Assembly (NCBI GenBank): GCA_913031135.1
Contig: CAJWEH010000003.1
Location: forward strand, 1 to 60,833
DNA length: 60,833 nucleotides
Origin: an uncultured Puniceicoccaceae bacterium
GTDB taxonomy: Bacteria > Verrucomicrobiota > Verrucomicrobiia > Opitutales > Coraliomargaritaceae
Direction: 5' to 3'
Shown here: piece by piece, positions 1 to 60,833 of the stretch
How positions within the stretch are numbered: position 1 is the stretch's first letter
How the letters are laid out: every line of letters begins with the position of its first letter
The notes under the pieces: generated by a model
What the model was told of the DNA's origin: nothing
The model's database searches: none
Seen by the model: only the letters and a program-made list of their open reading frames with translations
Translations under genes and position numbers: made by a program

Positions 1-56
1 AATTTAAAGAAAATGAATGTCTATTAGAAAATTGTTTAAATTTGTGTTAATCAGTC

Positions 57-83
57 AAAAAAACCGAGTGAATGACCCGGTTT
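57..83 (-). terminator. Rho-independent terminator after glutaredoxin gene
   Basis: On the minus strand, a hairpin with nine-position arms (61-69 and 75-83, one A-C mismatch, five-base loop) is followed by a run of seven T. It starts 25 bases beyond the stop codon of the glutaredoxin gene, the normal place for an intrinsic terminator. Confidence 0.75.
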
Positions 84-107
84 GAATGCCTATCTTTGGG
101 TCAGATT

Positions 108-443
108 TTAGAAGAATCGTATGGTTTTAGAACGCATCGCTTCATGTTCCTCATCGGTGCAAGGCGAATCAATGGGAGCTTCGGGCTCTTGGTTATTGGA
201 TTCGATTAGTGCATTACTCAGTAAATAATTTTCGACTTCTTCGCCACTAACGTCCGACAACATAACGCCGTCAATTTCTACGCAAGGGGAGAGTGGTTGC
301 CCCGATTTTTGAACCATTTCTGCGTATTGAGCTGAATCATTAATTATATCCCTGTCTTCGAACTCTAGGTTATATTTTTTCATGATGGCACGAACACCCA
401 TACTCCATCCGCAAGTGGGTTTTAAATATGCTATTATTTTCAT
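108..443 (-). CDS. Glutaredoxin-like protein with CGWS active site
   Basis: A 111-residue thioredoxin-fold protein of glutaredoxin type, expected to act in cytoplasmic thiol redox or iron-sulfur handling. The N-terminal strand leads into the active site C11-G-W-S14, a monothiol-like CxxS rather than the dithiol CPYC. The likely cis-proline is in SPC near residue 53, followed by the E-I-D-G turn typical of the fold. The last 30 residues are an acidic, probably disordered tail containing one more cysteine (C95), which is not usual for the family. It stands alone, 196 bases downstream of a lipoprotein gene, with its own candidate promoter and terminator. The fold is fairly sure; partner and substrate are unknown. 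Confidence 0.8.
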   Translation of the reverse strand: MKIIAYLKPTCGWSMGVRAIMKKYNLEFEDRDIINDSAQYAEMVQKSGQPLSPCVEIDGVMLSDVSGEEVENYLLSNALIESNNQEPEAPIDSPCTDEEHEAMRSKTIRFF

Positions 444-455
444 TGTAGTCTTATT

Positions 456-483
456 GTTTTAAATTCTAGTTAAAGTCTATCAA
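456..483 (-). promoter_or_regulatory. Candidate sigma-70-type promoter of glutaredoxin gene
   Basis: On the minus strand a TTGATA box (478-483) and a TAAAAC box (456-461) are 16 bases apart and lie 13 bases upstream of the start codon. Both boxes are partial matches, so this is a weak call. The rest of 444-639 is AT-rich and holds nothing else I can support. Confidence 0.3.
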
Positions 484-639
484 AGCCTAATATTGTAGTA
501 TGACTTTTAGCTATTTGCGAATGAATCAAAATCATTTTTATGTTTTATTCAATCTTTTGTGCAAATAAAGCCTAAATTAAACAAAGATTTTAAAAAAATT
601 AAGTACTTTAAGGCTGAGCTTTGTAAATAGTAACCATTT

Positions 640-1074
640 TTATGGCTTTATGGGTACAGCGGTTACAATTCGCCAATCTTTATTAGCATTTTTCCCAATC
701 GTAAATTTAGAAACAGAGGCATGGTCATTGGAATAGCTAACAATCATCCGGTACCTGGGTTCTAAGCTTGAACCATAGGTCACACCTTGGTGCGTAAAAT
801 CTATCGTTTCTTCTGGTGCTCCTGTGAGTGGTTCAAATGAGATACGGTTAATAGGGATCCCAATTTCAAATTCAATTGCGGTTCGAATAAAGCCAACCAT
901 TTGAGAGCTAGCGTTTCCGAGTTCGTATAGTTCTAGCATAGCCTCAATATTTGATGATGCATTGGCTTTATAAAATTGTTCAGAAAGAGACTCTAGGTCG
1001 CTTTTATTCGGTGCCAACGGCTTACAAGCTGTGAGTGCAATGCAAGTTAAGCACAAACTAATCCTTTTAAGCAT
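640..1074 (-). CDS. Small lipoprotein of unknown function
   Basis: A 144-residue protein that starts with a lipoprotein signal (charged MLKR, hydrophobic stretch, lipobox LTAC with C17). The mature part is a mixed alpha/beta domain that by pattern could be an NTF2/SnoaL-like fold, but I do not recognise a family. It is the last gene of the accB-accC-asp23-amaP run, 20 bases after the AmaP-like gene, so it is probably co-transcribed. Expected location is a membrane leaflet facing the periplasm. Confidence is high that it is a real lipoprotein gene and low for any function. Confidence 0.75.
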   Translation of the reverse strand: MLKRISLCLTCIALTACKPLAPNKSDLESLSEQFYKANASSNIEAMLELYELGNASSQMVGFIRTAIEFEIGIPINRISFEPLTGAPEETIDFTHQGVTYGSSLEPRYRMIVSYSNDHASVSKFTIGKNANKDWRIVTAVPIKP

Positions 1075-1094
1075 TTAGTGAACGTAGTCCTTAT

Positions 1095-1565
1095 CTATGA
1101 ATCCTCAAGCGTTTGGGGTGTATTTTTTGCTTCTTTGATACTAGAAGCGATTAAGTTGATTCGACCAATGGATTCGATCCCAAAGGTTTCTTCTAACGCA
1201 TCTCGAATAGAGGTTTGAAGACTTTGTTCAATCGCTTTTAATTGTCCTCCACTTTCAATTCGAATATATATTTGAAGGTCGATTAACTGCTTTTTCTTTT
1301 TTAATTTAGCTTTAATCAAAGACAATCCATGATTATTGTGGCATATTTGGCGAATGAGATCCGAAATTGCATTTTTACTAACTAGCACGGAACCATTTTC
1401 GGTTTTGTAGGCTAGAAATGTATTTTTTTTTGTGATTTTAAAAAGAAACCAAATGAGGGTTATAAAACCAATGAGAATGAGGCCTAAACGAATCAGAACA
1501 TCTGAAATAATGGTGCTCAAATCAAATTCAGAAATAAACACTTTGGTGCTTTCGAGGAATTCCAT
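1095..1565 (-). CDS. amaP: AmaP-like membrane anchor for Asp23-family protein
   Basis: A 156-residue protein with one strong membrane helix at about residues 20-43, followed by a soluble domain of the alkaline-shock/AmaP type: an alternating strand segment (TFLAYKTENGSVLVS) and later LIDLQIYIRIESGG. In Gram-positive bacteria AmaP anchors Asp23 to the membrane. Here the gene directly follows an Asp23-family gene (58 bases between them), so the same pairing is likely. Assignment rests on fold pattern plus neighbourhood. The final 20 residues are polar and probably flexible. Confidence 0.7.
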   Translation of the reverse strand: MEFLESTKVFISEFDLSTIISDVLIRLGLILIGFITLIWFLFKITKKNTFLAYKTENGSVLVSKNAISDLIRQICHNNHGLSLIKAKLKKKKQLIDLQIYIRIESGGQLKAIEQSLQTSIRDALEETFGIESIGRINLIASSIKEAKNTPQTLEDS

Positions 1566-1623
1566 TCTTTATGTTATAGCTTGCAGAATGACGGATTGCC
1601 ACCCTCTATTTCAAAATGAGAAA

Positions 1624-2061
1624 TTAATCTGTGTGAGAAGAATCTTCCCAATCATTTGATGTACTTGTCTCACTAGTTTTCACGCCTTCCACGATCACAT
1701 TCACTCTAGCAACGGATCGACTGGTCATTTTTTCAACTTGTTCGGCAATTCGATGTTGTACTTGACCTGCGATTAAAGCTAATTCAACACCGAATTTTAA
1801 AATCACTTTGATATCGATTATGTAGTCACCAACTTCATCTGCTTTAACTCGAACGCCACGGTCAAAACCTTTTTTTTGCGGAAAGATTTCAGCGATCCCG
1901 TCTACGATCCCTCCCCCGACAGTCGCTACTCCCGAAACCTCAAGTGCCGCGAGGCGAACGATATTTGCTACGACGTTAAAATTAATTTGAATGTCTCCTA
2001 AGGTGTTGGACTCTTCTGAAACAAGTGGAATGTTGGTTTCTGATGAATTTTCGTTGTTCAT
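1624..2061 (-). CDS. Asp23/Gls24 family protein
   Basis: A 145-residue Asp23/Gls24 domain protein. The family pattern is plain: [20 protein letters not shown], a glycine-rich turn, then [23 protein letters not shown] and a final segment ending [10 protein letters not shown]. In Bacillus the relative YqhY is encoded with accB and accC and affects acetyl-CoA carboxylase activity; in Staphylococcus Asp23 forms membrane-attached filaments through AmaP. Both contexts are present at once here: accC is 27 bases upstream and an AmaP-like gene follows. A role in envelope homeostasis or carboxylase control is inference. Confidence 0.85.
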
Positions 2062-2088
2062 GATTCCTTAGGATTAAACTAAAAATAA

Positions 2089-3453
2089 TTATGTGTAAAG
2101 ATTCTTAGGTGCCCGTTTCATAAATTCTTCAATATATTTCGTTGTTGCACTCCCAGATCTAAAGGTTGGGTCTTTTATGATGGCTCTAGAAAATGAAATA
2201 TTGGTATTGATGCCTCGTATTAAATATTCTTTTAGCGCTCGGTCCATGCGATCGAGAGCCAGCTCTCGATTTCTACCAAATGTTATGACTTTACTGATCA
2301 TACTATCATAATGTGGTGGTATGGTATAACCTCCATACACATGGGAGTCAATGCGGACACCATGACCGCCTGGAGGATAATACAACGAGATCTCACCTGG
2401 GCAGGGGGCAAAGTTTCGAGCAGGGTCTTCTGCACAGACACGACATTCAATTGCATGGCGGATAAATTTGATGTCTTTTTGTTCATAGGAGAGCTTTTGT
2501 CCGCTGGCTATAAGAAGCTGTTCTTTAACTAAATCCACCCCAGTGACTTCTTCTGTGACACCATGTTCGACTTGGATTCGGGTGTTCATTTCTATGAAAT
2601 AATAATTTTGTTTGGAATCGACCAAGAATTCAATCGTACCGGCACCTTCGTAATTCACAGATTTTGCTAATTTGACTGCGTCTCGCCCCATCTTTTTACG
2701 AGTTTCATCCGAAATGAACGGAGAGGGCGCTTCTTCGATTAATTTTTGGTGTCTTCTTTGCACGGAGCAATCTCGCTCGCCCAAATGAATCACATTTCCG
2801 AATTGATCACCAAGTACTTGAATTTCAATGTGTCTAGGTGCTTCGAGGAATTTCTCTAGGTATACAGCGCCATTCCCAAATGCTTTTTCTGCTTCATTTC
2901 TAGCGCTATTAAATTCCTTCGCAAAAGCGACAGCATTGTGTGCCGTTCTCATTCCTTTGCCACCCCCACCTGCTACCGCTTTGATGATGACTGGGAACCC
3001 AATTTCTTTAGCTACTTTAAGAGCCTCTTTTTCGTTATCAATAACACCATCACTCCCTGGAATAACGGGTACTTTAGCTTTTACCGCCATATCTCGCGCT
3101 TTGGCTTTGTCCCCAAAATTAATGATAGCATCCGTGGAAGGACCGATAAATTTTATTTTGCAATCGGCGCATTGTTCAGCGAATTCGGCATTTTCAGCTA
3201 AAAATCCGTAGCCTGGATGGATGGCATCGACATCGGCAATTTCAGCTGCCGCAATGATTCGATCTGATTTCAAGTAACTTTGATTACTAACGGCAGGCCC
3301 TATACAAATCGCTTCGTCTGCGAGTTGAACATGTAGGGATTGTACATCGGCTTCAGAGTAAACTGCGAGTGTTTTGATGCCCAATTCATTACAGGCTCGA
3401 ACAATACGAAGTGCAATCTCCCCACGATTGGCAATTAAAACTTTTTTAATCAT
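2089..3453 (-). CDS. accC: Acetyl-CoA carboxylase, biotin carboxylase subunit
   Basis: A 454-residue biotin carboxylase that carboxylates the biotin on AccB using ATP and bicarbonate, the first step of fatty-acid synthesis. It has the N-terminal IANRGEIA signature, the ATP-grasp glycine loop GGGGKGMR (162-169), and the catalytic stretch [10 protein letters not shown] near residue 290. The usual proline after that histidine is glycine here (HGVTE). Length is normal for the family. It lies seven bases downstream of accB on the same strand. Confidence 0.97.
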
Positions 3454-3460
3454 TTATAGA

Positions 3461-3931
3461 TTAAGCTTTTATGTATTTAAATAAAGGCTGACCAAATTCT
3501 ATGGCGTCGCCATTTTCAACTAAGACTTCTGTAATAGTTCCGCTAACTTCAGATTGAATTTCATTCATTACTTTCATCGCTTCTACAATACACACGATTG
3601 AATCTGGCGATACTTTAGTACCAGCCTCTACAAAATTCGGGCTTTCAGGAGAAGGTGCACGATAGAATGTTCCTACCATTGGTGATTTTATGACCGCTAC
3701 ATTTGGATCCTCGGTTTGGGCTTCGGCTGGACCACTACCTGTGCTTGCAGGAGCTTGTTGTGGAGTGGCTACTGGAATGCTCGCCGGTGTTACGCTTTGA
3801 ATAATCGGAGCGGAAGGATTGTCCGACTGTCTACTCAACCGTAATTTAAAACCCTCTTCTTCGAATTCAAACTCTGATAGTTCAGAGCGCTTCATTAATT
3901 CAATTACTTGTTTTATTGCTTTTAAGTCCAA
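3461..3931 (-). CDS. accB: Acetyl-CoA carboxylase, biotin carboxyl carrier protein
   Basis: A 156-residue biotin carboxyl carrier protein. It has an N-terminal helical region, a Pro/Ala-rich linker at about 41-75, and a C-terminal biotinyl domain with EAMKVMNE, where K120 is the biotinylated lysine. The start is TTG at 3931: no in-frame ATG gives a sensible N-terminus, and AAAGGA sits five bases ahead of the TTG, one of the few clear Shine-Dalgarno sites in this window. First gene of the accB-accC-asp23-amaP-lipoprotein run. Confidence 0.95.
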
Positions 3932-3936
3932 AATAG

Positions 3937-3942
3937 TCCTTT
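3937..3942 (-). promoter_or_regulatory. Ribosome binding site AAAGGA of accB
   Basis: AAAGGA on the minus strand, five bases before a TTG codon. It decides the accB start, since the first codon is not ATG and most genes here lack a Shine-Dalgarno. Confidence 0.6.
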
Positions 3943-4088
3943 CGATGTATTAAAATAATTATTACTCATACTATTTGTACTTTTTTTGTCGGGTGCAATG
4001 ACTTTGTTTCATTTTATTGATTTTTTAATTTATCGTTTTTCGCCTAAAAGAGCATTTACTTTGAAGGGTTTCTTGTCAGCATATCATC

Positions 4089-5174
4089 ATGCCTTCAAGT
4101 ATGTTTGAAGATATTGCTGTTACGGCATCGATCACAGTTGTCCCCTCTAAAATTCGAAATTTAGATGAGGATATTGATTTATTTGATGGGAATAAGCGGC
4201 AGTTAGATCGCCTGAAAAAGACCATTGGCTTTGATCAAAGGCGAATCGCCGATGCTTCAATTACGGCACTTGACTTATGCTATCAAGCTGCGTCTCACTT
4301 GCTTGAACAGAGCGATATAAAGGCAAAAAATATTGATGGGATTCTTTTTGTGACGCAAACAGCTGACCATTCTCAGCCCTCAAATGCTTCTTTGATGCAT
4401 CGTAAATTAGAGTGCCACTCGGAATGTGCCGCTTTTGATATTGGGCTCGGGTGCTCTGGGTTTGTGTACGGGCTATGGCTGGCTCATTCTCTTATTCATA
4501 GTGGGTCTTGCGAAACTATTTTGCTTTTATCGGGGGATACGCTTAGTCGCATGGTGCATCCAAAAGATAAAACTACTGCCCCGTTATTTGGGGATGCTGG
4601 TAGTGCGACAATCATTCAAAAAAAAGCTAGTTCTGGTCCTAGTTGGTTTCGTCTAGGTTCTGATGGCACAGGATCAGATGCCTTAATCGTTCCAGCTGGT
4701 GGCGCACGTTATCCTTCTTCGGATGTGACTAAAAAAGAAACTGAGGATGAAGAAGGTGCGATTCGCACATTAGAGGATTTACACATGGATGGTTCGTCGG
4801 TCTTTAATTTTTCCATTGATGTAGTCCCAAGAGAAATAGAAGCACTTTTGAACTTTGCCCAAGTAGAGAAAAATACGATCGATTTTTATGTCTTACATCA
4901 GGCAAACCGCTACATCGTGCAAAATATTGGGAAACGACTTCAATTAGATTTAGCAAAACTACCAGTCCGCTCTTTTGAAGCTTTTGGTAATGTGAGTTCT
5001 GCCTCCATCCCGGCTGCTATGTCCTATGATCTCTCAAAAATATTGGTTGATTCCGAAAGGCGCCAGATCCTTCTTTCAGGCTTCGGGGTCGGTTTGTCCT
5101 GGGGTAGTTGTATTTTGCCGATTGAGTCTATGGTATGCTTAAAATGGTTTGAGTATGATGAGGCTATGGCTTAA
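4089..5174 (+). CDS. 3-oxoacyl-ACP synthase III-like protein
   Basis: A 361-residue thiolase-fold ketosynthase of the FabH type. The catalytic triad is complete: C122 in GLGCSGF, H270 in YVLHQAN, and N301 in FGNVSS. It differs from housekeeping FabH in having a longer N-terminus and an acidic insertion around 213-230 (TKKETEDEEG). It is followed after 29 bases by a lone ACP and then a NeuD-type acyltransferase, so it probably makes or loads a short acyl chain for a dedicated carrier rather than starting bulk fatty-acid synthesis. Divergent from accB across 157 bases. Confidence 0.88.
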   Translation: MPSSMFEDIAVTASITVVPSKIRNLDEDIDLFDGNKRQLDRLKKTIGFDQRRIADASITALDLCYQAASHLLEQSDIKAKNIDGILFVTQTADHSQPSNASLMHRKLECHSECAAFDIGLGCSGFVYGLWLAHSLIHSGSCETILLLSGDTLSRMVHPKDKTTAPLFGDAGSATIIQKKASSGPSWFRLGSDGTGSDALIVPAGGARYPSSDVTKKETEDEEGAIRTLEDLHMDGSSVFNFSIDVVPREIEALLNFAQVEKNTIDFYVLHQANRYIVQNIGKRLQLDLAKLPVRSFEAFGNVSSASIPAAMSYDLSKILVDSERRQILLSGFGVGLSWGSCILPIESMVCLKWFEYDEAMA

Positions 5175-5203
5175 TTAATCTTTTTAAAATAAACTATGGG
5201 ATA

Positions 5204-5431
5204 ATGGAACAGTTGATAAAAATTATTGAAGAGTCGCTCTATGAACTTGAGCCTGGAAGTATTACCGGGGAATCAAATGTTGTTCAATTGAAAGAATGGG
5301 ATTCACTAGCTTTACTAACACTTACCGACGCTGTAGATTTAGAATTCGGAGTTTTATTAAAAAAAGATGAAATTGAAGCCAGTGGCACAGTTTTGAAGTT
5401 ACATCAATTAATTCTATCTAAGCAGAAGTAA
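5204..5431 (+). CDS. Acyl carrier protein (first copy)
   Basis: A 75-residue carrier protein with the phosphopantetheine site EWDSLALL, S34 being the expected attachment serine. Helical pattern and size are normal for an ACP, but it lacks the DSLD form of housekeeping AcpP, so it is probably a specialised carrier. Its stop codon overlaps the next start (TAATG), which shows translational coupling to the sugar acyltransferase downstream. Confidence 0.85.
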   Translation: MEQLIKIIEESLYELEPGSITGESNVVQLKEWDSLALLTLTDAVDLEFGVLLKKDEIEASGTVLKLHQLILSKQK

Positions 5432-6063
5432 TGAAAAAGGTTTATATTTTAGGAGCTGGTGGATTTGGGCGAGAAGTTTTTCAGTGGATGATGGAAACCC
5501 TCGATTTTCAAAAGGAATATTCGTTTAAGGGCTTTATTGACGATGACCCCAATGCACTCAATTCTTTTGATCTAGGCTATGGAATTGTTTCCAGTGTTCG
5601 TGAGTATTCTTATGAAGAGGGGGATGTTCTTATTTGTGGTCTTGGTCATCCTGAGGTAAAGCGTGCGATTTGTGAGCCTCTCTTAAAAGCTGGGGCAAAT
5701 TTTTTGACGATAATTCATCCAACGGCTAAAGTTGGAAGAGGTTGTTCAATTGGTGTAGGCTGCGTCATTTGCCCCTATGCAACCTTAACTTGCGATATTC
5801 AATTAGGGGATTTTGTTCTGTTTAATGTGATGAGCACGGCAGGACATGATGTTCAAGTTGGTGACTGGTCCACTTTAAGTGCTCATTCTGATTGTACGGG
5901 CGGGGTCGAATTGTCTGAATCTGTCTTTCTTGGAAGTGGTGCTCGCATCATCCCCAATAAAAAAGTGGGTCGATCCGCAACAGTAGGAGCCGGGGCAGTG
6001 GTTATACGAGATGTTCCAAGCGAGGATACAGTTTTTGGGAACCCGGCACGTTCCATCAATTAA
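5431..6063 (+). CDS. NeuD/PglD-family sugar O- or N-acyltransferase
   Basis: A 210-residue protein of the NeuD/PglD family. It has an N-terminal Rossmann-like part that binds the sugar nucleotide (VYILGAGGFGREVFQW) and a left-handed beta-helix of hexapeptide repeats from about residue 90 to 200 (HPTAKVGRGCSIGVGC, then GNPARSI near the end). H98 in HPTAKVG may act as the catalytic base. Relatives acylate amino sugars or sialic acid. Coupling to an ACP and a KASIII-like gene suggests the donor is an acyl-ACP; this is inference. Confidence 0.85.
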   Translation: MKKVYILGAGGFGREVFQWMMETLDFQKEYSFKGFIDDDPNALNSFDLGYGIVSSVREYSYEEGDVLICGLGHPEVKRAICEPLLKAGANFLTIIHPTAKVGRGCSIGVGCVICPYATLTCDIQLGDFVLFNVMSTAGHDVQVGDWSTLSAHSDCTGGVELSESVFLGSGARIIPNKKVGRSATVGAGAVVIRDVPSEDTVFGNPARSIN

Positions 6064-6753
6064 TCACTCCATAGAATCGAGTGAGAGGTTTAATTTAGCA
6101 AGACCTTGAATAATTTCTTCAAAGCCCTCTATTTGAGCGAGTGTTTCAATTTTTTGATTGCTTGAGAGGCGAATGAAAAATTGTTCTTGTCGAAGATTAA
6201 GCCCGTATTTTTTTATATCAATTAGGGATGCAAATATGTTGGGCGTTTCTTTTTGTTCATAACCAAAAGGTTGGCCACCTACTAGGTGCCAAAAGTAGAC
6301 ATTTTGAACATCATTGTCTTTTTCATAGATTCCAAATTCTGCATTCTTTAATGGTATGTTTAATGGATTAAATGGAATGCAATATTTGCGATCTAAACGT
6401 TTCCATCCATTCACAACCCAACAAGTATCAGGCGTGTGAGCTCCTGCCCAGCGATAGGATACTTTGCCAGGCGTCCAGTAAGCGACATAGGTTGCAACTT
6501 TAGTCGAGCCATTTCGAAAGACTCTGAAAAGTGAATCATCTAGATTTAAAAAAGAAGAAATTCGTTCACTTGATTCTGGAGAATCGGACAGATCGTAATC
6601 GTTATAAGTCCAACCATTTATGTCTTTGGGAATTATTTCGCTTATTGGGGTTTCTAAAGTAGCAATTGGAGTCGGAACAAAATGAAAGTAGAGCTTCAAT
6701 CCGAAAATGGATGCTAGTAAAATAGTTCCGAGGATTAATATAAATTGTTTCAT
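6064..6753 (-). CDS. EpsI-type exosortase-associated protein
   Basis: A 229-residue protein with an N-terminal membrane helix (about 4-24) and a periplasmic EpsI/DUF3485-like domain. The diagnostic part is YVAYWTPGKVSYRWAGAHTPDTCWVVNGW at about 91-119, where H-x-PDTCW is the conserved core. Such proteins go with exosortases, either as a fused C-terminal domain or a separate gene, in loci for extracellular polysaccharide. No exosortase gene lies in this window, so the partner must be elsewhere. It is on the opposite strand to the O-antigen-ligase-like gene, 74 bases away. Confidence 0.75.
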   Translation of the reverse strand: MKQFILILGTILLASIFGLKLYFHFVPTPIATLETPISEIIPKDINGWTYNDYDLSDSPESSERISSFLNLDDSLFRVFRNGSTKVATYVAYWTPGKVSYRWAGAHTPDTCWVVNGWKRLDRKYCIPFNPLNIPLKNAEFGIYEKDNDVQNVYFWHLVGGQPFGYEQKETPNIFASLIDIKKYGLNLRQEQFFIRLSSNQKIETLAQIEGFEEIIQGLAKLNLSLDSME

Positions 6754-6827
6754 TGGAAATTTTATGTTTAAAAAATAGTATATATAAAGTATCAGATCAT
6801 TTTTAAAGCAAATTACGATTATAATTC

Positions 6828-8750
6828 ATGAATTTAAAGCACCGTTTACAAACGATTGCCCTTCCTAAGCGTTTTAGGAGAAATGCAGTTCGATTTTTTG
6901 ATCGCTGCACTTTTGTATCGCTGGCTCTATTTTTGTCTTTAATGGTCTTTTTTAACTTTGGTCTAAATTATAGTACGCACTATCATTTGATTCCGCTAGT
7001 TTCCTTAATGCTTATTTTTCATGGATTAACACTCATATTTTCTCTGCGCAATAAGGAGTCTACATTCCATGGGTTTTTTACCTTAATTTTGTTTCTGCCT
7101 TTTTTATTCTGGCTTATTATCAATGCGAATTTTGTTTCTAGTGTATCTTGGGTTAGTAAGTTGCATTTAATTTTTTATTTTGAGGCATTTGTAGTGCTTT
7201 GGATGAGCTTTTATCATTTAAATAGTATCCAGCGATTTGGGCGTTTGGCTGCGGTTTTAATTATTCCTATTGCCTATTCATTGTATGTTGGGGGCGCACA
7301 ATTTTTTCAAGGGCGCATAGTTTTAAATGAAGACGAGACAACCGGCGTAGTAACCGGATTATTTTATGATTCTACTTCCTTTGTCTTTTTTATATCCGTT
7401 ATTTTTGCAACTTTGATGCCTGCTGTTTTCATGAGGTACTGGGAGAAAGTTAAGCAATTCGGATTGTTCATTTTTGGTGCGTTATTTTTTTTAGGCGCTT
7501 TGTTAGCACAAGATATTTTAGGCTATGGCATTCTTTTCATGAGCTTAATTGTAGCCGCTTATATCAGCTTTAATAAGGTGAAAAAACGGTATTATTTTAC
7601 TGCTTTTTGTTTGTTCTTTTCAGGAGTCATCATCGCTTTATTATTTTTATTATTTCCATTTTTTAAGGAACAATTTTTTATAGCATTTGAGTTTGAAGGG
7701 AGCTACTATTATTTTGAGGCATTAAAGGCGTCTTTACTCCTTTTCGCGAAGAATCCATTGGCTGGGATTGGCTTAGGTAACTTTTCTTATTTGGTTCCTA
7801 CCTTAACTTCGGTAGCATTGCCATTAAAAGTCGATAATCCAAATAATTCTTTGTTGTTAATTCTTTCTGAATTGGGTGTGGTTGGTTTGTTGTTACTTCT
7901 GATTCCTCTATTTGTGGCAGTTAAAAAATGCTTTAAAGTTTGGAAACAATCACCAAGAAGAGAGATCCTTTATTCAAGCCAAGTTGTTTCCACTCAGCGT
8001 TTTGCATTATCAATTACGATGTGTTTAATTTTGAGTATTTTATTAGGAGGTTTTTTACTTTCTATATCTAGAACGCCATTTTTTATTTGTTTGCTTGCGA
8101 TTGCTTTTACACCTTTGGGATTATTCACAGTTTCCAAAGAACGATTCATTCTTTTGAAGTCAAAGCCTGCTAAGTTTGTGTATAGTTTGTTGAGTATACT
8201 TTTAGCGGTATCGTTTTTCTACGATAGCAGACGGATGCTGGCTTCAGCTGCTTCATATGAAGTCGGTTCATATATCCTAAATGAGTCATTTTTTGAGAAT
8301 GAAAGTGAACGACTAAGGTTGCTCGAAGAAGCATTATTCTATGCCGATAGGTCGCTCGAAAAGAATAAAGATAATGTCGATGCTTGGATTCTTAAAAATG
8401 AGATTATTAACGGTATTTATAACATAAATAGTTTTCATTTTATGGAATTTAAAGAACCGTTACTTATTAGTTCTAAAGAGGCTTTAGCGCTAAATGAGTC
8501 TTATTGGAAAGCATGTTTACGGTATGCTATCAGTTCGTCAGTAGCAGGAGATTCTGTAGAGGCAGAACAAGCGTTTGCAAAAGCAGTAGAAATGGCTCCA
8601 CAAAGTTTCGAAACAAATTTTTTCATGGCGGTATTCTTATTTAACGACCCTTCTAAATTAGAAGAAGCAAAATCGTATGCTGAACGAGCGCTCGCTATAG
8701 AGCCAAAAAATGAATTAGCCTTAGATATGATTAGGAAGCTTAAAATATGA
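6828..8750 (+). CDS. O-antigen ligase/polymerase-family membrane protein with TPR tail
   Basis: A 640-residue polytopic membrane protein. The first 450 residues or so contain about ten to twelve hydrophobic helices with the Wzy_C-type periplasmic loop, including NPLAGIGLGNFSYLVP near residue 310 and the following DNPNNSLLLILSELG. The last 170 residues are soluble and helical with TPR-like pairs (EAEQAFAKAVEMAPQ and EEAKSYAERALAIEP). The family polymerises or ligates surface glycan. It overlaps the FecR-domain gene by four bases (ATGA), so the two products are coupled. Confidence 0.82.
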   Translation: MNLKHRLQTIALPKRFRRNAVRFFDRCTFVSLALFLSLMVFFNFGLNYSTHYHLIPLVSLMLIFHGLTLIFSLRNKESTFHGFFTLILFLPFLFWLIINANFVSSVSWVSKLHLIFYFEAFVVLWMSFYHLNSIQRFGRLAAVLIIPIAYSLYVGGAQFFQGRIVLNEDETTGVVTGLFYDSTSFVFFISVIFATLMPAVFMRYWEKVKQFGLFIFGALFFLGALLAQDILGYGILFMSLIVAAYISFNKVKKRYYFTAFCLFFSGVIIALLFLLFPFFKEQFFIAFEFEGSYYYFEALKASLLLFAKNPLAGIGLGNFSYLVPTLTSVALPLKVDNPNNSLLLILSELGVVGLLLLLIPLFVAVKKCFKVWKQSPRREILYSSQVVSTQRFALSITMCLILSILLGGFLLSISRTPFFICLLAIAFTPLGLFTVSKERFILLKSKPAKFVYSLLSILLAVSFFYDSRRMLASAASYEVGSYILNESFFENESERLRLLEEALFYADRSLEKNKDNVDAWILKNEIINGIYNINSFHFMEFKEPLLISSKEALALNESYWKACLRYAISSSVAGDSVEAEQAFAKAVEMAPQSFETNFFMAVFLFNDPSKLEEAKSYAERALAIEPKNELALDMIRKLKI

Positions 8751-9646
8751 TCTGTTTTATAAAACTACCCTTATTCAATATTTTAACGATTGCTCTTTTA
8801 TTGTCTCAATCGGGTCTAGTTTTGAATGCATTGAATTGGGTCCCGGGTACGGCAGAGATTTTCTCTGTAGAGGAGCCTATTTTATACAATAGCTTTTCGA
8901 GTGAAACCCTAGAAATTACTCCAAAAGAAATGCCGTTAGTGCTTCCGAAGCTGGGTGATATTTTGATTGATCAAAAAAGTTCTGTTTCTGTGGCAACGAG
9001 CGGAAAAGTGTTTTTTAATTTTGAGGGTCCTGGGAGCCTGTCTATTGATGAGTTGCAGCATAAGCAAAATGTTCAAGCAATTAATGGAACGATCAGCCGC
9101 AGTATTTTTTATTTGGAGAATGGTTCCTTGATTTTGAATTCTGAACAGATGGAAAACGGTTCTTCAGTCATTATTGAGAATCCATTAGGGAAAATTATTC
9201 AAAAAGGGGGTATTTTTTCTATTCGTGTCGAGTTTTTTGATGAAACATTTAAACGAATTTGTACTATAAATTGCTTTAGTGGTAACTTAAAGTATTATGA
9301 TTTGGATGGGAATACTTTAGAGCTCTATGCAGGGCAAAAGTTGGTGTTAATTGCTCAAGACCAATTAATCCGATCTAATAATGTTTCATTATACGATGAA
9401 GACGTAAGTGCATTAGATGATTTCTTGGAACAATGGGCGTCATTTGAAGATTTTAAATTTCCTTTGTTAGCAACTTCTTATGTGGACCCAATGACATTTC
9501 CTGCCTCTGATGATCTCGATCAATCAACCGAAATTTTAAACACCGTTTATTTCCCGATATTAAAACGAAAGGGTTATTTCAATTTGAATACAAATAGACA
9601 AAGACTTAGCCTTGAGGAAATATTTTTCAAAAAAACTAATAGGTAG
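8747..9646 (+). CDS. FecR-domain exported protein
   Basis: A 299-residue protein with a signal peptide (residues 1-29, hydrophobic, ending near LNA) and a FecR-like domain at about 110-210: the recognisable part is IENPLGKIIQKGGIFSIRV, then FSGNLKYYDLDGN and LYAGQKL. In Verrucomicrobiota such proteins are common near polysaccharide and exosortase genes and need not be iron-related. Translation is coupled to the upstream ligase-like protein. The C-terminal 90 residues are acidic and unrecognised. The gene runs 11 bases into the convergent rhodanese gene. Confidence 0.65.
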   Translation: MICFIKLPLFNILTIALLLSQSGLVLNALNWVPGTAEIFSVEEPILYNSFSSETLEITPKEMPLVLPKLGDILIDQKSSVSVATSGKVFFNFEGPGSLSIDELQHKQNVQAINGTISRSIFYLENGSLILNSEQMENGSSVIIENPLGKIIQKGGIFSIRVEFFDETFKRICTINCFSGNLKYYDLDGNTLELYAGQKLVLIAQDQLIRSNNVSLYDEDVSALDDFLEQWASFEDFKFPLLATSYVDPMTFPASDDLDQSTEILNTVYFPILKRKGYFNLNTNRQRLSLEEIFFKKTNR

Positions 9647-9950
9647 CAATCTGTGGGTCTATTGTTGTCGACCAAGCATGAATTCCCCCTTTTAAGTTAA
9701 TGGCATTATTTAAGCCTTTAGATCTTAAAAATTGGACGGCCTGCAAGCTACGCATCCCATGGTGACAATAAACGATGATCGTTTGATCGTTTGGTAATGC
9801 ATGAAATCGATTCGGCAACTCTACTAGTGGGATGTGCAAAGCGTTAGAGATTTGACAAAAGGCAACCTCTTCATCCTCTCTGACATCTAAAAAAATACAG
9901 GAGGGATTTTTTTCTCGAATTTCTTCGGCTTGCGTGACAGAAATTTCCAT
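9636..9950 (-). CDS. Single-domain rhodanese
   Basis: A 104-residue rhodanese. It shows the CH2-type LDVRE motif near residue 22, the active-site loop YCHHGMRS with catalytic C62, and the C-terminal LKGGIHAW signature. Members of this size transfer sulfane sulfur or act as sulfur carriers in the cytoplasm; the specific acceptor cannot be told. Its 3' end overlaps the FecR-domain gene by 11 bases. It is divergent from kdsB with 36 bases between the starts. Confidence 0.9.
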   Translation of the reverse strand: MEISVTQAEEIREKNPSCIFLDVREDEEVAFCQISNALHIPLVELPNRFHALPNDQTIIVYCHHGMRSLQAVQFLRSKGLNNAINLKGGIHAWSTTIDPQIATY

Positions 9951-9986
9951 GGGTTATTTTAATTCTTAGTATTAAAAGTATTCAAC

Positions 9987-10736
9987 ATGACATATAAGCC
10001 AACAATTGTTGTTCCAGCAAGGTTAGAATCGACACGATTTAACCGTAAGTTATTGCATGAGATTAATGGGAAGCCTTTGATTCTTTGGACTGCTGATCGT
10101 ATTAAAGAGCAAGCTCCCGAGTACCCGTTATATTTTGCTGTGGATGCTCCAGAGCTAGAAAAGTGTTTGGTGGATCATGGTTTTCGTGTTATCATGACTA
10201 GTAAAGAGCACCTGAGTGGGACAGATAGGATAGCAGAGGCGAATAAACAGATTGGGGCAAAGTATTTGATCAATGTTCAAGGTGATGAACCATTGATTCA
10301 AAAGCAAGCGATTGAATTACTGGCAGATAATCTAATGGCAACAGATACGATGGTGACATTGGCTACGCCCTTTAAAACAAGGGAGGATTTTGAGGATCCT
10401 AATCAAGTGAAAGTTATTCTCGATGAGTCTGGCCATGCGCTCTACTTTTCTAGAGCAGCCATTCCGTATAATCGAGATACGAAAGGGGGTTTTCCCTCAG
10501 AGTCACCCAATGGACCGAGCTGTTATAAGCATATAGGTTTGTATGGTTATACTAAAACTTTTTTAGAACGTTTTGTGAGTATGGAAGTCGGTGAGCTTGA
10601 ATCTTGTGAAAAATTGGAGCAACTGAGAGTTTTAGAAAAAGGTTATAAAATACAGGTAGCAATTTCTGAGACACAAACAATTGGAATTGATACACAAGCA
10701 GATATTGATGTTTTTAAATCCTATTTAAGTAGTTGA
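9987..10736 (+). CDS. kdsB: 3-deoxy-manno-octulosonate cytidylyltransferase
   Basis: A 249-residue CMP-KDO synthetase, which activates KDO for LPS inner-core synthesis. Evidence is the N-terminal nucleotide loop VPARLESTRFNRKLL, the INVQGDEPLI metal-binding segment near residue 92, SRAAIPYNRD, and KHIGLYGYTK. Length is as in E. coli. Its presence implies an outer membrane with KDO-containing LPS. It heads a run with trpB, trpG, nrdR and a HIT gene, and its end carries a possible trpB promoter. Confidence 0.96.
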   Translation: MTYKPTIVVPARLESTRFNRKLLHEINGKPLILWTADRIKEQAPEYPLYFAVDAPELEKCLVDHGFRVIMTSKEHLSGTDRIAEANKQIGAKYLINVQGDEPLIQKQAIELLADNLMATDTMVTLATPFKTREDFEDPNQVKVILDESGHALYFSRAAIPYNRDTKGGFPSESPNGPSCYKHIGLYGYTKTFLERFVSMEVGELESCEKLEQLRVLEKGYKIQVAISETQTIGIDTQADIDVFKSYLSS

Positions 10737-10763
10737 CAAAATAGGTAAATGACAGCCTTTAAA
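10733..10763 (+). promoter_or_regulatory. Candidate promoter ahead of trpB
   Basis: A perfect TTGACA (10733-10738) overlaps the kdsB stop codon, and TTTAAA (10758-10763) follows after a long 19-base spacer, six bases before the trpB ATG. If used, the trpB transcript would be leaderless or nearly so. Spacer length makes the call weak. Confidence 0.25.
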
Positions 10764-10769
10764 CAATAA

Positions 10770-11990
10770 ATGGATCAAAATTTTACAGAGTTAAATCCGA
10801 ATGATTTACCCACTGAAAGTGGTCATTTTGGTATTTATGGTGGTATGTATGTGCCAGAAACTTTAATGACGCCTCTTTATGAACTGAATCAGGCATACCA
10901 AGACGCAAAAAAAGACCCCGATTTTAACCAAACACTTAAGGCCTACCTAAAGGAGTTTGCGGGTCGACCTACAAACCTATATTTCGCCGAACGACTCACT
11001 GAATATTGCAAGGGTGCTAAGATTTATTTAAAAAGAGAAGACCTATTGCATACGGGAGCTCACAAAATCAATAATGCAATTGGACAGGCACTCCTAGCAA
11101 AGCGTATGGGCAAAAAACGTATCATAGCAGAAACCGGTGCTGGGCAACATGGAATAGCTACTGCTTCTATTTGCGCAAAGTTTGGTTTAGAGTGTGTTAT
11201 TTACATGGGAGAAGAAGATATGCGTAGGCAAGCATTGAATGTTTTTCGGATGCGTTTGTGCGGTGCGGAAGTTCGTGGGGTATCTGCGGGTCAAAAAACA
11301 TTAAAAGAAGCAGTCAATGAAGCAATGCGTGATTGGGTTACGAATGTCCGAAATACTCATTATATTATAGGTTCAGCTTTGGGCTCTCACCCTTTTCCTA
11401 TGATGGTCAGAGATTTTCATCGAGTGATTGGAGAAGAAGCCCGAAGTCAGATCCTTGAAAAGGAAGGACGGCTTCCAGATGAGATCTGCGCCTGTGTCGG
11501 TGGGGGTTCTAATGCCATTGGTTTGTTTTTCCCTTTCCTCAAGGATAAGGACGTACGTTTAACAGGAGTTGAGGCAGGTGGTCGTGCCATTAAAAACGGA
11601 GAACATGCCGCTCGTTTTGTAGGTGGGAAATTGGGTGTTTTGCAAGGTGCTAAGACATGGATTCTGCAAACAGAAGATGGGCAAATTGATGCGACTCATT
11701 CGGTTTCTGCTGGTTTGGATTATGCCGCAGTGGGGCCAGAACACGCATTTTATAAAGATAAAGGGCGTATTGATTTTGGCTATGCTAGTGATGAAGAAGC
11801 ATTGAATGCATTTAAAACGCTTTGTAAGGTAGAGGGCATTGTCCCTGCATTGGAGACGGCTCATGGGATTGCTTATGCTATAAAGCGAGCAAAAGAATTG
11901 TCCAAGGAATCACTAATTCTTTGCAATTTAAGTGGTCGTGGCGATAAGGATGTGCAAGAGGCAGCACGAGTTTTAGGGGAGGATCTATAG
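10770..11990 (+). CDS. trpB: Tryptophan synthase beta chain
   Basis: A 406-residue TrpB1-type enzyme that joins indole and serine to tryptophan with PLP. The PLP lysine is K99 in [10 protein letters not shown]; the phosphate-binding loop [10 protein letters not shown] and the AETGAGQHG segment are intact. Length is usual. No trpA lies next to it; instead trpG follows after two bases, so the trp genes are dispersed in this genome. Confidence 0.97.
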
Positions 11991-11992
11991 CT

Positions 11993-12556
11993 ATGCTTTT
12001 AGTCATCGATAATTATGATTCTTTTACCTACAATCTCGTACAATATTTTGGAGAACTCGGTGTTGAGCAGGTTGTTTATCGAAATGACCAAATTTCAGTT
12101 GAAGCAGCAGTCGACTTAAATCCTGAACGTTTGATGATCTCGCCAGGACCTTGCTCACCAAATGAAGCTGGCGTAAGTATTGATATGATTAAAGCCTTTG
12201 CTGGGAAAATCCCAATTTTAGGAGTTTGTTTAGGGCATCAGTCAATCGGACAATATTTTGGAGGAAAGGTTATAAGAGCTGACCGTTTGATGCATGGTAA
12301 GACATCTCCCGTATTTCATCAAAATACCGATCTTTTTTGTGGGCTTCCAAACCCTATTGAGTGCACGCGTTATCACTCTTTAATAGTGGAGAGAGCATCA
12401 TTGCCCGATTGTCTTACAGTTACTGCTGAGACTAAGGAAGGAGAGATTATGGGTATGGCGCATAGAGACTTGCCGATTTGGGGTGTTCAATTTCATCCGG
12501 AATCAATTGCAACCGTTAAAGGTATTTCCTTGCTAGAAAATTTTCTAAAGCTTTAA
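11993..12556 (+). CDS. trpG: Anthranilate/aminodeoxychorismate synthase glutaminase subunit
   Basis: A 187-residue class I glutamine amidotransferase. The nucleophile is C79 in [10 protein letters not shown], and the His-Glu pair is in QFHPESI near the C-terminus; the N-terminal [10 protein letters not shown] is typical of TrpG/PabA. It supplies ammonia to anthranilate synthase, and perhaps also to aminodeoxychorismate synthase, since one subunit often serves both. The two-base gap after trpB favours the tryptophan role. Confidence 0.9.
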
Positions 12557-12579
12557 ATAGTAACCTATTTAATTTTTCT

Positions 12580-13026
12580 ATGCTTTGTCCTAAATGTCGG
12601 TCTTTGAATAATAAGGTGATTGATTCTCGCTTAAGTAAAAGTGAGGTTTCAATACGTCGTAGGCGCCAATGCTTGGATTGCGATTACCGCTTTACAACCT
12701 CTGAAGAAGTCATGCGTGCTGACTTGCAGGTTGTAAAAAGAGATGCAACTAGGGAGGATTTTGACCGTAGCAAGTTGGTGAATGGTTTAAAAAAAGCGAT
12801 TGAAAAACGGCCGATTGAGAGCTTGCAAATTGACTTATTAATTTCCGATATCATAGCAACTTTAGAAGAAAAATTTGATCAAGAAGTCTCATCAGAAATG
12901 ATTGGAGAATTAATTATGGAGCGTTTGAAAAAATTGGATAAAATTGCTTATGTACGTTATGCCTCTGTGTATAAAGATTTTCGAGATATCGATGAATTTG
13001 CCAAAGAAGTTAATAAGTTAAAATAA
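12580..13026 (+). CDS. nrdR: Transcriptional repressor NrdR
   Basis: A 148-residue NrdR. The N-terminal zinc ribbon has C3, C6, C31 and C34, with [19 protein letters not shown] between and around them; an ATP-cone domain follows from about residue 47. The family represses ribonucleotide reductase genes according to the ATP/dATP level. No nrd gene or obvious NrdR box is in this window. It begins 23 bases after trpG. Confidence 0.95.
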
Positions 13027-13030
13027 GTGC

Positions 13031-13507
13031 ATGGTTCGATCAAATACAGTCGATCAATTAGAGACTTTAAATGAACTCTTTTCTCAAATATGCCGAATAG
13101 ACCCAGAGCTTACGGAGAATGCAAAAAAAGCGATACGCTTCTTTTCAAAAGAGTCGGAAGTAAATAATACAGAGAGCACTTTGAAGATGGGTGTTCAGAG
13201 TTTGATTGATCTTTATTTTGGCGATTCATTCCAGCGTGTCTGTGGGGTTGAATATTGGCATATCTCTACGGATGAATATCTGGGCACACTCTGGCTAAGA
13301 GAGTCTATTAAAAAAAGACTTTTGAGCTTATCGGGCTACCCTAAAAGTGTCTTTTTAATCACAGGCTTGAGGGCCGTTATTTTAAGAAAGCATCGTTACT
13401 GGTCAAAGTCTTGTGAACATGAGTTTAGGGACTTAAAGTCTTGGATTGAATCATTAACTTTAGCCCGAGTCCCAAAAGATCAAAACTTGAGCTTATTGAT
13501 TCTGTGA
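13031..13507 (+). CDS. Unknown protein between nrdR and HIT gene
   Basis: A 158-residue, apparently cytoplasmic protein that I do not recognise. It has no signal peptide or membrane helix. Notable parts are an acidic N-terminal half with helices, a central aromatic segment (CGVEYWHISTDEYLGTLW), and a basic helix region LRAVILRKHRYW. The start four bases after nrdR and the end 12 bases before the HIT gene place it firmly in the operon, and base composition matches its neighbours, so it is a real gene. Confidence 0.65.
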   Translation: MVRSNTVDQLETLNELFSQICRIDPELTENAKKAIRFFSKESEVNNTESTLKMGVQSLIDLYFGDSFQRVCGVEYWHISTDEYLGTLWLRESIKKRLLSLSGYPKSVFLITGLRAVILRKHRYWSKSCEHEFRDLKSWIESLTLARVPKDQNLSLLIL

Positions 13508-13519
13508 GGACCTGATTTT

Positions 13520-13858
13520 ATGACTACATTATTTGAAAAAATTATCGCTAGAGAAATTCCTGCAAACATTGAATATGAAGATGAGGACTGTATCGTCATA
13601 CATGACATTGATCCTCAAGCACCCATTCACTTATTAATTATTCCAAAGTGTGTGATCCCTAGAATCGCAGAGAGTGATACTAGCGATCCAGCTTTAATCG
13701 GCCGTTTATTTCAAAAAGCATCTTATTTAGCTAAGAAGCTAAATCTTGAAAAAGGCTTTCGCTTAGTGGTGAACAATGGTTTTGATGGAGGAGAAACAGT
13801 TCCTCATTTGCACATACATGTATTAGCGGGAAGGAAACTAGAATGGCCTCCTGGTTGA
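13520..13858 (+). CDS. HIT-family nucleotide hydrolase/transferase
   Basis: A 112-residue HINT-type histidine-triad protein. The triad is H96, H98 and H100 in VPHLHIHVL, with the preceding NNGFDGGETV loop typical of HinT. These enzymes hydrolyse nucleoside phosphoramidates and acyl-adenylates. A GAGG sequence lies about ten bases before the ATG. Last gene of the kdsB operon, ending eight bases before the convergent flavoprotein gene. Confidence 0.92.
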   Translation: MTTLFEKIIAREIPANIEYEDEDCIVIHDIDPQAPIHLLIIPKCVIPRIAESDTSDPALIGRLFQKASYLAKKLNLEKGFRLVVNNGFDGGETVPHLHIHVLAGRKLEWPPG

Positions 13859-13866
13859 TTCTCCCT

Positions 13867-15327
13867 CTAATCTTTTAGGCAATGTAAATTAGTCATTGAG
13901 ATGCCACTTAGCATAGCGCCAATAATGCCTAGAAAGCCTTGGTCTGTGCCAGCGATAAAGAGATTATCTAAGTGAGTTCTTCCATCTTTAATTTTCTGAG
14001 GTGCACCATAAATTGCGCCATTTATATGTCCGGTATATTTGTGTACGGTTCTTGGAGTGAACATATCTGTCGCTATTATTTCTGAAGGGATCTTTTGAAG
14101 TGATTGTTTTGGCTCAAGAATATTTAATGCGACTTCTTGCAGTTTTGAATACCAATAGTTCTTTTGTTTTTGATAGTTGGTTTCTTCTAAATTAAACCAA
14201 TCTTTTGGATGGGCGAGCGCTGTAATTCGTAAGATTCCATGTTCAAGGGTTTCACAATTAGGGTATTCGTAGTTGTTGGGCATACAAATAACACCGCTTG
14301 CAGGATCAACTAATTCACTAGTTGGTGATTGGTACTTAAAATCATCCTGTTCACTAAAAAATATAATGGTATCTTCCCACCCTAGATCTTTTGGTTGGTC
14401 TTCAAATAAAGTAATGGTTTCCGTAAATCCTAGGTTTCCAATATTTTTTTCTGACTGTGCGGGAGTGGGTTTGCAAAGTTTGAAGGTCTCACTAATTCCA
14501 GCAGTCGAGATGATTTTGTCCGCGGTGATAGAGGAACCGTCATCTAGAGTTAGGTGGCTTACAGAGCTGTTTTTAGTGCAGATTTTTTGTACTCCACAAC
14601 GCATCTTTCGGATTCCACCTAGTGAACGATATTGATCTTGAAGTGCTTTAATTATGGTTCGAACTCCATTGAGTGGTCGGGCAAAACCTTCAAAAAACAA
14701 AGATCGAAACATAATCGCAAACTGCCCGAAATCCATATCATGTTCCGTTGCACTTCCATAATACATAGTTGGACATAGTAGCATTGATTCTAATAGAGGG
14801 TTTTGAAAAAATCTTTGAATGCTCTGGCGTGTGGAAGTAAATTCATTGCTAAGATTGAAAGCATCTAAGTCACGAATGGTATGAGACAATTTTCGGAAGC
14901 CGTCTATTTCATTGGGGAATTGATCGGCGACTTGAGATTCTAAAAAGCTAAAGTCATTACTAAAAAATAATTCTGCGGAGGGAAAATGGATCTTGGATCG
15001 TTTTTGAGGTGCTAGATCAAAGGCGTCGTATGGGATTCGCAATTGCCTAAGTAGCTTTGTTAGAGGGGTTCCTTTTGTGCCTTTTGGGACATAGTTCGTG
15101 AGTGCATGTAAGCCCACATCGTATTTAATCCCGTTGATACTATAAAATGAATTCAGACCCCCCGAGGCGTTATGCCTTTCTAGAATGATGGATTTTTTGC
15201 CTGCTAAGCCTAATCGGATGCCCGAGGCTAATCCAGCCATACCTGCTCCAATAATTACAACCTCAAAATGTTGACCATCTAGGTTTGAGTTTTGTTTGCT
15301 TTTTTCTACTGGTGTGGGTTGTGTCAC
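13867..15327 (-). CDS. Phytoene-desaturase-like FAD oxidoreductase
   Basis: A 486-residue flavoprotein of the CrtI/CrtISO/amine-oxidase superfamily. The FAD-binding dinucleotide fold is VVIIGAGMAGLASG at about residues 23-36, followed by LERHNASGGLNSF. The C-terminal FAD segment is LFIAGTDQGFLGIIGAMLSG. The substrate cannot be read from sequence. The gene lies 23 bases after an ACP gene and then a FabF-like ketosynthase gene, which suggests action on an acyl chain or a polyene rather than on carotenoids; no carotenoid genes are nearby. Confidence 0.82.
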   Translation of the reverse strand: MTQPTPVEKSKQNSNLDGQHFEVVIIGAGMAGLASGIRLGLAGKKSIILERHNASGGLNSFYSINGIKYDVGLHALTNYVPKGTKGTPLTKLLRQLRIPYDAFDLAPQKRSKIHFPSAELFFSNDFSFLESQVADQFPNEIDGFRKLSHTIRDLDAFNLSNEFTSTRQSIQRFFQNPLLESMLLCPTMYYGSATEHDMDFGQFAIMFRSLFFEGFARPLNGVRTIIKALQDQYRSLGGIRKMRCGVQKICTKNSSVSHLTLDDGSSITADKIISTAGISETFKLCKPTPAQSEKNIGNLGFTETITLFEDQPKDLGWEDTIIFFSEQDDFKYQSPTSELVDPASGVICMPNNYEYPNCETLEHGILRITALAHPKDWFNLEETNYQKQKNYWYSKLQEVALNILEPKQSLQKIPSEIIATDMFTPRTVHKYTGHINGAIYGAPQKIKDGRTHLDNLFIAGTDQGFLGIIGAMLSGISMTNLHCLKD

Positions 15328-15350
15328 TTGCTCAATGCCTATTACTAAGA

Positions 15351-15599
15351 CTAAGCATTAAATTTTGGCGTCAAGTAGTCAGCGCAACTATCTAAGGATG
15401 CCAATTGAGGATAATCTTCTTCAGGCACCTCAATGCCGTGTTGTTTTCTTAGTTCCATGACTATATCAAGAAAGTCCATTGAGTCTAGATCCATTTGATC
15501 TCTAAGATTTACTTCTGCTTTCAAATTTGAAGTATCTTCATCTGGTGCTATTTCGTTAATGATATCAATTACGATTTGTTTTACTTGTTCAGGAGTCAT
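15351..15599 (-). CDS. Acyl carrier protein (second copy)
   Basis: An 82-residue carrier protein with S40 in LDSMDFLD, a form close to the DSLD motif, as the expected phosphopantetheine site. Helix pattern and acidity fit an ACP. It sits eight bases after a FabF-like gene and before a flavoprotein gene on the same strand, so it is probably the dedicated carrier of that module rather than the housekeeping AcpP, though this cannot be excluded. Confidence 0.88.
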   Translation of the reverse strand: MTPEQVKQIVIDIINEIAPDEDTSNLKAEVNLRDQMDLDSMDFLDIVMELRKQHGIEVPEEDYPQLASLDSCADYLTPKFNA

Positions 15600-15607
15600 A
15601 TTCTGTA

Positions 15608-16852
15608 CTAATTTGAGGAAGGATTATATTTTTTCAATACTAGAGCTGAATTAATTCCTAGCATTCCAAATGAGTTGTTAAGAATTACATCCACTGAGTC
15701 AATGGTGATTGGTTTATTTATCACCAAGTTCTTTACGGCACATTGCTCGTCAAGGTTTTCAACATTTATAGTCGGGTGGATTGTGTTATCCTCAAAGGAG
15801 GGCAGATTTCCCGCCAATTCTAATGCCCCAGCTGCTCCCATTGCGTGTCCAATAAATCCCTTCGTATTGTTCACATAGGTGTTTTCACTCTCTGAAAATA
15901 CTTCTTGGATAGCCTTACATTCTTGAATGTCTCCTTGAGGGGTCGATGTTGCATGCGTGCTGATCAAATCAATATCCTTTGGATTCAGCCCAGCGGATTC
16001 TATCGCTTTTTTCATACATTGTGCCTGGCGTTCTGGATTTGGCAGGACATAATCGCTCGCATCAGAGTTCATGCAGTATCCAATTATCTCAGCGATAATA
16101 GGAGCGTTCCTATTTAAGGCATCCTCCAATCGCTCGAGAACATAGACACAGCCGCCTTCAGCCACTACAATTCCATTTCGATCTATATCAAATGGTCGAC
16201 TTGCCATATTTGGGTCTTCGTGTTTTGCCAAGGCTCCTTGACTTTTAAATCCAGCAAATATGCCAAAAGTCTGGATGCTTTCACTCACGCCCCCAGCTAA
16301 TGCATAATCAATTTCTCCAAGCCTCAGCATTTGTGTGGCTTGAATAATACCAGCATTTCCAGCAGCACAAGCCGCTCCTATAGTATAGTGCGGGCCAGTA
16401 ATGCCCATGTTTATAGTGACCTCACCGGCTGGATTATTGGCAACGGTTCTAGGGTTGTGGTGGTGCGTCCAATAGCGAGTATCGTAGTCAAATTTAGAAA
16501 TATTATAGACCTCGTTTTCAGTTTCAACATTTCCATGTTCTGTCGTCCCTAGATAGACACCCATTCTAGATTTATCTATGGAATCAAGGTCTAATTGGCT
16601 ACTAGCTATCGCTTCCCTAGACGAATAAATTGCAATACTGCCAGCTCGAGTTCCGACTCTTAATTCTTTTCGAGACTGATATTTTTTTGCATCAAAATTA
16701 CAGACACCAGCCGGAACATCGCCCATGTATCGTATGTCAATCATCTGAATATTAGCGATACCCTCGAGTAAATTTTGGCGAAATTCTTGAAGGCTATTGC
16801 CATTTGGTGAAGTGAGTCCGACCCCAGTAATAACTATTCGTGATGAATGCAT
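15608..16852 (-). CDS. Beta-ketoacyl-ACP synthase II-like protein
   Basis: A 414-residue FabF-like condensing enzyme with the full Cys-His-His set: C162 in GAACAAGNAG, H300 in STHATSTPQGD, and H336 in GFIGHAMGAAGA, with K331 ahead of it. It extends acyl-ACP by two carbons from malonyl-ACP. It differs from housekeeping FabF in the segment YWTHHHNPRTVANNP (about 127-141). It heads a three-gene minus-strand unit with an ACP and a CrtI-like flavoprotein, and is divergent from the sigma-factor gene. Confidence 0.9.
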   Translation of the reverse strand: MHSSRIVITGVGLTSPNGNSLQEFRQNLLEGIANIQMIDIRYMGDVPAGVCNFDAKKYQSRKELRVGTRAGSIAIYSSREAIASSQLDLDSIDKSRMGVYLGTTEHGNVETENEVYNISKFDYDTRYWTHHHNPRTVANNPAGEVTINMGITGPHYTIGAACAAGNAGIIQATQMLRLGEIDYALAGGVSESIQTFGIFAGFKSQGALAKHEDPNMASRPFDIDRNGIVVAEGGCVYVLERLEDALNRNAPIIAEIIGYCMNSDASDYVLPNPERQAQCMKKAIESAGLNPKDIDLISTHATSTPQGDIQECKAIQEVFSESENTYVNNTKGFIGHAMGAAGALELAGNLPSFEDNTIHPTINVENLDEQCAVKNLVINKPITIDSVDVILNNSFGMLGINSALVLKKYNPSSN

Positions 16853-16991
16853 TCTTTAAGAAAATTTTCTGAATCTTTTATTTGTAGGTTATCGCTTTAT
16901 AAGACTTTCAATTAGATTCAAACTATTTGTATAGTGTGCAAATCTTTTCTTTTGCAATTTTTTAAAGAATTATTTTATTTAAGTTGTTATT

Positions 16992-17630
16992 ATTAATAAA
17001 AATACAGCTAATAGCATCGTTTCTAATATCCAGAAAACGGATGCAAGTACTCATTTAACTGAGCGTCAAAAAGATTGGGCGATCGTACAGAGTGTCCAAA
17101 ATGGGGATGTTCGCGCCTTTGACCAATTAGTTAAAAAATATCGTGAGCCTATATTTGCGATGATTTATAATATGACGGGTAATCGAGAGGATGCTTCTGA
17201 TCTTGCGCAAGATGTTTTTATTAAATCATTTCGATCGATTAATCGGTTCAGAGGAAATGCTTCATTTTACACGTGGATTTATCGTATCGCTGTAAATACA
17301 TCGATCACCTTTATTAAAAAGTCTAAAAAACAGCGCTTTTTAAATTATGAAACAATTAATGAAGAACTCGTTAGCCAAGAAATCTTGGAATCTTTGACCG
17401 CCAAAAATAAGACAGAAAAAGGTGCTATTTTGTCTGAATTACAGGAAAAATTGAACGCTGGGCTTCAAAAATTGTCTTCTAAACATAGACTCGTGTTAAT
17501 TTTACACGATATTGAAGGCATGGATCATAAATCGATAGGAGCAATTACGAAGACGAGTATTGGTACGGTTCGTTCTCGCTTACACTATGCAAAAAGAGAA
17601 TTACAAGCATATTTAAAAGATTATTTATAA
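16992..17630 (+). CDS. Sigma-70 family (ECF-type) RNA polymerase sigma factor
   Basis: An ECF-type sigma factor. From the first ATG (17160) it would have 156 residues and lack the start of region 2. The frame is open upstream to a stop at 16980-16982 and encodes a normal region 2 entry (DWAIVQSVQNGDVRAFDQLVKKYREPIF at about 17073-17156), so the true protein begins earlier. That stretch has no ATG, GTG, TTG or CTG; ATT codons at 16989 and 16992 are the candidates, and 16992 is my guess. Region 2 continues with DLAQDVFIKSFRSI; region 4 is HKSIGAITKTSIGTVRSRLH. A putative anti-sigma gene follows after 19 bases. Confidence 0.85.
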   Translation: MNKNTANSIVSNIQKTDASTHLTERQKDWAIVQSVQNGDVRAFDQLVKKYREPIFAMIYNMTGNREDASDLAQDVFIKSFRSINRFRGNASFYTWIYRIAVNTSITFIKKSKKQRFLNYETINEELVSQEILESLTAKNKTEKGAILSELQEKLNAGLQKLSSKHRLVLILHDIEGMDHKSIGAITKTSIGTVRSRLHYAKRELQAYLKDYL

Positions 17631-17649
17631 AAAGAATAGTCGCACATAT

Positions 17650-18177
17650 ATGGATCAGAAAAAAGACAATATCAGTTTAGAAGAATTACTTAAGATCAAA
17701 TCTGCAGAACGTCCAAATGAGCAATTTTGGGAGCGGTTTGATCTTGAGCTCAACGAGCGTGCCTTGAAAACATGCATTAAGAAAGAAACTTGGGGGGATC
17801 TAATCGGATTTAATTTAGTGGATAAGTTGCTTCCTGTTGCTTCTACCGTGGCAGTTGTTTTATTGCTTGGACTTGTTTCTTTTGTGCAATTTTTTCAACC
17901 AAATGCTCAGCAGTCTTTCAAACTGGCAGAAGCAAGTTCTTATGAGCCTATGGCAGAAACTATCGATGTAAGCTTGCTTGCAAATAATAGTGCGGTGTCT
18001 GAAGATTATGCCGTTGAAATCATTACACTTTCTGCTGATTCTGATAAATTGGATTTTGAAGCTGACATCATTCCTGTAGCGATAGGGTCAACTGCAGATT
18101 ATACTGATTCTACTCCAGACACGACTACATTGAAATACACTCAAGCCTATACTCAGTTAGCTAGTTACGCATTTTAA
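17650..18177 (+). CDS. Putative anti-sigma factor, single membrane helix
   Basis: A 175-residue protein with a cytoplasmic, charged N-terminal part (1-58), one membrane helix at about 61-82, and an outer domain rich in acidic and small residues. It lacks the HxxxCxxC zinc anti-sigma motif. Its place directly behind a sigma gene and the N-in, one-helix layout fit an anti-sigma factor. I do not recognise the sequence family, so the role is inference from position and topology. A pseudoprotease gene follows after 14 bases. Confidence 0.6.
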   Translation: MDQKKDNISLEELLKIKSAERPNEQFWERFDLELNERALKTCIKKETWGDLIGFNLVDKLLPVASTVAVVLLLGLVSFVQFFQPNAQQSFKLAEASSYEPMAETIDVSLLANNSAVSEDYAVEIITLSADSDKLDFEADIIPVAIGSTADYTDSTPDTTTLKYTQAYTQLASYAF

Positions 18178-18191
18178 GGTTTTGTTAAAGT

Positions 18192-19199
18192 ATGCTTTTA
18201 CGATTCCGCCCCAAATTAATTTTATTACTTTTGCTTGGCTACCTTTTAGTAAGTCCTAGTTTACTACTTGCGAAGCAAACCTTAGTGCAGGACCAAATAT
18301 TCAAGGTTTTTGAAGAGTATAAAAGCGCCATTGTTCGAGTTAAAGCAGCTTATAAAAAAGAGGCAGAAGAAGGTAAGCCGTCTCAAATTAACCTAAGGGT
18401 AGGAACGGGTTTCTTTGTTAGTTTAGAGGGGCATGTATTGGTGAATGCCAGCCGAGCCATCGGTGCAGACCACGTGCAAGTGGAATACCAAGGTATTTCA
18501 TATCCGGCTGAGTCATTGGGTCATGATCCAATAACCAATGTGTCTCTTTTGCGTTTATTAAAATTGCCGGAATCTTTTGAAGTGATTCGATTTGATCTAG
18601 CAATGGAAGAACCCGCTATCGGAACCTTAGTTGTTTCAATCGCCGCTCCATTGGATTTAGCGCCTTCGCCTTCATTCGGTATGATTGGAGGCTTTGATAA
18701 AAAGCTTGGCGACAAGATATTTCCAACAGCTTATTTGCGTACGACCATACCGATTGGTGCTGGCCAAGGTGGTTGTCCTATTTTAGATTTAAATGGACGT
18801 TTAATTGGTATGTCTGTGGCATCAATCCCAGATATGAATGGCTCGTATTGTTTGCCTGTTTCCGCTTTAGCAAGCGTTAAAGATGATCTGTTATATTCGG
18901 GAAAGCCAGATCGAGGGTGGATTGGCCTTGAGGTGAAAGAAAATATCTCAGAGCAAAATGAGCATAATGTCTATATCTCAAAGATCATTGCATCCAGCCC
19001 TGCCAAGGAAGCAGGACTGAAGGAAGGCGATCTAATCATTTCACTCTCGGATATTCCTGTAAAAAGAATCATTGATTTGCCTTCAGCTATTTTTAAAACC
19101 CGTATCGATCGCTACGCCCCAATAAAAGTTATTCGAGGGGATAAAACATTGAGTTTTTCCATTAAGGCAGTGGAACGCCCTCAAGCAGAGGCTCCTTGA
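18192..19199 (+). CDS. HtrA-like pseudoprotease with PDZ domain
   Basis: A 335-residue exported or membrane-anchored protein (hydrophobic residues 9-27) with a trypsin-like domain of HtrA type (about 70-225) and a PDZ domain (about 240-327). The fold is clear: GTGFFVS, DPITNVSLLRL, GQGGCPILDLNGRLIGM. All three catalytic positions are changed: the His site reads VNASRA (S87), the Asp site TNVSL (N116) and the Ser site GQGG (Q192). It therefore should not cleave peptide bonds. Third gene after a sigma and a putative anti-sigma gene, it may sense unfolded envelope proteins by its PDZ domain. Confidence 0.82.
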   Translation: MLLRFRPKLILLLLLGYLLVSPSLLLAKQTLVQDQIFKVFEEYKSAIVRVKAAYKKEAEEGKPSQINLRVGTGFFVSLEGHVLVNASRAIGADHVQVEYQGISYPAESLGHDPITNVSLLRLLKLPESFEVIRFDLAMEEPAIGTLVVSIAAPLDLAPSPSFGMIGGFDKKLGDKIFPTAYLRTTIPIGAGQGGCPILDLNGRLIGMSVASIPDMNGSYCLPVSALASVKDDLLYSGKPDRGWIGLEVKENISEQNEHNVYISKIIASSPAKEAGLKEGDLIISLSDIPVKRIIDLPSAIFKTRIDRYAPIKVIRGDKTLSFSIKAVERPQAEAP

Positions 19200-19217
19200 G
19201 GTCTTTGATAGCACTGC

Positions 19218-19241
19218 TTTGAGGCTTTAATTTGCCTCAAA
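19218..19241 (+). terminator. Hairpin after the sigma operon, possible terminator
   Basis: An eight-base perfect stem (TTTGAGGC with GCCTCAAA) encloses an eight-base loop 18 bases after the pseudoprotease stop codon. It is followed by AAAAATAAAA and only then by five T, so it is not a textbook intrinsic terminator. It separates the sigma operon from the PEP-CTERM gene. Confidence 0.4.
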
Positions 19242-19290
19242 AAATAAAATTTTTGGGAATATTTGACTATTCATATGCTCAAGCTTTTAT

Positions 19291-20070
19291 ATGAATATCT
19301 CAAATAGCTTTCTTTCGCTCAATCAGTTTATCAGCCGTAGGTCGATAATATTTCTGTTTTTAGCTTTTTGTTCATCTTTGTCTTTGAATGCAGATATCGC
19401 TCTTAATTTTGAAGAATTGACTACTTCAAACAATGTCTACGGAAGTTCAGGGGTTGAAATCTCTTGGACTGGAACTTTGAATACAGAGGGTCTTCAAGGA
19501 AATATTTCACCAAGTGGTCGATTATTAGTGCAGTCTTCATTCTCTAGTCTGAGTCGCAGTAAAGAGATGCATTTTGCTTCATCCTCTTCTGGCTTTACTA
19601 TTTGGACGACGACAAATACGAGAACATCAGATGCGGCAGAAGGTGCTTTTATTCCGAATCCAATTTTTGAGATCAATTCCGCGAGGCAGAATTTCCAGTA
19701 TTTTAGTTCTAGTCCATCGGAATCAGAATCGGCTTCAAATAATTTCATAGTGATTGGAGACACTTTTGGGATTCAGCAGACAATTGATGCCACATCAAAC
19801 CAGGTGACTGAGACGGCTATTTTAACTCCTTTAGGTTACGATTCTGGGGATTCAATTACGGGTACTGCTTTCTTGAGAAATGTAACGCTTTCCGATCTTC
19901 GTTTGCCTTCATTGCAGGAATTAATTGAAGCGAATGAAGTTTTTGAAACCTCTGTGAATATTGGAACTGATACCATCAGTTATAGGGTGGTGCCTGAGCC
20001 AAGTGCCTATGCATTGATTTTAGGCGGGCTTGTGTTAGGAGTGATTATTTTCAGAAAGCAAAGCTCTTGA
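19291..20070 (+). CDS. PEP-CTERM sorted exported protein
   Basis: A 259-residue secreted protein with an N-terminal signal peptide (about 1-34) and a classic PEP-CTERM tail: VPEPS at 234-238, a hydrophobic helix, then the basic end FRKQSS. Exosortases cut at such tails and pass the protein to the cell surface. The body is Ser/Thr-rich with beta character, and no enzyme motif is visible. It stands alone, 91 bases after the pseudoprotease gene, and is the only PEP-CTERM protein in this window. Confidence 0.9.
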   Translation: MNISNSFLSLNQFISRRSIIFLFLAFCSSLSLNADIALNFEELTTSNNVYGSSGVEISWTGTLNTEGLQGNISPSGRLLVQSSFSSLSRSKEMHFASSSSGFTIWTTTNTRTSDAAEGAFIPNPIFEINSARQNFQYFSSSPSESESASNNFIVIGDTFGIQQTIDATSNQVTETAILTPLGYDSGDSITGTAFLRNVTLSDLRLPSLQELIEANEVFETSVNIGTDTISYRVVPEPSAYALILGGLVLGVIIFRKQSS

Positions 20071-20097
20071 GTATCTGATTAGCTAAATATGAATAAA

Positions 20098-21000
20098 TTA
20101 TTCAAAATAGTGCTCTGTCTTTCGTATTTCATTTAAGGCTTTTTGGATTTTCTGCTTATCATTAGGGTAGGTAATGCCAAGCCAAGTGGCATCGGTTTTT
20201 AATGACTGACAGGTTAAGTGCTTTTTTTGGATGAGGTCGTCTATGGCACTTGGAAGATAGCATTCTGAATTTTCGAGATGTCCAAAATTCTCGAGAAACC
20301 GTAATAAATACAATTCGAGAGCGTGAAAGATATGGGGACAAAATCCCCAAAAGTTCATGGATACAAGGGCGTCTTGTTGAAGTCCGAGTGATTCCCCTTT
20401 GGAGTTAGTTCCTCGAATCGTTCCATTTGTTTCTGAAGTGATGTCGGTATATTCTTCAACCGAGGAGAGTTGATCATTTTGGATTGAGCAAATCCCTCGG
20501 TTCACCGATCCATGTGCAGATAGGGTATTTTTGAGTGCGTAGGTTATGAGTCCTGCTTCGAGGGCAGCGTTGTTTTCGGCGGCTATTTGCGTGCAAAAAT
20601 CATGCATGCGATAGAAGGCGTCTCGTCCATAGAAATCATCGGCATTGATGACAGAAAAGGGATTTTTAATGATTGCTCTAGCAGACCAAACTGCGTGGGC
20701 AGTTCCCCATGGCTTTTTTCGGTCACTTGGGCATTGGAATTTATTTGGCAAATCCTCTATAGATTGAAAGGTGTGTTCAATTGCGATTAAGGACTTAAAT
20801 TTGTCACTTATTTTTTCTTTAAACTCAGATTCAAATTCTTTTCGGATGACAAAAACGATTGAGTTAAAGCCTGCCTGAATTGCATCATAAACAGAATAAT
20901 CTAACATAGTTTGACCCGCTTCATCAATACTATCGAGCTGTTTTAAGCCACCATATCTACTTCCCATTCCTGCCGCTAATATTAAGAGTGTTGTTTTCAT
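20098..21000 (-). CDS. Sugar-phosphate nucleotidyltransferase-like protein
   Basis: A 300-residue NTP_transferase protein. The N-terminal signature LAAGMGSRYGGLKQ (8-21) binds the nucleotide, and VINADDFYGRDAF near residue 118 supplies the metal-binding Asp pair. Relatives make NDP-sugars or act on other phosphates; specificity cannot be read. It lies seven bases after menA on the same strand and may be co-transcribed, though the functions are unrelated. Confidence 0.82.
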   Translation of the reverse strand: MKTTLLILAAGMGSRYGGLKQLDSIDEAGQTMLDYSVYDAIQAGFNSIVFVIRKEFESEFKEKISDKFKSLIAIEHTFQSIEDLPNKFQCPSDRKKPWGTAHAVWSARAIIKNPFSVINADDFYGRDAFYRMHDFCTQIAAENNAALEAGLITYALKNTLSAHGSVNRGICSIQNDQLSSVEEYTDITSETNGTIRGTNSKGESLGLQQDALVSMNFWGFCPHIFHALELYLLRFLENFGHLENSECYLPSAIDDLIQKKHLTCQSLKTDATWLGITYPNDKQKIQKALNEIRKTEHYFE

Positions 21001-21007
21001 GAAAGCG

Positions 21008-21886
21008 TTATGAGAAAATAAATCCTAAGCTGGCTACGATTCCGTATAGGAATACATAAAACCCAGTTTTTTTAAGTAGAAGGCTAAAGGAATCTTTAGT
21101 TTTTGCATTCTTTAAGGCAGCCATTTCTCTAGCACTTAATAATAGAGGTATTATTATCATAAAATGCAATAGGGACTCATCTCTCATATAATTGAGTATT
21201 GCAGCTATGAAAATAATAAGAAGGGAGCTAAGATATATTTTCAAACCAAAAGGGATTCCAAATAAAACAATGCTGGTTCGTTTATTGTTAGCAAAATCCT
21301 CTTTGTAATCTCTGATGTTGTTAATAATTAGGAGATTGTTCACATAAATTCCGCAGGCAATTCCATTGAAAAGGACTAACCAAGTAACGGACTGCGCTTG
21401 AACAAAATAGCTGATACTGACGGCAATGATTCCAAAAAATAAAATGACAAAGATATCTCCAAGAGCATTGTAGGCAAGTGGGTAAGGTCCTCCAGTGTAA
21501 CACCAAGCAAATAGGATGCTTAAAACTCCGATTAATAGCAACCAGTTACCACCATAAGGGATTAGGTTTAAGCCTAAAAAAAATGCAAGTGCTAGAGTTA
21601 TGATGGAAACAATTAGCATTGTCTTGGGTTTTATCATTCCGCTAGCAACAAGTCTTCTAGGGCCAATTCTCTGGTCGGAGTCTGCGCCTTTAATATAATC
21701 TAAATAATCGTTGGAGAAGTTGGTTCCAATTTGGCAGAGTAGAGCGAAAGCGAAGCAGTAGAACATAGCCATAGGATAAAAGGTGTTTTCGGAATATGCC
21801 ATGGATGAGCCGAGCATTACAGGGCTAAATGAAGCGGGTATCGTTTTTAACCTAGCTGCTTCGATCCAATATTTAATTGATTGCAT
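21008..21886 (-). CDS. menA: 1,4-dihydroxy-2-naphthoate polyprenyltransferase
   Basis: A 292-residue UbiA-family prenyltransferase with about eight to nine membrane helices. The first Asp-rich motif is NFSNDYLDYIKGADSD (about 56-71), followed by RIGPRRLVASG; the second is NIRDYKEDFANNKRT. This arrangement is that of MenA, which prenylates DHNA to demethylmenaquinone, so the organism probably respires with menaquinone. No other men genes are nearby. Confidence 0.93.
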   Translation of the reverse strand: MQSIKYWIEAARLKTIPASFSPVMLGSSMAYSENTFYPMAMFYCFAFALLCQIGTNFSNDYLDYIKGADSDQRIGPRRLVASGMIKPKTMLIVSIITLALAFFLGLNLIPYGGNWLLLIGVLSILFAWCYTGGPYPLAYNALGDIFVILFFGIIAVSISYFVQAQSVTWLVLFNGIACGIYVNNLLIINNIRDYKEDFANNKRTSIVLFGIPFGLKIYLSSLLIIFIAAILNYMRDESLLHFMIIIPLLLSAREMAALKNAKTKDSFSLLLKKTGFYVFLYGIVASLGFIFS

Positions 21887-22026
21887 TATAATTATAGTTA
21901 CAAGAGAGTTGCTCTTGATGAAAGTTTTTTTTCTTCAATCGTTCAGAAAGCTTGCCATTTTTACCCTAAGTACTTGGCTATAACATTCTTTAATTTTTAT
22001 CTTATCACTTACACATTTTATTCATT

Positions 22027-22323
22027 ATGCATCCGTTTATCGCACAAGCTTCTGCTTCTTCTGATTTATTCGCGCAATTTTTCCCTTTAATTTTACTATT
22101 CTTGGGAATGTGGTTCTTGATTATAGGTCCACAAAGAAAACGTCAAAAAGAACATGAGGCCATGTTATCTCAACTGAAAACAGGCGATTCCGTTGTAACG
22201 AGTGGAGGCATATTTGGGACGATTACAAATGTTAAGGAGGATCGTTTAATTGTACGAATTGCTGATAATACCAAGATTGAGCTAGGTAAAAACTTTATCT
22301 CTAAAAAAGTTGAGTCCGAGTAA
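22027..22323 (+). CDS. yajC: Preprotein translocase subunit YajC
   Basis: A 98-residue YajC with one membrane helix (about 15-37), the typical IIGPQRKRQKEHEAML junction, and the cytoplasmic part KTGDSVVTSGGIFGTI. It associates with SecDF at the Sec translocon. secDF follows after 23 bases. The leader contains a 21-codon open frame and two mutually exclusive hairpins (see findings). Confidence 0.95.
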   Translation: MHPFIAQASASSDLFAQFFPLILLFLGMWFLIIGPQRKRQKEHEAMLSQLKTGDSVVTSGGIFGTITNVKEDRLIVRIADNTKIELGKNFISKKVESE

Positions 22324-22346
22324 GTGTTTTTAAAAATTTGATCATT

Positions 22347-24887
22347 ATGAATAATAAAGTTTTTTGGAAATTTGCCTTTATTGCTGGTTTAATTGCTTGG
22401 TGCATTGCCAGTGTATCCCCAATTCAAGATGTTCCATTTGAAGAGTACATTTCAAATCAAGTAACTAATAATTCGGAGCAATTTGAGTCACTTTTAGAGC
22501 GTGCTAATCAGCGAGTTGAGAAGGGGGAGGCTCCTGTTTTATTTATTGCACTCAGAGATTTGGGGCGCGAGGAATCGATTAATTTTGCGGAATTTTTCTC
22601 CGAAATTAATTTAACGGATATTCCTAATCAAGAAAAACGAAATTCAATTTTGCTGAAATATTTGCTCAGTGAGGCTCAAAGCAACTTGCGCTTAGGCTTA
22701 GATCTTAAGGGTGGTGTTGGCTTCACGCTCAAGCTTGATGAGCTTGCGAATTCAGATATTAGTCAGGTTGAACAGACTGAGCAGTTAAAAGATGCCATCG
22801 AAATTATGGGCGATCGCTTGGATGGCATGGGTGTCGCTGAACCCATCATTCGACCAAAAGGCGACGAGGCAATTGAGATACAAATTGCAGGATTATCGAC
22901 CAAGGATAACCCAGAAGTGATTGATGCTCTTAAAAAGCCAGCTCGATTAGAGTTTAGGCAAGTGCACCCAACGCTGATTCCGGATTCAACTGAACTTGAA
23001 GCGTATCCATCTGGTTATGAGGTTTTGGCTGAATTAATTGAAGATCGTCGCACTGGAGATGTCTTTGAAAGAAAATATTTCATTAAGAAAATTCCTGAAG
23101 CGACTGGTGAGATCATTAAGGATGCATTTGTTTCGCAGACGCAGACAGGCGGGTTTCAGATTAACTTAGAAATGACGGATGGCGGTGCGAAGAAATTTAG
23201 AACGGTTACGGAAAAGTTAGTGAATAAACCCTTGGCTATTGTCCTAGATGGCAAATTATATTCGGCTCCTATTATTAATGAACCACTCTCTAAAAATGCA
23301 CAAATCTCTGGAAGCTTTTCACAAAGAGAAGCTATTGATTTAGCTAATGTTTTAAATAATCCACTCTCCGTGGAATTAAAAGTGGATGAAATGTATGAGG
23401 TTGGACCATCCTTAGCATCTGGTACAAAAGCGAGCTCAATCAAAGCAGTTCAGCTAGGTGCTACGCTAGTGGTTGGCTTTATGGTATTGTATTACTTTTT
23501 AGGTGGGATTGTTGCAGTCTTGTCTTCGCTGATGAACATTTTATTGGTGCTCGGAATATTAGCTAGTTTAGGTGCAACCCTTACATTACCTGGAGTTGCT
23601 GCTTTGGTTTTGACCCTTGGTATGGGTGTGGATGCGAATATTTTGATTTTAGAAAGAATTCGTGAAGAGTTGCGATTTGGTAAGTCCCATGAGTTTAGTT
23701 TAAATACTGGATTTAGAAAAGTCATCTCTACAATTCTTGATGCTAATGTAACCACACTCATTACAGCTCTTATCTTATACTGGCTAGGTACTGGGCCTGT
23801 AAAAGGGTTTGGACTGACGCTTGCAGTGGGTATTGTTGCATCGATCTTCTGTGCTTTATTTGTAACGAAGGCATTGGCTGATTTGTTTGTCTTTAAATTA
23901 AAACTAAAAAATCTATTAGGGCTTAACTTATTGCCTAAACAAAAAATTGATTTCTTTAAATTCAGAAAGCCTGCATTTATTGCCTCTTGGTTAATCGTTT
24001 TAATTGGCGTTTTTAGTGTGGTTTCTAACAAGGATTCAATTTTAGGAATCGATTTTACAGGTGGGGATGAAATGACAGTTGCTTTTGAAGAAAAAATAGA
24101 CACGGGAGTTTTACTGAGTACGCCAGGTCTTGAATCAGTGGGTGAAGCAAAATTTGTCTATCAAACCTTGATCGGTCAAAATAAAGAAACGCTCAAAGTC
24201 CAAACACGATTTGATCAAAGCCGTGAAACCCTATTATTATTACAAGCCGCTTATCCCAATGCTGGATTCGTAGAAGAAGGTGTGAATCAAATAGGTGCCT
24301 CGGTTTCAAAAAGTATTCAATGGAATGCCTTATTCTCAGTGCTTGCTGCTTTGCTCGGGATTTTGCTCTATGTCGCATTTCGATTTGAGATTGGCTATGG
24401 AGTCGGTGCAGTTGTAGCAACGATTCACGATGTTTTGATGACCATAGGTTTATTTGTTCTTCTTGGATCGATGGGTTTATTTGTTAGTGGTCAGTTTACA
24501 GCTCCAATGCTTGCAGCGATTTTAATGATTGTTGGGTACTCAATTAATGATACGATTGTGGTATTTGATCGGATTCGTGAAGAGCTAGAACTCAACCCGG
24601 GAACGAATTTAAAGGGCATTATAAATCATGCGATCAATAGTGTGTTAGCGCGTTCCATTCTAACTAGTGTCACGACCTTATTGGCTTCGGTCTCCTTGTA
24701 TATATTTGGAGCTGGGGTGATCAATGATTTTTCATTTGTATTCATTATTGGTATTTTAACAGGGACTTTTTCCTCTATATTCATAGCGAGTCCTGTATTT
24801 TATTTCTGGCATAAGGGCGATCGTCGTCTTGTTGAAATGAATGAGCAGAAGCCAAATTCATATGATTGGGAAGAAAAGCAAGCCTAG
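22347..24887 (+). CDS. secDF: Fused protein translocase SecDF
   Basis: An 846-residue fusion of SecD and SecF, which use the proton gradient to help pull proteins out of the Sec channel. The SecD half has LRLGLDLKGGVGFTLKLD near residue 117, and a first transmembrane block from about 365 (GMGVDANILILERIREEL). The SecF half begins around 540, with GIDFTGGDEM and SINDTIVVFDRIREEL. I chose ATG at 22347 over TTG at 22338, since the upstream codons add only three residues. recJ starts 21 bases later. Confidence 0.95.
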   Translation: MNNKVFWKFAFIAGLIAWCIASVSPIQDVPFEEYISNQVTNNSEQFESLLERANQRVEKGEAPVLFIALRDLGREESINFAEFFSEINLTDIPNQEKRNSILLKYLLSEAQSNLRLGLDLKGGVGFTLKLDELANSDISQVEQTEQLKDAIEIMGDRLDGMGVAEPIIRPKGDEAIEIQIAGLSTKDNPEVIDALKKPARLEFRQVHPTLIPDSTELEAYPSGYEVLAELIEDRRTGDVFERKYFIKKIPEATGEIIKDAFVSQTQTGGFQINLEMTDGGAKKFRTVTEKLVNKPLAIVLDGKLYSAPIINEPLSKNAQISGSFSQREAIDLANVLNNPLSVELKVDEMYEVGPSLASGTKASSIKAVQLGATLVVGFMVLYYFLGGIVAVLSSLMNILLVLGILASLGATLTLPGVAALVLTLGMGVDANILILERIREELRFGKSHEFSLNTGFRKVISTILDANVTTLITALILYWLGTGPVKGFGLTLAVGIVASIFCALFVTKALADLFVFKLKLKNLLGLNLLPKQKIDFFKFRKPAFIASWLIVLIGVFSVVSNKDSILGIDFTGGDEMTVAFEEKIDTGVLLSTPGLESVGEAKFVYQTLIGQNKETLKVQTRFDQSRETLLLLQAAYPNAGFVEEGVNQIGASVSKSIQWNALFSVLAALLGILLYVAFRFEIGYGVGAVVATIHDVLMTIGLFVLLGSMGLFVSGQFTAPMLAAILMIVGYSINDTIVVFDRIREELELNPGTNLKGIINHAINSVLARSILTSVTTLLASVSLYIFGAGVINDFSFVFIIGILTGTFSSIFIASPVFYFWHKGDRRLVEMNEQKPNSYDWEEKQA

Positions 24888-24908
24888 TCGAATAGCGTTA
24901 TAGCTAAT

Positions 24909-26630
24909 ATGGAATGGTTTGTAGAAAGCGGAAAATCTACAGCGGTAGAGGATCTGTCTCAGGCATTGGGTATTAGTTTAGTATTAGCCCATTTACTATA
25001 TGGCATGGGTTTTAAAAAGGCTGAGTCAGCCTCTAGTTTTTTGAACCCAACATTGCAGGAACTTTCTGACCCTTTTGAAGTTACTAATCTAAAGAGCGGT
25101 GTCGAACGGCTCAGTCAATCGATTGATGCAAAGGAGCGTATCTTTATTTTTGGTGATTATGATGTGGATGGAATTACAAGTATCGTTCAGTTGATCAGTA
25201 TCTTGCGTTTATATGGGATGAATCCTGGTTATTGTGTTCCATTCCGATTATCGGAGGGATATGGGTTGACTCGAGATTCCATTGATCGAGCACTTTCTGA
25301 AGGTAAGCCTGATTTAATGCTAGTGGTCGATTGTGGAACGAATTCTAAAGATATTTTATCCTATTTAAAAGAACTCGGAATTTCTGTTATTGTTATTGAT
25401 CATCATAAATTAACAAAAGAATTTCCTGATAGCGCTATCTTAATAAATCCACATGTGAATGATCGAGAAAAAGAGAATGCACCTTGGTTCGAATTATCTG
25501 CAGCAGGCTTGGTCTTTAAATTTTTACATGGTTTAATTAAGTATAGACGGGATTTGAAGGATTCGGTTGCTTATGAAATAAAATTAAGTCAGATTATTGA
25601 TTTAGCAGGTATGGGAACGATTTCGGATTTAGTTCCGCTGGTTGGAGAGAATCGGATTTTATCTCGATATGGTTTAAAGCACATTCAAAGCAATCAGCGA
25701 ATGGGCATCGTTACATTATTAGAAGAAAGTGGGGTCGAATCATCATTTGGACTTAGTGGTAGCGATGTATCATATAGGCTTGGTCCTCGTATCAATGCAA
25801 GTGGTCGTTTGGGTGATGCCTCTTTACCGGTGGAGCTTTTATTAACTGAGGATAGGCAATTTGCGAAAAATACTGCCCGTTCGATGAATCAGATTAATCT
25901 AGATCGACAAACGATTCAGCATTCTATCAGTGATGAAGCTGAAGTAATGATAAAGGAGCAATTAAGTGACTCCCTTGGCTTTGTCCTTGCATCAGAGAAT
26001 TGGCATCCAGGTGTCGTTGGCATTGTGGCAAGCCGATTGAGCCATAAGTACAATAAGCCGTGCATTATTTTAGGGCGAGAAGAAGATTTTGCAAAAGGCT
26101 CTGGTAGAAGTGTGCCGGGAGTTGATCTAGTCGCAGTCATGAAAAAATGCCATTCTCTTTTAGAGCAATGGGGTGGTCATCCAATGGCGGTCGGCTTGAC
26201 GCTACAGTGGGATCAATTAGCGTTTTTAAAAAAGGCATTTAATGAAAGTTTAATGGCATTGTATCCAAAGGGTTTGCCAGAGCCTGTTTTAACGATTGCT
26301 TGTTGGTTAGATTGTGAAGAAGTCAATCGTTCTTTGTTAGAGGAGTTGCATTTGCTTCAGCCTTTTGGACAACGAAACCCAGAGCCTGTATTTGGCATTC
26401 GGAATGTGCTTTTTGAAGAAGCGCCTAAACGATTTGGAAAAACTCATCAAAAATTTTTCATTCAAAAAAAGAAAAGTAAGGAAGTACTCGAAGGGGTTGC
26501 ATGGAATAGAACGGATTTGCCCGATGTGGGAGTGCCTGTTGACTTAGCGGTTCGATTAGAGTGGAATGTTTGGCGAAATAAGAAAAGTCTTCGACTTTCT
26601 CTTGTGGATTGGAAAAAATCTATAATGTAA
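24909..26630 (+). CDS. recJ: Single-stranded-DNA-specific exonuclease RecJ
   Basis: A 573-residue RecJ of the DHH family, which degrades single-stranded DNA 5' to 3' in recombination and repair. Metal-binding motifs are visible: DYDVDG (83-88), the VVDCGTN segment (139-145), DHH (164-166), and the DHHA1 part with SGRSVPGVDL and GGHPMAVGLT. Length is normal. It lies in the yajC-secDF-recJ-pdxJ run. Confidence 0.96.
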   Translation: MEWFVESGKSTAVEDLSQALGISLVLAHLLYGMGFKKAESASSFLNPTLQELSDPFEVTNLKSGVERLSQSIDAKERIFIFGDYDVDGITSIVQLISILRLYGMNPGYCVPFRLSEGYGLTRDSIDRALSEGKPDLMLVVDCGTNSKDILSYLKELGISVIVIDHHKLTKEFPDSAILINPHVNDREKENAPWFELSAAGLVFKFLHGLIKYRRDLKDSVAYEIKLSQIIDLAGMGTISDLVPLVGENRILSRYGLKHIQSNQRMGIVTLLEESGVESSFGLSGSDVSYRLGPRINASGRLGDASLPVELLLTEDRQFAKNTARSMNQINLDRQTIQHSISDEAEVMIKEQLSDSLGFVLASENWHPGVVGIVASRLSHKYNKPCIILGREEDFAKGSGRSVPGVDLVAVMKKCHSLLEQWGGHPMAVGLTLQWDQLAFLKKAFNESLMALYPKGLPEPVLTIACWLDCEEVNRSLLEELHLLQPFGQRNPEPVFGIRNVLFEEAPKRFGKTHQKFFIQKKKSKEVLEGVAWNRTDLPDVGVPVDLAVRLEWNVWRNKKSLRLSLVDWKKSIM

Positions 26631-26637
26631 ACGATAC

Positions 26638-27393
26638 ATGTCAGATCAAAATGATACAATTTTGCTAGGCGTGAATGTAGATCATTCAGCATCGCTTCGG
26701 CAGGCTCGTTATAAAGACAACTCAGAGCATATCTTAGCTGAGCCGAGTGTGTTGAATTTCACGCTATTATGTGAGTCTGCTGGTGCAGATGGAATTACGA
26801 TGCACTTGAGAGAAGATGCGCGCCATGTTCAAGCGTTTGATGTGCATTCGGTAAAAAGTGCGATTCGGACGCGATTGAATCTAGAAATGGCTTGTTCGGA
26901 AGAGATGATGAAGTTCGCCTTAGAAGTTCAGCCACATTCGGTTTGTTTGGTCCCTGAAAATAGAGAAGAGGTTACAACTGAAGGTGGCTTAGATCTTGTT
27001 AAAAATTACAATAAAGTAGCCGAGGTCATCAAAGTGATGAATGCAAGTGGGATTCATACAAGTTTATTTATTGATGCAGATGCAGAACAAATTAATAGAG
27101 CGGCTGAATTAGGAGCACCTTGGATTGAGTTACATACGGGTGCTTTCTCCCATGCTTTTTCGGAGGGAGTTTGGGAACAAGAGTGGAATCAATTATCCGA
27201 AGCAGCAAATCTTGCACAATCACTGAATTTGGTTGTGAACGCTGGTCATGGAATCAATTATCAGAATATCAAGCAGATTCGCAAGTTGCCATATCTCAAT
27301 GAATTAAATATCGGGCACTCAATTGTTAGTCATGCTCTATTTGTTGGAATTGAAAATGCGGTTCGTAAAATGAAAGACTTGATGAATCCATGA
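26638..27393 (+). CDS. pdxJ: Pyridoxine 5'-phosphate synthase
   Basis: A 251-residue TIM-barrel enzyme that makes pyridoxine phosphate from 1-deoxyxylulose 5-phosphate and 3-amino-2-oxopropyl phosphate. Signatures are GVNVDHSASLRQARY at the start, DGITMHLREDARH, and LVVNAGHGINYQN near the end. It starts seven bases after recJ. It indicates the DXP-dependent route to vitamin B6. Confidence 0.96.
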   Translation: MSDQNDTILLGVNVDHSASLRQARYKDNSEHILAEPSVLNFTLLCESAGADGITMHLREDARHVQAFDVHSVKSAIRTRLNLEMACSEEMMKFALEVQPHSVCLVPENREEVTTEGGLDLVKNYNKVAEVIKVMNASGIHTSLFIDADAEQINRAAELGAPWIELHTGAFSHAFSEGVWEQEWNQLSEAANLAQSLNLVVNAGHGINYQNIKQIRKLPYLNELNIGHSIVSHALFVGIENAVRKMKDLMNP

Positions 27394-27425
27394 TATCCAC
27401 GTATTATTTTGTTAAAGCGTGATTA

Positions 27426-28997
27426 ATGGATCTGGTTCCTATTTTAGATAATACAAGTGCACTTTCTTTAGAAAAAAGAAGGCTAAAAGATACAGAATCT
27501 GAGTATTTCGCCATGAAGCATGTTGGTGAAAAAATTGCTCATGAAATCTTATCTGATTTTAGAGAACTGAAACCGGTTCCCGAAAACCTGTCTGTTTTGG
27601 CTTTAGTTGGTAAAGGTAAAAATGGAGGTGACTGCTTATTAACTTGTGATTATTTAATGAGAGCACTACCCAGGGCGAAGGTACATGTGGTTCTTTTGTC
27701 AGCCGAATCAACATTAGACCCTCTGTGCAAAAAGGCATTTAAAGAAGTCGAACAACGGTGCCGAGTGCATGTTATGGGTGAAGATTTTGATCAAGAGTCA
27801 TTTCTAAAAGTACTCGATGCTATGGTGGCTGAATATGGTTCGATAAACCTTTGTTTAGATGGGTTGTATGGTCTTGGTTTTCGTTTGCCCTTAGAAACAT
27901 CTGTTGCCCAATTGCTAGAATCGGTTAATGCTTATGATGAAATTGATGTTCGAGCATCTGTTGATATTCCAAGTGGTCTTTCTCAAGGAGATGAAACCTG
28001 TTTTTTTCGCTCTGATTTTTCCTATATGGCTGGAACTGCCAAGCAGGTGTTTTTTAGTCTTAATGCAGCTATTGGTAGGGTTCGTTTTATCGATATTGGT
28101 TTATATGATGAGCAGGTCCTTTTAGAAAATGAGGGGCGAGAGCATTACTTATGTCCGACTTACTTGAAGCAGTTGTCTTGTTTGAGACCTTCAAATGTAG
28201 AGAAGAGATCGTTTGGCCACCTTTTTATTCTAGGAGGTTCTCAGTTTATGCCAGGGGCCTTACTTATGACGGTACAAGCAGCGATTCAATCAGGGGTTGG
28301 ATTGGTCACGGTTTTTGCTCCGGGTTCAATTGTCCCCACTTTATCTGCTCAGGTTCCTGAAGCTATTTGGATAGCATTGCCTGAAACAGTTGTTGGTAGC
28401 ATCAATACAAATGCAAGCGATATCATTTTAGAAATGATTGCTAGTGCGACAGCCATCGTATTAGGACCTGGCTTAGGTAGTAATCGAGAAACAGAATTTG
28501 TGGTTCAACAATTAATTAATAGAGCTAATATTCCTATTGTATTGGATGCAGATGCTTTAATGCCACGCGTATTGGAAAGCATTCATAAGAGAAAATCTAT
28601 TGGCTCTAATCAAATTATTTTAACTCCTCATATGGGAGAATTTTTAAGGATGTTTAAACTTTCTAGGGTCAATTTAGGAACTAAAGCATTTTTAAGTTTA
28701 ATTAAAACTATGGATGTAACCGTTGTTCTTAAAGGAGCAATAACACGGATTTGTGATGGGGAGCAGTTATTGTTGAGTTCTCGAGGTGGTCCTGTGTTAT
28801 CGAGAGGTGGCAGCGGTGATATGTTGGCGGGTATCATAGGTTCAAGAATAGCTCAGAAGAATATCGATCTTTTAGCAGCTGCAGCTCTAGGTGTTTTGAT
28901 TCATGGATGTGCGGCTGAGCTTTTGGCGCGTGAGCAAGGACAAACCTTTGTTCGTACAACTGATCTCTTAAAGTATTTGCCTAAAGTGTTACGTTAA
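27426..28997 (+). CDS. nnr: Bifunctional NAD(P)H-hydrate epimerase/dehydratase
   Basis: A 523-residue Nnr (YjeF) protein repairing hydrated NAD(P)H. The N-terminal epimerase half (to about 230) contains GKGKNGGDCLL (the family form is GNGNNGGDG) and DGLYGLGFRLPL. The C-terminal ADP-dependent dehydratase half has FILGGSQFMPGAL, LGPGLG, ILTPHMGEF and GGSGDMLAGIIGS. The first signature is less conserved than usual, so epimerase activity is a little less sure than dehydratase activity. It lies 32 bases after pdxJ. Confidence 0.92.
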   Translation: MDLVPILDNTSALSLEKRRLKDTESEYFAMKHVGEKIAHEILSDFRELKPVPENLSVLALVGKGKNGGDCLLTCDYLMRALPRAKVHVVLLSAESTLDPLCKKAFKEVEQRCRVHVMGEDFDQESFLKVLDAMVAEYGSINLCLDGLYGLGFRLPLETSVAQLLESVNAYDEIDVRASVDIPSGLSQGDETCFFRSDFSYMAGTAKQVFFSLNAAIGRVRFIDIGLYDEQVLLENEGREHYLCPTYLKQLSCLRPSNVEKRSFGHLFILGGSQFMPGALLMTVQAAIQSGVGLVTVFAPGSIVPTLSAQVPEAIWIALPETVVGSINTNASDIILEMIASATAIVLGPGLGSNRETEFVVQQLINRANIPIVLDADALMPRVLESIHKRKSIGSNQIILTPHMGEFLRMFKLSRVNLGTKAFLSLIKTMDVTVVLKGAITRICDGEQLLLSSRGGPVLSRGGSGDMLAGIIGSRIAQKNIDLLAAAALGVLIHGCAAELLAREQGQTFVRTTDLLKYLPKVLR

Positions 28998-29048
28998 TGG
29001 ATTTATTATTTTGCTAATCTAAAATTAGTTATTTAAATTGAATCTAAA

Positions 29049-30191
29049 ATGGTTCATTCGCATTCGATTTCTAATTCTAGTGAGTTGTCAGAAAGGCATG
29101 CATTACTCATTCTTAATGCCTTGCCATCGATTGGTCCTATTTCATGTAAACGCTTATTAAGTGCTTTTTCAGGAGATGCTAGAAAAGTTTTTCAGGTTGA
29201 TCGGAAAACCTTACTCAGGGTTCAGGGGATTGGCGAAGTCGCGGTTGAAAAAATCTTAAATTGGAGCGCTTATTTTGATTTAAATAAAGAGGAACAATTC
29301 ATGCAGGATCGTTCAATTTCTTTTTGTTTAATAAAAGATGACGGTTATCCAAACCTATTGAAAAAAATTTATGATCCGCCAATCGGCTTATATTGTTTAG
29401 GAAATAAGGCTATTTTTAAAAAACCCAGTGTAGCAATCGTCGGAACTCGCATAGTTTCATTATATGGGAAAAATCAGGCGCGTAAAATTGCCTCCAGCCT
29501 AGCTAAGTTGGGTTTTTGCATTGTCAGTGGATTGGCTAGAGGAATCGATTATGAAACACATTATGGAGCCTTAGCAGTAGGTGGTTCATCAATCGCTGTT
29601 TTAGGAAATGGATTAGATATTATTTATCCTCCTGAACATCACGACTTATATCAATCGCTTGAGAAGGAAGGTCTTATTGTCAGTGAATTTCCTTTTGGGA
29701 GGCGGGCTGATAGACAAAGCTTCCCTATGCGTAATCGTATTATAGCAGGCTTATCAGAGGGTACAATAGTTATTGAAAGTGGAGTGAAGGGCGGGAGTTT
29801 AATCACAGCCAATTTTGCACTAGAGTATGGTCGTGCAGTTTTTGCGATTCCTGGAAGGTTAGATGCTTTGCAGAGCCAAGGTTGCTTAGCCTTAATTAAA
29901 GAAGGTGCTACGATGTTAACGTCCCTTAAGGATATCACAAATGAACTCCAACATTTTGAAAGAATTCAGGCGGTGGGCTTTAATAATACCATAAGCAGTA
30001 GAGGAGAATTGTCGGATCTCGAACAAGAGTTATTTTCGCTTTTTTTGGATGGAAGTCGATTCACTCCAAGTGCTTTAGCGGAGCATTTAGATCGAAATAT
30101 GAGTGAATTGAATGCAACTTTAATACAGCTTGAACTTAAACACTATATCAAAAGGTCCTTAGATGGTTACTATGAGATTAATATCATTTAA
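29049..30191 (+). CDS. dprA: DNA-processing protein DprA
   Basis: A 380-residue DprA with an N-terminal helix-hairpin-helix region (NALPSIGPISCKRLLSAFSG), the central Rossmann domain (VGTRIVSLYGKNQARKIA, SGLARGIDYETHYGAL, AVLGNGLDIIYPPEH), and a C-terminal winged helix (TPSALAEHLDRNMSELNATL). It loads RecA onto incoming single-stranded DNA in transformation. Last gene of the yajC run. Confidence 0.95.
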   Translation: MVHSHSISNSSELSERHALLILNALPSIGPISCKRLLSAFSGDARKVFQVDRKTLLRVQGIGEVAVEKILNWSAYFDLNKEEQFMQDRSISFCLIKDDGYPNLLKKIYDPPIGLYCLGNKAIFKKPSVAIVGTRIVSLYGKNQARKIASSLAKLGFCIVSGLARGIDYETHYGALAVGGSSIAVLGNGLDIIYPPEHHDLYQSLEKEGLIVSEFPFGRRADRQSFPMRNRIIAGLSEGTIVIESGVKGGSLITANFALEYGRAVFAIPGRLDALQSQGCLALIKEGATMLTSLKDITNELQHFERIQAVGFNNTISSRGELSDLEQELFSLFLDGSRFTPSALAEHLDRNMSELNATLIQLELKHYIKRSLDGYYEINII

Positions 30192-30267
30192 TCGATCCGT
30201 CAGAATAACTAAACTTTTAGGATTTGTTTTAGCTTTTATCCCAATCGATGCAGGCTGAATTTATTGT

Positions 30268-30296
30268 AAAAACAAATGACCTTTATTAGGACATTT
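30268..30296 (-). terminator. Terminator after dapL
   Basis: On the minus strand a nine-position stem with one A-A mismatch (30274-30282 with 30288-30296, loop TTATT on the plus strand) is followed by GTTTTT. It starts five bases past the dapL stop codon and may also stop dprA transcripts from the other side. Confidence 0.45.
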
Positions 30297-30300
30297 TGAA

Positions 30301-31545
30301 TTAAAAGTGAAAGGTATACTTCGAAAGGCGATTTTCAATCTCTTGAGTTATTTCATTTTCAGCGACTTTCCCTTGAGCTTTGAAGGTAACAGAAAAGCGC
30401 ACGTAATGACCGCAATCATCCCATGGAACGGTGCTAATCAATTCATTAGTGATGAGCCATTGAGAAAAGGCTTCCCCGTTTTCAAAAGTATAGGTTTCAT
30501 TATTGATCTCGGCTGATTTTGGGGATTTCACATAAAGGAAAAAGCTGCCATTTGGTTTTACTGCAGAGAATCCATTATTATTAAGTGCCTGAATGAGTGA
30601 GTCCATTCTACGTGAGTACTTTTGTGCAATTTCTTCGGTAATTTCAGGACGATTAAGTGCTGTTGCAGCCGCTTCTTGAATAGCTAAGAATTGGCCTGAG
30701 TCGGAATTATCTTTCATATCACCATAAGCTTTTACGATTAAAGGGTTTCCGACAACAAATCCAATTCGCCAGCCAGTCATATTAAAGCTTTTAGACAGTG
30801 AGTGTAGCTCGACTGCTACGTCTTTCGCACCTGGAATTTGAAAGATTGAAATCGGATCACCTTCAAAAACCAAGGATGCGTAAGCTGCATCTTGAATAAT
30901 GATAAGATCATTTGCCTTAGCGAATGCGACGGCTTTTTCTAGGAAGCTTATAGTTGCAGAGGCGCCCGTTGGATTATTGGGATAATTGATGACTAATATT
31001 TTGGCTTTCTCTAGAACATTTTCTGGAATCGAGTCCAAATCAGGTAAAAAATTATTTTCAGCTTCTAGCGGTAAATTGTAGACCTTCCCACCATAGAATT
31101 TTGCATGAGTTCCAAGTACTGGATACCCTGGTACCGTCATGAGGACGTAGTCCCCTGGATTTATGAAGCAAGCGGGCATCATTGTTAAAGCTGTTTTTGA
31201 GCCAATGGAGTGAATGATTTCAGTTTCAGGATCTATGTTTTCAACTTTAAAAACATTTTTCATGTATTGCGCAGCTGCATTTTTAAATGAACCACCACCA
31301 TTATCAGCATAGCCTCGATTTTCTGGACGGTTTGCGGCAGTGGTTAACGCTTCGATGACTACAGGGTAAGCCATTTCATCTGGTTCCCCAACCCCCATAT
31401 CAATCAATTCGACATTAGGCTTCGCTTCACTTGCTGCCTTTTTTGCACGTTTAATTTTTTCAAATTTATAAATGGCCGTGGATTTTCCGTATTGATTACC
31501 TCCGATTCTCTCTGCAAATAATTCTTGAATGTATGGATCGCTCAT
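30301..31545 (-). CDS. dapL: LL-diaminopimelate aminotransferase
   Basis: A 414-residue class I aminotransferase of the DapL type. The PLP lysine lies in HSLSKSFNMTGWRIGF near residue 250; VINYPNNPTGA and the N-terminal GVGEPDEMAYP are characteristic. It converts tetrahydrodipicolinate straight to LL-diaminopimelate, bypassing the succinyl steps, as known from Verrucomicrobiota, Chlamydiae and plants. lysA lies about 18 kb away. It is divergent from panC. Confidence 0.92.
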   Translation of the reverse strand: MSDPYIQELFAERIGGNQYGKSTAIYKFEKIKRAKKAASEAKPNVELIDMGVGEPDEMAYPVVIEALTTAANRPENRGYADNGGGSFKNAAAQYMKNVFKVENIDPETEIIHSIGSKTALTMMPACFINPGDYVLMTVPGYPVLGTHAKFYGGKVYNLPLEAENNFLPDLDSIPENVLEKAKILVINYPNNPTGASATISFLEKAVAFAKANDLIIIQDAAYASLVFEGDPISIFQIPGAKDVAVELHSLSKSFNMTGWRIGFVVGNPLIVKAYGDMKDNSDSGQFLAIQEAAATALNRPEITEEIAQKYSRRMDSLIQALNNNGFSAVKPNGSFFLYVKSPKSAEINNETYTFENGEAFSQWLITNELISTVPWDDCGHYVRFSVTFKAQGKVAENEITQEIENRLSKYTFHF

Positions 31546-31620
31546 AATTTTTGTATGTGTATTAAATTATATTTTGTTTGTTAAAATCAAACTTTCGTAA
31601 AGAATAATCGTTAAAAAAAT

Positions 31621-32463
31621 ATGCAAGTTATTGAATCAATTGAAAAAATGCAATCGATGGCTATTAGCCTACGCTTAGAAGGTCATTTAATTGGTTTTGT
31701 TCCCACGATGGGCTGTTTGCATCAAGGTCATCTGTCCTTGATCGATCGGGCTAAGAATTCTTCGGATAAGGTAATTGTCTCAATATTTGTGAATCCTACC
31801 CAATTTGGTCCCAATGAAGATTTCGATCGTTATCCTCGCTTGCTCAAAGAAGATTTGAAATTGTGTGAGGAGGCAGGGGTCGATATTGTTTTTTGCCCAT
31901 CTATGAATGATATGTATCCAGAGGGGTATTCAACGTATGTGGATGAGGTATTCGTTGGAAAAGATTTGTGCGGAATTTCTCGTCCTAATTTCTTCAGAGG
32001 AGTTTCTACTATTTGCGTTAAATTATTTAATTTAGTGCGTCCCGATTTTTCTTACTTTGGGAAAAAGGATGCGCAACAATGTGCAGTGATTAAAAAGGTC
32101 GTGAACGATTTAAATATTGCTACGGAAATTATTGAATGTGAAACGGTGCGTGAACCCGATGGGTTGGCGATGAGTTCTAGGAATCGATATTTAACGGAGG
32201 CTCAAAGAGCGGATGCACTCGCTATTTCTAAAGCCTTATTTCATGCTAAAGATATGGTTGCTAATGGTGCTGATAACGCCGATCGAATCATCGCTGAAAT
32301 CACTCACGAATTAGCTAAGTTTCGGCGTATTCGTATTATTTATGTCCAAGTGGTCGATTCAGTTTCTATGAAAGCAGTCCGTACAATTCTTCCAAAGAAA
32401 ACTATCGTTTGTGTGGCTGCTTGGGTGGATGAAGTTCGATTAATTGATAATATAGAGCTTTAA
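31621..32463 (+). CDS. panC: Pantothenate synthetase
   Basis: A 280-residue PanC that joins pantoate and beta-alanine with ATP. Motifs are VPTMGCLHQGHLSLI (the HIGH-like signature), NPTQFGPNEDFDRYPR, YFGKKDAQQ and MSSRNRYL. panD, which makes the beta-alanine, is in the same window at 46648. nadB starts 14 bases later. Confidence 0.96.
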   Translation: MQVIESIEKMQSMAISLRLEGHLIGFVPTMGCLHQGHLSLIDRAKNSSDKVIVSIFVNPTQFGPNEDFDRYPRLLKEDLKLCEEAGVDIVFCPSMNDMYPEGYSTYVDEVFVGKDLCGISRPNFFRGVSTICVKLFNLVRPDFSYFGKKDAQQCAVIKKVVNDLNIATEIIECETVREPDGLAMSSRNRYLTEAQRADALAISKALFHAKDMVANGADNADRIIAEITHELAKFRRIRIIYVQVVDSVSMKAVRTILPKKTIVCVAAWVDEVRLIDNIEL

Positions 32464-32477
32464 TATATTCATTTAGA

Positions 32478-34091
32478 ATGGAGGATCTTAGAAAATTTGA
32501 TGTTATTGTAGTTGGTAGTGGAATTGCTGGATTGAGCTTTGCGCTCAAGTCTGCGGATAATGGTTATAAAGTTGCCATCATCACTAAGAAAGATTCTCAA
32601 GAGTCGAATACAAATTATGCGCAAGGAGGTATTGCTTCAGTCACCTCTCACTCCGATGAAGTAGAATTACATGTCAAAGATACTTTAGAGGCTGGAGATG
32701 GATTATGTGACCGTTCTGTAGTTGAACAGATTTTAAAAGATGGTCCAAAGGGGATCGATGCATTGGTTCAAAAAGGGGTGGCTTTTTCTCAATTGGAAGA
32801 TGGTCGAATTTCTCTTGGAAAGGAAGGAGGGCACTCAAAGCGACGAATCCTTCATGTGAAAGATATGACGGGAAAGGCAATAGAACAAGCCTTGCTCCAC
32901 TCAGTAAAAAATAATCCATTAATTGAATCATTTGAGCACCATTTTGCGATTGAACTCATCACGGTTAATAAGTTGAAAAAAAGTGAGCAAGTCTCTAAGG
33001 AGCTGAATCGAGTGCTCGGTTTGTTTGTCTTAGATGTGAACTCAAATCAAGTGGAGACTTATGAAGCAAAGGCGGTACTTTTAGCCACTGGCGGAATTGG
33101 ACAAATCTATCAATTTACGACCAATCCATCAATAGCGACGGGGGACGGCATAGCGATGGCTTACAGGGCGGGGGCGAATATTAAGAATATGGAATTTATC
33201 CAGTTTCATCCAACGGCATTTTATTCTCAGAAAAGAGAGCGATTTTTGATTTCTGAAGCTTTACGAGGCGAAGGAGGTATTATTCGAAATTTTTCCGGTG
33301 AGGCATTTATGCATCGGTATGATTCGAGAAAGGATTTAGCTCCTAGAGATATTGTTGCACGATCCATCGATTCTGAAATGAAGCAGTCGGGGGTACCTCA
33401 TTTGTGGTTGGATGCAACGCAAATAGGTTTAGCTACATTACAAAAGCGTTTCCCAAATATATACAATTACTGTGAAGCACGTGGTATTGCTATTGAAAAA
33501 GATTGGATTCCAATCGTACCAGCAGCCCATTATTTATGTGGGGGTGTGATGACTGACCTCAACGGGGAGTCATCCTTAGCAGGTTTACATGCCTGTGGTG
33601 AAGTTGCTTGCACGGGTTTACATGGGGCGAATCGTTTAGCTAGTAATTCCTTATTGGAGGCAGTTGTAATGGCAAATCGAGGTGCGGACGCAATTAAAAG
33701 CTATTTAGATAAGACAGAGCCCATTTCACTAAAATCAATTCGTTGGATCGATGGTGATTTAGAAATTTCAGACGAGCGGGTTGTTGTGAGTCATAATAAT
33801 GAAGAGTTGCGGCGAACGATGTGGGATTATGTTAGTATTGTTCGAACCAATAAGCGATTAGAGCGAGCGCTGAATCGTCTGAATAATTTAGAAAAAGAAA
33901 TTAATGAGTATTACTGGAATTTTAAGGTGGATGTTCGTTTATTGGAATTAAGAAATATGATAACCGTTTCAAAGCTGGTGATCGAGTGTGCCCAAAAGAG
34001 ACAAGAGAGCAGAGGGCTACATTATACTTTAGATTATCCTCAAAAGTTAGAGGAAGCGGTGGATTCTATTATTGCCAAGCAGATAAAATAA
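32478..34091 (+). CDS. nadB: L-aspartate oxidase
   Basis: A 537-residue FAD enzyme oxidising aspartate to iminoaspartate, the first step of NAD synthesis. The FAD loop is VVGSGIAGLSFALK (about 11-24); EGGHSKRRILH, QFHPTAFY, RGEGG and HGANRLASNSLLEAV are the family motifs that separate it from fumarate reductase flavoproteins. The helical C-terminal domain is complete. nadA and nadC are not in the window. Confidence 0.95.
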   Translation: MEDLRKFDVIVVGSGIAGLSFALKSADNGYKVAIITKKDSQESNTNYAQGGIASVTSHSDEVELHVKDTLEAGDGLCDRSVVEQILKDGPKGIDALVQKGVAFSQLEDGRISLGKEGGHSKRRILHVKDMTGKAIEQALLHSVKNNPLIESFEHHFAIELITVNKLKKSEQVSKELNRVLGLFVLDVNSNQVETYEAKAVLLATGGIGQIYQFTTNPSIATGDGIAMAYRAGANIKNMEFIQFHPTAFYSQKRERFLISEALRGEGGIIRNFSGEAFMHRYDSRKDLAPRDIVARSIDSEMKQSGVPHLWLDATQIGLATLQKRFPNIYNYCEARGIAIEKDWIPIVPAAHYLCGGVMTDLNGESSLAGLHACGEVACTGLHGANRLASNSLLEAVVMANRGADAIKSYLDKTEPISLKSIRWIDGDLEISDERVVVSHNNEELRRTMWDYVSIVRTNKRLERALNRLNNLEKEINEYYWNFKVDVRLLELRNMITVSKLVIECAQKRQESRGLHYTLDYPQKLEEAVDSIIAKQIK

Positions 34092-34100
34092 GATTCGAAA

Positions 34101-34754
34101 ATGACGAAAAAGGAACGCGCTGTTTTTATTGATACATATTTGGAAAAAAAATATCCAGAGACACCGATTCCATTAGATCATAGTGATGACTACACTTTAT
34201 TAATAGCGGTCTTACTATCCGCGCAATGTACCGATGAGCGAGTCAACCAAGTAACCCCCTATTTATTTAAAAAAGCGAATAATCCCTTTGATATGATTCG
34301 TCTTTCGCAGAAGGAAATAGAAGGTATCATTCGTCCCTGTGGACTCGCACCGATGAAGTCGAAAGGGATTTTTAACCTTTCAAAAATTTTAGTTGAGCAG
34401 TACGGGGGTGCAGTACCTCAAGATATGAAGCTCTTAGAATCTTTGCCTGGCGTTGGCCATAAGACTGCCTCTGTGGTGATGGCTCAAGCGTTCGGAGTTT
34501 CAACATTTCCAGTGGATACGCATATCCATAGATTGGCTCAAAGGTGGGGATTAACCTCTGGAAAAAATGTTAAACAAACAGAAATTGATTGTAAGCGTTT
34601 ATTTCCTAAGGAACGTTGGAATAAATTGCATTTACAAATTATTTTCTATGGGAGAGAATATTGTTCTGCAAGAGGCTGCCAAGGATTGACTTGTGAATTG
34701 TGCCGTTTACTCTATCCAAATCGTAAGCACCCTAAAAAGGTTAAAAAACCTTGA
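34101..34754 (+). CDS. nth: Endonuclease III
   Basis: A 217-residue base-excision glycosylase/lyase acting on oxidised pyrimidines. The helix-hairpin-helix ends in LPGVGHKTASVV with catalytic K121; the catalytic Asp is D139 in VDTHIHR. The C-terminal cluster cysteines are C188, C193, C198 and C201, spaced CX4CX4CX2C instead of CX6CX2CX5C. The enzyme is otherwise standard. The iron-sulfur cluster may be bound differently or absent. It starts nine bases after nadB. Confidence 0.93.
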   Translation: MTKKERAVFIDTYLEKKYPETPIPLDHSDDYTLLIAVLLSAQCTDERVNQVTPYLFKKANNPFDMIRLSQKEIEGIIRPCGLAPMKSKGIFNLSKILVEQYGGAVPQDMKLLESLPGVGHKTASVVMAQAFGVSTFPVDTHIHRLAQRWGLTSGKNVKQTEIDCKRLFPKERWNKLHLQIIFYGREYCSARGCQGLTCELCRLLYPNRKHPKKVKKP

Positions 34755-34801
34755 GTCTTAATAAGCATGGTTTGACTAATTCGATCGGTAGAAAATAGCA
34801 T

Positions 34802-35107
34802 ATGATTCAAAAAATTACAGAAATTTTTAAACGATTAAACTTATGGTTTAGCATACCAATTTTTCTGTTATTTTTCCTAATTTTTTTCTTTTCAGGGTTA
34901 ATTTTTCGGACCTACCAAGAATTAAAGAGCTTTCAACAAAGGGAATACCGATTAGAGCAACGATTGGCTGAGACAGAAGCAGAGTTTCGGCGTAAGGAGG
35001 TCTATTTTAAGCGTCTGCTTGAAGACGATGAATTTCTTGAGCGTGTGGCACGACAGCGCTTAGGCTATGCTCGTCCAGACGAATTGATTTTTCGTTTTAC
35101 GGAGTAG
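34802..35107 (+). CDS. FtsB/DivIC-like septum protein
   Basis: A 101-residue protein with one membrane helix (about 18-36) followed by a coiled coil (about 38-70) and a short conserved tail (LERVARQRLGYARPDELIFRF) that fits the septum formation initiator family. It would act in the division complex with FtsL and FtsQ. It precedes the UDP-sugar pyrophosphorylase gene by 75 bases and may have its own promoter. Confidence 0.82.
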   Translation: MIQKITEIFKRLNLWFSIPIFLLFFLIFFFSGLIFRTYQELKSFQQREYRLEQRLAETEAEFRRKEVYFKRLLEDDEFLERVARQRLGYARPDELIFRFTE

Positions 35108-35182
35108 GGATCTACTGGCTTTTAATAATTTAAGTCGATCAAGGATTGCTTCTTTATCAAAATCGCTTAGCTAAGATTCAGT

Positions 35183-36625
35183 ATGGAAATGAGTCAGGAA
35201 GCGTTAGAATTAAAAAGTTATTTTCAAAGCTACGGGCAAGGGCATGTATTTGATTATTTTGAGCAATTGAATGCGGATCAAAAAGACCAATTGATTGAAC
35301 AGCTGAAAGGGATTCACTTAGAGGAGTTGGATGGATTGATTCAAACGCACGTATTGAAAACAGAAGCGACAGGAGGGATGGATTATACACAACTCAGTCC
35401 GTCTAATTATATTCCATACCCTACAAATGATGAAACCCAAGCCTTATGGGATGAAGCAGAGGTCATTGGGAAGCAGGCCATTAAAGGCGGAAGGGTGGCT
35501 GCTTTTACTGTAGCAGGCGGTCAAGGGACTCGCCTAGGTTTTGATGGGCCAAAGGGAACGTTTGAAATTGCGCCAATCAGTAGAAAATCTTTATTTGAAG
35601 TTTTTGCTGATAAAATTTCGAGGGCATCAGAACGATTTGAAACACGGATACCTTGGTTTATAATGACGAGTCAATTGAATCATCAAGCAACCATTGAACT
35701 ATTTAAAGATCATGCTTTTTTTGGTTTTGATCCAGAGTCGATTCATTTTTTCTCTCAAGAATTAATTCCTTCTGTTAATTTACAGGGAAAAATTATATTA
35801 GAAGAGCAGGGGAAAATTGCGATGGCACCAAATGGACACGGTGGTTCATTGAGGGCTTTATCTAAGAGTGGCTCAATCGAACGAATGCGTGAACAAGGGA
35901 TTGATATACTCAGTTATTTTCAGGTCGATAATCCTATGATTTCTTGCATCGACCCTACTTTTGTAGGATTTCATGTTATGAATCAGTCTGAGCTATCAAG
36001 CAAGATGGTGGCAAAGACTTATGCTTCTGAAAAAGTGGGTTTATTTTGTAATTACAAAGGAAGAGATATGATTGTTGAGTATAGTGATTTACCCCAATCA
36101 TACCAAGAGCAATTGGCTCCGGATGGAGCGCTTTTATATAATGCTGGCAATGTGGCAGTTCATCTTTTTGATCGGGATTTTATTGAGCGATTAGGCAATG
36201 AATCGAGTGAGGAGAAACTAGCCTTTCATAAAGCTTTTAAGAAAATTCCTTATTATGATGGGGAGAAGGGTATGCTTCAAACAGAGCAAAATAATGGCGT
36301 TAAATTTGAAATGTTTGTGTTCGATGCCTTACCTAAAGCAAATCATTCGATTATCGTAGAAGGGCTTAGGGAAGATACTTTTAGTCCCGTAAAAAATGCT
36401 GAAGGCGTCGACTCTCCCCAAAGCTGTAAGGATGCTATGAGTCGTCAGGCGCTTCGTTGGTTGAATAAAGTTGAGGCTCAAGTGAATTCCGATCCATCAG
36501 ATGAGACGATCGTTACGGTTGAAATGAATTTTCGTTTTGCAATGGATGAATCTGATTTTATAGATCAGTGGAATAAGCTTGAAACAAAGCCGGAGATTAA
36601 AGATGGATGCATTATTGGAGAGTAA
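35183..36625 (+). CDS. UDP-sugar pyrophosphorylase, UDPGP/UAP1 family
   Basis: A 480-residue enzyme of the eukaryote-like UDPGP family. The nucleotide loop is VAGGQGTRLGFDGPKGTF (110-127), followed by MAPNGHGGSLRAL and the QVDNPM stretch that holds the metal-binding Asp. The pattern is closer to UDP-N-acetylglucosamine pyrophosphorylase (UAP1) than to bacterial GalU. Whether the product is UDP-GlcNAc, UDP-Glc or UDP-Gal cannot be decided here. A phosphohexomutase gene follows after six bases, so the pair makes sugar-1-phosphate and activates it. Confidence 0.87.
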   Translation: MEMSQEALELKSYFQSYGQGHVFDYFEQLNADQKDQLIEQLKGIHLEELDGLIQTHVLKTEATGGMDYTQLSPSNYIPYPTNDETQALWDEAEVIGKQAIKGGRVAAFTVAGGQGTRLGFDGPKGTFEIAPISRKSLFEVFADKISRASERFETRIPWFIMTSQLNHQATIELFKDHAFFGFDPESIHFFSQELIPSVNLQGKIILEEQGKIAMAPNGHGGSLRALSKSGSIERMREQGIDILSYFQVDNPMISCIDPTFVGFHVMNQSELSSKMVAKTYASEKVGLFCNYKGRDMIVEYSDLPQSYQEQLAPDGALLYNAGNVAVHLFDRDFIERLGNESSEEKLAFHKAFKKIPYYDGEKGMLQTEQNNGVKFEMFVFDALPKANHSIIVEGLREDTFSPVKNAEGVDSPQSCKDAMSRQALRWLNKVEAQVNSDPSDETIVTVEMNFRFAMDESDFIDQWNKLETKPEIKDGCIIGE

Positions 36626-36631
36626 ATTTTA

Positions 36632-38602
36632 ATGGAACTAGAAACTAAATTATTAGATGCAGTTGAAACGGGTGATTTGTTTGAATCGTCCTTTGAAAAT
36701 ATTCAAGACTGGCTGAAAGCTGATTTTTTGCCTAGCTGGGTCAAGGAATCGATTGATGAATTAATTCAAGCGGATGCCTGGGAGGAGTTGAATGATCGTT
36801 TTTATAAAGACCTCGCTTTTGGGACTGGAGGAATGCGAGGAAGAACCATCGGACGACAACCCACTAGTCAAGAGATGGGTGAGGGGCTTGATCCTAGAAA
36901 TCCTGTACAAGCAGCAACCGGTACTAATGTTTTAAATGATTTTACTATTATAAAGGCGACTATTGGTCTTTATCGTTATGTCTCTGAGTATCTAAAGCGT
37001 AATAATTCTATTGATATTCCTCGTTTTATTATTGCACACGATGTTCGTTTTTTCTCGAGGCATTTTTGCGAATTATCAGCCTCCACTTGGAATCATCTTG
37101 GGGGACAAGCATTGATTTTTGAAGGCCCACGCTCAACGCCTCAACTCAGTTTTTCCGTTCGACATTACAAAGCACATTGTGGAGCGGTTATAACCGCTAG
37201 TCACAATCCATTTCACGATAATGGTTTCAAGGTCTACTTTCAGGATGGTGCACAGGTAGTTAGTCCTCATGCTGAATCTATTGTAGAAAAAGTTAGTGAG
37301 GTGGATTTAAAATCCGTTGTACCCCATTTAGACAAAGATTTGGAAGCAATTAAAATTTTAGATGTGAGTGCGGATGCACTCTACATTCAATGCATCGAAG
37401 GCGTGCTTTCAATTGAAGATAAGTCCGAAGCAAGTGATTTAAAAGTCGTCTTTTCTCCTATCCATGGAACGGGAGGCATTGCCTCTATTCCAGTTTTAAA
37501 AGAAATGGGGGTTTCTGTTTTTGAAGTGCCTGAGCAGAGCCTTATGGATTCTGCATTCCCAACGGTTGCTTCTCCAAATCCTGAAAATGCCAGTGCTTTA
37601 GAGATGGCTATACAGGAAGCAAATCGAGTTCAAGCGGATGTTGTGATTGCTACGGATCCAGATGCAGATCGTATGGGCGTCGCTGTTCGTACGAATGAGG
37701 GTGTCATGCAGCTTTTAACGGGTAATCAGATCGGGTCACTACTTGCTGAGTATCGTATTCAGACTCTTAAAGAACGCTCTATTTTACCCGAGGAAGGTAC
37801 GGACAAAGCCGTCCTCATTAAAACCTTTGTGACCACCCCGATGCAGGATGCAATTGCAAAATCGCATGGTTTAAAAGTCATTAATACGCTGACGGGCTTT
37901 AAATGGATTGGTCAAAAATTGGCAAATTATGAGCAGATCATGCGCACAGAATATCGCAAAGCTGAAGGGATTGAGATTAATTATGACGCTACAGATTCAA
38001 TGACTCGCGCCGAAATCTTAATGGATTATTCCGCTTACTTTGTCTTTGGTGGAGAAGAAAGCTATGGTTACTTGGCTCAAGATGCTGTCCGAGATAAAGA
38101 TGCCAATGCCTCAGTAGCGCTTTTTTGTGAGATGGCAGCCTACTATAAATCGCAAAACCGTTCGGTTATCGATGCTTTAGACAGTCTGTATCTAAAGCAC
38201 GGCTACTATAACGAACAGATGATTAATCTTTTTTACGAAGGAGCCGCAGGGGCACAAAAGATTTCTAATATTTTGAATTCTTATCGGTCGAATCCACCCG
38301 AGGCATTTGGTGAGTTTAAAATAGCTACTATTAAAGATTTTGGTGTCGATACGATATACGATAGCGATGGAGACTTAATTCCCAAGCAAGATTTCTTTGT
38401 GTTAGAATTTGAAAATGGATTTAGTTATGCTGTTCGTGGTTCTGGTACAGAGCCGAAAATTAAGTTTTATGTTTTTGGTTTCAAAGCAACGAATGGAACT
38501 TCAAATCTAACTCAAATAAAAGAAGATTCCAATGCAGAGATGACGATGCTTAAAGACTTGATCGAAGAAGACGCACACCAACGATCGATGAATGGTATTT
38601 AA
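36632..38602 (+). CDS. Phosphohexomutase (PGM/PMM family)
   Basis: A 656-residue alpha-D-phosphohexomutase. The phosphoserine is S190 in ITASHNPFHDNG; the metal loop is ATDPDADRMG, the sugar-binding loop GGEESYGY, and the phosphate-binding loop RGSGTEPKIKFY. It is longer than the 550-580 residues of type-2 phosphoglucomutases, mostly through an N-terminal extension and an acidic C-terminal tail. It works with the UDP-sugar pyrophosphorylase just upstream, feeding glycan synthesis from hexose-6-phosphate. Confidence 0.9.
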   Translation: MELETKLLDAVETGDLFESSFENIQDWLKADFLPSWVKESIDELIQADAWEELNDRFYKDLAFGTGGMRGRTIGRQPTSQEMGEGLDPRNPVQAATGTNVLNDFTIIKATIGLYRYVSEYLKRNNSIDIPRFIIAHDVRFFSRHFCELSASTWNHLGGQALIFEGPRSTPQLSFSVRHYKAHCGAVITASHNPFHDNGFKVYFQDGAQVVSPHAESIVEKVSEVDLKSVVPHLDKDLEAIKILDVSADALYIQCIEGVLSIEDKSEASDLKVVFSPIHGTGGIASIPVLKEMGVSVFEVPEQSLMDSAFPTVASPNPENASALEMAIQEANRVQADVVIATDPDADRMGVAVRTNEGVMQLLTGNQIGSLLAEYRIQTLKERSILPEEGTDKAVLIKTFVTTPMQDAIAKSHGLKVINTLTGFKWIGQKLANYEQIMRTEYRKAEGIEINYDATDSMTRAEILMDYSAYFVFGGEESYGYLAQDAVRDKDANASVALFCEMAAYYKSQNRSVIDALDSLYLKHGYYNEQMINLFYEGAAGAQKISNILNSYRSNPPEAFGEFKIATIKDFGVDTIYDSDGDLIPKQDFFVLEFENGFSYAVRGSGTEPKIKFYVFGFKATNGTSNLTQIKEDSNAEMTMLKDLIEEDAHQRSMNGI

Positions 38603-38664
38603 TTAACTGATCTTTAAATCGTCTAAAAGCTAAGGTGATTTGTTTGCTTTATAGAGAAAACAGG

Positions 38665-38697
38665 GCAAAAATAAAACCCACAGAAAACTGTGGGTTT
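38665..38697 (-). terminator. Intrinsic terminator of tRNA-Asp
   Basis: A perfect ten-base stem (38674-38683 with 38688-38697) with a four-base loop begins four bases past the tRNA 3' end on the minus strand and runs into a T-rich tract (TTTTATTTTT). It is the clearest intrinsic terminator in the window. Confidence 0.85.
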
Positions 38698-38701
38698 AAA
38701 A

Positions 38702-38778
<77 letters not shown>

Positions 38779-38791
38779 GAAGGAAAATTAG

Positions 38792-38819
38792 ACAGTAGAA
38801 AGTGAAGTATCTAAGTCAA
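38792..38819 (-). promoter_or_regulatory. Promoter of tRNA-Asp
   Basis: On the minus strand, TTGACT (38814-38819) and TACTGT (38792-38797) are 16 bases apart, with the tRNA 5' end 13 bases beyond the -10 box. Position and the good -35 match support a promoter; the -10 box is weak. Confidence 0.5.
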
Positions 38820-38891
38820 GAGGTCTTTTGAAAATTTTTACTTTTATTCGATTTATATTTATTTCTACAGGTTTATAGCTATTACAAAATC

Positions 38892-40061
38892 ATGATAACG
38901 ACAAAAAAAGATCTAGAGGAAGTTGTTCAGAAGTCATTGCTCTGCGAGTCAGTTGCTTTAGATACTGAATTTGTCTGGGAAAAAACATTTTACCCAATTT
39001 TAGGGCTCATTCAAGTAGGGTACCCTGACGGATCGGTTGATTTAATTGATGCTGTAGCAATTAAGGATTTAACGCCTTTGGGACGTTTACTTGAGAGTCC
39101 AAAAACGATAAAAATTCTGCACGATGCCTTGCAAGATTTGGTGATTTTGAATCGTGAAACAAAGGGCTTGCCGAAAGCAATTTTTGACACGCAAAAAGCC
39201 GCTGGTTTTGTTGGGTTTTCAAGTTCAATTGCACTTAGTGAGTTATTGAAGCAATTACTCTCAGTTTATATTAAAAAAGCAGAAACAAAGTCTGATTGGG
39301 TGGCTCGTCCTTTAAGTGAAAGTCAAATTAACTATGCGGAAGATGATGTGTCTAATGGAGTTGCTTTAATGCATGAGCTGATGGTTCGAGCTGAAGCAAA
39401 AAATCGCAAAGAATGGGTTTTAAGTGAGATGAGCTATTACGAACAGGAGCGTCATTATAATCTAGAAGATCCTATTTTAAAGCCAGCGCGCGTGAAACGA
39501 AGCGGAGCTTTGAATAATGTACAAAAAACAATTTTAAGAAGTCTTTCAGCTTGGCGAGAAGTGGAGGCTATGAAAAAAAATGTGGCTCGAAAATTCATCA
39601 TCTCAGACGAAGTTCTTGTTAGTTTGGCAAAATCAACACCCGATTCACTTGAGCTTTTAAAGAAGAAGAAGTCTTTAAGTAAGCGATTTTTGTCCGTTTA
39701 TGCGGAGTCTTTTTGGAATGCTATTGAGCAAGGTTTAAAGAATGAAATACCTCCTTTAAAAATTGAGGAAAATTTTTCTGGCAAAGATGAAGGAATGGAA
39801 GCACGAGTAGACCTTTCATTGGCTTTTATCAAGGGGCTTGCTTTAGATGCTAAAATAGATCCTGCTCTAATTTCCAACCGTGCTCAAATCACTCAATTTG
39901 TTTACGGTGCTTCACAGGGTATCGAAAGTGTCGAGAGCCATCGCTTGTTCCAAGATTGGAGAAAAGTATTTTGTGGTCAGAAGTTATATGATCTCTTAAC
40001 GGGCTCTGGGAGTTTGCAGGTTTGCAAAGAAAAAAAGTTACCAATCTTTGTTAGCCGTTAA
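38892..40061 (+). CDS. rnd: Ribonuclease D
   Basis: A 389-residue 3'-5' exoribonuclease of the DEDD class. D24 and E26 in LDTEFVWEKTFYP are the first metal ligands; the next Asp lies in ILHDALQDL; the last motif is YAEDDVSNG. An HRDC-like helical region follows at about 205-285. It trims tRNA 3' ends and other stable RNA. It begins 114 bases from tRNA-Asp, which is transcribed away from it, and ends with a four-base convergent overlap with rsmI. Confidence 0.92.
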   Translation: MITTKKDLEEVVQKSLLCESVALDTEFVWEKTFYPILGLIQVGYPDGSVDLIDAVAIKDLTPLGRLLESPKTIKILHDALQDLVILNRETKGLPKAIFDTQKAAGFVGFSSSIALSELLKQLLSVYIKKAETKSDWVARPLSESQINYAEDDVSNGVALMHELMVRAEAKNRKEWVLSEMSYYEQERHYNLEDPILKPARVKRSGALNNVQKTILRSLSAWREVEAMKKNVARKFIISDEVLVSLAKSTPDSLELLKKKKSLSKRFLSVYAESFWNAIEQGLKNEIPPLKIEENFSGKDEGMEARVDLSLAFIKGLALDAKIDPALISNRAQITQFVYGASQGIESVESHRLFQDWRKVFCGQKLYDLLTGSGSLQVCKEKKLPIFVSR

Positions 40062-40765
40062 TTACAGAAGCTTTTTTTAGCAATCAAAACGACAAATTCC
40101 CCTTTTTTGCTTTTACGAGAAACCGTTTCCTGCACTTCAAGAGCGTTGCCTGTATGGACACTTTCATGAATCTTTGTCATTTCGCGACATATGGAAATAA
40201 CCCTATCGGATCCTAAAACAGTGATAATGTCTTCAATACATTTTTCAATCCTATGACAGGATTCATACAGGATAATAGTGTAGGGCTGATCGGCGTGCTC
40301 TCGGAAAAATTTTTGTCTAGCACTACGCTTTGGTGCTAGAAATCCAGCAAATAAAAAGCTATCGGTTGGTAGCCCTGAGAGCGCTAAGGCATTGATCAAT
40401 GCGCAGGCTCCAGGAAGAGCTGTGATCGTCACACCCGCAATACGACAAGCATTGATTAATCGGAAGCCAGGGTCAGATATTGCAGGAGTGCCTGCATCTG
40501 AAAGTAGAGCGATGGATGAACCATCTTTAATTTTAGTCAACAATGTTTCAGAGAGTGCGTGTTCATTTTCATCTCTATAAGAGATTAGAGGAATTCCTCT
40601 TTGTATAGCTAGGGCTTTTAATAATTTGCCTGTAACTCGTGTGTCCTCGCAGGCAATTAAATCAACCGTTTGCAAAGTTTCTTTAGCTCGTTCTGTAATA
40701 TCTTTTAAATTCCCGATGGGAACAGAAATTATAAACAATTGACCCTCTACTTTATTAGGGTTCAT
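40058..40765 (-). CDS. rsmI: 16S rRNA (cytidine1402-2'-O)-methyltransferase
   Basis: A 235-residue SAM-dependent tetrapyrrole-methylase-fold enzyme that methylates C1402 of 16S rRNA. Motifs are FIISVPIGNLKDITERA at the start, ACEDTRVTGKLL, LLSDAGTPAISDPG, and LPGACALINALALSGL. I place the start at ATG 40765, two bases after the stop of the 47-residue lipoprotein gene. A longer frame from 40801 would overlap that gene and adds 12 residues not usual for RsmI. Confidence 0.94.
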   Translation of the reverse strand: MNPNKVEGQLFIISVPIGNLKDITERAKETLQTVDLIACEDTRVTGKLLKALAIQRGIPLISYRDENEHALSETLLTKIKDGSSIALLSDAGTPAISDPGFRLINACRIAGVTITALPGACALINALALSGLPTDSFLFAGFLAPKRSARQKFFREHADQPYTIILYESCHRIEKCIEDIITVLGSDRVISICREMTKIHESVHTGNALEVQETVSRKSKKGEFVVLIAKKSFCN

Positions 40766-40767
40766 GG

Positions 40768-40911
40768 CTAGCCACCGTAGAATGGAGAGCCGCTTTCCCA
40801 ATCAGCAGGGCGTCCCCAAGGAACGGTTTGTTCATCTGGGTTTGTGTTTGTGCATGCAGTGAAGCATAGTGTTATTATGCCTAGTATTAGTGATAGTATC
40901 AGGTTCTTCAT
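40768..40911 (-). CDS. 47-residue lipoprotein with WGRPADWE motif
   Basis: A very short gene read directly from the sequence. The product has a clean lipoprotein signal (MKN, hydrophobic core, lipobox FTAC with C20) and a 27-residue mature part that contains PWGRPADWE and ends in FYGG. It fits exactly between its neighbours: the start is 17 bases after the coiled-coil gene, and the stop is two bases before the rsmI ATG. That packing and the good signal peptide argue for a real gene. I cannot assign a function. It would sit on a membrane as a tiny lipid-anchored peptide. Confidence 0.7.
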   Translation of the reverse strand: MKNLILSLILGIITLCFTACTNTNPDEQTVPWGRPADWESGSPFYGG

Positions 40912-40928
40912 GATGGTAGTTTTCTGAA

Positions 40929-41303
40929 TTAGTTCTTAAAATCTTTTAATAATTCTTTTTTAAGGAGGAACACTTCACTTAACAGTTTTTCTCTTTCAAG
41001 TTCATCAATTCGTGCGCTTTCCTCCAGTTGATTAATGTTTTGGATTAAGGATTTTTTCTCAATTTTTAAATCATTATTATCAACCTTAATTTGGGACATT
41101 TGGATGTGGATTGCCTGAATTTTTTCTTTTTGTTCTTCTGCTCGTTTTAATTGTTCAGAGAGTTTCTCTTTGTAATAGAGAACCGCATTTTCCGCCTCTA
41201 ACAAGGAATCTTCAATCGTTTGAATTTCTTGATTCTTTTGAATAGCAAAAAAACTAGCTCCAATTAAAGGTATTATTGAAGCTATTAATACGGTATTTTT
41301 CAT
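40929..41303 (-). CDS. Membrane-anchored coiled-coil protein
   Basis: A 124-residue protein with an N-terminal hydrophobic segment (about 4-21) that may be an anchor or signal, followed by an almost unbroken coiled coil (about 27-120) rich in Glu, Lys and Leu. Only structure can be read; I recognise no family. It lies six bases after pgi and before the 47-residue lipoprotein gene, so the pair may form an envelope unit inside a housekeeping operon. Confidence 0.7.
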   Translation of the reverse strand: MKNTVLIASIIPLIGASFFAIQKNQEIQTIEDSLLEAENAVLYYKEKLSEQLKRAEEQKEKIQAIHIQMSQIKVDNNDLKIEKKSLIQNINQLEESARIDELEREKLLSEVFLLKKELLKDFKN

Positions 41304-41309
41304 GTAGAC

Positions 41310-42893
41310 TTATGCTTTGTAAGTAAATTGAGTTTCTTTTGGGTTACTGCCTTGTTTGATATGAATATGTGTCTGCAAATTATTAGATAATCGGTTTAAT
41401 AATTTGAAAATAATTTCTTCTTGTCCTGATAGCGTAAGCTGTTCTGCCAGATCTTCCGAACTAAAATATTCGTTCGGATGTTTTTCTAGAAATTGGACGA
41501 TAGACTGTTTTGTTTCTAAAATTGCATTGGCTGCTTTCTTTCCAGCTTCAACACCGGGTTGGTGGTAGGCATTAATATTAATTAAATGGGCATACAGTCC
41601 TACGGCTCTTTCGAATAAAGCAATTAGTTGTCCTATTGCTTGTGGGGTTATTTTTTTTATGGTTACCGTTAAGGATTCTCGATTTTTTTCAAAGAGTGCT
41701 TCTCGGGTACCTAAATAGAATCCCTGTAGATAATCACCTGTAGAATTTCCGTTTTCATCGACAGCAATCGCAGCATTTTCTCGATCTACTAAAACTTCAA
41801 TAAAGGTGACAAAGAAATTATGAACGCCTTCTCTTAGTTGTTGTACATAGGCATGTTGGTCGGTTGAGCCTTTGTTTCCGTAAACGGAAATTCCTTGATT
41901 GACAGTCTTACCTTCAAGGTCTGTCTCTTTACCTAAAGATTCCATGATGAGTTGTTGAAGGTATTTAGAGAATAAGACTAAGCGATCTTTATAAGGGAGA
42001 ATTACCATATCTTTTGAGCCTTTGCCTTCAGTTGTTTGATACCAAGTTAAGGCTAGTAGAGCAGCTGGGTTTAAGAGTGTTTCTTTCTGGCGGGTAATGT
42101 CATCCATGGCTTTAGAGCCTTCAAGTAATTGATCGATATTAATCCCTTGTAGTGCTGCCGGCAAAAGCCCAACTGTAGCGAGCTCCGAAGTTCTGCCTCC
42201 GACCCAATCCCACATGGGCAATCGATAAAGCCAATTCTCTTTGACGGCAATCGCATCGAGTTTTGACCCTTCGCCAGTTACCGCAATCGCATGTTTTGAA
42301 AAATCTAAACCAGCTTTTTTATAAGCTTCTTGCGCCTCAAGCATTCCATTGCGTGTTTCAGCGGTACCTCCAGATTTTGATATGACAATACATAGCGTAC
42401 GACCTAATGATTCCGAAAGCTGACTGAGAGTTCGCTCCATCCCATCGGGATCTGTGTTGTCAAAATAATATGGTTTTATTTTATCTATGTTTGGATTTCC
42501 TAATGCGTCCGCGACAAATTGAGGACCGAGTGCTGATCCTCCGATCCCAATGATTAAAAAGTTTTCAAAGGCTCCGCTACTCCCTTTACACGCACCGGTA
42601 TGTACGTCTTGGGCGATCGTTTTGATGGTATTAATGGCTTCTATAATTTCTGCTCGAATACTTTCGCTAGGAGCTAAATTTGGGTTTCTCAACCAATAAT
42701 GTCCGACTTGCCTATCTTCATCTGGATTTGCTATAGCTCCCGATTCAAGTGCTTCCATCGCATGGAACGCTGATTGTATTTTGGGCTCCATCGTTTTAAA
42801 GAAGGATTCGTTAAAATGAATTCGACTATAATCTAGAGCGAAATCCAAAGACGATATCGTTAAGTATTTTTGTGTGAAATTTTCCCAGGTCAT
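41310..42893 (-). CDS. pgi: Glucose-6-phosphate isomerase
   Basis: A 527-residue phosphoglucose isomerase. The sugar-phosphate site IGIGGSALGPQFVADAL (about 114-130), VISKSGGTAET and DWVGGRTSEL are present; TDQHAYVQQLREG contains the catalytic region and HQPGVEAGKKAA lies near the end. It links glycolysis with the hexose phosphates used by the phosphohexomutase at 36632. It starts three bases after ilvD. Confidence 0.94.
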   Translation of the reverse strand: MTWENFTQKYLTISSLDFALDYSRIHFNESFFKTMEPKIQSAFHAMEALESGAIANPDEDRQVGHYWLRNPNLAPSESIRAEIIEAINTIKTIAQDVHTGACKGSSGAFENFLIIGIGGSALGPQFVADALGNPNIDKIKPYYFDNTDPDGMERTLSQLSESLGRTLCIVISKSGGTAETRNGMLEAQEAYKKAGLDFSKHAIAVTGEGSKLDAIAVKENWLYRLPMWDWVGGRTSELATVGLLPAALQGINIDQLLEGSKAMDDITRQKETLLNPAALLALTWYQTTEGKGSKDMVILPYKDRLVLFSKYLQQLIMESLGKETDLEGKTVNQGISVYGNKGSTDQHAYVQQLREGVHNFFVTFIEVLVDRENAAIAVDENGNSTGDYLQGFYLGTREALFEKNRESLTVTIKKITPQAIGQLIALFERAVGLYAHLININAYHQPGVEAGKKAANAILETKQSIVQFLEKHPNEYFSSEDLAEQLTLSGQEEIIFKLLNRLSNNLQTHIHIKQGSNPKETQFTYKA

Positions 42894-42896
42894 TTT

Positions 42897-44621
42897 TTAT
42901 AAATTTAAATTTTTATCCGTAACGGCACCTTCAGATGCGGTGGCGACAATAGCTGCATATTTTGCCAGAACTCCTCGAGTTTCTTTGGGTGGTTTGGGTT
43001 GATATGCTTGCATACGTTTTTCATAGACGGAGTCTTCAATCAAAAGTTCAATTGAATTTTTTTCTGCATCAATCTCAATCAGATCACCGTTTTCTACAAT
43101 TCCAATAGGACCGCCCTTAGCCGCCTCAGGTGTGATATGTCCGACATCAAAGCCGTGGCTGCCTCCTGAAAACCTTCCGTCGGTTATTAAGGCAACGTCT
43201 TGAATCAGACCACGTCCAGCTACAGCACTGGTTGGTGAAAGCATTTCACGCATTCCGGGACCACCGACAGGACCTTCATTGCGAATAACGACAACATCAC
43301 CTTTAATAACAGAGCCTTCTAGAATTCCTTTTAGAGCTTCTTCTTCGCTTTCATAAACTTTAGCGGTACCCTTAAAGTAGAGTCCTTCTTTTCCTGTTAT
43401 TTTGCCGACAGCTCCTCCTGGCGCGAGGTTTCCTCTGAGTATTCTCAGGTGTGTACTGTCTTTGATTGGATTATCCCATGGTCTTATGATATCTTGCTCA
43501 TCGGGGAAGCGTCCATATGGGGAAACTCCTTTGAGCGATTCTGCTATCGTTTCACCTGTTACGGTTAAGCAGTCACCATGGAGTAGTCCACGATCGAGTA
43601 ATAGTTTCATCATAGGACGAATCCCACCGATTCGAATTAAGTGGCTCATATGATATTTGCCAAAGGGTTTGACATCGGCAAGTAGTGGAATTTTGCGACC
43701 GATGGTATCAAAATCATCAATGGTTAGATCGACTTCAGCGGAATGTGCAATGGCTAATAAATGAAGAATGAGATTTGTGGATCCGCCTAATGCTAAGCAG
43801 GTAGTGATGGCATTTTCAAATGCCTTACGGGTTAAAATATCTCTAGGTCGTATATTTTTTTCAATTAGGTTTAAAACGGCTTTACCTGCATTTTCACAAT
43901 CCTTCTTTTTACTTTCCCCAACGGCAGTTTGGGCGCTACTTCCAGGCAGGCTCATCCCAAGTGCTTCAATCGCACTAGCCATTGTATTAGCTGTATACAT
44001 GCCGCCACAAGAGCCTGGTCCTGGGATTGCGTTTTCTTCAACATCTTTCAAGCCTTTGGCATCTAAAGCACCTTTCGCATGTTGTCCAACGGCTTCAAAA
44101 ACAGAAACAATATCCATCGGGTTGCATTTTTCGGTGTCCGATTTTGTGAAGCCTGGTAGAATAGTTCCTCCATAGACAAATACGGAGGGTCTATTCAGAC
44201 GAGCTAGGGCAATCATGCATCCTGGCATGTTTTTATCGCAACCGCCAATAGCAATTAATCCGTCAAATCCTTCAGCGGCGGTTGTTGTCTCTATGGAATC
44301 AGCTATAACATCTCGTGATACCAAACTATAGCGCATTCCTTGCGTGCCCATTGAGATGCCATCCGATACTGTGATCGTACTAAAGTTCACTGCTTTGCCT
44401 CCAGATTGGTTGACCCCATTGGTCGCATGGGAGGCTAAATCTCCTAGGTGCATATTGCAAGGCGTTAGATCGCTTGGCGAACTAGCGATTCCAATTTGTG
44501 GTTTTGTAAAGTCTTCGTCTTTAAATCCTACAGCACGAAGCATGGAACGAGCGGGTGCACGGTCGACACCATCCACTACAACAGACGAATATTTTCTTTT
44601 TTCAGAATCTGATTTTGTCAT
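42897..44621 (-). CDS. ilvD: Dihydroxy-acid dehydratase
   Basis: A 574-residue iron-sulfur enzyme of isoleucine and valine synthesis. Cluster cysteines are in TPCNMHLG, GGCDKNMPGCMIAL and GSCGGMYTANTM; DGRFSGGSHGFDVGHITPEA is the C-terminal signature. Length is normal. It heads a minus-strand run with pgi and is divergent from scpB across 115 bases. Confidence 0.97.
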   Translation of the reverse strand: MTKSDSEKRKYSSVVVDGVDRAPARSMLRAVGFKDEDFTKPQIGIASSPSDLTPCNMHLGDLASHATNGVNQSGGKAVNFSTITVSDGISMGTQGMRYSLVSRDVIADSIETTTAAEGFDGLIAIGGCDKNMPGCMIALARLNRPSVFVYGGTILPGFTKSDTEKCNPMDIVSVFEAVGQHAKGALDAKGLKDVEENAIPGPGSCGGMYTANTMASAIEALGMSLPGSSAQTAVGESKKKDCENAGKAVLNLIEKNIRPRDILTRKAFENAITTCLALGGSTNLILHLLAIAHSAEVDLTIDDFDTIGRKIPLLADVKPFGKYHMSHLIRIGGIRPMMKLLLDRGLLHGDCLTVTGETIAESLKGVSPYGRFPDEQDIIRPWDNPIKDSTHLRILRGNLAPGGAVGKITGKEGLYFKGTAKVYESEEEALKGILEGSVIKGDVVVIRNEGPVGGPGMREMLSPTSAVAGRGLIQDVALITDGRFSGGSHGFDVGHITPEAAKGGPIGIVENGDLIEIDAEKNSIELLIEDSVYEKRMQAYQPKPPKETRGVLAKYAAIVATASEGAVTDKNLNL

Positions 44622-44736
44622 ATAATTATGAATATTATGAATTTAGTAATACCTTATAGAACAAATTCAAGATTGAAGAACAACTTCCTTTTTTCTGTTC
44701 TTTTCTGAAAACTTTGTTTCTCTAGTAGTTATTGAT

Positions 44737-45516
44737 ATGAGTTTAGATTTAAAAAAGACAGTTGAAGCATTATTGATGTCTACATCCGATCCTTTGAGTC
44801 TCAAAGATTTAATGTCTGTTTTCCAGAAGTACAAAGAGCAATTAGAAGCAGAGGCTTCTGCCGAGGATGCAGGTGAGGAGGATTTAATTTTAGCCGATAC
44901 GGTTAAAAAGAATGATTTGGAGTCAGTCTTAAAAACGATTACAGAAGAAGCGGAATCAAACGATTTATCCTATCGTCTGGTTGAAGGTCCTAAAGGTTAT
45001 TTTTTATCTACGGCTCCTCAATATTCTGATTTTGTTCGTTTATTACGGGCTGAGCCAAAGCCTATGAAATTAACTATGGCGACTTTAGAAACGCTCTCAA
45101 TCGTAGCGTATCGCCAACCAGTGACTCGTGCAGAGATCGAAGCTATACGAGGTGTATCGGTTGATAGTCCAATCAATCGCCTATTGGAGCTTGAGTTGAT
45201 TGTTGTGACAGGTAGAGCAGAGTTGCCTGGCCGACCGATTCAATATGGTACGACGGATCAATTTTTAGAATTTTCAGGCATTAAGGATCTGCAGGAACTA
45301 CCTGCTTCTGATATAATGACAAATGTTCAGATCGATGACTTTATGCGGAAAGATTCAGAAGAGGAATCAGTTGTCAGTGATGAAAGTGTTGGGTTGCCAA
45401 AAGAGGCGGAGCCGTCAGAGTTGCCGCTAGATGAAACATTTGTTGAAGTCGATTGGCAGAAAGAAAATATTGAATCAGACGCTTTCATAGAAAATCGAGA
45501 AGGAGAGACCGTATGA
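44737..45516 (+). CDS. scpB: Segregation and condensation protein B
   Basis: A 259-residue ScpB with two winged-helix domains; the strongest part is MATLETLSIVAYRQPVTRAEIEAIRGVSVDSPINRLLEL at about 110-150. It joins Smc and ScpA in chromosome condensation. There is an acidic insertion at about 33-65 and an acidic C-terminal tail of some 60 residues. It overlaps pheA by four bases (ATGA). scpA is not in the window. Confidence 0.92.
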   Translation: MSLDLKKTVEALLMSTSDPLSLKDLMSVFQKYKEQLEAEASAEDAGEEDLILADTVKKNDLESVLKTITEEAESNDLSYRLVEGPKGYFLSTAPQYSDFVRLLRAEPKPMKLTMATLETLSIVAYRQPVTRAEIEAIRGVSVDSPINRLLELELIVVTGRAELPGRPIQYGTTDQFLEFSGIKDLQELPASDIMTNVQIDDFMRKDSEEESVVSDESVGLPKEAEPSELPLDETFVEVDWQKENIESDAFIENREGETV

Positions 45517-46586
45517 GTTCAGAGGATTTAAAGAATAAAAGGGAATCAATTGATCAAGTGGATTCGGAAATTGTGGCTTTGCTCAATAAGCGACTAAACT
45601 TAGCAAGTGCAATCGGTGAGATCAAAGAGAAGTCTGGTGCAGATATTTATGACCCTGCTAGAGAGGCACTAGTTTTCAAAAAACTTGAAAAACTGAATAA
45701 AGGGCCACTTTCACAGGATGCGTTAGAAGCGATTTATCGAGAAATTATATCTGCCTCTATTTCCTTAGAGAAGGAATTGGTGGTAGCATTTCTTGGACCT
45801 GAAGCAACATATACACATCAAGCAGTATTAAAGAATTTCGGTGCTAGCTTAAAGCATATAGCGATGAAGACAATACAAGATGTCTTTGCTTCGGTTGAAT
45901 CCGATGATTGTTCGTATGGGGTGGTACCGATTGAAAACTCTACAGAGGGTGCGGTATTTCATTCCATGGATCAACTTGTAGAGTCAGAGCTTAAGATTTG
46001 TGCTCAAGTGTATTTACCGATTGAGCATTGTTTGATTTCAAACGCTCAATTGGAAGGGATTAAAGAAGTACATTCTAAAGATCAAGCACTCGGACAGTGT
46101 CGTGAATGGCTGAGAAGACATGTTCCAGATGCCGTTTTAGTTGAGTCGAGCAGTACGGCGAGTGCGGTTAAGTTGGCCTCTAGTCGACCTGAAATTGGAG
46201 CCATAGCGAGTTCTCTTGCTGCCGAATTAAATGGGATGCCTATTTTACATAAAGGCATTCAAGATAAGGCGAATAATGTCACTCGATTCTTGGTCATAGG
46301 AAAAAATGAGGTGAAGCCTGTCGGCGGGGGAAATGATAAAACGAGCTTAGTTATTTCCCTAAAGGATGAAGTGGGAGCATTGGAAAAAGCGCTCATGCCG
46401 TTTGCTAAAAGATCCATTAATTTATCCAAAATTGAATCTAGGCCGAGCCGTAAAAAGGCTTGGGATTACATCTTTTTTATCGATTTAATCGGACATATTG
46501 AAGATGCCCTTGTTCAAGAGGCGGTAGAAGAATTAAAGGCTTGTACGTCTTTTGTTAAATGGTTGGGTAGCTACCCAAATACATAA
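45513..46586 (+). CDS. pheA: Bifunctional chorismate mutase/prephenate dehydratase
   Basis: A 357-residue P-protein of phenylalanine synthesis. Residues 1-85 are an AroQ chorismate mutase helix bundle (SIDQVDSEIVALLNKRLNLA); the dehydratase follows (FLGPEATYTHQAV, VPIENSTEGAV, and NVTRFLVIG holding the catalytic Thr-Arg-Phe); the ACT domain at the C-terminus has SKIESRPSRKKAWDYIFF, which binds phenylalanine for feedback control. Its 3' end carries a perfect 16-base palindrome. Confidence 0.95.
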   Translation: MSSEDLKNKRESIDQVDSEIVALLNKRLNLASAIGEIKEKSGADIYDPAREALVFKKLEKLNKGPLSQDALEAIYREIISASISLEKELVVAFLGPEATYTHQAVLKNFGASLKHIAMKTIQDVFASVESDDCSYGVVPIENSTEGAVFHSMDQLVESELKICAQVYLPIEHCLISNAQLEGIKEVHSKDQALGQCREWLRRHVPDAVLVESSSTASAVKLASSRPEIGAIASSLAAELNGMPILHKGIQDKANNVTRFLVIGKNEVKPVGGGNDKTSLVISLKDEVGALEKALMPFAKRSINLSKIESRPSRKKAWDYIFFIDLIGHIEDALVQEAVEELKACTSFVKWLGSYPNT

Positions 46587-46587
46587 G

Positions 46588-46613
46588 CTTAATCTTTTTC
46601 TAGATTGAGATTT
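46588..46613 (+). terminator. Possible terminator after pheA
   Basis: CTTAATCT and AGATTGAG form an eight-base stem with one wobble pair around a six-base loop, one base after the pheA stop codon; ATTTTG follows. The stem is AT-rich and the T run short, so termination would be weak or partial before panD. Confidence 0.3.
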
Positions 46614-46647
46614 TGACAAACTTCCAGAAGATTACTTATTAAAATTT

Positions 46648-47037
46648 ATGCAGATAACTTTACTAAAATCCAAATTACTGCGCGCTGAAGTGACTGATAG
46701 TGCTTTGCACTATGAAGGGAGTCTCGCTATTGATTCTGCCTTGATGGACGCGGTGGGTCTAAAGCCTTATGAAAAAATTTTAGTAGCAAATATAGCTAAT
46801 GGGGAACGATTTGAAACCTATGCAATAAAAGCGCCAAAAGGGTCTCATCTGATTTCACTCAATGGTGCGGCTGCTCATAAAGGAAAAGTAGGAGATCTCT
46901 TGGTTATTATGTCTTTTGCTCAATGTTCAGAAGCGGAAGCAGAGAAATGGAAGCCCAAGGTCTTGGTTCTGTCGGATCAAAATCAAAAGGTGGTTCGCGC
47001 GGATAATGTCTTAGTGGGCGAAGGAATTAGCGTATAA
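46648..47037 (+). CDS. panD: Aspartate 1-decarboxylase precursor
   Basis: A 129-residue pro-enzyme that makes beta-alanine for pantothenate. The self-cleavage site is G24-S25 in HYEGSLAID, where Ser becomes the pyruvoyl group; [10 protein letters not shown] and [13 protein letters not shown] are family motifs. The usual Cys after the serine is Leu. It completes, with panC at 31621, the two steps to pantothenate visible here. Confidence 0.96.
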
Positions 47038-47073
47038 TCTCTTAGTAAAAATATTATTTTTTATAAAAATTAT

Positions 47074-47088
47074 TGAGATTGATTCTCT
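47074..47088. promoter_or_regulatory. Fur-box-like operator upstream of TonB-dependent receptor
   Basis: TGAGATT-G-ATTCTCT is a 7-1-7 inverted repeat that matches the Fur-family pattern TGAGAAT-N-ATTCTCA at 12 of 14 arm positions. It lies 49 bases before the receptor start codon, and a Fur-family regulator is the next gene of the operon. Iron- or metal-dependent repression is therefore likely. Confidence 0.55.
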
Positions 47089-47137
47089 TTTATCACTTTA
47101 GGCTTGATATATTAAATGTGTTCCTATGCTCGGCTAA

Positions 47138-48997
47138 ATGAATCGAATTTTTCTTACGGTATTTTATAGTTTTTTAAGTTTAAGTGGAACGCTGTTTGCT
47201 ACTGTTTATCAGTTACCTGATTATGTGGTAACGCCGACACGCTTTGATCAAAAGCCTGAGGATTTAAGTCCTTCGGTCAGCTATTTTAGTAGCGATGCCT
47301 TAGCGAAGGCTCAGTATGTGAATTTAACGGACGCACTCAATCAGGTTCCTGGCATTTTTTTAGTCAGTAATGGCGGAATGGGAAAGGTGACGAGTTTATT
47401 TGCTCGCGGTAGTGAAAGCAATCACACAACCCTTTTAATCAACGGGCGACGATTGCCATCGGGTTTCTCTGGGCAGTATGACTTAGGGCAGTTGGGCTTA
47501 GTTAATGCTAGTTCAGTTGAAATGGTTCGCGGGGATGTATCAGCGCTCTATGGTGGTGGATCCATCGCGGGGACGGTGAATATCCGCACCGATCAAGCCG
47601 GTTTTGGTACCGAGCAAACGCTCAGCACCGAACTCGGGCGCAATGATTTCAGTCACACACAATACAGTTATAATTATGGCGGAAATGCTTACAGTCTCTC
47701 TTTAGGACTGGAATCGACCAATACAAATGGCTATCTGCCCAATTCAGCCTTTGAACGAGTGGGCTTGAATGCCTACTACACTCGCACGCTTACAGATGTG
47801 CTGGATTTTGATCTGCAAGTCTATGGTTATGATTCAGAAGTAGGCGTTCCCGGATCGTCGGCTTCTGCTTCGTACCCAAGTGCTGAATTCAATAAAACAA
47901 AGACGCGCTTAATCTCTCCAAGGCTGAACCTCAAACTGTCCGAAAATGCTAGCTTGAGCACTTTATTTTCCAATGCTGAAAATGAGCTTCAAGCTATTCA
48001 GACGGGAATCGGTAATGACAATAACTTCACCGAAAAATTAAGAAGTTTTGAATCCCAGTATACATTCGTAGATGCAGATAAGAACAAACACTTTTTACTT
48101 GGATTAGTCGTAGAAAATAAGTCTTACGATAAGGAGGCTATTAATAATCCAGCGTCTTGGAATGTTGACAAGCAGCTGTCGTATAATAGCAAGGCGTTAT
48201 ACGCCCAAAGTGTTTCTCAATTAAATGCTGCAACCAGCCTAAAAATCAATGGGCGCCTAGCGAATTACAGTCGGCATTTTGACACTGCGAGAACGGGAGC
48301 GATTGAGCTGAGCCGAGCGCTCGATACTACAGGCACTAAAAAGCTCTTTCTTAAAAAGAGTTATGGTAATGCCCCTTCAGAAGCTTTGGATATGGTCTAT
48401 ATAACTAATTTTAACTCAATTGATTGGAATTTGGAGACCGTTCGGAGTTTAGAGATAGGCTATCGTGAACAATTGAGCGGAAACTTGGATGAATTGGGTT
48501 TCGTAGTATTTAAAAATAAACTTTTCGATATTGCCGACGGAGATCCTAATGGTGGCGGGTTGTTTGATTCGAAGCAAAATGGGTTTGAATCCTATATTAT
48601 GGGACGCTTATTTGAAGGTTTAAGATTTAATCTTTCGTATACCTATTTAGACGCTAAGGTTTCTGAAAGTGGGAATGGTGTTTGGAGTGGATATAAAAAG
48701 GACAATCAACTAATTCGAAGACCGATGCATAAGCTAAATGCCTCCCTTGGGTGGGATGTAACGGATGCACTTAATTTTGGGGCTAATTTCTATGCGGGGA
48801 TTAATCGTGAAGATTCCTCAGGCGGACAGCGATTTGAAGACATGAGTGTGCTCAGGCTCTACGGGAACCTGAAGCTCAATGAAAACTGTTCATTACATGC
48901 GCGCATAGAGAATGCACTGAATGAGTCCTATGAATGGACAGCGGGTTATCCAGGCGCCCCGATCAGTTTTTATCTAGGCGGTAGTATTACTTTTTAA
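47138..48997 (+). CDS. TonB-dependent outer-membrane receptor, BtuB-like
   Basis: A 619-residue receptor with a signal peptide (1-21), a likely TonB box in the PDYVVTPTR region just after it, a plug domain (about 35-145: SLFARGSESNHTTLLINGRRL, VEMVRGDVSALYGGGSIAGTVNI), and a 22-strand-type barrel ending in an aromatic residue (GGSITF). The plug is of the BtuB/FepA type, so cobalamin, a siderophore or another metal chelate is the substrate. Base use looks richer in G and C than its neighbours. It follows a Fur-like site and precedes a Fur-family gene by three bases. Confidence 0.9.
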   Translation: MNRIFLTVFYSFLSLSGTLFATVYQLPDYVVTPTRFDQKPEDLSPSVSYFSSDALAKAQYVNLTDALNQVPGIFLVSNGGMGKVTSLFARGSESNHTTLLINGRRLPSGFSGQYDLGQLGLVNASSVEMVRGDVSALYGGGSIAGTVNIRTDQAGFGTEQTLSTELGRNDFSHTQYSYNYGGNAYSLSLGLESTNTNGYLPNSAFERVGLNAYYTRTLTDVLDFDLQVYGYDSEVGVPGSSASASYPSAEFNKTKTRLISPRLNLKLSENASLSTLFSNAENELQAIQTGIGNDNNFTEKLRSFESQYTFVDADKNKHFLLGLVVENKSYDKEAINNPASWNVDKQLSYNSKALYAQSVSQLNAATSLKINGRLANYSRHFDTARTGAIELSRALDTTGTKKLFLKKSYGNAPSEALDMVYITNFNSIDWNLETVRSLEIGYREQLSGNLDELGFVVFKNKLFDIADGDPNGGGLFDSKQNGFESYIMGRLFEGLRFNLSYTYLDAKVSESGNGVWSGYKKDNQLIRRPMHKLNASLGWDVTDALNFGANFYAGINREDSSGGQRFEDMSVLRLYGNLKLNENCSLHARIENALNESYEWTAGYPGAPISFYLGGSITF

Positions 48998-49000
48998 TTT

Positions 49001-49360
49001 ATGCTTACAAAACAACGACAAGTGATTGAGAGGGTTTTAAAAAGAGCCAGCAGACCATTGACTCGAAAAGAAATTCTTAAATTTGGAAGAGAAGAACTTC
49101 CCAAACTTGGCTCGGCAACCGTCGATCGTTCAGTCAATACAATGACAAAAAATTTTCAATTGGTGGGTGTTTCTTTTCCAGGACAACCAACTCGATATGA
49201 ATTGCCCTCAGGTCAGGAACATCCGCATTTTATATGCCATACCTGTAATCAAGTTTATGATTTAGATATTCCAATGCAATTGCCACGAGTCAAACTGCCC
49301 AAAGGCTTTTATATGACTGGAGGCGAGGTTGTTTATTCGGGCGTCTGTCCTAAATGTTAA
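49001..49360 (+). CDS. Short Fur-family metal regulator
   Basis: A 119-residue Fur/Zur-family protein with an N-terminal winged helix (LTKQRQVIERVLKRASRPLTRKEILKF, then SATVDRSVNTMTK) and the metal domain HPHFICHTCNQVYDLD with one CxxC pair. The second CxxC (CPKC) is the very end of the protein, so the usual His-rich tail is absent and the protein is shorter than the 130-150 residues typical of the family. Which metal it reads cannot be told. It probably controls its own operon through the site at 47074. Confidence 0.85.
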   Translation: MLTKQRQVIERVLKRASRPLTRKEILKFGREELPKLGSATVDRSVNTMTKNFQLVGVSFPGQPTRYELPSGQEHPHFICHTCNQVYDLDIPMQLPRVKLPKGFYMTGGEVVYSGVCPKC

Positions 49361-49367
49361 GGTACCG

Positions 49368-49871
49368 CTAGGACAGTAAGGCGTCGTTATGCTTTAGTAC
49401 TTTTGAAAGCCTTAGTGAGGCGTAAAAAGCAGAGTTAAAGAAGAGTGTACTTAGAAGTAGCTTAAAATCAAAAGGTATCGCTTGCACATAGGTTTGAATT
49501 AATGAACTCGTGCCTAAGTGATTTAAATAAACTCCAAAGTTAACGATTATGTGCCATAGCAAAACTCCAGTTAAGGAGTTTTTCATTAATCCAAGATACG
49601 ATCGGTTTCTCGAATAGTGACTCAAAATGCCAATGAGAATCATTGTTCCGTAAACGAAAAACATAGTATTTCCGTAAAAACCTAAAAACAAGTCCGTTAA
49701 GAATAAAATAGCGACGGGCAAAAAGAGTTGCAGGTGCTTATTTTTTGTAATGTGTGGTAAAAAAACTGCGATTGCTAGTAACGGTGTGATATTTGCTGGC
49801 AAGACGAAGCGGGCAAGAATTATACTTGCCAATACTAAGGACGCACTCTTAATCAAATCACTCTTTGTCAT
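49368..49871 (-). CDS. Membrane protein, DUF6580-like
   Basis: A 167-residue protein with about five membrane helices. The pattern LPANITPLLAIAVFLPHI, then FLTDLFLGFYGNTMFFVYGTMILIGIL, resembles the DUF6580 group, which looks like the substrate-binding part of ECF-type vitamin transporters. I take ATG 49871 as start, because the longer frame to 50069 would run through the start of lysA and add an unlikely polar N-terminus. It is convergent with the Fur-family gene (seven bases apart), so it may belong to the same metal or vitamin theme. Confidence 0.7.
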   Translation of the reverse strand: MTKSDLIKSASLVLASIILARFVLPANITPLLAIAVFLPHITKNKHLQLFLPVAILFLTDLFLGFYGNTMFFVYGTMILIGILSHYSRNRSYLGLMKNSLTGVLLWHIIVNFGVYLNHLGTSSLIQTYVQAIPFDFKLLLSTLFFNSAFYASLRLSKVLKHNDALLS

Positions 49872-49903
49872 ATTAGAACTCAGTTTTATCTGTATTAAAT
49901 TTA

Positions 49904-51166
49904 ATGAATACAAGCAACTCAACTCAATTTTTAGATATTTTAAAAGCAAAAGAAATTTCAGAAAATTTTGGTTCTCCTGTTTATGTCTATGATGAAACGA
50001 TTCTAAAGCAATCGGCTCAAGCGGTCTTAAATTTTCCAAATGCCTTTGGTTTGACCGCGCGCTACGCAATGAAGGCTTGTCCTAATCGGTCGATCTTAAA
50101 ATTATTTCATGATATGGGTTTGCATATAGATGCGAGTTCTGGACATGAAGTACACCGAGCGATAGAAGCGGGTTTTGAGCCAGAAAAGATCAGCTTAAGT
50201 GCTCAAGAAATCCCTGGTGATTTAGAAGCGTTATTGGGCTTAGGAATTCGTTTTAATGCATGTTCTTTAAAACAATTAGAAGTATTTGGACAATTAAAGC
50301 CGAATAGCTCGGTGGGGGTACGATTCAATCCTGGTTCTGGTTCAGGGGGGAATAACCGCACGAATGTTGGAGGGGTCTCCTCTAGTTTTGGAATATGGCA
50401 TGAGTTTGTTCCGGAAGTTCAATCCATTGCAGAAAGATATCAATTATGCATTGAGCGTATTCATACTCATATTGGTTCAGGAAGTGATCCACAAGTATGG
50501 CTTAAGGTGGCACTCATGAATTTTCAATTAGTAGAACAATTTGAAACAGTGAAAGTCTTGAACCTTGGTGGTGGCTATAAAGTCGGTCGCATGCCAAATG
50601 AATTATCAACGGATTTGCAAGTCATTGGTGAGCCAGTACGAAAAGCCTTCGTTGAATTTGCTCAGAGTACTGGGCGGGAGATTCATTTAGAAATTGAACC
50701 AGGGACGTTTCTTGTGGCAAATGCAGGAGCACTTTTAGCGGAAGTTCATGATATCGTGAGCACTGGATCGGATGGTTATAATTTTATTAAATTAAATACA
50801 GGGATGACGGAATTGTTGCGACCTTCAATCTATGGATCGCAACACCCTATTGATATATTGAATTGCGATCAAACGGGACAAGGAATTGAAAAAGACTATG
50901 TCGTGGTCGGACATTGCTGTGAATCGGGTGATATTCTCACGCCTGCATCAGGTGATCCAGAATTATTAGCAACAAGAAATTTTAAAGAGGTTGAAATTGG
51001 TGACTTGGTTGTCATAGGTGGGGCGGGTGCTTATGCCTCTGCAATGACTCCTAAGCATTATAATTCATACCCTGAGGCAGCAGAAGTTTTATTGCAATCG
51101 GATGGTTCCTTGAAACTCATTCGAAAGCGTCAAGATCGTTCAGCTATTTGGGAAAACGAACTATAG
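49904..51166 (+). CDS. lysA: Diaminopimelate decarboxylase
   Basis: A 420-residue PLP decarboxylase of fold type III. The PLP lysine is K57 in [16 protein letters not shown] and the glycine loop NLGGGYKVG bind phosphate; the catalytic cysteine is in VGHCCESGD. It converts meso-diaminopimelate to lysine, matching dapL in this window. The EPGR motif common in LysA reads EPGT here, so another amino-acid decarboxylase of the family cannot be fully excluded. Confidence 0.85.
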
Positions 51167-51173
51167 CTTGATT

Positions 51174-52985
51174 TTATTCGGGCTGACGAACGGATTCAAT
51201 CGTCGCTTGCATACTTTTGCTTGGCGCTGGGAAAAAAGGTGTTAGCACTAAGGTCACAGTGAAATTTAGTAGCATACCAATGAAGCCAAAAGCTTCTGGT
51301 GTTATCCCATTTTCTACAAATCCGAATGTCCAACGGCTTCCTCCAAAAAACACACAGTTGATGATATAGTATGCGGTGATTCCAATGCCGACTAAGAGAC
51401 CCGATATAGCGGGTATTGTTCCGACTCGCTTGTTAAAAATACCTAGTAGAATAGCTGGGAAAAAACTAGCGGAAGCAAGTCCGAAAGCAAATGCCACTAC
51501 TTGTCCAACAAAACCCGGCGGGTTGAGCCCAAAGTAACCAGCAACAAATACGGCAAATGCAATAGCAATCCGTCCAACTAGGAGCTGATTTTTTTCAGAT
51601 GCTTTAGGGTTTAAGGTTCTGAAGTATAAATCGTTAGCGATACTTGAAGAGATAACTAACAATAGTCCACTAGCGGTAGAAAGTGCAGCGGCCAATCCTC
51701 CAGCTGCTACAAAAGCAATAATCCAGTTGGATAACCCTGCCATTTCAGGGGCAGCGAGCATAATAATATCTCGGTCAGGACCATTGAGTCCCTTATCGAT
51801 CATTAGCTGTCTTCCATTGATTCCTGAGTCCGAATTCGTCGTTAACCATAGTGCATGTTGCGCCTTTATCGCCTCAATTTCTTTAGTACTTAATTTTCCT
51901 GAGCGAAAAATTTCATTTGTGCTATCTCCTGAATAGCGAACAATCCCATCGCCATCATCGAGCCAAAGTATGAGCCCTGTTTTTTCCCAACTGTGAAACC
52001 ATGCAGGCAACTTTTCTGAGCTGACTCCATTCAGTGTGTGAATCGTATAGTAACGAGAGAATGAAGCTAAAGAGGGCGCTGAAAGATAGAGGATTGAAAT
52101 AAATAACAATGCCCAAAAGGCACTCCATCGTGCCGCTTGAACATTTTTAACCGTATAAAATCGAACAATGACGTGGGGTAAACCGGCAGTTCCAACCATT
52201 AAGGTTAAAGCCGTAGCAAACACATTAAACTGACTCCATTTCCCTTGAAAAGCTTCGGTGTAAGAATGCCATCCAAATTCTCTCAGAGTACTATCTAAAG
52301 CATTTAAGAGAAAAACGGATTGACCCGATATGTTTGATTCAAGCAAGGTGGAACCCATGCCGATAAAAGGGATAGCGCTTCCGGTTAATTGAATGCTAAT
52401 GGCGATGGTCGGAATTAAAAATGCAGAAATGAGAACCCAATATTGTGCGACTTGCGTCCAAGTAATTCCTTTCATACCTCCTAGAGTTGCATAGATTAAA
52501 ACGATCAACATTCCGATCATAACACCTGTTGAGATATCAACATTTAAAAAGCGACTAAAAACAACGCCGACACCTCGCATTTGTCCAGCTACATATGTGA
52601 ATGAAATAAACACTGCACAGAGGATTGCAATGAGTCGAGCAGGGTTACTTTCATAGCGATCTCCAATGAATTCAGGTACCGTAAAATGACCAAATTTTCT
52701 CAAGTAAGGAGCAAGGCAGAGTGCTAATAAAACAAATCCTCCAGTCCAACCCATCAAGTAGACGCTTCCCGCATAACCCATAGTTGAAATCAGTCCTGCC
52801 ATGGAAATAAAGGAAGCGGCGCTCATCCAGTCTGCGGCGGTCGCCATGCCATTTGCATAAGCGGGGACATCTCTTCCTGCGAGATAAAAGCCTTGAGTGT
52901 CTTTGACTCGAACTCTCCAAGCTATGAATAGGTATAGAGAAAAGCTAAGGCCGACAAACAGGTAAGTCCATGTAAGAATACTCAT
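51174..52985 (-). CDS. Sodium:solute symporter (VC_2705/ActP-like)
   Basis: A 603-residue SSS-family transporter with about 13 membrane helices. Features are YLAGRDVPAYANGMATAADWMSAASFI near the start and GGLAAALSTASGLLLVISSSIANDLY. A soluble insertion of about 90 residues (roughly 325-415) contains WLDDGDGIVRY and is a known trait of this subfamily. Substrates of relatives include acetate and other small carboxylates. The DUF4212 small subunit gene lies just upstream, so the two form one system. Confidence 0.9.
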   Translation of the reverse strand: MSILTWTYLFVGLSFSLYLFIAWRVRVKDTQGFYLAGRDVPAYANGMATAADWMSAASFISMAGLISTMGYAGSVYLMGWTGGFVLLALCLAPYLRKFGHFTVPEFIGDRYESNPARLIAILCAVFISFTYVAGQMRGVGVVFSRFLNVDISTGVMIGMLIVLIYATLGGMKGITWTQVAQYWVLISAFLIPTIAISIQLTGSAIPFIGMGSTLLESNISGQSVFLLNALDSTLREFGWHSYTEAFQGKWSQFNVFATALTLMVGTAGLPHVIVRFYTVKNVQAARWSAFWALLFISILYLSAPSLASFSRYYTIHTLNGVSSEKLPAWFHSWEKTGLILWLDDGDGIVRYSGDSTNEIFRSGKLSTKEIEAIKAQHALWLTTNSDSGINGRQLMIDKGLNGPDRDIIMLAAPEMAGLSNWIIAFVAAGGLAAALSTASGLLLVISSSIANDLYFRTLNPKASEKNQLLVGRIAIAFAVFVAGYFGLNPPGFVGQVVAFAFGLASASFFPAILLGIFNKRVGTIPAISGLLVGIGITAYYIINCVFFGGSRWTFGFVENGITPEAFGFIGMLLNFTVTLVLTPFFPAPSKSMQATIESVRQPE

Positions 52986-53029
52986 AAAGTGGTGTTAGGT
53001 TGGAGTGAGAGAATGGGACGTTTTAAAAT

Positions 53030-53299
53030 TTATTTTTTGGGGTTCGTCTGATCTGCCTTATTCATAAGGATCGCATAAATTAAAACGATCAGAACAAAGG
53101 AGATAATACTCCCTTGTTGAGCAAACCAAAACCCAAGTTTAAATCCAGTGCCAGGTAAGTGAAATTGGTTCAGATATTCGACCCAGAGGATGCCACAGCC
53201 TAAGCTAAAAAAGAACCACAAAAAAAGTAGTGCGGTCATAATTTTTAAGTTCTTTTTCCAGTATGTATTATGGGGTTTTTTAGAGGTATTTGAGTTCAT
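53030..53299 (-). CDS. DUF4212 small subunit of sodium:solute symporter
   Basis: An 89-residue protein with two membrane helices (about 21-45 and 60-80) and the DUF4212 features YWKKNLKIM, FGCGILWVEYLNQF-like segment and LGFWFAQQGSI. It is always found next to VC_2705-type symporters, as here (44 bases apart), and is taken as an accessory subunit. Confidence 0.9.
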   Translation of the reverse strand: MNSNTSKKPHNTYWKKNLKIMTALLFLWFFFSLGCGILWVEYLNQFHLPGTGFKLGFWFAQQGSIISFVLIVLIYAILMNKADQTNPKK

Positions 53300-53320
53300 G
53301 GTGTTCAGGTCGTTTCGTTC

Positions 53321-54463
53321 TTAAAACTGTGTTTTATTTTCTTCAAATGCAATTTTAAGTTCTTCAGCGAATTGAGTGATAATGGTATTCCAATTTAGAG
53401 CTTCGGAGGTTTGTCTAGCCGAGAGTCTTATTTCTGGCCACAAGTGTTCAAGCTCAAATGCCCGATTAATCTGTTTAAGAAAATCTTCTTCATCTTCATA
53501 GTTTGCGAGGAAGCCATTGGCATCTTGCTGAATGAATTGCTTAGGTGCTGCATAATCAAAGGCTATCGGAATAAGGCCAGAAGCCATTGCTTCAGTAACG
53601 ACATTTCCAAAGGTCTCAGTTAAGCTAGGGAAAATGAAAAGGTCTCCCGATGCGTAGTACTTAGAAAGTGCTTCTCCTGTTTGCATCCCGGCGAATTGAA
53701 AAGAGGGGTATTTTTTTTGTAAGCGCTCTCGTTCTGGGCCATCTCCGACAAATACACATTTGGCATTAGGCTTTATCGTTTGAATCTTTTCAAATCCTTG
53801 GATGGCTAAAGGAATGTTTTTTTCTGCAGCTATTCGACTGACAAATAACGCGACGCAATCTTCATCTGATTGAGCGCCCCAAGATTGTCTCAGATTAGCA
53901 TCTCTTTTTTTAGGGTTAAATACTTGGGTATCTACTCCTCGGCTTAGAAGGCGTGTATTGTGAACGCCCATGCTATTTAGTTGCTGAATAACCTCTTTAG
54001 TGGGCGCAAATGTTCTCAGTGTTTGATTGTGCGTTTTTCTTAAAAAACGCTCGGCTAATTTTGCCATTCCAGGGAGGCGATAATGCCTCATGTATTTGTG
54101 GAAATTAGTGTGGAAGCCTGAGGTTACGGCAATCTGCATTTTAGAAGCAACATTGATAGCGGAAAGTCCTAGAGGGCCTTCAGTTGCCACATAAATAATA
54201 TCTGGTCGAGCCTTTTTCCAAATGCTTCGTAATCGTGCACGACAGGGTAAACCAAAATGCAAACCTTTATATCCTGGTATAGGTAATGATGGAACAATGG
54301 TTTCTTCTGTGTCATTCGACTCTTTAGGTTGCCCTTTTTGATGTGGTCGAATAATGGTTATTTTATGACCGAGTTCTTTTAAGCCTTTTGCAATGGTATG
54401 TAATGTCTTTGCGACACCGTTAATTTCTGGCGGGTATGTTTCAGTAACAATACATATATTCAT
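53321..54463 (-). CDS. Glycosyltransferase family 4
   Basis: A 380-residue GT-B glycosyltransferase. The N-terminal loop is TETYPPEINGVAKTLHTIAKGL, and the EX7E-type motif is SLTETFGNVVTEAMASG near residue 285. Closest in pattern are MgtA/SqdX-like enzymes that move mannose or sulfoquinovose, but the sugar cannot be decided. I start at ATG 54463; the longer frame from TTG 54526 only adds 21 residues that do not look like this family. It faces miaA divergently. Confidence 0.85.
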   Translation of the reverse strand: MNICIVTETYPPEINGVAKTLHTIAKGLKELGHKITIIRPHQKGQPKESNDTEETIVPSLPIPGYKGLHFGLPCRARLRSIWKKARPDIIYVATEGPLGLSAINVASKMQIAVTSGFHTNFHKYMRHYRLPGMAKLAERFLRKTHNQTLRTFAPTKEVIQQLNSMGVHNTRLLSRGVDTQVFNPKKRDANLRQSWGAQSDEDCVALFVSRIAAEKNIPLAIQGFEKIQTIKPNAKCVFVGDGPERERLQKKYPSFQFAGMQTGEALSKYYASGDLFIFPSLTETFGNVVTEAMASGLIPIAFDYAAPKQFIQQDANGFLANYEDEEDFLKQINRAFELEHLWPEIRLSARQTSEALNWNTIITQFAEELKIAFEENKTQF

Positions 54464-54556
54464 AAAATAAGAAGCTAACTTTAAAAAATCCTTCATACAG
54501 AATTTTAATTCCTTGAGATTAGACAAGTTTCTTTAATCATTATTTTAAATTTTTCT

Positions 54557-55441
54557 GTGAAAAAAGAACTACATATTATTTCTGGAACGACGGCTGTTGG
54601 AAAAACCGAATACGCACTTGAATATGCTGAGGCGATCGATGCAGAAATTATTTCCTGTGATGCTTCATTACTTTATAAGGGGATGAATATCGGTACTGCA
54701 AAGCCCACGGTATCGGAATTAAAACGAGTAAAGCATCACTGTATTGACCTATTTGCTGTTCATGAGCCATCTGATATCACTTTGTATGATTCGCTTGCTA
54801 AAAAAGCGGTTCAAGAAATTTTAGAGAAGAAGAAATCGATCGTTGTCACTGGAGGTAGTGGGTTTTACCTAAAAAGTTTTTTTGAATCGGTTATTGATAC
54901 GGTGGTGGTACCTTCAGAAATTCGTTCTTTTGTGGAGCATCTCTATGTGAATGCAGGGCTTGATGGTTTGTTAGCTGAGCTAAAGAAGCGAAGCCCAGAA
55001 GGATTTGGTCAACTAGACACTTTAAATCCTCGTAGGGTTCAGCGTGCTTTAGAGCGTTGTATGGCTTCGGGAAAATCATTGCCAGAATTACAAAAAGCGT
55101 TTTCCGAACGACCAAAACCTTACAGCGATTTCAAGAAACATTTTATTTTATTGGAACGAGACCGAGAGGATTTAAGAAGGCGTGTTGAATTAAGGGCAGA
55201 AGCGATGCTTGAGTCAGGTTTATTGGAAGAGGTTCGTTCATTGATGCACTCGGGAATTGAAAAAAATCCTTCTGCTGCTAATGCGATTGGTTATCGAGAA
55301 ACAATCGCTTTCTTAAAAGGTGCAATTAAAGAACCTGAGCTACTTCCTTTGATTGTTCAAAATACAAATGCATTAGTTAAAAAGCAGAGGACTTGGTTTA
55401 GGACACAACTTCGCCAAGCGGACAAGGTGGTTCGCTTATAA
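54557..55441 (+). CDS. miaA: tRNA dimethylallyltransferase
   Basis: A 294-residue MiaA that isopentenylates A37 of tRNAs reading UNN codons. The P-loop is GTTAVGKTEYALEYA (9-23), followed by DASLLYKGMNIGTAKP and VTGGSGFYLKSFF. The start is GTG at 54557; no ATG lies before the P-loop. It is convergent with gluQ, ten bases apart, so two tRNA-modification genes sit side by side. Confidence 0.94.
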   Translation: MKKELHIISGTTAVGKTEYALEYAEAIDAEIISCDASLLYKGMNIGTAKPTVSELKRVKHHCIDLFAVHEPSDITLYDSLAKKAVQEILEKKKSIVVTGGSGFYLKSFFESVIDTVVVPSEIRSFVEHLYVNAGLDGLLAELKKRSPEGFGQLDTLNPRRVQRALERCMASGKSLPELQKAFSERPKPYSDFKKHFILLERDREDLRRRVELRAEAMLESGLLEEVRSLMHSGIEKNPSAANAIGYRETIAFLKGAIKEPELLPLIVQNTNALVKKQRTWFRTQLRQADKVVRL

Positions 55442-55451
55442 CGCATTAAAT

Positions 55452-56315
55452 TTAGAGGTCTTCGAGCCCAGACCACCAATATTCAGATTCTCTTAGCCTA
55501 TCTGGGTCATACCCTTGGTTTTTTAGCTCTTTTAGGCTAACTGAGTGTGAGCGTTTTGATAAACGATTCCCTGTATCATCGACAACTAGGGGGGTGTGAT
55601 AAAATTGCGGTGGTGTTAAGCCTAGGGCTTTGTAGATCAATAGCTGTCTTGCAGTCGAGATAAGCAAATCCTCGCCACGAACAACTTCAGTTATATTCAT
55701 AGCTGCATCATCGACAACAACAGACAGCTCGTAAGAAGGCACTCCATCCTTTCTCCAAACTAAAAAATCACCAAAATCAATACTACTTGAGAATTGACAA
55801 GGTCCCAATCTTTCATCGATGAAATCAATTTTCTTATTATCGGGGACTCTGAATCTCCAGTTGTAACCGTTTGGAAATTGCATGCTGTCCCCAACATCAT
55901 GAGAGGGGCGCCATGCTTCAGGGTAGATTGGCTCTTGATCATTGTTGCCATGATTTTCTTTTGATTTACGGAGGTCTTTTCTCGATTTAGTGCAGGGATA
56001 TATCCGTTTATTTTCTTTAAGGATTTTCCAAGCATTTAGGTATAAGTCGGTTCGTTTGCTTTGTTCGTAAGGGCCATAAGCGCCTCCTTTATCCGGTCCT
56101 TCCTGCCAATCGCACCCGAACCATTTCAAATCGTCTTTTGCAGATTCACTATATTCCGCCTTACACCTTTGGGCATCTAAGTCCTCGTCTCGAAAGATGA
56201 GAATTCCATTTTCTGCTTTCGCTCGCTCCATAGCGATCCAAAAGGTTCGAGCGTGCCCCAAATGCAGATAACCAGTTGGGGAAGGGGCTATGCGTCCTCT
56301 ATAAATCTGAGACAT
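55452..56315 (-). CDS. gluQ: Glutamyl-queuosine tRNA(Asp) synthetase
   Basis: A 287-residue GluRS-like catalytic core without an anticodon-binding domain, as in GluQRS. The HIGH motif is YLHLGHAR (16-23) and the KMSKS form is NRLSKRS near residue 260. The zinc-site pattern CxC...YxxxC of the family reads C108-T-K110 ... Y131-x3-W135, so two of three cysteines are gone. The enzyme puts glutamate on queuosine of tRNA-Asp, whose gene is in this window. Confidence 0.88.
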   Translation of the reverse strand: MSQIYRGRIAPSPTGYLHLGHARTFWIAMERAKAENGILIFRDEDLDAQRCKAEYSESAKDDLKWFGCDWQEGPDKGGAYGPYEQSKRTDLYLNAWKILKENKRIYPCTKSRKDLRKSKENHGNNDQEPIYPEAWRPSHDVGDSMQFPNGYNWRFRVPDNKKIDFIDERLGPCQFSSSIDFGDFLVWRKDGVPSYELSVVVDDAAMNITEVVRGEDLLISTARQLLIYKALGLTPPQFYHTPLVVDDTGNRLSKRSHSVSLKELKNQGYDPDRLRESEYWWSGLEDL

Positions 56316-56424
56316 TACTTTTTATTATAGATTATTTTTATTATGGCAAGAGATAAGAAAAAAACGCTTTGACCTTGCTAGACCTAGACAAGTCTCCACT
56401 TTAATCATTCATATTAAACGACTC

Positions 56425-57642
56425 ATGTGTAAAACATTTCAAGATTTAGGCTTAAGTTCAAATATATTACAAGCCGTAGAAACTAATGGCTTCAAGGAAC
56501 CAACGCCTATTCAAGCAGGTGCAATTCCAAATGTCCTATCGGGACGAGATGTTATAGGCTCTGCTCAAACAGGTACAGGAAAGACCGCTGCCTTTGCCTT
56601 GCCTATTTTAAGTCTTTTAGAAAAAGGAATTCCAAATAAAAAAGTGCGTTGTCTAGTGATAGGCCCCACTCGTGAATTAGTAGCGCAAATCAGAGATCAA
56701 TTCATATTATTTGGTGATGGCTCGGAATCTAAAGTGTGCCTTCTGCATGGTGGCGTTGGATACCTAGAGCAGAACCGAGCACTCAAAGAAGGTTCGGATA
56801 TTGTTGTCGCTACCCCAGGACGATTATTAGATCATCTTAAACATAAGACGATTGATTTAAGAGCCGTCGAACATTTGGTTATGGATGAGGTGGATCGTAT
56901 GTTAGATATGGGTTTTATTGAAGACGTTCTTAAAATTATAGCGGCCTGTTCGAACCGGGAAAGGCAGACGCTTTTATTTTCGGCTACGGTTTCAGAATCC
57001 ATTAAAAGAATTATACAAAAGCATTTAAAAAATCCTGTTGAGGTTTCGATCGGAGTGCAATTGAGTGCTGCAACAACGGTTCAACATGAAGTTTATCCGG
57101 TGGGAGCTTTGCAAAAGTTTGATTTATTAATTGCCCTGTTGGAACAGATGCAAGCAGGCAGCACGATTATTTTTTGTCGAATGAAAGAAGGAGCAGACCG
57201 AATCGCTCGTTGGCTTAAAGCAGGGAACCATAAATGTGCTGTCATGCATTCCAACCTTTCTCAGAAAATCCGTGAACGTTCATTAAATGCGTTTAAGAAG
57301 GGGGAGGTTCAAATATTAGTTGCGACCGATATTGCATCAAGGGGCTTGGATATTGCTCATGTCACTCATGTTATTAATTTTGATGTTCCAGAGCATAGTG
57401 AGGACTATGTTCATAGAATCGGTCGTACTGGAAGAGCTCAAAAAGAAGGGGATGCTGCTACTTTGGTTGCAATTGATGAAATGAGTCATCTTGAAGCGAT
57501 TGAAAAATTAATTGGACAGCCGATTCCCCAAAAAAGATTAGAGGGCTTTAACTACCTTCAAGAGCCAATTATGCGTAAAGTTGAAACGCCCCAACGTCGA
57601 CGACGTAATAGTCGGTCGAGTCAGTTTGGAAGACGTCGATAA
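56425..57642 (+). CDS. rhlE: DEAD-box RNA helicase, RhlE-like
   Basis: A 405-residue helicase with both RecA domains: Q motif EPTPIQAGAIP, Walker A SAQTGTGKTAAF (46-57), PTRELVAQ, SAT in FSATVSES, and HRIGRTGRA in motif VI. Walker B reads DEVD (154-157) instead of DEAD. The C-terminus is short and Arg-rich (QRRRRNSRSSQFGRRR), as in RhlE. It works in RNA remodelling, likely ribosome assembly or decay; rsmE starts directly after its stop codon. Confidence 0.92.
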   Translation: MCKTFQDLGLSSNILQAVETNGFKEPTPIQAGAIPNVLSGRDVIGSAQTGTGKTAAFALPILSLLEKGIPNKKVRCLVIGPTRELVAQIRDQFILFGDGSESKVCLLHGGVGYLEQNRALKEGSDIVVATPGRLLDHLKHKTIDLRAVEHLVMDEVDRMLDMGFIEDVLKIIAACSNRERQTLLFSATVSESIKRIIQKHLKNPVEVSIGVQLSAATTVQHEVYPVGALQKFDLLIALLEQMQAGSTIIFCRMKEGADRIARWLKAGNHKCAVMHSNLSQKIRERSLNAFKKGEVQILVATDIASRGLDIAHVTHVINFDVPEHSEDYVHRIGRTGRAQKEGDAATLVAIDEMSHLEAIEKLIGQPIPQKRLEGFNYLQEPIMRKVETPQRRRRNSRSSQFGRRR

Positions 57643-58401
57643 ATGAATTTGATACTCTTTGAGAAGCCCTTTGAAACAATTGAATTAAGTGCAGACGACC
57701 ATCGAGTGCAGCACATTCTTACTGTTTTAAAGATTCAAGAGGGGGGTGTTTTTTTTGTCGGTTTTATTAATTCAAAGCGTGCTTTAGTAAAGCTTGTCAA
57801 AATTAAGAAAAATGGCACCTGTGTTTTATCGATTGAGGCAATGGAGGAAGCTCCTAAGTTACTCCCGGTTCACTTATGTGTGGCTATGCCAAGACCACAC
57901 ACAGCAAAGCGGATTTTATTTGAAGCTGCCTCTCTTGGAGTGTCTTCAATTTATTTCTTTCGCTCAGAAAAAGGAGAACCTTCTTATTGCAAAAGCAGTC
58001 TGTGGAATAAGAAAAATTATCAAGAGCGCTTAAAATTGGGTCTGGAGCAATCTTTTGCGACACATCTGCCTAAGGTCTTTGTTTTAGATAAGCTTGAAGA
58101 AATCCTAGCACTCATTGGGGTTGTTAATGGAATTGCTTTAGATAATTATGACGCGGATGGATCTCTAGGCTGTAAACTCTCATCTAGTTATGAGGCTTGC
58201 TATTTAGCCTTTGGTCCTGAAAGAGGATTTTCAGAGAATGAGCGTTTGGTCTTTAAGGAAAATCAATGGAAGCTTGCGCATTTGGGTGCAAGAGTCTTGC
58301 GCTTGGAAACCGCAGTTGTGGCTTCAATCACAATAGCTGCTGAAAAAATGGGGTGTTGGAATGAGCCTACGACTTCAACTTTGGTAGGAAATAACAATTG
58401 A
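57643..58401 (+). CDS. rsmE: 16S rRNA (uracil1498-N3)-methyltransferase
   Basis: A 252-residue SPOUT methyltransferase with an N-terminal PUA-like domain and the C-terminal knot: FGPERGFSENE, then LGARVLRLETAVVASI, which binds SAM. It methylates U1498 of 16S rRNA. The ATG follows the rhlE stop codon with no gap, so the pair is translationally linked. Confidence 0.92.
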   Translation: MNLILFEKPFETIELSADDHRVQHILTVLKIQEGGVFFVGFINSKRALVKLVKIKKNGTCVLSIEAMEEAPKLLPVHLCVAMPRPHTAKRILFEAASLGVSSIYFFRSEKGEPSYCKSSLWNKKNYQERLKLGLEQSFATHLPKVFVLDKLEEILALIGVVNGIALDNYDADGSLGCKLSSSYEACYLAFGPERGFSENERLVFKENQWKLAHLGARVLRLETAVVASITIAAEKMGCWNEPTTSTLVGNNN

Positions 58402-58442
58402 CCGAATTGGTCTTATTGAATGCTATCAATTAAAGTTTTGTT

Positions 58443-59171
58443 ATGTGGAAACAGTATCTAGCTTTAGTTTGTATGTTATGTCTTGGGTGTTCGTCTGATG
58501 ATCGTGTTTTAATGGACGAAACAGATGAGCGCCTTTATAAACGTGCAAAAGAATTTCAAATTCAAGAGCGCTACGAAGATGCCTTAATCAATTATTTAAG
58601 TTTGATTGCAATTCGCCGAGAGTCACCTGAATCTCACTTAGAGGCTGGATATATTTATTTGAATGTCTTAAAAGATCCTATTCGCTCTATTTATTACTTT
58701 GATCGCTACCTTGAGCTTAAACCTGAATCCTCTCACAGCATGCAGGTAAGGCAGTTGATTGAGACGGCAAAAAAAGTATTTATTGGTCAAATTCCAACAA
58801 AACCATTTCAATCAAATACAGATCGGGTGGATTTATTGGAAATTATAAATAAGCAACAAAAAGAATTAGAAGTTTTAAAGAAAAAGTATAACCAAGCGCT
58901 GCTGATGATTAAAACTTTGCAGCGTCAAGTAGGGCTTAAATCTAGCACAGTGACTTCAAGTCCTGTTTTAGGTGCTAATGTTTTGAATTCGGAGATAGAC
59001 CCCAATAGCGTTCCAAGGACGTATGTCATAAAAGCGGGTGACTCCCTTAGTAAAATTAGTGAACAATTTTATGGTACCGAGAGTCGTTTCATTGACATTC
59101 TTCAAGCAAATAGTGATCGCATAAGCAATGAGCGCTCCCTACAAATTGGATTAGAGATTATTATTCCTTAG
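58443..59171 (+). CDS. LysM-domain lipoprotein with TPR
   Basis: A 242-residue lipoprotein-like protein. The signal sequence ends in CLGCSS, where C16 is the likely lipidated residue (the residue three before it is Cys, a little unusual). Residues 30-110 form TPR-like helices (AKEFQIQERYEDALINYLSLI), a coiled coil follows at about 127-160, and a LysM domain ends the protein (YVIKAGDSLSKISEQFYG ... LQIGLEIIIP). It would bind peptidoglycan in the periplasm. recF starts 13 bases later. Confidence 0.82.
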   Translation: MWKQYLALVCMLCLGCSSDDRVLMDETDERLYKRAKEFQIQERYEDALINYLSLIAIRRESPESHLEAGYIYLNVLKDPIRSIYYFDRYLELKPESSHSMQVRQLIETAKKVFIGQIPTKPFQSNTDRVDLLEIINKQQKELEVLKKKYNQALLMIKTLQRQVGLKSSTVTSSPVLGANVLNSEIDPNSVPRTYVIKAGDSLSKISEQFYGTESRFIDILQANSDRISNERSLQIGLEIIIP

Positions 59172-59184
59172 AAGTTCATCTAGC

Positions 59185-60270
59185 ATGCGTTTTAAAACAG
59201 CCCGATTTTCTCATTTTAGAAATATTGATTATTGTGAACTCAATTTAGACCAAAGAGATCATTTTATGTTCGGGGTGAATGGTCAGGGAAAATCAAATTG
59301 CCTTGAAGGAATCGGTTTCATTTCAGCTTTACGGTCGTTTCGTACGCAGATAACTAAGCCTTTATTTCAGAAAGGTTATCAAGAATTTGTACTGCTTTAT
59401 GAATTAGAGCATGAGAATTTAGGGCATATAGAAGTAGAAATTAAGCTATCAGGAAATCAAAAGCTTTTATTTATTGATGGAGATCAAGTGAAGCGTATGT
59501 CCGATTTTATTGGATTATTTCCAGTAGTTCCCTTGCATTCTGGAGATTTGATGATTTTGAGAGGTGCACCTTCGGAAAGAAGGCGTTTTTTTGACCTCAC
59601 ACTAGCCTCGGTAGATACTGAATTTTTTCGAGCACTGCGTCTCTATAGCAAAAGCCTTATTGAGCGAAATCGACTTTTAAAATTAAAAAGCGAATCGAGC
59701 GCTTTAGCGGCATTTGAAAAGGATCTTGCACGCTATGCATTTGTTCTAACCAATAAAAGAACCGCTATGATCGATCGTATGAACGAGATACTAACGACGA
59801 TCTATGGTTCATTTTCAGAACACTCTGAAACACCTCGTTTGAAATACGAGCCGAATGTTTTGGTAGAGGATTCCTCTGCTTATGAGCAGATTTTTAGAGA
59901 GAACAGGCAACGTGATCAACTGATTGGTTCAACTCAAAAAGGACCTCACAGGGATGATTACTCACTGAGCTTGTCTGTTGGTGGCGCCAAAGAGTATGCT
60001 TCTGATGGACAACAAAGGGGGCTTTGTGTCGCCCTTAGGTTAGCTCAAGCAAAGTATTTTGAAGAATTGTTAAACATAAAGCCAGTCTTACTGATCGATG
60101 ATATATTGGGGGAATTAGATCCGAAGCGTACAGAAAGCTTTTGGGCTGCTTGCCCTAAAGATCTTCAAATTATTGCTTCTGGGACTGAATATCCCAAAGG
60201 TATACATGAGCGAAATTGGGCTATTTGGGATGTAGCTAATGGTGTATTTCAATTAGCGGACTCAATTTAG
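59185..60270 (+). CDS. recF: DNA replication and repair protein RecF
   Basis: A 361-residue RecF, an ABC/SMC-like ATPase that helps load RecA at gaps. Walker A is GVNGQGKS (30-37), the signature region SDGQQRGLCVALRLAQ lies near residue 275, and Walker B is VLLIDDILGELDPKR. Length is normal. It is not beside dnaA or dnaN here, but behind a LysM lipoprotein gene. Confidence 0.95.
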   Translation: MRFKTARFSHFRNIDYCELNLDQRDHFMFGVNGQGKSNCLEGIGFISALRSFRTQITKPLFQKGYQEFVLLYELEHENLGHIEVEIKLSGNQKLLFIDGDQVKRMSDFIGLFPVVPLHSGDLMILRGAPSERRRFFDLTLASVDTEFFRALRLYSKSLIERNRLLKLKSESSALAAFEKDLARYAFVLTNKRTAMIDRMNEILTTIYGSFSEHSETPRLKYEPNVLVEDSSAYEQIFRENRQRDQLIGSTQKGPHRDDYSLSLSVGGAKEYASDGQQRGLCVALRLAQAKYFEELLNIKPVLLIDDILGELDPKRTESFWAACPKDLQIIASGTEYPKGIHERNWAIWDVANGVFQLADSI

Positions 60271-60279
60271 CTGCTTAAT

Positions 60280-60780
60280 TTATTGGAGTGATAATTCTTC
60301 AATTACTGTAAGCTTCTTGCTCGGATCACAGTTTGTTCTTATACCAATAAAGCCATTTCTATGGCTATCATAATAGGGCCACAGCAGTTTTCTGTCAGTT
60401 TCCGGTATTTTTAAAGTCTCAATATCAGAACGCTTAAAAAAAGCAAAATCCCCCTCATCAATACTTTTTGGAGTTTTTGTTACAATTCTACTGCAAGTGA
60501 ATAAAAACATGAGCCAATGACCATTGCCTTCATAACTTTTTTCTGAGATATATCCAAAGCACTTTAAATCGTCATCCTGGATAGTCAGCCCCACCTCTTC
60601 TAATGTTTCTCTGCGAGCGCATTCATACGGGGACTCGCCAAGATCCATTTCTAATTTGCCTCCGATTGGACTCCAACAGTTTTGGTTTGGAGATTTCGAA
60701 CGTTTGATTAGTAGCAGTTCTTCATTTTCATTTGATAGAAAAACTAGAACACTTATTTTAAATGGCAGTGAATTGGACAT
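60280..60780 (-). CDS. NUDIX hydrolase
   Basis: A 166-residue NUDIX protein. The Nudix box is intact: GGKLEMDLGESPYECARRETLEEVGL carries the G-x5-E-x7-REx2EExG pattern. Relatives of the MutT/ADP-ribose type hydrolyse nucleoside diphosphate compounds; the substrate is unknown. I start at ATG 60780; TTG at 60786 would add two residues. It is convergent with recF, nine bases apart. The window ends shortly after. Confidence 0.88.
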   Translation of the reverse strand: MSNSLPFKISVLVFLSNENEELLLIKRSKSPNQNCWSPIGGKLEMDLGESPYECARRETLEEVGLTIQDDDLKCFGYISEKSYEGNGHWLMFLFTCSRIVTKTPKSIDEGDFAFFKRSDIETLKIPETDRKLLWPYYDSHRNGFIGIRTNCDPSKKLTVIEELSLQ

Positions 60781-60833
60781 AGGCAAATTTCTATGATATT
60801 CTTATTCAATACAATAATTTTTAATTAAAATGA

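Follow-up and report, generated by a model that had tools for sequence, protein, structure and literature searches.

A sigma factor operon of Opitutales and related bacteria with a triad-less HtrA-like protein and a conserved aromatic C-terminus on the putative anti-sigma protein

The window analyzed here is a 60,833-nucleotide stretch from an Opitutales bacterium, whose genome is 1.28 Mb in size and 97.6% complete. It contains an operon of three tightly spaced genes on the plus strand, encoding an ECF sigma factor (16992..17630), a putative anti-sigma protein with one transmembrane (TM) helix (17650..18177), and an HtrA-like protein with one PDZ domain (18192..19199). The initial annotation had described three close plus-strand genes at 16992-19199, for an ECF sigma factor, a one-helix protein and an HtrA/PDZ protein. 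Both the arrangement and the identities were confirmed by Pfam, the sequence itself, AlphaFold and Foldseek. A divergent group of genes on the minus strand (13867-16852) adjoins the operon. It comprises a FAD oxidoreductase gene (phytoene-desaturase-like), an acyl carrier protein-like open reading frame and ketosynthase genes, which might together form a small pathway for lipids or polyenes. The gene after the operon (19291-20070) encodes a short PEP-CTERM protein. The same genome also carries one other HtrA, which is DegP-type with the H-D-S triad intact (L002), and an M50 protease that is RseP-like and has PDZ domains. Among its outer-membrane proteins, BamA (...SRY) and a TonB plug protein (...ITF) have aromatic ends.

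The sigma protein has sigma regions 2 and 4 only (Pfam Sigma70_r2, 9.5e-17; Sigma70_r4, 1.4e-10), which is the domain content of an ECF factor. Its top NCBIfam match was RpoE, below that model's cut-off, and it is 47-69% identical to its orthologues across the order. No ATG, GTG or TTG was found at the expected start of the gene or in frame between 16983 and 17160. In-frame canonical starts are available only from 17160, and a start there would cut into sigma region 2. In close relatives, the sigma ATG lies at about the place of ATT ATT in the window, and the start codon is probably a non-canonical ATT at 16989 or 16992. Either ATT serves as a rare start codon here, or the sequence contains an error at this place. 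Within the genus, AAATCTTTTCTTTTGCAATTTTTT (16940-16966), which lies upstream of the sigma gene, hardly varies, and a core resembling TTTGCAATTT is seen again in the family. This element is a possible promoter or leader; the region upstream of the operon was checked for an ECF promoter by eye only.

The second protein (175 aa) has a helical, conserved N-terminal domain with invariant K17, E20, P22, W27 and F30. A hydrophobic TM stretch follows at approximately aa 61-82 (17830..17895), where AlphaFold models a long helix (48-82). Apart from the N-domain and the C-terminal end, the protein is poorly conserved, and its outer tail is variable and predicted by AlphaFold to be disordered. The zinc-type (ZAS) HxxxCxxC motif is absent and there is no invariant His or Cys, in agreement with the initial annotation, which had proposed an anti-sigma protein without a zinc motif. 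No family match was obtained in Pfam, NCBIfam or PDB profile searches, and so none that would tie the protein to RseA. Gene order, topology and the helical N-domain suggest that this is an anti-sigma protein whose cytoplasmic N-domain would bind and inhibit the sigma factor.

The third protein (335 aa) starts with a signal peptide or anchor at approximately aa 1-28 (18192..18275); the N-terminus is hydrophobic in nearly all orthologues, and AlphaFold places a helix at 6-46. As in HtrA/Deg proteins, a trypsin-like domain is followed by a PDZ domain (Pfam Trypsin_2 and PDZ_2). The PDZ domain covers approximately aa 237-326 (18900..19169), based on the Pfam PDZ_2 match at aa 244-325 and a search with the PDZ alone. 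The AlphaFold model is confident (pLDDT 92.7) and has the DegP/DegS fold. The top Foldseek matches were DegP and DegS structures, several of them with bound outer-membrane-protein peptides.

The His-Asp-Ser triad of HtrA/Deg proteins is missing from this protein. Alignment to DegP-type chains puts Ser87 (18450..18452) at the position of the catalytic His, Asn116 (18537..18539), which is nearly invariant in the order, at that of the Asp, and Gly193 (18768..18770) at that of the Ser. The first two replacements had been read correctly in the initial annotation. The third had been given as Q192, one residue too early, since the GNSGG of DegP aligns with GQGGC. What had been taken for an extra Cys after the GG of the Ser loop is actually a replacement within the loop, at a position that varies among orthologues (C/S/A/T/G). 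The family alignment contains no invariant or nearly invariant His, Ser or Cys; a hidden or substitute active site was rejected for this reason, so that a usable catalytic set elsewhere in the domain, which the initial annotation had named as refuting its view, found no support. Judged from sequence, the catalytic residues needed for cleavage of an anti-sigma factor are absent from the HtrA-like protein, which is called the dead HtrA below.

Of 29 relative genera, 28 had homologues. A profile search covered 223 genomes from the order and 188 from the class. The dead-HtrA family was present in 138 of the 223 genomes of the order, not counting weak generic HtrA hits, and in many families of the class. 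The triad was read in approximately 130 operon copies, taken from the order, its class and one further class; a few of the loci represent a single genome that two tools had both picked up. None had the triad H-D-S, so that this gene position is never occupied by an intact-triad homologue among them. The states read most often were S-N-G within the order, and x-G-x or x-N-x outside it. All three triad positions vary in the family. The earlier view that this sensor cannot cut is well supported by the lack of a triad in any copy, and the accompanying idea that it acts by binding is plausible. Control HtrA matches, including 74 in one set and the other HtrA of the host genome, read H-D-S. The exception among the controls was a group of DegP-like HtrAs of another class that read His-Glu-Ser (L334, L336-L339, L347, L352, L353). 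In the Akkermansia-type HtrA-like protein, the protease domain is decayed further and Pfam recognizes the PDZ only.

The sigma gene lies upstream of the HtrA gene in most operon copies. Across the 223 genomes of the order, 130 had both the sigma factor and the dead HtrA, 8 had only the HtrA, 22 had only the sigma factor, and 63 lacked both (Fisher p = 1.5e-27, with relatedness not corrected). One family, f13, accounts for 20 of the 22 sigma-only genomes; the dead HtrA was sought elsewhere in the f13 genomes and was not found, and the HtrAs examined there were all H-D-S. Another family, f16, has the dead HtrA gene elsewhere in the genome and still keeps it. The dead HtrA, therefore, does not always adjoin the sigma pair, a constancy that the initial annotation had put forward for checking.

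In a tree of 75 HtrA sequences, made with a quick method and with the root not fixed, all 40 dead sequences formed one clade with one state change (SH-aLRT 100). The clade persisted when the triad columns were removed, and a copy from another class with the triad D-N-N (L305) falls inside it. The origin of the family is old: the single clade of dead HtrAs points to one probable loss of catalysis, dating to the base of the class or earlier. The dead HtrA is under purifying selection, with dN/dS between close relatives of approximately 0.09-0.29. Decay of a single gene into a pseudogene was considered and rejected because the frames are open across the class and dN/dS is approximately 0.1-0.3.

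The anti-sigma protein of the window ends in TQLASYAF. The codons of the last three residues, Tyr-Ala-Phe (YAF), lie at 18166..18174 and encode the proposed PDZ ligand. This aromatic, PDZ-ligand-like C-terminus is new here and was absent from the initial annotation; being conserved, it provides a concrete site for the binding idea. In genomes with the dead HtrA, the last residue is Phe or Tyr in 133 of 140 copies. These comprise 77 of 83 HtrA-linked copies in the order (aromatic majority in 23 of 26 families), all 12 copies where the dead HtrA is unlinked (2 of 2 families), and 44 of 45 copies from other families (23 of 24). For comparison, the anti-sigma end was Phe or Tyr in 6 of 25 sigma operons that have no HtrA, f13 excluded, and aromatic C-termini were found in 2/95 HtrA and 0/87 sigma proteins used as controls. 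Outside the order, the anti-sigma end is often PVSYExxxSF.

Various families depart from this association. In f13, which has lost the dead HtrA, all 16 anti-sigma proteins end in Phe, mostly as Lys-Phe. The idea of a tail confined to genomes with a dead HtrA is, thus, false for f13, where the Phe end that was kept must serve something else. The f13 anti-sigma proteins (L128-L143) are longer than usual, at 281-343 aa from stop to stop, and their ends are mostly alternating-hydrophobic (e.g., VSIKF and LTLKF), resembling outer-membrane beta-signals. Akkermansia-type operons (family f29), which are beyond the 140 copies, had an aromatic end in 0/7, all being Met. At the Akkermansia-type loci L161 and L295-L301, seven anti-sigma proteins have the end LIEM and one has LIEF. 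Families f45 and f48 have no operon HtrA and combine aromatic anti-sigma ends with an unlinked active-type one-PDZ HtrA; f39 also has an unlinked active-type one-PDZ HtrA, yet its anti-sigma end is not aromatic. Possibly, the aromatic tail predates the dead HtrA and was originally recognized by an active HtrA.

DegS is the textbook PDZ protease, which senses misfolded outer-membrane proteins and then cuts the anti-sigma factor. The PDZ domains of DegS and AlgW bind aromatic C-termini, YQF and WVF, and the ligand-binding positions of AlgW are W281, L282, V284, E285 and K287 (PMC8545111). The carboxylate-binding loop of the PDZ domain in the window, RGWIGLEVK (aa 241-249; 18912..18938), is conserved in the family with G245 invariant, and it fits the AlgW positions by spacing and by identity of the residues named in that study (PMC8545111). 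Because DegS and AlgW take aromatic ends and the loop is AlgW-like, we infer that the PDZ of the dead HtrA may bind the aromatic C-terminus of the anti-sigma protein. In DegS and AlgW the PDZ protease cuts, whereas the window-type HtrA would, from its sequence, act without proteolysis, and here the anti-sigma protein itself bears the aromatic end. MucE of Pseudomonas is periplasmic, and its aromatic C-terminus (WVF) serves as the ligand of an HtrA PDZ (PMC8545111). It resembles the anti-sigma tail in having an aromatic C-terminus, an HtrA PDZ partner and a place in a sigma circuit, but MucE activates a live protease, whereas here the tag sits on the anti-sigma protein and the HtrA is dead (PMC8545111).

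These observations may reflect an envelope-stress module in which the PDZ of the dead HtrA clasps the C-terminus of the anti-sigma protein and outer-membrane-protein ends compete for it, a reading that we find about evenly balanced between right and wrong. The small anti-sigma protein, with its one TM helix, would keep the ECF sigma factor at the membrane and extend into the periplasm a disordered tail with an outer-membrane-protein-like aromatic end, YAF in the window. The dead HtrA, unable to cut, would grip this end by its PDZ and, as long as there is no stress, would stabilize the anti-sigma protein or conceal its tail. Misassembled outer-membrane proteins have Phe or Tyr ends as well and would be competing ligands of the PDZ. 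Once let go, the tail would be exposed to an active protease, for which the host DegP and RseP are candidates, and the sigma factor would be released. The Phe ends of f13 without a dead HtrA, the Met ends of f29 and the pattern in f45, f48 and f39 do not fit the clasp and count against it. More tentatively, the operon may be a class-wide, non-proteolytic outer-membrane sensor, in which a one-time DegS-like protease would hold the anti-sigma end in its PDZ and stress would be read by competition for this PDZ and not by activated cutting.

The same contact could have the opposite outcome if the dead HtrA were an adaptor or activator that hands the anti-sigma tail to the DegP-like protease of the host, with binding promoting sigma release. 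The dead HtrA MamO stimulates proteolysis by MamE, its active paralogue (PMC4794232), the only other HtrA of the host genome reads H-D-S, and the presence and C-terminus data all fit this explanation equally well. DegP, however, is a general protease that genomes lacking the dead HtrA retain as well, and we consider an adaptor role rather unlikely. The retention of the Phe tail in f13, with ends like VSIKF and LTLKF and no dead HtrA found, bears on another explanation. Here, the tail would be read by an active PDZ protease, RseP or BAM, and the dead HtrA would act as a periplasmic chaperone that is co-transcribed as one of the regulon's outputs. Inactive HtrA variants still work as chaperones (PMC11642142). 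Outside f13, on the other hand, the sigma factor and the dead HtrA almost always occur together, also when they are unlinked, and so close a tie to one sigma factor would not be required of a general chaperone, which makes this explanation unlikely as well.

Ordinary proteolysis of the DegS-RseA type would require the HtrA-like protein to be an active site-1 protease with an unusual catalytic set. The fold and the gene order are those of sigma/anti-sigma/HtrA operons. With no conserved His, Ser or Cys in the family and with variation at all three triad positions, we regard an active protease as highly improbable.

Several known systems resemble the operon of the window or the proposed clasp in part. 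MucD is an active protease, and RseB, which grips RseA, is a non-cutting shield in E. coli. DegS-RseA-RseB-RpoE in E. coli and AlgW-MucA-MucB-AlgU in Pseudomonas share with the window operon a one-PDZ HtrA and a one-TM anti-sigma protein. The clasp can be likened to the grip of RseB on RseA, made here via a contact between the PDZ and the C-terminus instead. The rpoE-rseA-mucD operon of Stenotrophomonas maltophilia and Xanthomonas campestris encodes a sigma factor, an anti-sigma factor and the HtrA-type protease MucD (PMC4229105). It has the same order as the window operon, with an ECF sigma factor, one anti-sigma protein and an HtrA-type protein in tandem, and the statement in the initial annotation that no system with such a layout had been described is, thus, incorrect (PMC4229105). 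The difference lies in the third gene: MucD is an HtrA-type protease, whereas the HtrA is dead, with no active-type member, in every operon copy read. MamO of magnetotactic bacteria is also an HtrA-family pseudoprotease kept for non-catalytic roles, but it binds metal, activates MamE and, unlike the HtrA of the window, has no tie to a sigma/anti-sigma pair (PMC4794232).

The gene layout with an active-type protease (PMC4229105) and HtrA pseudoproteases such as MamO are, thus, already known. In the open-access literature searched, nothing relevant was found on Verrucomicrobia ECF/HtrA systems or on HtrA pseudoproteases with sigma factors, and there was no precedent for a class-wide dead HtrA linked to a sigma factor and an anti-sigma protein with a PDZ-type tail. 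The whole class seems to retain the DegS-type parts, minus the cutting, with a tail of the recognized kind placed on the anti-sigma protein. If true, sensing would be separated from proteolysis in this envelope stress response, and the idea would be directly testable with one PDZ and one nine-residue tail.
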